A stretch of DNA of 34,501 nucleotides from Anaerolineae bacterium (lineage in GTDB: Bacteria > Chloroflexota > Anaerolineae > Aggregatilineales > Phototrophicaceae): contig JAUZRW010000248.1 of assembly GCA_030950085.1 (NCBI GenBank), positions 1 to 34,501 of the forward strand. The letters run 5' to 3'. Under the pieces are notes generated by a model, which did not search any database, was not told the origin of the DNA, and saw nothing but the letters and a program-made list of their open reading frames with translations. The translations under genes and the position numbers were made by a program. Positions 1 through 34,501 of the stretch are shown piece after piece; positions within the stretch are counted from its first letter, which is position 1, and the number at the start of each line of letters is the position of its first letter.

Positions 1-2
1 TA

Positions 3-1097
3 TGGAAGCCTAATCGCCAAATGATATTGGTTTTAGGGGCAGTATATAGTGCAATGTTGGTGGTTTTTATCCGATGGATGACTTTCTTCGACTTTCTTTC
101 CGCTAGGTTAACTTATCCAGCACATTTGGCACTCGTGCTGCTCGTTATGATAGGGATTCAGGGTGGTTTTCAACGATTACACAAAGTATTCCGTGCAATG
201 TTAGGAGGCATCGTTGTCTTTATTGCCATCGTGATTTCTGGCTACATAAGCTATATACAAATTTTTGGTGTTATTACCTTTGCACCAGAAAAAACAATTG
301 CATTACAGGGAGAGCCATTTCAGATTGGGGATATAGAATTCATGGGATATAGCCTTAATCCACCACAAGCACAACCCGATGAAACGATACAAATGACACT
401 GTGCTGGCGCTCATTATCCAGCGAAAAATTACCTGTTCCCTATATTGTTGCCATCAATGTTGTGGATACAGAAGATACCAAATTTTATCGTTACGAATCT
501 TACCCTGCAAGTGGGGCATATACTGACTGGCAACCAGAGCGAGCATTTTGTGAACGTTTTGACTTGATATCGGAAAATCGCGTTGAGCAGGGTCGCACCT
601 ATCTCATTCGGCTTGACCTTATTGACCCCATCACTCTTGAGCCACTCCCATCTATCCGAGAAACATCTATTATTGGCAATCTTGTGGTGTCGGGAATACC
701 ACGTACTCGCCCACCAGTTGCGGACTTTCAGGGCATTTACCTGCTCGATTACGAGGTATCATACCCAAATGATAATCGAGTCTCTCTATCTCTGGATTGG
801 GGTACAGGAGATTGGGTAGCACAACCCGTCACGCTCTTTGTACACCTCATACAAGATGGTAACTTAGTGGGTCAACTGGACTCGCCGCTTGGAGTTCCTG
901 TACATCCAAGCCAATTCTGGGGGCAAAATGTGGAAACTATCCGTACAACACATACGCTGGATATACCCGACGGTGATTTTCAAATTTATATGGGTCTCTA
1001 CAATACAACGACTTTAGAACGCCTGAATCTCACAATCCCACCTAATGAGACTGCTTTAGATAATCGTTTGTTGATAACGTCTGGCGCGAATGAATAA
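3..1097 (+). CDS. C-terminal part of a multispanning membrane protein, probably a glycosyltransferase of the GT39/ArnT-like kind (5' end outside window)
   Basis: The frame is open to the window edge upstream of the first ATG at 21 (preceding codons read WKPNRQ), so this is the 3' part of a longer gene. About three hydrophobic segments lie at residues 1-16, 30-48 and 60-82 counted from that ATG. The second carries an ARLTYP sequence resembling the R-Y-L-x-P helix near the end of the membrane domain in many bacterial GT39-like proteins. Residues from about 95 onward are a soluble beta-rich tail with two similar halves (around LCWRSL and LDWGTG; the second continues to VHLIQDG and ends near MGLYNTTTLERL). 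Such tails are common on large Chloroflexota membrane glycosyltransferases. If so, it moves a sugar from a lipid carrier outside the cytoplasm. The catalytic N-terminus is not visible, so the enzyme class is an inference. No partner gene is linked on the 3' side. Confidence 0.7.
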   Translation, partial: WKPNRQMILVLGAVYSAMLVVFIRWMTFFDFLSARLTYPAHLALVLLVMIGIQGGFQRLHKVFRAMLGGIVVFIAIVISGYISYIQIFGVITFAPEKTIALQGEPFQIGDIEFMGYSLNPPQAQPDETIQMTLCWRSLSSEKLPVPYIVAINVVDTEDTKFYRYESYPASGAYTDWQPERAFCERFDLISENRVEQGRTYLIRLDLIDPITLEPLPSIRETSIIGNLVVSGIPRTRPPVADFQGIYLLDYEVSYPNDNRVSLSLDWGTGDWVAQPVTLFVHLIQDGNLVGQLDSPLGVPVHPSQFWGQNVETIRTTHTLDIPDGDFQIYMGLYNTTTLERLNLTIPPNETALDNRLLITSGANE

Positions 1098-1099
1098 TA

Positions 1100-1251
1100 G
1101 GTTTCATCTCGCCTCACACAAAAAAGTGAGAGCAAGGCTTTACAAAAACAGTACACGACCAAAAAATTTTATGTAGGGGCGCAATGCCTTGCGCCCGAAA
1201 ACACAAATCTAATCATCAAGAATTAACTTGGTCGAGTAATAGTTTGTTAAA
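1100..1251 (-). repeat. Interrupted copy (copy C) of the dispersed ~90-bp repeat
   Basis: Read on the minus strand, this begins with TTTAACAAACTATT (1238-1251) and ends with TTTTGTGTGAGGCG followed by GATGAAACC (1100-1124). These match the first and middle parts of the copy at 29941-30031. The sequence between the two matches differs and contains a GTAGGGGCG hairpin, so this looks like a copy whose middle was replaced or invaded. It fills most of the gap between the first two genes. Confidence 0.5.
1173..1196 (+). repeat. GTAGGGG-headed REP-like hairpin
   Basis: GTAGGGGCGCAA is followed by TGCC and TTGCGCCC, giving an 8-bp perfect stem (1177-1184 with 1189-1196) and a 4-base loop. Related GTAGGG-headed palindromes occur near 19890, 19920, 19990 and 24860. 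No T-run follows, so a terminator role is not supported. Confidence 0.6.
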
Positions 1252-1267
1252 TTAAGAAAGGATGATT

Positions 1268-2320
1268 ATGCAAGCCCTACGACTTTATGGCAAGCAAGAT
1301 ATTCGTGTTGATACCATTGACCCGCCCAGCGAACCGAAGACGGGCGAAGTTCGGATTCAGGTAAAGGCTGTCGGCATCTGTGGCAGTGATTTACATTATT
1401 ATCAAGATGGCGGCATCGGCGATATGGTTATCGAAAAACCGATGGTTATTGGGCATGAATTTATGGGGCAAATCGTGGCTATCGGAGATAATGCACTAGA
1501 TGGTGAGGGGCAGCCGCTTCGTGTTGGTCAACGAGTGGCAGTTGAACCCACTTGCCCCTGTTATCATTGTGAATGGTGCGAACAAGGACACCCGAATTTG
1601 TGTCCGAACCATACATTTTATGGCGCATACCCGACAGATGGTGCGATGCAGAGCGAAATGATTGTTTTAGCCCGTAACTGCTTCCCGATACCCGATAGCA
1701 TCAGTGATGGTGGAGGGGCGCTCTTGGAAACATTAGGCGTGGCGATTCATGCTCATGATTTGGCGCATCTAAAAATTGCCAATAGTGTTGCTATCATTGG
1801 CTGCGGACCCGTGGGATTACTCATATTAAAAGTGGCGAAACTCGCAGGGGCGAATCCCATTTATGCCACAGATTGTTATGATTGGCGCGTCAAGAAAGCA
1901 GTCGAATGGGGCGCAACAGAGGCATGGGTCGCGGATGAAAATAGTGTCCAAAATGTGCGAGATGCGACAAATGGGCGCGGTGTCGATGTGATATTTGAGG
2001 CGGCATGGGCTGACCATAGTATCCAACAAGCGGCTGAAATGGTACGCATCGGTGGGCGGATTGTGCAAGTTGGTATCCCCAGTAAAGACGATGCACTGCA
2101 TATTCAACATTCTACTGCGCGGCGCAAAGGATTAACCATTACTGTTGTGCGCCGTATGAAGCATACTTATCCGCGTGCTATTAATTTGGCAACGAGTGGC
2201 GCTATGGATTTAGATGATTTGGTCTCGCATCAATTTTCGCTATCCGATGCTCCTGATGCGTTTGCGATGAATGCCGCTTATAAAGAGGGTGTTCATAAAA
2301 TTATCATTAAACCGTCTTAA
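1268..2320 (+). CDS. Zinc-dependent NAD(P) dehydrogenase of the sorbitol/xylitol dehydrogenase family (MDR)
   Basis: A 350-residue medium-chain zinc alcohol dehydrogenase. The catalytic-zinc site shows C38 (GICGSD) and H63-E64 (GHEFMG). The structural-zinc loop has C98, C101, C104 and C112 in the usual C-x2-C-x2-C-x7-C spacing. A Rossmann glycine motif GCGPVG follows at about residue 175. This family oxidises secondary alcohols of polyols (sorbitol, xylitol, iditol) or L-threonine with NAD(P); the exact substrate cannot be read from sequence. The ATG at 1268 is preferred over 1262 because AAAGGA (1256-1261) lies 6 bases before 1268 but touches 1262. It stands alone between the membrane protein and the SNF2 gene. 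A role in sugar or polyol oxidation fits the rest of the window but is inferred. Confidence 0.85.
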   Translation: MQALRLYGKQDIRVDTIDPPSEPKTGEVRIQVKAVGICGSDLHYYQDGGIGDMVIEKPMVIGHEFMGQIVAIGDNALDGEGQPLRVGQRVAVEPTCPCYHCEWCEQGHPNLCPNHTFYGAYPTDGAMQSEMIVLARNCFPIPDSISDGGGALLETLGVAIHAHDLAHLKIANSVAIIGCGPVGLLILKVAKLAGANPIYATDCYDWRVKKAVEWGATEAWVADENSVQNVRDATNGRGVDVIFEAAWADHSIQQAAEMVRIGGRIVQVGIPSKDDALHIQHSTARRKGLTITVVRRMKHTYPRAINLATSGAMDLDDLVSHQFSLSDAPDAFAMNAAYKEGVHKIIIKPS

Positions 2321-2345
2321 CTTCAGCAACAATAGGTGAAATAAT

Positions 2346-5300
2346 ATGTACATTCTGCATGGCACATGGCTACCCAAACGCGGTTTATTCGCTTTATGGG
2401 GAGAAGACACCACGATTACACCCAGTTTTCGTAAAGGGCGGCGTGGGATGATTGCACCGCACCCCTTTAGTTTGTCGCATGATTTATGGTTCGTTTACCT
2501 CACCCGTCATATGACCGCCCCCCAACCCCGTGCTGAAACTGTAACGTTGTGGTTGCCGGGAAAGGGTAAAAAAGCACAACCCTCGCCCGAAGCGATTGAT
2601 GCTGGGTTACTCCCTCTTGATGAAATGGCATTACTGGCATGGGAAATCGACGCAATAACGCTAAACCCAACAGATGCCTTAGATTTGTTCATCCAGATGC
2701 CAACACAAATGCGCGGTAGTTTTTATCCGGCAAGCGATTTGTTATTCTGGCAATCTGCTGCCCTACTTGCTATGAATTGTCTCGTAGAAGGGCGCTATAT
2801 TCCGGCGTTATCACAGCAAGGCAGACAATACCGTGCTCATTGGGAAGCGCGTCCTGATGAAGTCACACTGAATCAACTAGCCAAGCATATGCCGTCCTTG
2901 TGTCGTGCCATGATTGATATTGTCGATGAAGCTGCCAATCCTGATTATCTACTGCACCACTTTTTATCGTCAAGCATTGATGCCTTCATTCGTGAACAAT
3001 ACGAAACGCAAAAAATACCCCCTCAGCCTTGGCTACGAGCATTAACAAGCGCAGATAGCGTTGTTAAGGGCGATTGGAATCATAATCGCCGCACCTATCA
3101 AGCATGGGAAGAATGGCAAGCTGTTGGTAGCGGCATGTCGGGGGCATTTCGGATTAGTTTTCGCCTTAGTGAACCCGAAGAAAATAAAGATGACTGGCAA
3201 GTCGATTATCTTTTACAAGCAACAGATGACCCTAGCTTGCTGGTTGAGGCTGATATCGTATGGTCGGCGAAATCTGGCAAATTAGAATATTTGGAACGGC
3301 GTTTCAATAAGCCACAAGATAAACTGTTGGCTGGCTTGGGCATGGCATCGCGCATATTTGAGCCGATTGAACGCAGTTTACGAACAGCGCGTCCGACAGG
3401 GGTCACACTCAATCGGGAAGAGGCATTTACGTTTTTGACGCAAGCTGCCCCTGTTTTAGAGGCGAGTAGTTTTGGTGTTCTCGTGCCGAATTGGTGGGGC
3501 AAACGAGCGAAACTCAAAGCGCGGGCGAAAATCAAAGGGCAAGGGAATCAACCGATGGGCTTTTTAACCCGTGATACGCTACTCAATTATGAGTGGCAAA
3601 TGTCATTGGGTGAAGATTCTATCAGCAAAGAAGAATTTGAGGCTCTTGTTGAACTCAAACAACCTTTGCTACGTTACAAAGGCGAATGGATAGCCCTTGA
3701 CCCTGACCAAATCGAGGCGGCACTCAAATTTTTTGAGCAAACCGAAAACAAAGAAATGTCTCTGTTGGATGCCCTCAAAATCAATGTCGATGATACCGAA
3801 ATCGACGGCATAGAGGTTGAAGACACAGAAGTTGTCGGCTGGCTACATGATATGTTCCAGCAATTATATAATCCCGAAAATGCGATTATCCCTGATATAC
3901 CAGAGGGACTCAATGCCACCTTACGCCCCTATCAAGAACGTGGTTTCGGATGGTTGACTCAGATGCGAGAAATGGGACTCGGCGCGTGTCTCGCAGACGA
4001 TATGGGGCTGGGTAAGACTATTGTTACAATTACACTTTGGATTTATGAGAAATTTATATTAAATTCAACTAAACAGAGATTGCTCATTTGCCCCACATCA
4101 GTCGTCGGCAATTGGCGGCATGAGATTCGGCGCTTTGCTCCTGACCTGAGATCCATGACGCATCAGGGCGCAGACCGTTTACAAGGTGAGGATTTCTTGA
4201 AAGCTGTTGAAAATGTCGATGTGGTACTGACAAGTTATGCTGTTTTACGGCGTGATATTGACCTCTTTAAGCAGATTGAATGGTCTGACATGGTATTGGA
4301 CGAGGCACAAAATATCAAAAATGCCTCAACGAAACAAGCGCAAGCAGCCCGTTCTGTCACAGCAGATTTCAAACTAGCACTCACAGGAACACCGGTTGAG
4401 AATCGTCTGACGGAACTGTGGTCAATTTTCCAATTTCTGAATCCGGGTTATCTGGGTTCACAAAAAGTCTTCAAATCTAACTTTTCGACTCCTATTGAAC
4501 GTTATGGCGATAAAGGGGCGGCGCAGTCTCTACGCCAACTGACTGCCCCGTTCATCTTGCGTCGCGTCAAAACTGACCCTAACATCCTTCAAGATTTGCC
4601 CGATAAGTTCGAGAATAAGGTCTATTGCACACTGAGACCCGAACAAGCCACTTTATACGAAGCCGAAGTGCGCGAAGCATTAGAAGTGGTTGAATCGGCG
4701 GATGATGATATGGCACGACGCGGTAATGTTTTACGCATGTTGACTCGTCTCAAGCAAATTTGTAACCATCCGTCACATTTCCTCAAAGAAGGCGATGCCG
4801 CAATCATGGCAGACCGTAGTGGCAAACTTGACCGTCTGGTCGATATGCTGGGTGAAATTCGGGGTAATGATGAACGCGCCTTGATTTTTACACAGTACGC
4901 CGAAATGGGTCACTTGCTGCAAGCGTATCTCAAGACGTATCTCGTGGAAGATGTATTTTTCTTACACGGCGGTACACCTGCCAAAAAACGCGATGAGATG
5001 GTACGTCGTTTTCAATCGCAACATGGCGTGCCAATTTTCATCTTATCACTGAAAGCCGGCGGTACAGGCTTAACCCTCACGGCTGCTAATCATGTTTTTC
5101 ATTTTGACCGTTGGTATAATCCGGCGGTGGAAAATCAAGCCACTGACCGCGCCTATCGTATTGGGCAGACAAAAGATGTGCAGGTGCATAAGTTCGTCTG
5201 TTTGGGTACACTAGAAGAGAAAATAGACGAAATGATTGAACACAAAAAGGCACTTGCCGATTCTGTTATCGGTAGTGGTGAAGGCTGGATTTCTGAAATG

Positions 5301-5354
5301 GATAATGACGAATTGCGCGATTTGGTCTCATTGCGAATGGAGGTTACATCATGA
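2346..5354 (+). CDS. SNF2-family DEAD/DEAH-box helicase
   Basis: A 1002-residue SNF2-type DNA translocase. The first ~500 residues are the helicase-associated N-terminal region usual in bacterial SNF2 proteins. The ATPase core follows: Walker A DDMGLGKT (551-558, K557), motif Ia around LLICPTSVVGNW, motif II DEAQ (652-655), motif III LTGTPVENRL, then ILRRVKTD. The second RecA lobe has LIFTQY, HGGTP, SLKAGGTGLTLT and motif VI RIGQ (938-941). All core motifs are intact. SNF2 proteins move along double-stranded DNA and remodel protein-DNA complexes; bacterial members of this subgroup are poorly characterised. The stop codon overlaps the next gene's start (ATGA at 5351-5354), so it is translationally coupled to the SWIM protein, a pairing often seen in bacteria. 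The start is the first ATG after the dehydrogenase, 25 bases downstream of its stop. Confidence 0.92.
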   Translation: MYILHGTWLPKRGLFALWGEDTTITPSFRKGRRGMIAPHPFSLSHDLWFVYLTRHMTAPQPRAETVTLWLPGKGKKAQPSPEAIDAGLLPLDEMALLAWEIDAITLNPTDALDLFIQMPTQMRGSFYPASDLLFWQSAALLAMNCLVEGRYIPALSQQGRQYRAHWEARPDEVTLNQLAKHMPSLCRAMIDIVDEAANPDYLLHHFLSSSIDAFIREQYETQKIPPQPWLRALTSADSVVKGDWNHNRRTYQAWEEWQAVGSGMSGAFRISFRLSEPEENKDDWQVDYLLQATDDPSLLVEADIVWSAKSGKLEYLERRFNKPQDKLLAGLGMASRIFEPIERSLRTARPTGVTLNREEAFTFLTQAAPVLEASSFGVLVPNWWGKRAKLKARAKIKGQGNQPMGFLTRDTLLNYEWQMSLGEDSISKEEFEALVELKQPLLRYKGEWIALDPDQIEAALKFFEQTENKEMSLLDALKINVDDTEIDGIEVEDTEVVGWLHDMFQQLYNPENAIIPDIPEGLNATLRPYQERGFGWLTQMREMGLGACLADDMGLGKTIVTITLWIYEKFILNSTKQRLLICPTSVVGNWRHEIRRFAPDLRSMTHQGADRLQGEDFLKAVENVDVVLTSYAVLRRDIDLFKQIEWSDMVLDEAQNIKNASTKQAQAARSVTADFKLALTGTPVENRLTELWSIFQFLNPGYLGSQKVFKSNFSTPIERYGDKGAAQSLRQLTAPFILRRVKTDPNILQDLPDKFENKVYCTLRPEQATLYEAEVREALEVVESADDDMARRGNVLRMLTRLKQICNHPSHFLKEGDAAIMADRSGKLDRLVDMLGEIRGNDERALIFTQYAEMGHLLQAYLKTYLVEDVFFLHGGTPAKKRDEMVRRFQSQHGVPIFILSLKAGGTGLTLTAANHVFHFDRWYNPAVENQATDRAYRIGQTKDVQVHKFVCLGTLEEKIDEMIEHKKALADSVIGSGEGWISEMDNDELRDLVSLRMEVTS

Positions 5355-6223
5355 CTTGGTGGGGTTACGACGATGATGAGTTCTACGAATATGATGATAA
5401 TACCTTGTCTGATTATGATAGACCTGCCGAAGCCATCGTCATTGAGGGACCTATCCGTGCTGAAAGTAAACGCGGCGACATTGGGCGCGAATGGTGGGGG
5501 CAGCAATGGGTTCAAGCAATGGAACACATGGGACTCACGGGGCGTTTAGGACGTGGTAAACGCTATGCTCGTAATGGCTCAGTCCTCAGCTTAGAAATTT
5601 CACATGGAATCGTCTATGCCGAAGTCAAAGGCAGTCGGCGTACACCCTATCGCACATCAATTTATCTCAAAACATTGGAAGATGAGCAATGGCAAGAGGC
5701 ATTAGATGCCCTCTCTGAACAAGCGATTTACGCGGCGAAATTATTAAATGGTGAAATGCCCGGCGACATTGAAGCGGTGTTTCAATCGGTTGGCTTATCA
5801 CTCTTTCCAGAAAATAAACGCTCGATTGATTTTGTCTGTTCGTGTCCCGATTGGGGCGACCCCTGTAAACATGCCGCCGCCGTCTATTATCTCGTCGCTG
5901 AACAATTAGACGAAGACCCGTTTATCTTGTTTCATCTACGCGGACGGACACGCGATGCTGTTTTAGAGAAATTACGCGGTACAGCTTCAGCACTTGATGA
6001 GGACGATATCGAAGAGGAAGAAGAAATAGCGCCGTTGGATGCCGATTTAGAGCAATTCTGGTCAGGCGATGCCAGCGCCCTGATTCGCCGACAACCGATT
6101 GCGATGCAAGAACCCTTTGCCCTACGACAGTTAGGCGACCCTCCAACAATGAGAAGAAGATTAATCACAACAATCTACCAGACCATTAGCGCAGAATCTC
6201 GACGCTGGTTAGGCTTAGAATAG
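5351..6223 (+). CDS. SWIM zinc-finger protein, partner of the SNF2 helicase
   Basis: 290 residues. The SWIM motif is explicit at residues 163-174: C163-x-C165-P-D, then C172-K-H174 (the CxC...CxH zinc ligands), inside CSCPDWGDPCKHAAAVYY. Upstream, an acidic start (D7-D9) is followed by a WWGQQW segment and a small basic beta region. After the SWIM motif comes a strongly acidic stretch (EDDIEEEEE, near 219-227) and a C-terminal helical part. SWIM domains bind DNA or proteins. The 4-base ATGA overlap with the SNF2 gene implies coupled translation and a shared complex, with this protein probably acting as targeting or DNA-binding subunit. That role is inferred. No catalytic motif is visible. Confidence 0.9.
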   Translation: MTWWGYDDDEFYEYDDNTLSDYDRPAEAIVIEGPIRAESKRGDIGREWWGQQWVQAMEHMGLTGRLGRGKRYARNGSVLSLEISHGIVYAEVKGSRRTPYRTSIYLKTLEDEQWQEALDALSEQAIYAAKLLNGEMPGDIEAVFQSVGLSLFPENKRSIDFVCSCPDWGDPCKHAAAVYYLVAEQLDEDPFILFHLRGRTRDAVLEKLRGTASALDEDDIEEEEEIAPLDADLEQFWSGDASALIRRQPIAMQEPFALRQLGDPPTMRRRLITTIYQTISAESRRWLGLE

Positions 6224-6266
6224 ATAGTATCATGCCATTATGCGAGTAACATTTTAGGAGCGAATC

Positions 6267-8153
6267 ATGACTTACGAACAGGTTTATCAGGCATGGAAAA
6301 GCGACCCAACAGGTTTTTGGGCAAAAGCAGCAGAGGACATTGACTGGTATGAAAAGTGGGATTCCGTACTAGATGAGAGTCAAGCGCCGCTTTATCGCTG
6401 GTTCACAGGCGCGAAAGTTAATACTTGCTACAATGCCCTAGACCGTCACGTCGAAAATGGACGCGCTGACCAACTCGCGCTGATTTATGACTCACCTGTT
6501 ACGAAGTCATTGCGACAATTTACCTATCGAGAATTGCGCGATGAAGTCGCAAAGCTGGCAGGGGTTATTCGCTCAATGGGTGTCGAAAAAGGCGATAGAG
6601 TCATTATCTACATGCCTATGATTCCCGAAGCAGCAATGGCAATGTTAGCCTGTGCGCGAATCGGGGCTGTGCATAGTGTCGTTTTTGGTGGATTTGCTGC
6701 CAACGAACTCGCCACACGCATTAATGATTCCAAGCCAAAAGCCATATTATCTGCTTCTTGTGGCATCGAACCCAGTCGTATTATTGAATATAAACCGCTA
6801 TTAGATGCCGCGATTGAATTAGCAGAACATAAGCCCAAAAAATGTCTGATTTATCAACGTCCACAAAGTACCGCAAGCATGATTGAGGGGCGCGATTTAG
6901 ATTGGTACGATGCAATCTACACAGCAAAAGCAGTTGATTGTATACCTGTCGCAGCGACTGACCCCTTATACATTTTGTATACTTCCGGCACGACAGGCGT
7001 ACCTAAAGGTGTCGTGCGCGATAACGGCGGTCATCTTGTTGCCCTCAATTGGAGTATGGACAATATTTTTGGAGTCAAGGCAGGTGATGTTTATTGGGCA
7101 GCATCGGATGTGGGTTGGGTTGTTGGGCATTCTTATATTGTTTATGCGCCCCTGTTCAAAGGGTGTACATCCATTATGTACGAAGGCAAGCCCGTTGGCA
7201 CACCGGATGCAGGGGCTTTCTGGCGTGTGATTGAGCAACATAAAGTTAATGTCTTATTCACTGCCCCCACTGCTTTTAGAGCGATTCGGCGCGAAGACCC
7301 ACAATCAAAATTGCTCGGCGAATACAATCTCAAGCATTTTAGAGCCTTGTTCCTCGCAGGTGAACGTTGTGACCCCGATACTCTGTTATGGGCGCAAGAA
7401 AAACTCGGTGTTCCTGTTATAGACCATTGGTGGCAAACCGAAACCGGCTGGCCTATCTGTGCCAATCCTCTCGGCATTGAACAACTGCCCATCAAGCCCG
7501 GTTCATCTGCCAAACCGATGCCCGGCTATACTGTCGCCGTACTAGACCCGGCTGGTAAACCTGTCGCCAATGATGAGATTGGCAGTATTGTTGTCAAATT
7601 ACCACTTCCGCCCGGCGCATTACCGACATTATGGCAAAACGACGAACGCTATATCGAAAGCTATCTCAGTCGCTTCAAAGGCTATTATCTAACAGCCGAC
7701 GCTGGTTTTCTCGATGACGATGGTTATCTGCATATCATGTCGCGCACCGACGATATTATCAATGTTGCCGGACATCGCCTCTCGACAGGTGGCATGGAAC
7801 AAGTGCTTGCGGCACATAGCGCCGTTGCAGAATGCGCTGTGGTGGGTATTCATGATGACATCAAGGGCGAAGTTCCCGTTGGATTACTTGTCTTGAATAC
7901 AGATTTTGCAGGAGATAAAGCCGATGTTGTACGCGAAGTCGTACAGATGGTACGGGAGCAAATTGGACCCGTGGCAGCCTTCAAAAAAGCAGCAATCGTA
8001 GCAAAGTTACCCAAAACACGGTCTGGTAAGATTTTGCGGCGCACAATCAAGGCAATTGCCGAACATACCCCTTACAAAATGCCAGCAACCATTGATGATA
8101 CCAGCGCATTAAACGATGTTGAAAGTGCAATGAGTGAACTGGGGTATCTATAA
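6267..8153 (+). CDS. prpE: Propionyl-CoA synthetase (AMP-forming), PrpE type
   Basis: 628 residues, the length typical of PrpE. It activates propionate (or a similar short acid) to the acyl-AMP and then acyl-CoA in the cytoplasm. Seen: the ATP/AMP signature YTSGTTGVPKG; WWQTETG; the hinge region SRTDDIINVAGHRLSTGGME; and the C-terminal acetylatable lysine in PKTRSGKILRR (K588). The N-terminal DWYEKWDSVLD and the LPLPPG segment before the hinge favour propionyl- over acetyl-CoA synthetase. Compare the second synthetase at 30050-31957, which reads RNDDVIKVSGYRLGTAEVE. The start is supported by TTTAGGAG about 8 bases upstream. It is a single gene with no methylcitrate or methylmalonyl genes beside it, so the substrate call rests on sequence type alone. 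It converges with rarA downstream. Confidence 0.85.
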   Translation: MTYEQVYQAWKSDPTGFWAKAAEDIDWYEKWDSVLDESQAPLYRWFTGAKVNTCYNALDRHVENGRADQLALIYDSPVTKSLRQFTYRELRDEVAKLAGVIRSMGVEKGDRVIIYMPMIPEAAMAMLACARIGAVHSVVFGGFAANELATRINDSKPKAILSASCGIEPSRIIEYKPLLDAAIELAEHKPKKCLIYQRPQSTASMIEGRDLDWYDAIYTAKAVDCIPVAATDPLYILYTSGTTGVPKGVVRDNGGHLVALNWSMDNIFGVKAGDVYWAASDVGWVVGHSYIVYAPLFKGCTSIMYEGKPVGTPDAGAFWRVIEQHKVNVLFTAPTAFRAIRREDPQSKLLGEYNLKHFRALFLAGERCDPDTLLWAQEKLGVPVIDHWWQTETGWPICANPLGIEQLPIKPGSSAKPMPGYTVAVLDPAGKPVANDEIGSIVVKLPLPPGALPTLWQNDERYIESYLSRFKGYYLTADAGFLDDDGYLHIMSRTDDIINVAGHRLSTGGMEQVLAAHSAVAECAVVGIHDDIKGEVPVGLLVLNTDFAGDKADVVREVVQMVREQIGPVAAFKKAAIVAKLPKTRSGKILRRTIKAIAEHTPYKMPATIDDTSALNDVESAMSELGYL

Positions 8154-8307
8154 ATATGTGTCGTAAGACAGCGAATCTTTTAGCACAATCACATCAAACT
8201 GGAAAACTATCATTTCCGAAAACTAGAAGGCATTCGGCAAATCTCTTAGAAACGCCGTAAATGACGCTGAAATGAGCGCCATTCTATGGTGCTTACAATT
8301 TCTTTTG

Positions 8308-8329
8308 CCAGATGTCTTTCGGCATCTGG
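8308..8329. terminator. Hairpin between convergent prpE and rarA, possible bidirectional terminator
   Basis: CCAGATGTC (8308-8316) pairs with GGCATCTGG (8321-8329) around a TTTC loop, with one G-T pair. It lies between two convergent stop codons, where a shared terminator is expected. The + side is followed only by GTTAAAAA and the minus side by CAAAAG, so a U-run is weak. The rest of the 237-base gap shows nothing else. Confidence 0.4.
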
Positions 8330-8390
8330 TGTTAAAAACAGTCTCATTGGATTTGATGCGATTGCCCTAGCTGGCTTCTAGCATCTCAGA

Positions 8391-9596
8391 TTATGATTCA
8401 TCGCGGCGATAATAACGCTTGTCAGATAATTTTTCTGGCAGATTACTATTATTTTCTCCACGTTTACCATAACCGAGTTCTTTCATGAGTTTTGTCGGGG
8501 CATTACGAAGGTGCATCGGAACTTCCAGATTACCATATTGCTGCACATCTTCTAGCGCACGAAAGTATGCGTCTCCGGCTGACCTATCTTTGGGCGCAGT
8601 CGCTAGATAGACAACTCCTTGTGCAAGATTATATTGTGCTTCGGGCATCCCAATCGCTTCGACTGCACGAAATACTTCATTGGCAACAACTAAGGCTGTT
8701 GGTAAAGCTAACCCGACATCTTCACTCGCAAAAATAACCATGTGCCGTGCAATGAATTTGGGGTCTTCGCCAGCATCAATCATCCGTGCCATATAATACA
8801 AGGCAGCATCAGCATCGCTCGCTCGCATACTCTTGATAAAGGCGCTGATGGTATTGTAATGTTCATCCCCTGTTTTGTCGTAACGCAAATGTTTGGATTG
8901 CAATGTTTCTTTGACTTGTTCCAGTGTGATTATCCCACCTGAGCCATATAATCGTGCCGCATTATTGAGCAGATTTAATGCTGCCCGTGCATCCCCATTA
9001 GCATAATGCGAGAGAAAGTCCAATCCGACTTCAGCCATGTCGATTTCCATATGACGCAAGGCACGCTCAATAATTTGCTTGATTTCATCTGGTGTCAGTG
9101 AATTGAGTACAAAAATTTGCATCCGACTCAGCAGCGCACTAATCACCTCGAAACTTGGGTTTTCTGTCGTTGCCCCTATCAGCGTGATTGTGCCATCTTC
9201 GACATAGGGCAATAGAAAATCTTGCTGCGCTTTGTTGAAGCGATGGATTTCATCTAAAAATAGAATCGTCCCGTTCTCATTCTCATCTTCTTCTGTATCA
9301 AATAGTGTGCGCGGCTTCTTATTCTGCGCCGATTTCACCACTTCGCGCATATCCGCCTTCCCTGCTGATACTGCCGACAATGAGAAAAAACGTTGATTGG
9401 TATGATTGGCGATAATACGAGCCAATGTTGTTTTCCCAACACCGGGCGGACCCCACAATATCATCGACGGCACTTGATTATTCTCAATCGCAATCCGTAG
9501 CGGCTTATCGACACCCACAAGATGCTGTTGCCCCATAAAATCCGCCAAAGATTGTGGGCGTAATTGTTCTGCCAGAGGTTGCGATATTTGTGCCAT
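8391..9596 (-). CDS. rarA: Replication-associated recombination protein A (RarA/MgsA), AAA+ ATPase
   Basis: 401 residues. An N-terminal LAEQLRPQSLADFMGQ segment (the RarA/RuvB/clamp-loader start) leads to Walker A GPPGVGKT (49-56, K55), Walker B ILFLDEIH (D115, E116), sensor 1 GATTENPSFEV, and the arginine-rich LLSRMQIF. The C-terminal tetramerisation part holds YMARMIDAGEDPKFIARH, ASEDVGLALP and the conserved PMHLRNAPTKLMKELGYG. RarA acts at stalled replication forks with SSB and RecA. The family is usually about 420-445 residues; this one is slightly short because of a divergent C-terminal tail, and all core motifs are present. It reads away from the LacI gene and shares a 206-base upstream region with it. 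Confidence 0.95.
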   Translation of the reverse strand: MAQISQPLAEQLRPQSLADFMGQQHLVGVDKPLRIAIENNQVPSMILWGPPGVGKTTLARIIANHTNQRFFSLSAVSAGKADMREVVKSAQNKKPRTLFDTEEDENENGTILFLDEIHRFNKAQQDFLLPYVEDGTITLIGATTENPSFEVISALLSRMQIFVLNSLTPDEIKQIIERALRHMEIDMAEVGLDFLSHYANGDARAALNLLNNAARLYGSGGIITLEQVKETLQSKHLRYDKTGDEHYNTISAFIKSMRASDADAALYYMARMIDAGEDPKFIARHMVIFASEDVGLALPTALVVANEVFRAVEAIGMPEAQYNLAQGVVYLATAPKDRSAGDAYFRALEDVQQYGNLEVPMHLRNAPTKLMKELGYGKRGENNSNLPEKLSDKRYYRRDES

Positions 9597-9730
9597 AATA
9601 GAGATACCCTTTATTGCAAATTTAGAGAAAAAGCATTATACCAGTTTAACCTATCCTACCATCTGCTGCCTACCACAAAGAAAGCATAAACACATAGTTT
9701 TTCATGCTAAAAACTTCATGCTTTCTCTAT

Positions 9731-9759
9731 TTGACAGCCTAAAAATTATGCGTTACTAT
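9731..9759 (+). promoter_or_regulatory. Sigma70-type promoter of the first LacI regulator
   Basis: A consensus -35 TTGACA (9731-9736), a 17-base spacer, and -10 TACTAT (9754-9759, 4 of 6 to TATAAT). The inferred transcription start is near 9766, inside the palindromic operator that follows. Confidence 0.75.
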
Positions 9760-9762
9760 TCA

Positions 9763-9778
9763 ATGAAAGTGCTTTCAT
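9763..9778. promoter_or_regulatory. LacI-type palindromic operator at the transcription start
   Basis: ATGAAAG-TG-CTTTCAT: 7-base perfect arms around two central bases, very close to the TGAAAGCGCTTTCA operators of LacI-family regulators. It sits directly after the -10 box, where a bound repressor would block initiation, so autorepression by the gene at 9803 is likely. No second exact copy was found in front of the downstream ABC operon. Confidence 0.7.
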
Positions 9779-9802
9779 GATAGTAGTTACAGAAGATTTG
9801 CT

Positions 9803-10810
9803 ATGCCGAAGAGGGCGAAACCAACAATCTATGATGTTGCCCAAAAAGCAAGTGTCAGCATCGCAACCGTGTCTCGCGTACTCAATGGCTCACAACAAGT
9901 ACGAGCGGCGACACGTCGCAAGGTATTGGACGCGGTAGACGCATTAGGATTTGTGCCAAAGGCAGATGCTGTTGCTAGAGCAAAGTCCATGAGTGGACAA
10001 ATAGGCATTATTTCGCCATATTTTACAATCGCTTCTTTTGGACAACGAATGCGCGGTGTCGCACAAATTCTCGCTAACTCACCCTATGAACTCGTCATTT
10101 ACACCGTTGACTCCATGCACCGCTATCAGAGTTTTTTGGCGCAATTATCACTTAATACGCAACTAGAGGGTCTCATCATCAATGCTTTATCGCTAAGTGA
10201 TGCAGACGCACAACGTTTAAGAGCCAGCCAATTGGAAACAGTGTTGATGGAATCGTCACATCCACTCTTTTGTAGCATCCAAATTGATAACGAATATGGG
10301 GGTCAATTAGCCGCCCAACATTTGCTTGATAAGGGACATCGGCAGATGGGCTTTCTCGATTACAGTGTTCCTGATGACCATGCCATTCGTCCGGGCAATG
10401 CGCGACTTCGTGGCTTTCGTCAAGCATTGCAAAACGAGGGTATCGAACTAGATGATAATCATATCATTTATGTGCCTATGACCAATATCGACGAAACACG
10501 TCAGCAACTGAGAGCATTTTTTAAGCATCCCAAACGACCCAGTGCCATATTCGTTGCTGCCGATTACCTTGCGCTCTATGCCATGCGAATCGCGCAACAA
10601 TTTGACTTAAAAGTACCCGACGAGATAGCCATTATCGGCTTTGATGATTTAGAAACAGCCGCCATGATGGGCTTAACAACGATTAGTCAGTCACTTGATG
10701 AAACCGGACAGTTAGCGGCAAAATTATTACTGAATCGCCTCACGGATGCCGATGAACCGATGCAAGATATCACGGTTCAATTACATCTAGTGGAGCGCGA
10801 AACAACATAA
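9803..10810 (+). CDS. LacI-family transcriptional regulator (probable regulator of the alpha-glucoside uptake operon)
   Basis: 335 residues. The N-terminal LacI helix-turn-helix and hinge are seen at residues 7-29 (PTIYDVAQKASVSIATVSRVLNG), followed by the usual hinge region to about 60 and a periplasmic-binding-protein-like effector domain. Landmarks in that domain are GLIINALSLSD, DNEYGGQLAAQHLLDKGHRQMGFLD, PSAIFVAADYLALYAMR and IIGFDDLETA. It is co-oriented with the substrate-binding protein gene 151 bases downstream. That is the order of aglR-aglEFG in rhizobia, where the LacI-type AglR responds to alpha-glucosides. The effector here is inferred from that context. AGAAG at 9791-9795 is a modest ribosome site for the ATG. 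Confidence 0.9.
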   Translation: MPKRAKPTIYDVAQKASVSIATVSRVLNGSQQVRAATRRKVLDAVDALGFVPKADAVARAKSMSGQIGIISPYFTIASFGQRMRGVAQILANSPYELVIYTVDSMHRYQSFLAQLSLNTQLEGLIINALSLSDADAQRLRASQLETVLMESSHPLFCSIQIDNEYGGQLAAQHLLDKGHRQMGFLDYSVPDDHAIRPGNARLRGFRQALQNEGIELDDNHIIYVPMTNIDETRQQLRAFFKHPKRPSAIFVAADYLALYAMRIAQQFDLKVPDEIAIIGFDDLETAAMMGLTTISQSLDETGQLAAKLLLNRLTDADEPMQDITVQLHLVERETT

Positions 10811-10863
10811 ACGCAGTGAATAAATCCTGACAAACAGCCAAACTATTGTGCAAGATGCCAGTA

Positions 10864-10877
10864 ATTTTTGCAAAAAT
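10864..10877. promoter_or_regulatory. Palindrome upstream of aglE (possible operator)
   Basis: ATTTTTGCAAAAAT is a perfect 14-base palindrome. CAACAT-N5-ATGTTG follows at 10905-10921. Both lie in the 151-base gap between the LacI gene and the binding-protein gene. Neither resembles the operator at 9763, and no convincing -35/-10 pair could be fixed, so their role is open. Confidence 0.35.
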
Positions 10878-10961
10878 ACTTTTAACGTGTCAAAATATTA
10901 GCTGCAACATACTTAATGTTGATACAAGTGCGTTTTTTTATTTATATAGAGGAGTTTGTAA

Positions 10962-12332
10962 ATGTCCAAAAACAGTATTCGTTTGTTTGTAGCTTTTGTA
11001 TTGCTACTCACTATTTTAGCCGTCCCGACAATGGCTCAGGATGACCTCGTTTTCCCGATTGGTGAGGGCGACTTCCAGTGGGATGCCTTGCAAGAATTTG
11101 CCGATGCCAATGATTTCTCCGGTGAAGAACTCTCAATCCTCAGCCCATGGCTGGGTCCTGACCAAGAATTCGTCGAAAGTGTATTGGCGTATTTTGAATG
11201 GGCAACAGGCGCAACTGTGAATCACGCGGGTTCTGATAGTATGGAACAACAAGCTGTGATTGACTGCCAAGCAGGTAGCCCGCTTGATATCATCGTCTTC
11301 CCACAGCCCGGTCTCGCAGCAGACCTTGCATCAGATGGCTGTCTCGTTCCCCTACCCGATGGCAGTTCCGATTGGATGGTCGAGAATTATGCGGCTGGTC
11401 AATCATGGGCAGACCTCGGTACATACGCTGGAGAAGATGGCGAAGATGCTTTCTATGCCTTTGCTTACAAAGTTGACGTGAAGAGCCTCGTTTGGTATTC
11501 ACCCGATAACTTTGATGATACCGGATACGATATTCCGCAAACAATGGAAGAACTAATTGCCCTCAGTGACCAGATTGTCGCTGATGGTGGGACACCGTGG
11601 TGCATCGGTCTCGGTAGTGGTGATGCGACAGGTTGGCCCGCAACTGACTGGGTAGAAGATATCCTCTTACGCACTCAACCAACAGAGGTTTATGATGGTT
11701 GGGTCACGAACGAAATTCCGTTCAATGACGAACGGATTGTCAGCGCAATTGAAACCTTCGGCGATTTCGCCAAGAACGACGCATGGGTCAATGGTGGCGC
11801 AGCTTCTGTTGCCTCAACTGACTTCCGTGACTCGCCACAAGGTCTATTCTCTGTACCGCCAGAATGCTACATGCACCGTCAAGCTAGTTTCATCCCAGCC
11901 TTCTTCCCAGAAGGAACAGAAGTCGGTGTCGATGTAGACTTCTTCTACTTCCCCGCTTACGAAAGCATGGATTTGGGTACACCCGTATTGGGTGCTGGGA
12001 CATTGTGGGCGCGTACTACTGATAGCGATGTCAGTTCCGCTTTCTATGACTTCTTAGAATTGCCTGTTGTCCACGAACTTTGGATGGCGCAAAGTGGTTT
12101 CCTGACCCCACATAGTGGTGTCAACACTGATCTCTACGCCAACGATACATTGCGCGGATTGGGTGAGATTCTACTCGGCGCAACCACATTCCGTTTTGAC
12201 GGTTCTGATTTGATGCCGGGTGCCATTGGTGCCGGTTCATTCTGGACAGGTATGGTCGATTATGTCAGTGGAGCAGAAGCACAAGATGTTGCCGATGCTA
12301 TCCAAGCCAGTTGGGAAGCTATCCAAGATTAA
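10962..12332 (+). CDS. aglE: ABC-transporter sugar-binding protein, AglE-like (alpha-glucosides)
   Basis: 456 residues. The N-terminal signal peptide has K3/R7, a hydrophobic core at 8-21, and a likely signal peptidase I cut after PTMA (A25); there is no lipobox cysteine. The mature protein starts with FPIGEGDFQWDALQEF and FSGEELSILSPWLGPDQEF, matching the start of the AglE branch of family-1 solute-binding proteins. It would capture alpha-linked glucosides (maltose, trehalose, sucrose) outside the membrane and pass them to the two permeases that follow. AGAGGAG (about 10948-10954) is a strong ribosome site. It is followed by a stem-loop and then aglF, the usual arrangement for making more binding protein than permease. 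The exact ligand is inferred from family and from the trehalose synthase elsewhere in the window. Confidence 0.85.
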   Translation: MSKNSIRLFVAFVLLLTILAVPTMAQDDLVFPIGEGDFQWDALQEFADANDFSGEELSILSPWLGPDQEFVESVLAYFEWATGATVNHAGSDSMEQQAVIDCQAGSPLDIIVFPQPGLAADLASDGCLVPLPDGSSDWMVENYAAGQSWADLGTYAGEDGEDAFYAFAYKVDVKSLVWYSPDNFDDTGYDIPQTMEELIALSDQIVADGGTPWCIGLGSGDATGWPATDWVEDILLRTQPTEVYDGWVTNEIPFNDERIVSAIETFGDFAKNDAWVNGGAASVASTDFRDSPQGLFSVPPECYMHRQASFIPAFFPEGTEVGVDVDFFYFPAYESMDLGTPVLGAGTLWARTTDSDVSSAFYDFLELPVVHELWMAQSGFLTPHSGVNTDLYANDTLRGLGEILLGATTFRFDGSDLMPGAIGAGSFWTGMVDYVSGAEAQDVADAIQASWEAIQD

Positions 12333-12373
12333 GTGTAATTAGTAGCATCTTACCAACAATCTCACTGTAACTT

Positions 12374-12399
12374 TTAGGGTGACTACATTGTCACCCTAA
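12374..12399 (+). terminator. Stem-loop between aglE and aglF (attenuator or mRNA-stabilising)
   Basis: TTAGGGTGAC pairs perfectly with GTCACCCTAA (10 bp, 6-base loop). No T-run follows, so it more likely blocks 3' decay or partly attenuates than terminates. It would raise binding-protein mRNA over permease mRNA. Confidence 0.65.
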
Positions 12400-12445
12400 T
12401 TGCACTATCCCTAAATAATGTAGAATTTTTAGGAGATTTCTTGCT

Positions 12446-13474
12446 ATGGGACAAATTATTTCCGCCTTAGTTGCCATCGTACTAGGGGTCGGGGCATTGG
12501 TGCTGTATTTCTTTGGCTCAAATTTGATATTGGACACGCTAATCCCTGACCGTGCCGAACCGGACGGGCGCGTCTTAGAAAGCCGTGAAAAAGATAGGGA
12601 ACGGATTCGCCCGTGGCTCTTTGTAGGACCCGCACTCATCCTTCTCGGTATCTATTTGGTTTATCCGGCTATTCAAACATTCATCCTGAGTTTCCGTGAT
12701 TCAGATGGTGAAGGATTTGTCGGAATACGCAATTACACATGGGCTTTAGAGAATCCAGAATTTCGTACATCAATTCGTAATAATATTCTGTGGTTGCTCA
12801 TTGTACCCTTCTTAAGCACCGTCTTCGGTTTACTGGTAGCTGTCCTTGCTGACCGCGTAAGCTGGGGAAATTTCGCTAAATCACTCATTTTCATGCCGAT
12901 GGCGATTTCTTTCGTCGGCGCGAGTGTCATCTGGAAATTCGTTTATGATGCCAACCTACCCAATCCCGGGCAACCCATTCCCAACCAAATTGGGACACTG
13001 AATGCCGTTATCACCAGTTTGGGCTTCCAACCTCAAGCATGGATTACAGTCCCCGTCTGGAATAATATTTTCTTGATGATCATTCTTATCTGGATTCAAA
13101 CTGGGTTTGCGATGGTCATTCTCAGTGCTGCTCTGCGTGGTGTGCCAGATGAAACACTTGAAGCAGCACGGATTGATGGTGCTAATGAAGTTCGCATTTT
13201 CTTCAACATTATGATTCCACAAATTATGAGTACAATTCTGGTTGTCTTGACGACGATTACCATTACCGTATTAAAAGTCTTTGATATTGTACAAGCCATG
13301 ACAAATGGACAGTGGGATACCAACGTACTGGCGAACCTGATGTATAATCTGATGTTTCGGGGTGGCGGAGACTTCGGACGCAGTAGTGCGGTAGCATTCG
13401 TACTAATGATTGCTGTGATACCGATTCTCATCTGGAATATCCGTCGCTTCCAGCAAGAGGAGGCTATGCGATGA
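12446..13474 (+). CDS. aglF: ABC sugar transporter permease, AglF-like (MalF type)
   Basis: 342 residues. A first membrane helix at about 5-27 is followed by a charged loop (RAEPDGRVLESREKDRERIR), then five to six further helices. The cytoplasmic coupling motif (EAA loop) reads EAARIDGANEVRIFFNIMIPQI at about 236-257, with the invariant G. The N-terminal extra helix plus RPWLFVGPALILLGIYLVYP is characteristic of AglF. AGGAG lies about 10 bases before the ATG. It overlaps aglG by 4 bases (ATGA), so the two permeases are translated together. It forms the membrane channel with AglG. No MalK/AglK-type ATPase is encoded in the window, so a shared ATPase from elsewhere must energise it. Confidence 0.88.
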   Translation: MGQIISALVAIVLGVGALVLYFFGSNLILDTLIPDRAEPDGRVLESREKDRERIRPWLFVGPALILLGIYLVYPAIQTFILSFRDSDGEGFVGIRNYTWALENPEFRTSIRNNILWLLIVPFLSTVFGLLVAVLADRVSWGNFAKSLIFMPMAISFVGASVIWKFVYDANLPNPGQPIPNQIGTLNAVITSLGFQPQAWITVPVWNNIFLMIILIWIQTGFAMVILSAALRGVPDETLEAARIDGANEVRIFFNIMIPQIMSTILVVLTTITITVLKVFDIVQAMTNGQWDTNVLANLMYNLMFRGGGDFGRSSAVAFVLMIAVIPILIWNIRRFQQEEAMR

Positions 13475-14673
13475 ATACCAATGTTCCCGGTATCAATATC
13501 ACGATAGGCGGCTTGTTAGCGCGTACAGCCTTGATTGTGCTGGTTATCTTGTGGACTTTACCGACTTTTGGCTTGTTTGTCAGTTCGCTACGCGATAAAG
13601 ACCAACTCATTGTTTCTGGCTGGTGGTCTGCTCTGAGTACATCGCAAGAAAGCGAGCAAGGTCGTACTGCGACATCAGATGTCGAAGTTGAGCGTGATGG
13701 CACATATGTCATTGCAGGCAATATCTTTGGCGAGAATACGTCTAAATCTGTCGATACATATGGTGGCGGCTTCCTGCCAGATACCGATGATGTCGAGTAT
13801 GCCGAAAATGAGCAAGTTGGCATCCGCGATTATCAAGCAGGAGAAACGGTTGACTTAGGCGATGGTGTAACGTTCACACTCAATACAGATGGTTCGTATG
13901 AATGGGTCTCCCCTATTCCGCTTGAAGAAGGGCGCGGCAAACGCTTCTTTGTTATCACAACCATTCCACCCACCTTCTCACTGCAAAACTACCGAGAAGT
14001 GCTAGATTCTGAAGGTTTCGGTCAGGCATTCATCAACACATTCACCGTGACAATTCCGGCGACAATCATCCCGATTGCAGTCGCGGCTTTTGCAGCTTAT
14101 GCCTTCTCGTGGATGGAATTCCCCGGACGACAACTTTTATTTGTTATCGTTATCGGTTTGCTGGTTGTCCCACTACAAATGTCGCTGATTCCTTTGCTGC
14201 GGCTGTATAATTCCATTGGAGAATTTTTTGGCGTTGCAGCGAAATCTTATCCCGGCATCTGGTTAGCCCATACCGGATTTGGCTTGCCATTAGCGATTTA
14301 CCTGCTACGGAATTACATTGGCGGTCTCCCGCGTGAAATCATCGAGTCGGCAAAAATTGATGGAGCATCGCACTTTGATATTTTTGTGCGCCTCATTCTG
14401 CCCTTGTCGATTCCAGCATTAGCCTCCTTTGCCATTTTCCAATTCTTGTGGGTCTGGAATGACTTATTGGTTGCCTTGGTCTTCCTTGGCAAAACAGATG
14501 ACCAAATTGTCATGACTTCCAAATTGCGTGAATTACTCGGTTCTCGTGGTGCCAACTGGGAAATCTTGACCAGTAGTGCCTTTATCTCGATTCTAGTCCC
14601 CTTATTGGTTTTCTTTAGCTTGCAACGTTACTTTGTACGCGGCTTGCTGGCAGGGTCAGTCAAGGGCGGTTAG
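13471..14673 (+). CDS. aglG: ABC sugar transporter permease, AglG-like (MalG type) with extracytoplasmic insert
   Basis: 400 residues. Helix 1 lies at about 15-37. A soluble insert of roughly 110 residues (40-150) follows, starting RDKDQLIVSGWWSAL and containing VERDGTYVIAGNIFG. Then comes the binding-protein-dependent permease domain with its EAA loop ESAKIDGASHFDIFVRLILP and a C-terminal RYFVRGLLAGSVKGG. The insert between helix 1 and the permease domain, with the SGWW motif, is the hallmark of AglG and explains the length (MalG-type proteins are usually about 280). AGGAGG lies about 9 bases before the ATG. It is the last gene of the operon and is followed by a terminator. Confidence 0.88.
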   Translation: MNTNVPGINITIGGLLARTALIVLVILWTLPTFGLFVSSLRDKDQLIVSGWWSALSTSQESEQGRTATSDVEVERDGTYVIAGNIFGENTSKSVDTYGGGFLPDTDDVEYAENEQVGIRDYQAGETVDLGDGVTFTLNTDGSYEWVSPIPLEEGRGKRFFVITTIPPTFSLQNYREVLDSEGFGQAFINTFTVTIPATIIPIAVAAFAAYAFSWMEFPGRQLLFVIVIGLLVVPLQMSLIPLLRLYNSIGEFFGVAAKSYPGIWLAHTGFGLPLAIYLLRNYIGGLPREIIESAKIDGASHFDIFVRLILPLSIPALASFAIFQFLWVWNDLLVALVFLGKTDDQIVMTSKLRELLGSRGANWEILTSSAFISILVPLLVFFSLQRYFVRGLLAGSVKGG

Positions 14674-14700
14674 ACCCGTTTTTTCAGTGTCAACAATTCT

Positions 14701-14734
14701 CACGGCGGCTGGAGTAATCTCTCCGCCGTGTTTT
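14701..14734 (+). terminator. Rho-independent terminator of the aglEFG operon
   Basis: CACGGCGG (14701-14708) pairs with CCGCCGTG (14723-14730) and TTTT follows at once. It lies 28 bases after the aglG stop. Confidence 0.8.
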
Positions 14735-14756
14735 CCATAAAGCACTTCCCTGTAAT

Positions 14757-15075
14757 GCGGCGCTTAAATGTCTCGCTTAAATGTCTCAAAGAGGCTCTGC
14801 ACGAATCACGCCCGATTGATGCTATGCAGCCTTTATTGTGTTCGATGATGTGGTTTGGTCGCATTTTTGAAAATCCAAGCCGATTATGACCGCGCTGTCA
14901 TGCTCTGGAGTTGTGTCAATCTGCATGAATCTGTCGATAGTGAAACGCGCAACCATATCGAATTGATGTTGGCAAATGTAACCGAAAACTCTCTACAGAG
15001 GTTTTTGCAACTGCCATCAATGCCAGAAAAGCTACTGATTTAGATGCTGTTGTGGATGATTTACTGGATTATTAA
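14757..15075 (+). pseudogene. Decayed C-terminus of a TPR-type regulatory ATPase protein
   Basis: Three consecutive reading frames together spell the C-terminus typical of long TPR/NB-ARC-type regulators in Chloroflexota. Frame one gives KCLKEALHES...SMMWFGRIF (up to ~14868). Frame two gives QADYDRAVMLW...SETRNHIELMLANVTEN (to ~14988). Frame three gives LSTEVFATAINARK and DLDAVVDDLLDY, ending with TAA at 15073-15075. These correspond to the family's DYERAVEL / ETRDRAERLL / EVVAAARARG / LDEVVAELL blocks. At least two frameshifts separate them. A perfect 13-base tandem duplication at 14761-14786 (CGCTTAAATGTCT twice) marks its upstream edge and is itself frame-breaking. The large N-terminal part is gone, so the gene is dead. 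Confidence 0.7.
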
Positions 15076-15240
15076 CAATGACCAAAACGAAAAGAGACTG
15101 TGCTGCTGTGCGAACACTCATTTCGCAACCAGTTTACAGCCTCTACAAAATGTTATTACGTTCAACATCATATTCGATACAATGAGTGGTGTCAGATAAA
15201 CGTTATAGAGATGTGGTGTTTGCACCCCTGCCAGAAAAAC

Positions 15241-15257
15241 CTTACGCACCCCGTAAG
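15241..15257 (-). terminator. Minus-strand terminator-like hairpin downstream of the epimerase gene
   Basis: Read on the minus strand, CTTACG-GGGTG-CGTAAG is followed by GTTTTTC. The 6-bp stem plus T-run fits a rho-independent terminator for the minus-strand operon that ends at 15467, though it lies about 210 bases downstream. Confidence 0.45.
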
Positions 15258-15327
15258 AAAATTCCGACATTGAACATCCATCCTATACGCTCTGGCTTGC
15301 ATCAAATATAGTATTGTCCGTTGGTTT

Positions 15328-15395
15328 TGTGTCTTAGGACAAGACCGTAATTGGGGTGTTGTGTTTGCAGCACCCCAATCTCATCCCAAGACACA
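15328..15395. terminator. Two-tier inverted repeat downstream of the minus-strand operon
   Basis: Outer arms TGTGTCTT (15328-15335) and AAGACACA (15388-15395) enclose inner arms TTGGGGTG (15351-15358) and CACCCCAA (15371-15378). Such a long stem could stop transcription or protect the 3' end of the epimerase mRNA. No T-run was seen directly after it. The remainder of 15076-15466 shows no supported gene. Confidence 0.45.
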
Positions 15396-15466
15396 CGATA
15401 ACTATAACGCACTCTTGACAATTCCACAAATTTTAATATCACAGTTTTTATAAAATTTGTTCTGCG

Positions 15467-16399
15467 TTAGGCTTTTTCTAAACGCGCCAACGTATCCACA
15501 ATCGCCTCTTCTAAGGGTGTTTCATAGATTGTGTCGAAGTGGCTATGTAACTCTGTTGAATCAAAACCCTGTGGAAATGGCAAGATATTCTCTTCGACTG
15601 TAATTGATACATTCGGCTTATGCTTCATGATGATGTCCGCTACCGCTTGCACAGACACAGGCGTTGTCCCCATATTGAAGGCATATGCCCCATCAAGCGG
15701 ATTATCTGCCGCTTCAATGAATTGCAAAGCGACATCCGACGCATAATGAAATTGCATTTCCCCACCGAACGTAATGTTGTAATCTTCGCCTTTGACTGCT
15801 GCAACCATGGCTTTTGTCGGCTCACTCGTCAGTCCTTGGTCACGTCCGACACCAAAAACAGTATAGGGGCGCAAGGCGGTACTCGTGATGTTGTCGTCAT
15901 CGAAATAAATTTGTGCTGTTTGCTCATTGCAGACTTTATACGCGCCATAGAGGGTATGTGGCATTTTGGGCGCATCATGGGCAAGCAATCCCGGCGGATA
16001 CTCATCCGCCGAACCATAAACCGCAATTGAAGACGCATATACCACATGATGGACTGCGGCAGCTTTAGCCGCTTCAAAAATATTAATCGTGCCAGTCACA
16101 TTGACCTGTGCGCCTAGTACCGGATTGGCACGGCAAAAGGGGACTTGTAGTGCCGCAAGGTGAATCACATGGCTGATGTCATTATCGACAAATGCCACCT
16201 TGACTTGTTCGGTCTGAGTCAAATCGCCTTTAACAAATGTGATTTTAGCCTGTTCATCAGCCGTCATCAACGCATCTAAGCGATGGCGGTCTTCACTGAT
16301 ATCAAAATTGATAACACGCTTGCCCTGTTGCAAGAGATGAGATATCACCCATGCACCGATACACCCCATACCACCTGTAATCAAATAGGCATCGCTCAT
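15467..16399 (-). CDS. NAD-dependent epimerase/dehydratase (extended SDR)
   Basis: 310 residues. The Rossmann glycine motif TGGMGCIG lies at residues 8-15; D34 at the end of strand 2 (INFDIS) favours NAD(H). HLAAL (near 90) is followed by the catalytic Y-x3-K (YGAYK, near 150) with upstream SSIAVYG supplying the serine. ALRPYTVFGVGRD is the usual substrate-lobe start. The family acts on nucleotide sugars or free sugars and sugar acids; which one is not readable here. It starts one base after the stop of the FAH-family gene (TAA-G-ATG), so the two are translationally coupled. They probably work in one catabolic route for the sugar brought in by the minus-strand ABC transporter. The SDR would then be an oxidoreductase of the sugar rather than a cell-wall enzyme; that is inferred. 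Confidence 0.82.
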   Translation of the reverse strand: MSDAYLITGGMGCIGAWVISHLLQQGKRVINFDISEDRHRLDALMTADEQAKITFVKGDLTQTEQVKVAFVDNDISHVIHLAALQVPFCRANPVLGAQVNVTGTINIFEAAKAAAVHHVVYASSIAVYGSADEYPPGLLAHDAPKMPHTLYGAYKVCNEQTAQIYFDDDNITSTALRPYTVFGVGRDQGLTSEPTKAMVAAVKGEDYNITFGGEMQFHYASDVALQFIEAADNPLDGAYAFNMGTTPVSVQAVADIIMKHKPNVSITVEENILPFPQGFDSTELHSHFDTIYETPLEEAIVDTLARLEKA

Positions 16400-16400
16400 C

Positions 16401-17240
16401 TTAACCTGCCACCAGTTTATTCGTCAGTCGTCCAAGATTGCCAATTTCGACAGTGTATTCGTCGCCAACCTGCATCCACTGTTTTTCTGCCATACCAAGA
16501 ATCACCCCTTCTGGCGTGCCTGTCGAGATGATATCACCCGAATAAAGTGTCATGAAACGACTCGCAAAAGCAATCGCTTCGGCTACTGTGAAAATCATAT
16601 CGGAGGTATGACTGTCTTGACGTAATTCGCCATTGAGCCAGCCTTTAATCGACATATCTTGCGGGTCGCCCACCTCATCAGCCGTGACGAGATAGGGTCC
16701 AATCGGCATGAATTTGTCCGGTGTTTTACCCAGTAGCCACTGTCCGCCGGGCATTTGTAATTGCAAGGCCCGTTCGCTCAAATCGTCACCATTGCAATAA
16801 CCTAAAACGTAGTCTAAAGCATCCGCTTCGGAGACATTTTTCGCCTCTTTGCCCATCACAACCACGAGTTCCGCTTCATAATCAACTTGTTTGTATTCTG
16901 ACGAAAATGGGATACCTTCGTTGTGGGCGGCAATGGCATTATTGAACTTACTAAACAAAACAGGAGACGACGGTTCAGCCATACCGGATTCGGCAGCATG
17001 TTTACGATAATTCAGCCCAACACAGATAATCTTGCTGGGATGCGGTACAACGGGCGCTAGTTTCAGTGAATCCTCAGAGATAGTTTGTGATGGCTTATCG
17101 AGCAAGACACGCATGGCATCTAAGCCTGCATTGCCAGCACGATAAAATTCATGCGGCGTGATACCTGTCTCAATCACACCCTCCTCACTCACTAAACCAA
17201 GTTTGATAGTATCCTCTGCATAGTATGTCAAAAATCGCAT
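16401..17240 (-). CDS. Fumarylacetoacetate hydrolase (FAH) family protein
   Basis: 279 residues from the ATG at 17240, chosen because AAAGG lies about 8 bases upstream and the sequence MRFLTYY is the usual family start; an upstream in-frame start at 17297 has no support. The FAH fold is shown by KIICVGLNYRKHAAE, then PVLFSKFNNAI, the metal-binding acidic motif DYEAELVVVMGK, GYCNGDDLSERALQ, KTPDKFMPIGPYL, and STGTPEGVILGM near the end. Members cleave or hydrate 2-keto or 2,4-diketo acids using Mg2+ or Mn2+ and include sugar-acid pathway enzymes such as diketo-deoxysugar hydrolases. It is immediately upstream of the SDR gene and downstream of ABC permease genes, which suggests a sugar-acid degradation step. 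The end product is not determinable. Confidence 0.85.
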   Translation of the reverse strand: MRFLTYYAEDTIKLGLVSEEGVIETGITPHEFYRAGNAGLDAMRVLLDKPSQTISEDSLKLAPVVPHPSKIICVGLNYRKHAAESGMAEPSSPVLFSKFNNAIAAHNEGIPFSSEYKQVDYEAELVVVMGKEAKNVSEADALDYVLGYCNGDDLSERALQLQMPGGQWLLGKTPDKFMPIGPYLVTADEVGDPQDMSIKGWLNGELRQDSHTSDMIFTVAEAIAFASRFMTLYSGDIISTGTPEGVILGMAEKQWMQVGDEYTVEIGNLGRLTNKLVAG

Positions 17241-17259
17241 TGATACAGCCTTTCTATAA

Positions 17260-17345
17260 AAGCCCCTTTCGGGGTTCATCGCGCCACAAAATTGCAAAGT
17301 AAGACCGATGTTAGGAGGTTATCAGTGATAGTTTGTCAAACAAGT
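17260..17345 (-). repeat. Dispersed ~90-bp repeat, copy A (in the leader of the FAH gene)
   Basis: On the minus strand this 86-base stretch runs from ACTTGTTTGACAAACTAT to CCCCGAAAGGGGCTT. It aligns along its whole length with 29941-30031 (about 85% identical by eye, one 4-base and one 1-base gap). Fixed blocks are ACAAACTAT, GATAAC, TCCTAACA, GTCTTA, TTGCAATTTTGTG and CCCCGAAAGGGGCTT; the last is a GNRA-capped mini-hairpin. It ends about 20 bases before the FAH start codon, so it would be part of that gene's promoter or leader. A TTGACA inside it could serve as a -35 box. Confidence 0.75.
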
Positions 17346-17452
17346 AAAGCACAAAGAATACTCGTCATTGTGCCAGTAAATGCTTCTCACAACCACGAAC
17401 CATTAATATCCACTATTCGCCACCGTGTCGCGTTCAGACAAAATGACAGCTA

Positions 17453-18520
17453 TTACCCTTTCACTGCGCCAATCAATAAACCGCGTGCAATGAAACGCTC
17501 CAAAATAATAGCGAGGATGATAATCGGTGCAACCATCAACATCACCAGCACAGAGATATTCCACCACTGCGGACCCCGAGTCGCATTTTGGGCAGCGACT
17601 AACAAAGGCATAGTTTGAGTATCCGCACCTGACAAGAACAAGGCTAGCACATATTCATTCCACGCAAAAACTAGCACAATCAGGAATGTGGCAACCAAAC
17701 CCGGTACGGATAGTGGCAAAACAATTTTTATCAAAGTTTGATAGCGATTCGCGCCGTCAATAAAGGCACTTTCTTCTAATTCAATCGGAATACCGGAAAA
17801 ATAATCACGCATGAACCAGATAACCAATGGAATGTTCACGGCTGTATAGGTGATAATCAGTGCCGCATGGGTATTGAGCAAACCTAAGCGTTGGAACAAA
17901 ACATAAATCGGAATAATCACCGCTACAGGGGGTAACATACGCTGCGAAATAATCCAGAACGCGATATCATCATTCCCCATACTGCGCTCAAAGCGGCGAC
18001 CAATTGTAAATGCTAGTAAAAAATAGATCGAAAGTGCCAAAACAACTGCAATTATCCAGTGTAGTTTGGCAACGACAATCAGCAGAATGGCTAATAAGAT
18101 ACAAGCCAGAAAGGTCATAATCAGACCAATTTTTGGGCGATAGGTAAACCGATTCAACGCATAAGACGCAGCAGCACCAATAATCAGCGCGAAAATCGAA
18201 CTCCATATCGCAACTGTCATGGTGTTGATATATGGGCGCGTCACCAAATTGCCCGATTCAGCCAGTAAGTAATTCCATGCGTGCGTTGAGGGTTCGTAAT
18301 CGCCATAAGGCAAAAAGCGCGGACCCACATTAACATCAATCGGCAACTTAAAGGCTGTCACCACTACCCAATACAAGGGAAACAACACGACAAATGACCA
18401 TAGACCAAGAAAAATATACGAGATAATCATTGAACCCGGTGCCGGCCTAAAGGGGTCGGAACTGGAAAAAAGACGCTGAATGAACGATACCTGAGTCTGC
18501 TCTGTTTTATCTGTCATCAT
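17453..18520 (-). CDS. ABC sugar transporter permease (MalG type), enlarged
   Basis: 355 residues from the ATG at 18520, which overlaps the stop of the upstream permease (TGATG) and has GGAG 8-11 bases before it; a longer in-frame reading to 18640 lies wholly inside the other permease gene and is rejected. Helix 1 SYIFLGLWSFVVLFPLYWVV, the periplasmic loop with FLPYGDYEPSTHAWNYLL, and the EAA loop LEESAFIDGANRYQTLIKIVLPL are typical. The C-terminus FIARGLLIGAVKG is standard. Unusually, about 65 residues with two extra hydrophobic helices (IGLIMTFLACILLAILLIVV and IIAVVLALSIYFLLAF) sit between RFTYRPK and RMLPPVAVIIPIYV, where MalG-type proteins normally have a direct join. It pairs with the permease at 18520-19677. 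Confidence 0.88.
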   Translation of the reverse strand: MMTDKTEQTQVSFIQRLFSSSDPFRPAPGSMIISYIFLGLWSFVVLFPLYWVVVTAFKLPIDVNVGPRFLPYGDYEPSTHAWNYLLAESGNLVTRPYINTMTVAIWSSIFALIIGAAASYALNRFTYRPKIGLIMTFLACILLAILLIVVAKLHWIIAVVLALSIYFLLAFTIGRRFERSMGNDDIAFWIISQRMLPPVAVIIPIYVLFQRLGLLNTHAALIITYTAVNIPLVIWFMRDYFSGIPIELEESAFIDGANRYQTLIKIVLPLSVPGLVATFLIVLVFAWNEYVLALFLSGADTQTMPLLVAAQNATRGPQWWNISVLVMLMVAPIIILAIILERFIARGLLIGAVKG

Positions 18521-19677
18521 CAAATCAACTCCAATAAACGCCGCCGAATAATATTCACAAAGGCGAGGGCAATAAATGTCACCACAAATAAGAGCGCATA
18601 GGCAAGTGCTGCCGATGTACCTAAGTCCAACGCTCGCCACAAACTATAAGCATGAAGTGAAACCGATTCAGTGGCAGTGCCGGGTCCTCCATACGTCAAC
18701 ACATTGGGCAAGTCAATAATCTTGAAAGACTCAATCAAGCGAATGAGAATCACTGTCGTACTCACAGGAATCACTTGCGGCATAATAATATGGCGGAACA
18801 TAGATAAGCGATTTGCCCCATCCACCATAGCAGCTTCAAATATTTCGCGGGGGATGCCTTCTAGTGCTGCCAGTAGAATGATGAACATGAAGGGTGTCCA
18901 TTGCCATGTATCGCCGATGATAATGGCTGTCCGTGCGCCCCACGGCGTTGCCACAAATGAGAAATTAGCCAAGCCGATGTTATACCAAATATCTGCAAAG
19001 GGTCCTTTTTGAGTATCGACTATCATGCGAAATAAAAAGCCGATTCCGACAGGGGTTATCATCATTGGCAACAAAAACATCACGCGGAAAATGCGCTTGC
19101 CCGGCAAATTCTGAGTCAGCATCATTGCCAACCCTAAACCAAGTAGATATTGCAGTGTTACGCCGATAAAAACAAAAATCAGTGTGACAACAAGCGTACC
19201 CGGTAATCCGCTTTCGGGCGTTAGGGTCGCTACAGCTAAATAGGCAAGTGCTGTTGCGATAATAATCGTAATCACACGCATCATTGTACTAAAGGGATTA
19301 GCACGTTCACTACGAATATGATTTAAGAGCATCACAAGCATGAAAGCAAGAAAAGCGAAGAATAACACCCACCCGAATATCGTCGGGTCTTCAATGCGCC
19401 CTAAAAAGCGCCGTTGCTCGCTGCCAAAAAATATTTTTTTGAAATTCGCTAATCCAACATAATTAATTTCAAAGCCACCCGGTACAAATCTAATCCGTGC
19501 GAATGAGGCAAATAACGACACAATTAACGGAAAGACCGAGAGAAAGAGAATGATTAAGATAGCCGGCATCAACAAAACATTACTTGCATCAGTCCAGCCG
19601 CGAATACGCTCTTCTAATGTGATATTTTTTTGTTTAGGTCTCTTAGGTTTTCCATGGGTATCCGGTGCAACTTGCAT
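18520..19677 (-). CDS. ABC sugar transporter permease (MalF type), enlarged
   Basis: 385 residues from the ATG at 19677, chosen because AAGGAGG ends 6 bases upstream; a start at 19707 would place that ribosome site inside the gene. A basic cytoplasmic N-terminus (KPKRPKQK) leads to helix 1 (LLMPAILIILFLSVFPLIVSL), a FVGLANF-like loop (NYVGLANFKKIF), and the permease domain from about residue 160. The EAA loop is EAAMVDGANRLSMFRHIIMPQV, and the C-terminal YGGPGTATESVSLHAY is typical of sugar permeases. Family members are usually about 290-310 residues; here an extra ~80-residue block with two hydrophobic helices (near GWVLFFAFLAFMLVMLL and VITIIIATALAYLAVATL) precedes the domain. The stop overlaps the next start. 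No ATPase is encoded nearby. Confidence 0.88.
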   Translation of the reverse strand: MQVAPDTHGKPKRPKQKNITLEERIRGWTDASNVLLMPAILIILFLSVFPLIVSLFASFARIRFVPGGFEINYVGLANFKKIFFGSEQRRFLGRIEDPTIFGWVLFFAFLAFMLVMLLNHIRSERANPFSTMMRVITIIIATALAYLAVATLTPESGLPGTLVVTLIFVFIGVTLQYLLGLGLAMMLTQNLPGKRIFRVMFLLPMMITPVGIGFLFRMIVDTQKGPFADIWYNIGLANFSFVATPWGARTAIIIGDTWQWTPFMFIILLAALEGIPREIFEAAMVDGANRLSMFRHIIMPQVIPVSTTVILIRLIESFKIIDLPNVLTYGGPGTATESVSLHAYSLWRALDLGTSAALAYALLFVVTFIALAFVNIIRRRLLELI

Positions 19678-20007
19678 ACCATACCTCCTTCGACGATTTA
19701 CGGTCATACTGCGGCATACAGCTTACTTACGAATATGGGGAATAGTTGATTCGCAGTATGCCATTTAAGGGGACGAATTCATATTCAATAATTCATGATA
19801 TAGGAGCGAGACAGACCTCACAGTAGCACCACACAACAACGTAAACACTCGAAAATGCACATGGCAGACGAGATATATCTCGTCCCCCTTACAAGTCATA
19901 ATGAGTAGGGACGGCATACATGCCGTCCGCTGCCCACCAACCTGTTATAACGCTATTTAATGGTCGTACCCACCCTCATCTCGCCCCTACATTTAATTTA
20001 GAACAAT
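19678..20007. repeat. Intergenic stretch with several palindromes between binding-protein and permease genes
   Basis: This 330-base gap has no supported gene. It holds an 18-base perfect palindrome GACGAGATATATCTCGTC (19867-19884) and a 9-bp stem GGACGGCAT / ATGCCGTCC (19909-19917 with 19920-19928) preceded by GTAG. On the minus strand near 19980-20000 there is a GTAGGGGCGAGATGAG half-element. All share a GTAGGG or GTAAGGG head with the hairpin at 1173. In an operon this would favour uneven expression of binding protein and permeases. Confidence 0.6.
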
Positions 20008-21492
20008 CTAGTCAGCGCCAATTGTGCCGCGATAGGCTTCTAGTTGGGCATCACGTCCGAGTTCATCAGTGATTTCTTCCCAACGGTCATAGATTTCTTG
20101 TGCGGCTTCTTCGGCAGTGAATTCACCAGCAAGGAATTGGCTCAATACGGTATCGAGTACAACACCTTGATAACGTTGATTCTGCGGAATACGCAAATCA
20201 AGCACCATATTCGGGCTATTGAGGCTGTCTTGAATCGCACCAAGATAATTCTCGGCACTCATTTCATCAAAGCCAGCATCTAGCCACGGAGCAAGTTCTT
20301 CAAACTGTGATGTCCGATACGGATTGAAACCTGTAGAACCAATTGTCACATCGACATTAGCTTGTGCCGGCGCACTCATGTAAGCAAACAGTGCGTAAGC
20401 TGCGGCTTGTGTTTCTTCATCGGCAGCCGCACTGACAGCACCCGACCAACCACCAAAGGCAGCAAACGGCGCATGATTCACACCGTCAACGGCGTAGGGG
20501 CAAAGTTCTTCAGTGCAATCCACCAACTCGCCTGTGGTACGGTCAACAATTTGTGTTGAACCCGGCAAAACCACTGCGCCGACCAAACCATTGACTGTCG
20601 ATTGTTCTGGGTCAACGGCTAATGAGCCAATATCGCCCCAATCGAGAGTCAAAGCACAACGTCCGGTTACAAATAGCGAACGGGTATCGCCGACATTGAG
20701 AGTCTGTTCGTCGGGGGGACCATATTGATTGGTTTCTCCATAAATTTCGAGCGCACGGATGAAACCAGCATTATTGACCAGTGGTGTGAAGTCTTCTGTG
20801 TCGAAGAATACACCTTGCGATGTTCCCTGACTTTGAAGCATACCGGATGCAATCGAAGTAATCCACCAATAACTCTGTTGGCTACGTGCCTTCGAGATAC
20901 AACTGCCATAATCTTCACGACCATCATCATTCATATCTGTACCATTAGCCGCTGCCGCAATTGCTAAATAATCATCCCATGTCTCTGGCGGCTCCATACC
21001 GAGTTCTTCCAAAACATCGGTGCGATAGTACACAATATGGAAGTCGCCGTCTAATGGAATCGTATAAACACTGCCCTGATAACTGGCACTGAAGTCACGG
21101 AAGAAGCTGCTGACATCATCCCATTCAATCGAAGCATCATCAGCAATGAAGCCTGTCAAGTCAGCGAGATAGCCCGGCACAACATAGTCTACCATCCATT
21201 GTGGCGCAAAAATGAAGGCATCAAAGCTGTTTGTGCCGGTGGCTTGGTCAGTGAGGATACTCTGATATAAATCAGAGAACGGTACGGTCACAACATTAAC
21301 TTCTACACCTGTCAGTTCAGCGAATTCTGCACCACGACGTTGCAGTGGTTCAGCAATTTGTGGTCCTGTGAATGTCACCACATCGAGGGTAATACCGCTA
21401 AAATCCATTTCTTGGGCGGAGGTCAGGCTCAGGCTGCCAAACAATAACAACATGAACATAGCCAAGACGACAATAGGTCGGTAGCTCTTCAT
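20008..21492 (-). CDS. ABC-transporter sugar-binding protein (family 1)
   Basis: 494 residues from the ATG at 21492, chosen for GAGGAGA at 21501-21507 and because the signal peptide then starts correctly (MKSYRPIVVLAM). The hydrophobic core spans 7-23 with a signal peptidase I site after TSA (A26); no lipobox cysteine is present. The mature part has features of SBP_bac_1 proteins: VDVVTF-like first strand (LDVVTFTGPQIAEPL), FDAFIFAPQWMVDYV, YTIPLDGDFHIVYYRTDVLEELGMEPPETWDDYLA, and FGGWSGAVSAAADEETQAAAYALFAYM. It contains four cysteines (SCIS, RCAL, DCTEELC) that could form two disulfides. It heads a minus-strand series with two permeases and faces a LacI gene. The ligand is unknown; the kinase/deaminase pair nearby suggests an aminosugar or its oligomer. 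Confidence 0.88.
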   Translation of the reverse strand: MKSYRPIVVLAMFMLLLFGSLSLTSAQEMDFSGITLDVVTFTGPQIAEPLQRRGAEFAELTGVEVNVVTVPFSDLYQSILTDQATGTNSFDAFIFAPQWMVDYVVPGYLADLTGFIADDASIEWDDVSSFFRDFSASYQGSVYTIPLDGDFHIVYYRTDVLEELGMEPPETWDDYLAIAAAANGTDMNDDGREDYGSCISKARSQQSYWWITSIASGMLQSQGTSQGVFFDTEDFTPLVNNAGFIRALEIYGETNQYGPPDEQTLNVGDTRSLFVTGRCALTLDWGDIGSLAVDPEQSTVNGLVGAVVLPGSTQIVDRTTGELVDCTEELCPYAVDGVNHAPFAAFGGWSGAVSAAADEETQAAAYALFAYMSAPAQANVDVTIGSTGFNPYRTSQFEELAPWLDAGFDEMSAENYLGAIQDSLNSPNMVLDLRIPQNQRYQGVVLDTVLSQFLAGEFTAEEAAQEIYDRWEEITDELGRDAQLEAYRGTIGAD

Positions 21493-21516
21493 AAAGAAAT
21501 TCTCCTCAGTAAACAT

Positions 21517-21522
21517 ATTATA
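21517..21522 (-). promoter_or_regulatory. -10 box of the minus-strand binding-protein gene
   Basis: TATAAT on the minus strand puts the start of transcription near 21510, with the GAGGAGA site at 21501-21507 and the ATG at 21492. The -35 position (about 21540-21545) reads AGAAAA and is poor, which suggests that an activator or a strong regulator site is needed. Confidence 0.55.
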
Positions 21523-21532
21523 TAGAACAGAT

Positions 21533-21551
21533 TGTGTCATTTTCTGACACA
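21533..21551. promoter_or_regulatory. Inverted repeat over the -35 region of the binding-protein promoter
   Basis: TGTGTCA-N5-TGACACA has perfect 7-base arms. It overlaps the expected -35 position and differs from the LacI-type operators beside it, so a second regulator may bind here. Confidence 0.5.
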
Positions 21552-21552
21552 C

Positions 21553-21570
21553 CATGGCATCGGTACCACA
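21553..21570. promoter_or_regulatory. LacI operator O1 (imperfect)
   Basis: CATGGCATCGGTACCACA matches operator O2 at 15 of 18 positions, with the same ATCGGTACC core. It lies just upstream of the binding-protein promoter. Its centre is 55 bases from that of O2, about five helical turns. Confidence 0.7.
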
Positions 21571-21607
21571 CATTTACAAATGCTTTCTGCAAAATTGTGA
21601 TACAATC

Positions 21608-21625
21608 TATGGTATCGGTACCATA
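21608..21625. promoter_or_regulatory. LacI operator O2 (near-perfect palindrome)
   Basis: TATGGTATCGGTACCATA is an 18-base palindrome with 8 of 9 pairs matching and a central CG, the hallmark of LacI-family operators. It sits right after a possible -10 (TACAAT, 21601-21606) for the LacI gene that starts at 21689, so it would autoregulate that gene and, with O1, control the divergent transporter. Confidence 0.75.
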
Positions 21626-21688
21626 TACCAATGATTATACCCATAAAACAAGATAGCTGTCAAATAATTTTTGAGATTTCGCCAACCT

Positions 21689-22717
21689 ATGAAAAAAAAG
21701 CGTCCAACTATCCGTGATGTTGCAAAACTTGCCGGAGTTGCTGCTATCACAGTCTCCAGAGTTATTAACAATTCTGGCTATACCAGTGATGAAACTCGTG
21801 ACCGTGTAGAACGTGCCATCGCAGAGCTCAATTATATCCCTAACAGTCTCTCACAGAGTTTACGCTTCCAGACAACCAACACTGTTGCCCTCATCGTTTC
21901 CGACATCACAAATCCATTTTGGACAACCATCACTCGTGGGGTTGAGGATGTGTGCAATGACCATGATTTGCACGTTATCCTCTGCAACACAGATGAAAAA
22001 GAAGCAAAACTATCCAAGTATGTTAATATGCTGCTCCAACGTCAAACAGATGGCTTTATCCTCGTGCCAACCAGTGCAGCAAGCATCAACAATGTGACGA
22101 CTATCCTGCAAAAGCATGTCCCGCTTGTTATCTTAGACCGTCAATTACCACAGGTCGATGTTGATATTGTGCGCGGTGATTCTGTAGAAGGAGCTTATCA
22201 ACTGACGCGCTACCTCATTGAACTCGGTCATCAACGGATTGCGATGTTCTCTGGTCCCATAGAAATTTCGACCAGTGAGCAGCGTATCGAAGGGTATAAA
22301 CGCGCCTTACAAGAGGCTGATATCGCTATTGATGATGAACTGATTACCTTTAGTGGGTATACCGAAGCAGGAGGACGTAAAATGGCGCTGCATATGCTAG
22401 GAAATGTCCAACCTACCCCAACAGCCCTCTTTGCTGCCAATAACTTTATTGCCGTTGGGATTCTACGTGCCTTATACCAATTGGAACTTCGTGTACCACA
22501 AGATATATCAGTTGTCAGTTTTGATGATTTGCCATTCGACACCTTGCCCGAACCCTTCTTAACAGTCGTCGCCCAAGCCCCCTATGAACTCGGTATGAAA
22601 GCGGCTGAATTATTGATTGGACGTATTTCTGGGGAGCGCACCCATACCGAAGAAATCACCTTACCTGTCGAAGTCATTGTGCGGAAATCTTGTGCGCCAC
22701 CTAAATCTCAAATATAG
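21689..22717 (+). CDS. LacI-family transcriptional regulator of the divergent sugar transporter
   Basis: 342 residues. The start at the ATG 21689 gives the standard family N-terminus MKKKRPTIRDVAKLAG; an in-frame TTG at 21671 adds six residues with no ribosome site. The helix-turn-helix is at about 6-28 (TIRDVAKLAGVAAITVSRVINN). The effector domain shows VALIVSDITNPFWTTITRGVEDV, DGFILVPTSA, VPLVILDRQLP, YLIELGHQRIAMFSGP, PTALFAANNFIAVGILRAL and ISVVSFDDLPF. It is divergent from the binding-protein gene across 196 bases that hold two matching operators, so repression of both directions, lifted by the imported sugar, is the likely mode. The effector is unknown. Confidence 0.92.
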   Translation: MKKKRPTIRDVAKLAGVAAITVSRVINNSGYTSDETRDRVERAIAELNYIPNSLSQSLRFQTTNTVALIVSDITNPFWTTITRGVEDVCNDHDLHVILCNTDEKEAKLSKYVNMLLQRQTDGFILVPTSAASINNVTTILQKHVPLVILDRQLPQVDVDIVRGDSVEGAYQLTRYLIELGHQRIAMFSGPIEISTSEQRIEGYKRALQEADIAIDDELITFSGYTEAGGRKMALHMLGNVQPTPTALFAANNFIAVGILRALYQLELRVPQDISVVSFDDLPFDTLPEPFLTVVAQAPYELGMKAAELLIGRISGERTHTEEITLPVEVIVRKSCAPPKSQI

Positions 22718-22753
22718 CGCCAGAGAAGCGTTCTCCATCCGACACTATCCATG

Positions 22754-23791
22754 TTAGCGCGTAATGGTCACTTTTGTCAGTCCTTCAGGATGGTCTACAT
22801 CATGCCCCTTAGCCTCTGCCAGACGATAAGCAAACATCTGACCCGGTATAACCGCACACACCGGACTCAACCATTCCGGCATATCCGGTAACTTGACCGA
22901 TTTGACACCTAATGAACAGGCTTCATTATCATTGCTAAAAACAATACACTCAGCTTGACGTTCCTGATTGAGTTTTTTCAGCAAATCCACCAATAAAGGC
23001 AGTGTTTTCCCTTTGGGAGCAATGACCAAGACCGGAAAACCGCGTGAAATAATCGCAATGGGACCATGCCGAAAATCCGCTTCACTATATTCTTCACCGA
23101 CGACATAACACAATTCTTTGATTTTCAGCGCCACTTCATAAGCTGTCGAGTAGTTGAGACCGCGCCCAATCACTGCGATGCGTTCAATATAGCGATAACG
23201 CTCTGCCCAATCATTGATAACCTGTGCATTGGTCAACGTTTCAGCGACAAATTTCGGTAGATGGGCTAAGTCTTCTAACATCGTTGCATCATCCACGAGA
23301 TAGGCTGTCAACATAGCCAAAGCTGTGAGTTGTGCGGTATAAGTTTTTGTCGCCGCGACAGATTGCTCTTCGCCACAACGCAACCAGATATGGTATTCAG
23401 CCGCTTGTGCCATGTGCGATTCAGGGTCATTGGTAATACTGAGGGTCTTCGCCCCTTGCTTACGGGCATCGGTCACAATTTGGGCAACATCAACTGATTT
23501 GCCGGATTGTGAAATGCCGATAACAAAGGCTTGAGACATATCAATTTGCGCTCCATAGAGTGTATGCGCGGAAGGAGTCGCCAGTGCAACCGGCATCCCA
23601 GCAAAAATCCCTAGTGTATATTGTGCATAACGAGCCGCATTGTCTGATGTTCCGCGTGCTGCTATCATCACAAATGTCGGCTTTGCCTCGCGGATAGCTT
23701 GTGTAATCTGCTTGACATTCTCAGCCTCTTCGGTCAGCAACCTTTGAATCACATCCGGCTGCTCATGTATTTCACTGTGCAAATACGACAT
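22754..23791 (-). CDS. SIS-domain aminosugar-6-phosphate deaminase/isomerase (NagB-II / GlmS-isomerase type)
   Basis: 345 residues from the ATG at 23791 (GGGG 5 bases upstream; a longer reading to 23833 overlaps the kinase gene). It resembles the isomerase half of GlmS without the glutaminase half. Two SIS domains are seen: AARGTSDNAARYAQY, then ISQSGKSVDVAQ (the phosphosugar-binding S-Q-S-G), GEEQSVAATKTYTAQL, and in the second half VIGRGLNYSTAYEVALKIKELCYV with the catalytic-type E, then DFRHGPIAI with the ring-opening H. The C-terminus DHPEGLTKVTITR matches the GlmS tail that closes the site. Lacking glutaminase, it should work as glucosamine-6-phosphate deaminase (GlcN6P to fructose-6-P and ammonia) rather than synthase. 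It follows a BadF-type kinase by 17 bases in the same operon. Other sugar isomerases of this fold (AgaS, FrlB) cannot be excluded. Confidence 0.85.
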   Translation of the reverse strand: MSYLHSEIHEQPDVIQRLLTEEAENVKQITQAIREAKPTFVMIAARGTSDNAARYAQYTLGIFAGMPVALATPSAHTLYGAQIDMSQAFVIGISQSGKSVDVAQIVTDARKQGAKTLSITNDPESHMAQAAEYHIWLRCGEEQSVAATKTYTAQLTALAMLTAYLVDDATMLEDLAHLPKFVAETLTNAQVINDWAERYRYIERIAVIGRGLNYSTAYEVALKIKELCYVVGEEYSEADFRHGPIAIISRGFPVLVIAPKGKTLPLLVDLLKKLNQERQAECIVFSNDNEACSLGVKSVKLPDMPEWLSPVCAVIPGQMFAYRLAEAKGHDVDHPEGLTKVTITR

Positions 23792-23808
23792 ATTTTCCCC
23801 ATTGTTTT

Positions 23809-24723
23809 TTATATATTCCGTGTCTTTTCGCATGTTATTTGTGCCAGTAATGCCGCCCCAACCATCGGCGGATACTTAGCCTGTGGATGTTTTGGCAAGT
23901 TCAATTTTTCAAGCACTTGTGAACTTAACAGATTTTGCGATTCTAATAAACCACCTGCAAATGCAATCTGCGGCTTGTCCATATCTAATTGACGAATAGT
24001 CGCTTGCGCGAGATGCACCAAATCATTGGCGGCTATTGTGATAATATCTTGTGCTTGTTTATCCCCGGATTCGGCTTCTTCTAGCACAAGCCGCGATAAT
24101 TTTGCAATATTCGATACAGGCATTTGTTTTTGACCATACAACCACGCGAGTATCTCAGTAGATTGTGTGAGATTCAGTTCATCCATAATCCGTGGCTTAA
24201 GACTCGTTGTATCTTCTAATTGCCCATCAAATGCTTTGGTCACGACCCGTAATGCTTGCATCCCAATCCAATAGCCACTGCCCTCATCGCCGAGTAAATA
24301 ACCCCAGCCGCCAACTTGTACTGCCTCACCATCGGCATTGATGCCCAAGGCGACACTGCCTGTACCTGCTAATAACAAAATCCCTTCTCGCGCTCCATTA
24401 GCACCCACTAGCGCAATTTCATTATCAGAAGCTGCCGCCACAGGCACATCTGCTAACACGCCATGAATCACACTATGTAACCAATCCCGTGCATAAACTG
24501 CTGATGCCCCTGCGATACCAATCCCCACAGCACAAACAGATTCGTCTATGTGTGAAAGAGCCTCACGCATCGCACTATGAATCAAACTTGTCGCTGAATC
24601 ACGCCCAATGATACTCGGATTCGCTGTGCCGCGCCGTGTTATAACCTGTATTTGCATTTTCTCGTCTACAATGGCAACACGCAGATTACTACCGCCGCCA
24701 TCAATACCCATAAACAGCGTCAT
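23809..24723 (-). CDS. BadF/BadG-family kinase, probable glucosamine or N-acetylglucosamine kinase
   Basis: 304 residues. ASKHA-fold ATPase: phosphate-1 motif MGIDGGGSNLRVAIVD (near 6-20), AVGIGIAGASA, SDNEIALVGA, phosphate-2 LLLAGTGSVALGINADG, the GWGYLLGDEGSGYWIG segment diagnostic of N-acetylglucosamine/glucosamine kinases, and FAGGLLES near the C-terminus (adenosine site). The ATG at 24723 is preferred over the adjacent GTG at 24726 because GGGG lies 5 bases before it. The next gene is the SIS deaminase, so the pair would turn glucosamine into GlcN6P and then fructose-6-P. A NagA deacetylase is not in the window, which leaves open whether the substrate is glucosamine or N-acetylglucosamine. 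Confidence 0.85.
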   Translation of the reverse strand: MTLFMGIDGGGSNLRVAIVDEKMQIQVITRRGTANPSIIGRDSATSLIHSAMREALSHIDESVCAVGIGIAGASAVYARDWLHSVIHGVLADVPVAAASDNEIALVGANGAREGILLLAGTGSVALGINADGEAVQVGGWGYLLGDEGSGYWIGMQALRVVTKAFDGQLEDTTSLKPRIMDELNLTQSTEILAWLYGQKQMPVSNIAKLSRLVLEEAESGDKQAQDIITIAANDLVHLAQATIRQLDMDKPQIAFAGGLLESQNLLSSQVLEKLNLPKHPQAKYPPMVGAALLAQITCEKTRNI

Positions 24724-24829
24724 CACTGCCCCATATTTTATCTATCAGGAGTTACGCGCTTCAATACAAAAATCATCGATATGATAATGTGTTACGCTCA
24801 AAATAACAATCAACTGCGCGAGTCCTAAG

Positions 24830-24835
24830 ATTATA
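24830..24835 (-). promoter_or_regulatory. Possible -10 box of the kinase/deaminase operon
   Basis: TATAAT on the minus strand, about 107 bases before the kinase start, with no clear -35. It would give a leader of roughly 100 bases. A GTAGGGGCAGCC half-repeat lies next to it at 24858-24869. The rest of the 238-base divergent gap to trehalose synthase shows no operator like those of the two LacI systems. Confidence 0.35.
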
Positions 24836-24961
24836 ACCCTTAAAATCACAAAAAACGTAGGGGCAGCCGAAAATAGGCGTATATTTTCATCCACCACCCC
24901 TAGAATTATGAATTTCGGGTACAATAGGCGCATTAAATCTTGTGCTGGAAAAGGGTTGATG

Positions 24962-26566
24962 ATGGCTTGGTATACGAATGCGATTTTTTACCAGATTTAT
25001 TTACGGGCATTTCGTGATTCTGATGGCAATGGGCATGGTGATTTTGCAGGTCTGCGCGAAAAAGCCGAATATTTGAAGTGGCTCGGCATTGATTGTGTGT
25101 GGTTGATGCCGATTTACCCCTCGCCGCTCAATGATGATGGCTACGATATTGCCAGTTTCTATAGCATTCATCATGATTTTGGTCTCTTAGAAGATTTTCG
25201 CATGACTGTTGACGAATTGCATCGACACGGTATCCGCCTCATTTGTGATTTAGTCGTTAATCACACCTCCGATGAACACCCATGGTTTATTGAAGCACGG
25301 CGTTCCAAAGACTCGCCCATGCGCGATTTTTACGTATGGAGTGATACCGATGATAAATACAACGAGACTCGTATCATCTTCCTCGATACTGAAGAATCAA
25401 ATTGGGCATATGACGAAGAAAGTCAACAATATTATTGGCATCGTTTTTATAGCAGTCAGCCCGATTTGAACTATGACAACCTAGCCGTCCAAGATGAAAT
25501 GCTCAATATCATCAAATTTTGGATGGATTTAGGCATTGATGGCTTTCGTGTCGATGCTGTGCCATATTTATTTGAGCGTGAGGGGACAAATTGCGAAAAT
25601 CTGCCGGAAACACATGCTTATCTCAAAAAAATGCGGCAGTTTGTGGATGAGAATTATCCTGATTCGATGTTTTTGGGAGAAGCTAATCAGTGGGCAAAAG
25701 ACCTACTGCCCTACTTTGGCGATGACACAGGCGACGAATTTCATTTGTGCTTTCATTTTCCAATCATGCCGCGTCTGTATATGGCACTCGCTAAAAAAGA
25801 CCGTAGCAGTGTTGTTGATGTGCTGGCAGACACGCCGCCGATTCCTGAAAATGCACAATGGGCGACATTCCTCCGCAATCATGATGAACTGACGCTCGAA
25901 ATGGTCACAGAAGAAGAGCGCCGATTCATGTGGGATTATTACTCACCGGACCCCAATCAACGGATTAATCTGGGGATTCGCCGTCGTTTAGCGCCTCTGA
26001 TGGGCAATGACCGCCGCAAAATCGAAGTCATGAACTCAATGCTGTTTACGCTACCCGGAACCCCTGTCTTGTATTATGGCGATGAGATTGGCATGGGCGA
26101 TAATATCCAGCTTTTTGACCGTAACGGGGTACGAACTCCGATGCAGTGGGATGATAGCCATAACGCCGGATTCAGTAGTGCAGCAACAGATTCGCTGTAT
26201 GCCCCACCGATTAGCGACTCCGAATATGGCTATCACACGGTCAATGTGGCGGCAAAACGCGCCGATAAAAATTCGATGCTCTACACGATTCGTCAGATGA
26301 TAAGCCGTCGCAAAACAATGGATTTTGTTGCCAAAGCCGAGTTGGTCTGGTTATCGGATTTGCCGAATCATTTGCTCTGTTTCTGGCGTGAATCGGACAA
26401 TCAGAAGTTACTCGCGCTGCATAACCTCAGTGATGAGGCAGTGACTATCGACTTGCCGAAAAACGTAGAATCTTATTCTGACGCGCTGTGGACAGGTAAG
26501 CCTGTCGAAAATAGCACAATCACTCTAGCGCCCTATGGTTATCGCTGGCTGCTACCTATTTCATAA
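24962..26566 (+). CDS. treS: Trehalose synthase (maltose alpha-D-glucosyltransferase, GH13)
   Basis: 534 residues from the ATG at 24962 (AAAAGGG about 6 bases upstream; the adjacent ATG at 24959 is also possible). The order of motifs matches TreS: WYTNAIFYQIYLRAF, DGYDIASFYSIHHDFG, VVNHTSDEHPWF, RDFYVWSDT, and the catalytic nucleophile D198 in GFRVDAVPYL followed by FEREGTNCENLPETHA. The acid/base is E240 (LGEANQW), the stabiliser is D308 (RNHDELTLEMV), and IRRRLAPLMGNDRRKIE and RTPMQWD-x4-NAGFS complete the set. All three acids are present. It converts maltose and trehalose into each other in the cytoplasm. No maltokinase domain or gene is attached. The enzyme would process disaccharide imported by the AglEFG-like system, but it is 10 kb away under its own control region. 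Confidence 0.93.
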   Translation: MAWYTNAIFYQIYLRAFRDSDGNGHGDFAGLREKAEYLKWLGIDCVWLMPIYPSPLNDDGYDIASFYSIHHDFGLLEDFRMTVDELHRHGIRLICDLVVNHTSDEHPWFIEARRSKDSPMRDFYVWSDTDDKYNETRIIFLDTEESNWAYDEESQQYYWHRFYSSQPDLNYDNLAVQDEMLNIIKFWMDLGIDGFRVDAVPYLFEREGTNCENLPETHAYLKKMRQFVDENYPDSMFLGEANQWAKDLLPYFGDDTGDEFHLCFHFPIMPRLYMALAKKDRSSVVDVLADTPPIPENAQWATFLRNHDELTLEMVTEEERRFMWDYYSPDPNQRINLGIRRRLAPLMGNDRRKIEVMNSMLFTLPGTPVLYYGDEIGMGDNIQLFDRNGVRTPMQWDDSHNAGFSSAATDSLYAPPISDSEYGYHTVNVAAKRADKNSMLYTIRQMISRRKTMDFVAKAELVWLSDLPNHLLCFWRESDNQKLLALHNLSDEAVTIDLPKNVESYSDALWTGKPVENSTITLAPYGYRWLLPIS

Positions 26567-26591
26567 GATAATTAGATAATTGACTATCCGC

Positions 26592-26647
26592 CTTTCAAGA
26601 AAAAGCGTAACACGGAGAATCAGAGACTCAGAGGTATTTTTGAACTT
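26592..26647 (+). repeat. Left arm of the inverted repeat flanking the Rid gene
   Basis: Begins CTTTCAAGAAAAAGCGTAAC, continues with CGGAGAATCAGAG and CTCAGAG, and ends with TTTTTGAACTT. The same blocks in the same order occur on the opposite strand at 27256-27320, with a 7-9-base insertion there. The arm lies between treS and the Rid gene, in a 148-base gap with no gene. Confidence 0.8.
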
Positions 26648-26714
26648 GACTCTCTGTGTTCTCGGTGTCCTCTGTGGTTCAATTTATAACTTCTCATGAA
26701 TGGGTGAATTTACG

Positions 26715-27167
26715 TTATTTCACTTCGGCAATCATCTCGATTTCAACTGCAAAATTGAAAGGCACAGTGAGACCAATAGCACTACGAGCATGTAAGCCAG
26801 CATCACCAAACACTTCACGCACCAAATCACTACAGCCATGAATGACACCCGGCGTATCGTCAAAGTCCGGCGCAACATTGACCATGCCGAACACTTTCAC
26901 GATGCGCGTTACATTATCGAGACTACCTGCTACATTTTTAATCGCCTGAAAACAATTCAGCGCACATAATTTTGCAGCCTCATAACCTTCTTCAACGGTC
27001 AAATCCGCCCCAATTTTGCCCTTAATCGTTTTATCGCCCCAAATTGGCACACAGCCCGATGTGAAAACCAGATTGCCTGTTCGCGCTGCCAAGACAAATT
27101 TGCCGTTATCCAAATTTATGGTCTCCAGTGTGTAACCCATTGCTTGCAACTTTGCTTCGTAAGACAT
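26715..27167 (-). CDS. RidA/YjgF-family protein (reactive enamine/imine deaminase)
   Basis: 150 residues from the ATG at 27167 (AGGAG with 5 bases spacing; the ATG at 27170 is adjacent). The chorismate-mutase-like fold of RidA is recognisable: GNLVFTSGCVPIWG, DLTVEEGYEAAKLCALNCFQAIKNVAGSLDNVTRIVKVFGMVN, and the C-terminal HARSAIGLTVPFNFAVEIEMIAEV with the conserved active-site arginine (HARSAIG). At 150 residues it is longer than the ~130-residue RidA core, like the COG0251 subgroup with an added N-terminal helix. Members hydrolyse imines made by PLP enzymes or assist pyrimidine degradation. It is divergent from an M20 amidohydrolase, so nitrogen-compound breakdown is plausible. Unusually, the gene is enclosed by inverted repeats of about 60 bases. 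Confidence 0.88.
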   Translation of the reverse strand: MSYEAKLQAMGYTLETINLDNGKFVLAARTGNLVFTSGCVPIWGDKTIKGKIGADLTVEEGYEAAKLCALNCFQAIKNVAGSLDNVTRIVKVFGMVNVAPDFDDTPGVIHGCSDLVREVFGDAGLHARSAIGLTVPFNFAVEIEMIAEVK

Positions 27168-27255
27168 CATCGCTCCTTAAAGTGCGCTTCAGTAAAATTT
27201 TCACTTTGGAGAGTATAGCGATTCCAGCATGAACTACAAAATGACAAAGAATACC

Positions 27256-27320
27256 AAGATTCAAAAACATCTCTGCGCCTCTGATTCTCCGCGTCTCTGC
27301 GTTACGCTTTTTCTTGAAAG
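27256..27320 (-). repeat. Right arm of the inverted repeat flanking the Rid gene
   Basis: Reads on the minus strand as CTTTCAAGAAAAAGCGTAAC, then GCAGAGACG, CGGAGAATCAGAG, GCGCAGAG and TTTTTGAATCTT. The 20-base outer end is identical to the left arm at 26592. It lies 81 bases before the M20 gene start, so it may also carry part of that gene's promoter region. Confidence 0.8.
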
Positions 27321-27400
27321 ATGAACCAATATCAGTTGGGCAAAAACTCATCTCCTGTGTAAAATCTCAGCACTATAGATACACAAGAGGATTTTTTATC

Positions 27401-28639
27401 ATGACAGAACAGTTACGAATCAACAGCCAACGGTTGTGGGATAGCATCATGGAAATGGCGAAAATTGGTGCGACAGCAAATGGTGGCAGTCATCGCTTGA
27501 CTTTAAGCGACGAAGATAAGCAAGGACGTGATTTGTTCGCCGAATGGTGTACCGCAGCCGGATGTACGATTACCGTTGACCGTCTCGGCAATATGTTTGC
27601 CCGTCGTCGCGGCAAAGATAATTCACGCCCCCCTGTAGCAATGGGTAGCCATCTCGATACACAACCCTATGGTGGAAAATTTGACGGTGTTTTTGGAGTC
27701 CTCGCCGGATTAGAGGTCGTTCGTACCCTTAATGAGCATCAAATTGAAACCGATGCACCACTTGAGATTGTCAACTGGACAAACGAAGAAGGGGCTAGAT
27801 TCGCGCCGTCTATGCTGGCATCGGGTGTTTTTGCTGGACATTTCGACCTTGAGTTTGCCCTGAGCCGTATCGCAACGGATGGTGCAGAATTCGCCGCCGA
27901 ATTAGAGCGTATCGGTTATGCCGGTGATGTCATCTGTGGCAATCATCCATTTACTGCCTTCATTGAATGTCATATTGAACAGGGTCCCATTCTTGAACAA
28001 CAAGGAAAGTCTGTCGGTGTTGTCACACATGCACAAGGGTTTCGCTGGTACGATATTTCCTTAAGTGGACAAGCAGCACATACAGGGTCTACGCCGATGG
28101 TCGGACGACGCAATGCCCTCTTAGGCGCAGCGCATATTATCCACGCAGTCGATGAGATTGCCCAAGAATATGCGCCGGATGCACGCGCTACTGTCGGCAG
28201 CCAATTTCAGGTGACACCGGGTTCGCGCAATATTATCCCCGGCAAAGTGGATTTTACAGTCGATTTTCGCCATCCTGTCGCGGAAACAATCGCCGCCATG
28301 GATTCGGCGCTGCGCGAAGTCTGCCAGCAAGTCGCATATGATATCGGTCTCGACCTGAGTTTAGAGCAGATTTCATATACGCCACCCACACCATTTGACA
28401 AAAAATGTGTCGCAGCTGTCCAGCAGGCTTGTGACCTAACAGGCGTGAGTCATCAGCAAATTTTATCGGGTGCCGGACATGATGCCTGTTATATTGCCCA
28501 TGTATCGCCCACCAGCATGATTTTTGTTCCCTGCAAAGATGGCATCAGTCATAATGAGGCTGAAAGTGTCAAACAAGAAGATTTAGAGGCAGGTTGTAAT
28601 GTTCTCTTACACGCAGTTCTCGAATTAGCACAGGCATAG
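27401..28639 (+). CDS. M20-family amidohydrolase (N-carbamoyl-L-amino-acid hydrolase / allantoate amidohydrolase type)
   Basis: 412 residues, the normal family length, from the ATG at 27401 (AGAGG about 11 bases upstream); 29 in-frame codons upstream are rejected because they run through the inverted repeat. Two-metal site: H84 and D86 (GSHLDT), D95 (KFDGVFG), E129-E130 (NEEGARF), H191 (IECHIEQGP), and the late H in CKDGISHNEAE. HTGSTPMVGRRNAL and GSRNIIPGKVDFTVDFRH mark the dimerisation domain. It releases an amino acid by cleaving an N-carbamoyl or ureido group. Substrate is not fixed by sequence: N-carbamoyl amino acids, beta-ureidopropionate and allantoate are all possible. The divergent Rid protein fits a pyrimidine or purine nitrogen route. 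Confidence 0.9.
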   Translation: MTEQLRINSQRLWDSIMEMAKIGATANGGSHRLTLSDEDKQGRDLFAEWCTAAGCTITVDRLGNMFARRRGKDNSRPPVAMGSHLDTQPYGGKFDGVFGVLAGLEVVRTLNEHQIETDAPLEIVNWTNEEGARFAPSMLASGVFAGHFDLEFALSRIATDGAEFAAELERIGYAGDVICGNHPFTAFIECHIEQGPILEQQGKSVGVVTHAQGFRWYDISLSGQAAHTGSTPMVGRRNALLGAAHIIHAVDEIAQEYAPDARATVGSQFQVTPGSRNIIPGKVDFTVDFRHPVAETIAAMDSALREVCQQVAYDIGLDLSLEQISYTPPTPFDKKCVAAVQQACDLTGVSHQQILSGAGHDACYIAHVSPTSMIFVPCKDGISHNEAESVKQEDLEAGCNVLLHAVLELAQA

Positions 28640-28648
28640 CAAAACAAA

Positions 28649-28693
28649 AACACGTCTTTGCCGAATACACCAACATTTGGCAAGAGACGTGTT
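28649..28693 (+). terminator. Terminator-like hairpin after the M20 gene
   Basis: AACACGTCTTTGCC (28649-28662) pairs with GGCAAGAGACGTGTT (28679-28693) with one bulged base. TATTTT follows. It starts 10 bases after the stop codon, so it is a likely transcript end. Confidence 0.65.
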
Positions 28694-28713
28694 TATTTTG
28701 GAGAAAATGTCTT

Positions 28714-28987
28714 GTGTCAGTCCCGTAGTATAACTGACACGCCTAAAACACACATAAACAGTATCTCAGAAGCACATGCGACCTTTATACTGCATATTGG
28801 GATAAGATTTATCGGTCTCTCCACTAAAAAACACCCCTGTTTTTCCAGTTTCAAGACCGAAAAGTACATAAAAACCTATCCCAAAAAGAACATGAGTTCA
28901 ATATACTGTTCTCGTAGTGAGTTTCAGGTAACACTGGAATGCTTTGTAAAAGGGTGCTGTTGGTTCAGTGCCCTTTTGCGTTCCAGT
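28714..28987. other. Gene-free stretch with successive inverted repeats, possible structured RNA
   Basis: Between the M20 and DUF3891 genes (418-base gap) there are several stems. GTGTCAGT (28714-28721) pairs with ACTGACAC (28733-28740). A nested set has TTGGGATA (28797-28804) with TATCCCAA (28877-28884), TCGGTCT (28812-28818) with AGACCGA (28854-28860), and AAAAACA-CCCC-TGTTTTT (28827-28844) at its centre. A long hairpin pairs ACTGGAA (28933-28939) with TTCCAGT (28981-28987) and AAAAGGG (28948-28954) with CCCTTTT (28971-28977). A 115-codon open frame on the + strand here has no homology signs and no ribosome site. Confidence 0.45.
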
Positions 28988-29057
28988 TCCCAAAACTACC
29001 CTTGACTATAGCACCTCTTTCTGAATTGTGCAAATTTTGGTTTTTGTATTGAAACCT

Positions 29058-29726
29058 TCAAGGTTGCTCGATGCTAAACGGCAGTAAGACAGGTTCGAGG
29101 CGGTCAGGATAACCCTCTTCTTGATAGCCCATCACAAAACCAGAAATACTGTCTACCTTGAAGGGCCACGGGTCAACTTGAATCAAGCCATCTGCCTTAA
29201 GCCAATATTGCACTGAAACACGCTCCATAGAGCCGACTTTGTAGCAAATATCCATGCTTCTTTGTTTGGGCGTATCAAAACCATAGTGAAAGGCTATGGC
29301 ATCACAAAAATTGGTGATGCTATCTGCCCATACGAATACATCGTGTTCTATGCCAAGCTGATTGATAGCATCGTTAAGCATCTCATCTGCCATTTGCCGC
29401 AATTTGTCGCGTTCAGGAGAGGATGCTAAGGCAAGCAAGCGTCGGACGTGCATCCAGCAAACAATATTGGTCGTCATATCATCGCAAACACGCAGCAAAC
29501 TCTGACGCATAATAGAAAGCCATGTTGTCAACGATACGCCGTCTATTGGGGCATTATCAAGCACGTCATAGCCTCTATCATGAACAGCAACGCCTTTTAC
29601 GAATGAATCAAAATTGATTGCCGGACGGTCAAAATTTGTATTGCCCCACTGGTACGCTAAAAGCCCTGCTAATCGGGCATGTTCGGATTGGGGCAAAACA
29701 ATTGGGCGCGTTTTCGATTTGAACAT
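29058..29726 (-). CDS. DUF3891-family protein
   Basis: 222 residues from the ATG at 29726 (GAGTGAG 3-9 bases upstream); an in-frame ATG at 29756 lacks a site and overlaps an FHA-domain remnant. Family features are LPQSEHARLAGLLAYQWGN (the conserved Q-x-x-H-x-x-x-x-G-x-x-A start), the VAVHDRGYDVLDNAP motif (H-D-x-G-W/Y followed by D-x-x-P), and a conserved HYGFD near the C-terminal third. The histidine/aspartate pattern looks like a metal-binding site, but no activity is known for the family. The start lies 4 bases after the stop of the FHA fragment, so the gene was probably once the downstream partner of an FHA gene. No promoter could be assigned to it. Confidence 0.75.
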   Translation of the reverse strand: MFKSKTRPIVLPQSEHARLAGLLAYQWGNTNFDRPAINFDSFVKGVAVHDRGYDVLDNAPIDGVSLTTWLSIMRQSLLRVCDDMTTNIVCWMHVRRLLALASSPERDKLRQMADEMLNDAINQLGIEHDVFVWADSITNFCDAIAFHYGFDTPKQRSMDICYKVGSMERVSVQYWLKADGLIQVDPWPFKVDSISGFVMGYQEEGYPDRLEPVLLPFSIEQP

Positions 29727-29730
29727 AAGC

Positions 29731-29868
29731 TCACTCTGGTTGTCCGTAGGCGACATGCAAAATCAAGCCACCGATGCGAATCGTATCTTTATCACGGATG
29801 ACACGCGGTTGCTCTGGGACAAGACGATACCCATTGAGGAATGTGCCGTAGATAAAGTGTAAAAATGA
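29731..29868 (-). pseudogene. Truncated FHA-domain gene (C-terminal half only)
   Basis: On the minus strand an open stretch of 46 codons reads IYGTFLNGYRL, then RDKDTIRIGGLILHVAYG, and stops at 29731-29733. This is the last third of an FHA domain (the N-G-T-F-x-N-G turn, then the R-D-x-D-x-I-R-x-G-G strands). Everything before it, including the GR and S-x-x-H phosphothreonine-binding residues, is missing: a TAG lies in frame at 29869-29871. The break falls within about 90 bases of repeat copy B. It ends just before the DUF3891 gene with a 4-base spacer. Confidence 0.65.
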
Positions 29869-29880
29869 CTATGACAGGTT

Positions 29881-29916
29881 GTAAGAGCGCAATCGTTGTG
29901 CTGCGCCCCCACTTAC
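29881..29916. repeat. Imperfect inverted repeat next to the FHA remnant
   Basis: GTAAGAGCGCA (29881-29891) faces TGCGC-N5-CTTAC (29902-29916). The minus-strand form begins GTAAGTGGGGGCGCA and resembles the GTAGGG-headed hairpins elsewhere in the window. It sits between the FHA break point and repeat copy B. Confidence 0.4.
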
Positions 29917-29940
29917 TGAAACCGCTAATTTGTCCGAAAA

Positions 29941-30031
29941 ACTTGTTTAACAAACTATTTGCGATAACGTCCTAACACTCGTCTTATATTGCAATTTTGT
30001 GTGAGGCGCGGTGAAACCCCGAAAGGGGCTT
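29941..30031 (+). repeat. Dispersed ~90-bp repeat, copy B
   Basis: The longest intact copy: ACTTGTTTAACAAACTAT at the left end, GATAAC, TCCTAACA, TTGCAATTTTGTGTGAGG in the middle, and CCCCGAAAGGGGCTT at the right end. It aligns over its full length with 17260-17345 on the opposite strand and shares both outer blocks with 1100-1251. It lies 19 bases beyond the stop of acs, reading toward it, so here it is not the leader of any gene. Confidence 0.8.
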
Positions 30032-30049
30032 ATTTCACATTAGCGTTTT

Positions 30050-31957
30050 TTAGTCCGCTAACGTACTGGTATCGCCAACTTCTTGTCCCATCGCTTGTGC
30101 TTTGAGGATACGGCGCATAATCTTCCCAGAGCGTGTCTTGGGCAAACTATCCACGAACTCAATTTTGCTTGGTTTCGCAATCGGACCCACTTCATGCCCA
30201 ACATGGTCTTTCAAGGCTTCTACAAGGTCATCGCTGCCTTGAACGCCATCAACGAGGATGCAGTAGGCATAAATCACATTACCGCGCAATTCATCCGGCA
30301 CAGCAATGGCGGCGGCTTCGGCAACAGCAGCATGGCTGACCAAGCCCGATTCAACTTCTGCTGTACCGAGTCGGTAGCCACTGACTTTAATCACATCATC
30401 ATTACGACCAATCACCCAGAAATAGCCATCATCGTCTTTACGGGCAGCATCTCCCGCGAGATACCAACCGAATTTTTTATATTTTTCCCAATATTGGCTC
30501 AAATACCGTTCGTCATCACCCCAAACTGTCCGCAGCATGGACGGCCATGGACCCTGAATGACCAATTCGCCATCTTCGTTAGGGTCACAAGATGTCCCGT
30601 CATCACGTACAACATCAACTTTGATACCGGGAAAGGGACGTGTCGCACTACCGGGTTTCAGGCTGACACTCGGTAGCGGTGTAATCATGAAGCCGCCTGT
30701 TTCTGTTTGCCACCATGTATCAATAATCGGACAAGTTTCGTTGCCAATGACACGATGATACCAACGCCATGCTTCGGGGTTAATGGGTTCACCCACGGTA
30801 CCGAGTAAACGCAAGCTGCTCAGGTCACGACGATTGGGCCACGCATCACCAAAGCGCATCAAACCACGAATCGCTGTCGGGGCAGTATAGAGAATCGTCA
30901 CGCCATATTCTTCAACAATCCGCCACCAACGGTCAGGATACGGATGTGTCGGCGCACCTTCATAAATGATGCTAGTTGCACCCAAAATCAGTGGCGCATA
31001 AACGATATAACTATGTCCTGTAATCCAACCGGGGTCAGCCGCACACCACCAACGGTCATCATCTTTAATGTCGAATGCCCATTTGAGCGTGGTCGATGTA
31101 TAAAGTTGATAACCGCCATGTGTATGGAGTACACCTTTTGGCTTGCCAGTTGTGCCAGATGTATAGAGGATGAAAAGTGGGTCTTCGGCATCCATCACTT
31201 CGGTTTCGCAGATGGGACTAGCAATAGGGAGTGCCATCAAATCGTGCCACCAATAATCGCGTCCTTGTTCCATATGGATATCTTGTCCGGTACGCTTGAC
31301 ACAAATCACGGTATCAACAACAGGCGAACGTCTTACGGCTTCATCGGCAACTTTTTTCAGTTCGACAATATTACCACGCAACCATGCGCCATCAGCCGTA
31401 ATCAAAACGCGACTCTGGGCATCTTCGATACGGTCAGCGAGAGCTTGCTCACTAAAACCGCCATAAACCACACTATGCGGCGCACCAATTTTGGCACAAG
31501 CTAACATCGCAACAACAATCTCAACGGTGCGTCCCATATAAATTGTAACGCGGTCTCCTTTTTTAACACCCATACTCCGCAGCACATTGGCAAATTTATT
31601 GACCTCTTGCCACAGCCGCCAATAGGACATCGTGACTTTGTCGCCCGGCTCCCCTTCCCAGATGATAGCGAGTTTGTTTTTGCGCCATGTCTTCACATGA
31701 CGGTCAAGGGCATTGAGAACCATATTGGTCTTGCCGCCCACAAACCACTTATAGAACGGCGCGTTACTATCATCCAGCACGGTATCCCATTTCTTATACC
31801 AATCTAAAGATTCTGCTTGCTCTGCCCAGAAGCCTTCAAGGTCATTCGCGGCTTCGTTATAAACTTCTTCATAATCCGGCACATGGGCATTATTAATCAC
31901 ATCCTCTGTCGGGTGATACCACTCGCTGGTCGGCGGTGAAAATTGTTGGTCACTCAT
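30050..31957 (-). CDS. acs: Acetyl-CoA synthetase (acetate-CoA ligase, AMP-forming)
   Basis: 635 residues, close to the usual ~650. It makes acetyl-CoA from acetate, CoA and ATP in the cytoplasm. Motifs: the ATP signature YTSGTTGKPKGVLHTHGGY; WWCAADPGWITGHSYIVYAPL; YTAPTAIRGLM; DTWWQTETGGFMITPLP, where the W following DT is the acetate-pocket tryptophan; the hinge GRNDDVIKVSGYRLGTAEVE; and the regulatory lysine K612 in PKTRSGKIMRR, which in other bacteria is switched off by acetylation. AGGAGAA lies 9-15 bases before the ATG. It is a single-gene unit with its own upstream region of about 240 bases to the divergent sugar symporter. It is distinct from the PrpE-type enzyme at 6267. Confidence 0.93.
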   Translation of the reverse strand: MSDQQFSPPTSEWYHPTEDVINNAHVPDYEEVYNEAANDLEGFWAEQAESLDWYKKWDTVLDDSNAPFYKWFVGGKTNMVLNALDRHVKTWRKNKLAIIWEGEPGDKVTMSYWRLWQEVNKFANVLRSMGVKKGDRVTIYMGRTVEIVVAMLACAKIGAPHSVVYGGFSEQALADRIEDAQSRVLITADGAWLRGNIVELKKVADEAVRRSPVVDTVICVKRTGQDIHMEQGRDYWWHDLMALPIASPICETEVMDAEDPLFILYTSGTTGKPKGVLHTHGGYQLYTSTTLKWAFDIKDDDRWWCAADPGWITGHSYIVYAPLILGATSIIYEGAPTHPYPDRWWRIVEEYGVTILYTAPTAIRGLMRFGDAWPNRRDLSSLRLLGTVGEPINPEAWRWYHRVIGNETCPIIDTWWQTETGGFMITPLPSVSLKPGSATRPFPGIKVDVVRDDGTSCDPNEDGELVIQGPWPSMLRTVWGDDERYLSQYWEKYKKFGWYLAGDAARKDDDGYFWVIGRNDDVIKVSGYRLGTAEVESGLVSHAAVAEAAAIAVPDELRGNVIYAYCILVDGVQGSDDLVEALKDHVGHEVGPIAKPSKIEFVDSLPKTRSGKIMRRILKAQAMGQEVGDTSTLAD

Positions 31958-32182
31958 ATAGCACTTCTCCTAAAATAATGGTTTCTACAATCTCAAAGTG
32001 TCAGAGCGTATTTCATCAACCCCACTCGACAATTTGATTTTGCGAATTTGAATCAATAATTAAAAACGATTAGCCCGATTATAGGCGATATGATGCTGTC
32101 GGGCAAAGGTTTGGATGTTTCAAGATTGTGTCATTAGCCGTAATATACAGCATATTCATATGTTCAGATTTTGAGGTGCTAA

Positions 32183-32209
32183 ATGTCAATGAGTGATTAT
32201 GCCAACTGA
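32183..32209 (+). CDS. Possible 8-codon leader peptide overlapping the symporter start
   Basis: ATGTCAATGAGTGATTATGC is the start of a short frame reading M-S-M-S-D-Y-A-N-stop. GAGG (32173-32176) sits 6 bases before its ATG, the ideal spacing, and no other ribosome site is seen for the symporter. Its stop lies inside the symporter's first codons, so translation of the symporter may depend on ribosomes finishing this peptide. Whether it is made is unknown. Confidence 0.35.
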   Translation: MSMSDYAN

Positions 32210-33608
32210 AGCGCCGTCCAGCGATGAAGATACAAACTTGAAGTCAACACAAGATGGTTTGTCTTTTAGTATGACTATCTTGTACTCATTAGGCAGTGCT
32301 GCCGGCTTGTTTTTGTATAACACGTTCAATGCTTTTGTTCAATTTTTCTATGCTGATGTGGTTGGTCTCCCAGCACAATGGGTTGGGCGAGGCTTGTTTG
32401 CGTTCGGCTTCTGGAATGCGTTGAATGACCCACTTGTCGGTTGGATAGCCGATAATAAAAAGAGTGCTACAGGGCGGCGCACATGGTTCATTCGCACATT
32501 GGCGATTCCCGTGGCGATTGCATTCATGGCGATTTGGCTACCCCCTTTCAACATTGCCGAACACGGGATGCGGACTGTGATGGTCTATTTTCTGATTATC
32601 ATTAGTATTTATGATGTCTTGCAAAGTCTCATTACCCTCAGTGTGGATGCCCTATTGCCTGAAATGTTCCAAGAACCTCATGCTCGCTTACGAGGCACTA
32701 TGATTGTGACAGTCATCGGTTCTGTGCTGGGCGGATTAGCTATCGCATTAGCACCGACAGTCTATAGCAAATGGGGTTGGGGCGCATTAGCTGTTATCTG
32801 GGGCGTGTTTGCCGCTTGTCTCTACTTTGCATCATTACTGGGCATCCGTGAAAATCCTAAATATGCCGAAGCCGAAGAAGCCCCGATTCTCGAACGCTTA
32901 AATATTGTATTTCGCAATCGCACATTCTTAATTGTCATTGCTCTAAATCTGACATTTCGTATCATGTTGGCTGTATTGGTCACATCAATGCCCTTTTATA
33001 CCAAATATGTGCTACAAGTCGATGAAACAAAAACAGCACAGTTGGTTATCGTCTTTGTCATCGCTTACACCTCGGCAATCATATTATGGCAACCTGTGTA
33101 TCGACGCTTTGGCACGCGCAACACACTCCTAATTTCCACTATTTTATTTGGCGGCGCGAGTTTACCGACGATTTTTGCCTCGACATTGTTGGGTGCTATG
33201 GGTGTGGTAGCACTCATCGGCTTTGGACTCAGTGGACCCTCTTTATTAGGGATACAACTGGTTTTTGCAGATACTGTTGATGAAGATTATGTCAATACAG
33301 GTGTACGGCGTGAGGGCTTGTATCGCGGCATATTGGGTTTTGTCTATCGCTGGCCGCCGGCATTCTCAGCATTATTCATGGGCGAATTGCTCGATTGGAG
33401 TGGTTACAATGAAGCACTCGACCCATCCAGCCAACCCGTACAAGTCGCTATCAGTATTCGTTACTTTATTGGTTTAACCCCCTTTTTCGTCTCGTTGATA
33501 ACGGCATTACTGGTTTACTGGTATCCGCTTTATGGCGAACGCTTGAAGAATATTCGTTTTGGTGTGCAACAGCGCAACAACGAATTAGAAAATCCAACAA
33601 CCCTATAA
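32199..33608 (+). CDS. MFS sugar:cation symporter of the glycoside-pentoside-hexuronide (GPH/MFS_2) family
   Basis: 469 residues with about 12 hydrophobic helices. GPH signs: the first helix pair containing LYSLGSAAGLFLYNTFNAFVQFFYADVVGLPA, then NALNDPLVGWIADN (the conserved D-P-x-x-G-x-x-x-D of helix 2-3) and GRRTWFIR. Helix 4-5 has SVDALLPEMF with the R-L-R-G-T following, and the second half has GPSLLGIQLVFADTVDEDY and RREGLYRGILGF. Substrates of the family are sugars, glycosides and uronides, carried with Na+ or H+. The ATG at 32199 is used; a GTG at 32193 is in frame, and the only good ribosome site belongs to an out-of-frame leader. It is divergent from acs with about 240 bases between. 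Confidence 0.85.
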   Translation: MPTEAPSSDEDTNLKSTQDGLSFSMTILYSLGSAAGLFLYNTFNAFVQFFYADVVGLPAQWVGRGLFAFGFWNALNDPLVGWIADNKKSATGRRTWFIRTLAIPVAIAFMAIWLPPFNIAEHGMRTVMVYFLIIISIYDVLQSLITLSVDALLPEMFQEPHARLRGTMIVTVIGSVLGGLAIALAPTVYSKWGWGALAVIWGVFAACLYFASLLGIRENPKYAEAEEAPILERLNIVFRNRTFLIVIALNLTFRIMLAVLVTSMPFYTKYVLQVDETKTAQLVIVFVIAYTSAIILWQPVYRRFGTRNTLLISTILFGGASLPTIFASTLLGAMGVVALIGFGLSGPSLLGIQLVFADTVDEDYVNTGVRREGLYRGILGFVYRWPPAFSALFMGELLDWSGYNEALDPSSQPVQVAISIRYFIGLTPFFVSLITALLVYWYPLYGERLKNIRFGVQQRNNELENPTTL

Positions 33609-33706
33609 TGTTGGTGTTCTGTAGGGCAGAATCTCGGCTAAACGCAAGATGGCTAATTGGGATAATGTGACGAGGATGTTATCTCATATCTAGTGGTATA
33701 ATAGGC

Positions 33707-33712
33707 GCAAGT
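33707..33712 (+). promoter_or_regulatory. -10 box (TATAAT) upstream of the Uma2 gene
   Basis: GTGGTATAATAGGCGCA holds a consensus -10 about 30 bases before the Uma2 ATG at 33741. No matching -35 was found. A closely similar block, GGGTACAATAGGCGCA, precedes trehalose synthase at about 24917-24932. Confidence 0.5.
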
Positions 33713-33740
33713 CGTCAAATCACATTAAGGGTGCATAATA

Positions 33741-34286
33741 ATGGCATTAGCAAAACAACAAGAACAAAAACCCCTGCACATGACAGAAACTGATTATCTC
33801 GACTTTGAAGAACAGAGCGAAATAAAGCACGAATATGTCAACGGTAACGTTTATTCGATGGCTGGTGCAAGTTTGACTCACACTGTTATTTGTCAAAATA
33901 CGGGAACAACTTTAGATAACCAACTAGCCGACACACCCTGCTTGGTCGTTTCTACTGATTTACGCTTAAAAGTTGATTCAAAGGTGTCATTTCGCTACCC
34001 TGATGTGATGGTTATCTGCGAAGACCCACAGTATGTTGATGGTCGTGTTGATACAATCGCCAATCCAACGGTCACTCTTGAAGTTTTATCCCCTTCGACT
34101 GCCTTGGTAGACCGCAATGAGAAATTAGACGAATACACACGGCTTAATAGCGTGCAAGAATATGTTATCATCTCACAATCTGAAGCGAAAATAGAACGCT
34201 ATACGCGCCAAGAATCGGGCGAATGGTTATATAAAAAAGTCATAGGTTTAGGAAATAGTATTGATTTACCGTTGCAATTTGCATAG
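33741..34286 (+). CDS. Uma2-family protein (DUF820, PD-(D/E)XK nuclease fold)
   Basis: 181 residues, near the usual 185-200. Uma2 marks: LHMTETDYLDFEEQSEIKHEYVNGNVYSMAGAS (the conserved E at the first helix-strand step), HTVICQNTGTTLDNQL, the acidic strand FRYPDVMVIC (D of the active site), and NPTVTLEVLSPSTALVDRNEKLDEYTRL with the E-x-L/K position followed by S-P-S-T. Activity is unproven for the family; a restriction-like endonuclease fold is predicted. Such genes are multiplied in cyanobacteria and Chloroflexota. It stands alone with a TATAAT about 30 bases upstream. Confidence 0.88.
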   Translation: MALAKQQEQKPLHMTETDYLDFEEQSEIKHEYVNGNVYSMAGASLTHTVICQNTGTTLDNQLADTPCLVVSTDLRLKVDSKVSFRYPDVMVICEDPQYVDGRVDTIANPTVTLEVLSPSTALVDRNEKLDEYTRLNSVQEYVIISQSEAKIERYTRQESGEWLYKKVIGLGNSIDLPLQFA

Positions 34287-34308
34287 TCAAATATAGGCAA
34301 ATCACCAT

Positions 34309-34404
34309 TTATGCTGGCATAACCCGCAATGGACGCACGACAATGCCCTCTATCCCATCGGCAAATGCGTTTGGGAATACTTTGTTACTGAGGTGGGTCA
34401 CCTA
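34309..34404 (-). pseudogene. Possible gene remnant at the window end
   Basis: On the minus strand, 30 codons read THLSNKVFPNAFADGIEG then IVVRPLRVMPA and end with TAA at 34309-34311. The composition looks protein-like. A TAG interrupts the same frame at 34402-34404, and the codons before it read VYVSKRRFADKP. I do not recognise the family. On the + strand, a frame of about 65 codons from ~34296 to the window end is also open, so the call is weak. The 215 bases after the Uma2 gene hold nothing else. Confidence 0.3.
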
Positions 34405-34501
34405 TGGCTTATCGGCGAACCGACGCTTGGAGACATAAACCTCATTTTCGCTGGACTTTTACGCTTCTCACGATTTTTTGAGAACAACCCATGTCCCACG
34501 T

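Follow-up and report, generated by a model that had tools for sequence, protein, structure and literature searches.

Two facing copies of a dispersed miniature element on either side of a Rid-family gene in an Anaerolineae genome

The Rid gene and its facing arms

The window, i.e., the whole stretch of 34,501 nucleotides that was analyzed, carries a gene of the Rid/YjgF family for a protein of 151 amino acids on the minus strand at positions 26715-27170 (PF14588, E 2.3e-19; PF01042, E 5.4e-7). Its left neighbour is an alpha-amylase-family gene (24908-26566, plus strand; PF00128, E 2.3e-96) and its right neighbour an M20-family peptidase/amidohydrolase gene (27401-28639, plus strand, in a frame that runs from 27314; PF01546, E 5.6e-29). 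The 20-base stretch CTTTCAAGAAAAAGCGTAAC stands at 26592-26611 on the plus strand and its reverse complement at 27301-27320, each occurring once in the window; by estimate, chance would produce an inverted 20-mer pair in 34.5 kb with a frequency of about 5e-4. A repeat search of the window placed this pair within inverted arms of 43 nt with 86% complementarity (26592-26634 and 27278-27320) and returned a second register, 8 nt off, of 35 nt (26610-26644 and 27260-27294; 86%). The two registers exist because the left copy lacks one 8-nt unit, as seen in the alignment. Rid is the sole gene between the arms, and its stop codon adjoins the approximate end of the left copy.

An earlier note on this DNA had described inverted arms around a lone Rid gene, with further blocks in matching order on opposite strands. 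These observations were borne out, the blocks being 8-nt units of which the left copy lacks one. The arms that the note had drawn at 26592-26647 and 27256-27320 do exist, but they were drawn too narrowly, each being the left half of a longer element; the 20-base stretch, which had been taken for the outer end, is the same in both arms but lies within that element, the true ends being further out. The left element (copy 1) extends on the plus strand over 26580-26713 (profile match 26575-26717, nhmmer E 4.5e-34), and the right element (copy 2), in opposite orientation on the minus strand, over 27192-27332 (profile match 27227-27356, nhmmer E 1.4e-28), where both E values come from a profile built without the two copies and searched against 80 sampled stretches plus the window. 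Both copies are worn. The outer tips of copy 1 have decayed and its ends are approximate, whereas in copy 2 the right half is badly worn, the outer tips have decayed as well and 27192 is a provisional position for the inner end. Neither the 8-mers flanking copy 1 (TTAGATAA and GTTATTTC) nor those flanking copy 2 (CCCAACTG and TGAAGCGC) retain a target duplication, and for this reason the insertion of the two window copies is deduced from the family to which they belong.

Three further dispersed repeats were seen in the window. BLAST against the 80 sampled stretches gave 72 matches for the one at 29930-30030 (GTGAGGCGCGGTGAAACCCCGAAAGGGGCT...), and 33 and 18 for those at 17270-17360 and 1095-1190, respectively; positions 17285-17345 and 29941-30001 form an inverted repeat of 61 nt (82%).

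A family of miniature elements with 8-bp target duplications

The genome to which the window belongs (G000) comprises 5.09 Mb in 266 contigs. A search with 116 bases around the left arm gave 41 matches in it, with 40 of 210 first-look candidates scored. Aligned copies follow a common plan, in which a left half of units such as ACGCAGAG is followed by a middle TTTTTGAACTTGAA and a right half of units such as CTCTGTGT; as seen in aligned copies and their flanks, the right half closes with GGTTCAA, after which the outer ends follow. The body consists of runs of 8-9-nt units of the CACAGAG/CTCTGTG type, and the total length is 135-145 bp in the six copies with at least six of eight duplicated bases. 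At one locus (L078, about 13946-14159) the body of a copy includes tandem TTTCACCC units, as if bodies grew or shrank in 8-nt steps.

A 33-row profile (some sampled copies being among the rows) was run on 80 stretches with a combined length of 1,202,332 bp (1.20 Mb) and found 77 copies at E<=1e-3, nearly all of them intergenic. Sixty of these stretches (803,013 bp) were picked by contig number alone and held 45 copies, numbers which did not change when the window copies were left out of the profile. The other 20 stretches were taken from long contigs, which in 13 cases had given earlier family matches, and were denser (32 copies in 0.40 Mb vs 45 in 0.80 Mb). The density is about one copy per 16 kb, which extrapolates from the sample to a genome total of about 290-330 copies. 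In a Markov-1 randomized version of the first 20 stretches the profile found no match. Only one of 70 copies (E<=1e-5) was centred inside an open reading frame of at least 100 amino acids, such frames, called by a simple longest-ORF scheme and not by a gene finder, making up 87% of the bases.

The better-preserved copies have one end of the form GTATTTATTCA (GTATTTATTCAxC) and another which, reversed, reads GTAACWGTTCACC; in 15 anchorable copies the right side is conserved up to the terminal TAC and no further. When the sequences next to the 16 copies with both ends were compared, flank identity peaked at a length of 8 (0.50 vs a null value of 0.27) and was at most 0.37 at the other lengths from 3 to 11. 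For the 15 copies whose flanks are complete, the 8-bp flanks matched at 63 of 120 bases where 35 were expected, a count reached in none of 100,000 permutations. The duplication varies from copy to copy, with 6-8 matching bases in 6 of 16 and 0-4 in the remainder. A paired-end scan that took no account of the body yielded 401 end pairs, most of them due to chance, among which four had an exact 8-bp duplication and another four matched at 7 of 8 bases; half of these eight elements were already in the set of 16. Since well-kept copies combine paired ends with a target duplication of exactly 8 bp, the repeat is a MITE: short, non-coding, of high copy number, and with terminal inverted repeats and an 8-bp target duplication.

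Similar ends were also found around other bodies in this genome. Three of the four elements with an exact duplication (L080, 2405-2547; L069, 6760-6893; L037, 3448-3590) and one with 7 of 8 duplicated bases (L131, 5574-5706) have MITE-like ends and a near-equal length of 133-143 bp, and enclose other bodies. The body at L080 and L037 is of the type CACGAAG plus TAGGGACTGG, the two being clearly related to each other, and that at L069 and L131 is of the type TAGGGACAGG, so that, counting the CACAGAG type, three body types occur with similar ends. Total length in elements with seven or eight of eight duplicated bases is 133-145 bp.

A reading of the arms as functional elements, i.e., hairpin terminators or regulatory elements around Rid, was considered together with the placement and folding of the family. 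Copy 1, which stands between converging genes, has a predicted fold of -26.5 kcal/mol, and over 59 sampled copies the mean folding z-score was mildly negative (-0.78), with 10 copies below -2. The z-score of copy 1 itself (-0.88) is not convincingly better than that of shuffled sequence, however, that of copy 2 is worse (+1.70), and 17 of the 59 sampled copies score above 0. Nor do the copies significantly prefer convergent gaps: the gene context of 62 copies with two neighbours (30 co-directional, 17 divergent, 15 convergent) does not differ significantly from the background (233, 127 and 71 of 431; p 0.32 by chi-square over all contexts). Rfam gave no match to the arms, its one weak match (E 0.6) falling within the amylase gene. 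Folding z-scores, gene context and the Rfam result together led to the rejection of a terminator or RNA function, and functional arms are considered highly unlikely.

Position of the Rid gene in relatives and the cassette question

Of the 61 genomes compared, including the genome's own, 10 had matches to the Rid protein at E<=0.001; outside the own genome, more than 70% identity was reached only in G009 (74%) and G008 (72%), where the orthologues stand in a cluster together with an M19 peptidase, an amidohydrolase, a short-chain dehydrogenase and a GntR/FCD-type regulator, joined by an HpcH aldolase in G009. In both relatives Rid comes after the regulator. The own genome keeps the M19 peptidase, the amidohydrolase and the regulator of this cluster on contig C131 (70%, 67% and 65% identity to G009, respectively), and there a DHDPS-family gene comes after the regulator, where Rid would be. 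The closest relative found of the M20-family neighbour of Rid was in G016 (67% identity), and no Rid match was present among the open reading frames of the 19 kb around that gene. The gap beside the DHDPS-family gene (L210, 8604-8806) contains, by eye, seeming relics of two dispersed repeats; the letters GTGAGGCGCGGTGAAACCCCGAAAGGGGCT also stand after the regulator gene on C131.

Regarding an unchanged position of Rid in relatives, which the earlier note had named as a point against its cassette, the result is the reverse, the place differing in the two relatives with a close orthologue. Given the other position in G008 and G009, a relocation of Rid between genera is probable; nothing ties this move to the two MITE copies, and movement of Rid by some route may be compatible with the data. 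The one-gene non-autonomous cassette that the note had proposed is a different matter. Such a composite unit, in which the facing copies would jointly have moved Rid here and the duplications would then have decayed, draws on the different cluster in G008 and G009 and on the DHDPS-family gene at the place of Rid on C131, as well as on precedents in the literature: integrons of Acinetobacter with MITEs on their flanks have been described (PMC10969869), and IS66 elements are described as able to carry passenger genes (PMC12888890). Against it, the window copies are not sisters. Their cores are 82% identical, each of them is closer to copies elsewhere (89%), and their mutual similarity ranks are 17th and 14th of 32, although the pair is somewhat closer than the average pair (82% vs a mean of 76%, 80th percentile). 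No outer target duplication above shuffled flanks was present at the whole unit or at five other facing pairs (0 of 6), where old ones could have decayed. Profile searches of the Rid regions of the relatives and of C131:6001-26000 gave no match to the repeat at E<=10. The 60 relatives searched for Rid included no genome of the same genus in which an empty site could have been seen.

The frequency of facing pairs also counts against a cassette. In the sampled stretches, two facing pairs were 300-1500 bp apart where 1.15 would be expected under random placement in intergenic gaps (P 0.32), and close pairs of any orientation at the same spacing numbered seven vs 4.6 expected (P 0.16). An early match-centred set, biased by its construction, had shown 7 of 12 distinct pairs less than 3 kb apart to be facing, and an enlarged, still biased set 6 of 15 close pairs. 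The idea of an excess of facing pairs was dropped on the figure of two in seven (300-1500 bp) in stretches chosen regardless of pairs. With copies that are not sisters, no outer duplication and facing pairs at about chance frequency, the cassette proposal finds no support and a joint transposition of Rid by its flanking copies is very unlikely.

Repeat-mediated rearrangement, in which homologous recombination between dispersed copies would have placed Rid and left one copy at each junction, is likewise improbable, if somewhat better placed. The non-conserved position of Rid, the density of the repeats and the seeming relics of two dispersed repeats in the gap after the regulator on C131 agree with it. 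No junction could be reconstructed from the genomes compared, however, none of which is of the same genus; the repeats occupy many intergenic gaps, so that their presence at a junction proves little; and the profile finds no copy on C131:6001-26000.

The earlier note had also offered a plainer alternative, in which both arms belong to a common dispersed repeat and stand beside the gene by accident, and it is this which the data support, the repeat being the MITE described above. Very probably, therefore, the arms are two separately inserted and worn MITE copies which face each other by coincidence, with Rid an ordinary resident gene; the unit as a whole is most likely no mobile cassette. Duplications and much of the tips would later have been lost from the two copies, and Rid would be a resident that stands elsewhere in two further genera of the family. 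That difference of place is not predicted by residence alone and counts against this explanation to that extent. A false lead, the one-gene metabolic cassette, is thereby removed, and dense MITEs are seen to mimic one easily.

Probable mover, body sequences and relation to known elements

A transposase frame of the IS66 type (PF03050) is present on contig C228 of this genome and a fragment on C131. The start of the C228 transposase and the upstream sequence GTAACTGCTCAGGGGTATTG recur at contig ends; 25 such loci were examined and 24 passed the similarity filter, and at all 24 differing DNA joins GTAACTGCTCAGGGGTATTG at GTAAC. The high-copy element at these contig ends has the tip GTAACTGCTCA and a start which resembles that of the C228 IS66 transposase; it is probably of IS66 type, to judge from 26-39 residues and a 20-base tip in common with the C228 element. 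At the 24 loci (L135, L136, L138-L159) the contigs end within the first codons of the high-copy element, which breaks the assembly.

The MITE end GTAACWGTTCA is close to GTAACTGCTCA, a likeness that extends over about the first 11 bases and was drawn with one IS end. Among 20 MITE elements with both ends, eight have an end that matches GTAACTGCTCA in at least nine of 11 positions and 12 do not; 0.5% of the GTA-starting 11-mers in the sample reach this level, and the motif by which ends were picked favours such matches. A terminal repeat in common with the autonomous IS66 element over 20-30 bp was not found, the likeness covering about 11 bases of one IS end; as MITE and IS ends differ beyond those bases, the resident IS66-type element may not be the actual partner. 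In the MITE, one end is of the GTAA type in the better copies, the other end begins GTAT, and the duplications are 8 bp. IS66 elements are described as having 8-bp direct repeats and ends that start with GTAA (PMC11946415, PMC12888890), and GTAAC ends are also given for IS66 in PMC12888890. By these sequence features, the mover of the MITE would be a transposase acting in trans, most likely of IS66 type, that recognizes the tips and inserts the element, with the CACAGAG/CTCTGTG-type body as passenger sequence. A tyrosine transposase (REP/RAYT) was also considered as mover; the genome has a single Y1_Tnp match (C18:8399-8722), and this candidate was set aside, as duplications of 8 bp would suggest a DDE enzyme.

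The body has a wider distribution. Consensus matches at E<=0.001 were obtained in 20 of the 61 genomes, the own one included; the matches listed outside the own genome, of which at most 14 were scored in any one genome, all stop short of the outermost 16 bases at both ends. The exact 29-base body pattern GAACCACAGAGRACACAGAGRACACAGAG was found in at least 114 stretches of a genome contig collection, where chance would yield an estimated 7e-6 matches. The 80 stretches listed fall in Cyanobacteria, Chloroflexota, Pseudomonadota, Acidobacteriota, Myxococcota, Planctomycetota, Verrucomicrobiota, Lentisphaerota, Gemmatimonadota, Fibrobacterota, Bipolaricaulota and KSB1, labels taken in part from record titles, with two looked up. 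Among the matches found (119 in 114 loci), 43 lie in open reading frames of at least 120 amino acids, frames which cover 85% of the bases; a facing partner within 150 bases occurs downstream in 54 of 108 matches and upstream in eight. At several betaproteobacterial loci the CACAGAG-body palindrome runs into a different end, ...CCCAAATCTTGAACC. Eighteen core palindromes of other genomes had no target duplication above the null apart from a weak 2-base excess (0.36 vs 0.25).

An exact 20-base core was present in one of 301 genomes of the phylum, which was the own one, and a permuted control in none of the 301. This result counts against the core being everywhere, with a pattern that is insensitive, since it matched only two places even in the own genome. 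A looser 20-base pattern occurred in seven stretches of viral contigs. Plasmids were rejected as carriers, a looser search of 72,556 records giving two records with short core matches only. No description of the core turned up in a search of openly licensed papers, where its letters matched only papers that, among those listed, were unrelated by title; this does not prove that none exists. The MITE family was not encountered in the searches made; it has IS66-like tips and, which is unusual, interchangeable bodies. It is conceivable, though doubtful, that pan-bacterial small hairpin repeats of 8-9-nt CACAGAG-type units, having no ends of their own, spread inside the ends of local miniature transposons, the arms at Rid then being two everyday copies; the body in distant phyla may reflect one spreading family or repeated convergence. 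The exact 29-base body in distant phyla, together with different bodies within similar ends, may matter more than the cassette question, and raises the testable question of how bodies pass from one phylum to another and how they are swapped among ends.

Among known systems, REP elements and the GTAG- and CGTC-tagged palindromes are described as small palindromic repeats of several phyla (PMC3733652), in both of which respects they are like the CACAGAG body, for which the comparison was made; some of the alternative bodies are of the TAGGGAC... type. Unlike them, the CACAGAG-body element is longer and has an 8-bp target duplication. By eye, no GTAG or CGTC tag was noticed on this body, and neither CACAGAG nor CTCTGTG appears in the main text of PMC3733652. 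The short dispersed repeats of cyanobacteria (Elhai et al. 2008, via PMC4390886) are, by title, very small mobile repeated elements, and were likened to the MITE by description and not by sequence. With IS66 the MITE shares the 8-bp duplications and, in its better copies, a GTAA-type end; it differs in having no transposase, in a likeness to the resident element of about 11 bases and in its other end, GTAT. MITEAba12 (PMC6382973) is reportedly one of the bacterial MITEs. These elements, as described in PMC10969869, are like the present family in being short, non-coding and intergenic, with paired ends, target duplications and high copy number. Unlike them, the family described here has similar ends and 8-bp duplications that enclose different bodies at near-equal total length, and one of its body types also occurs in other phyla.
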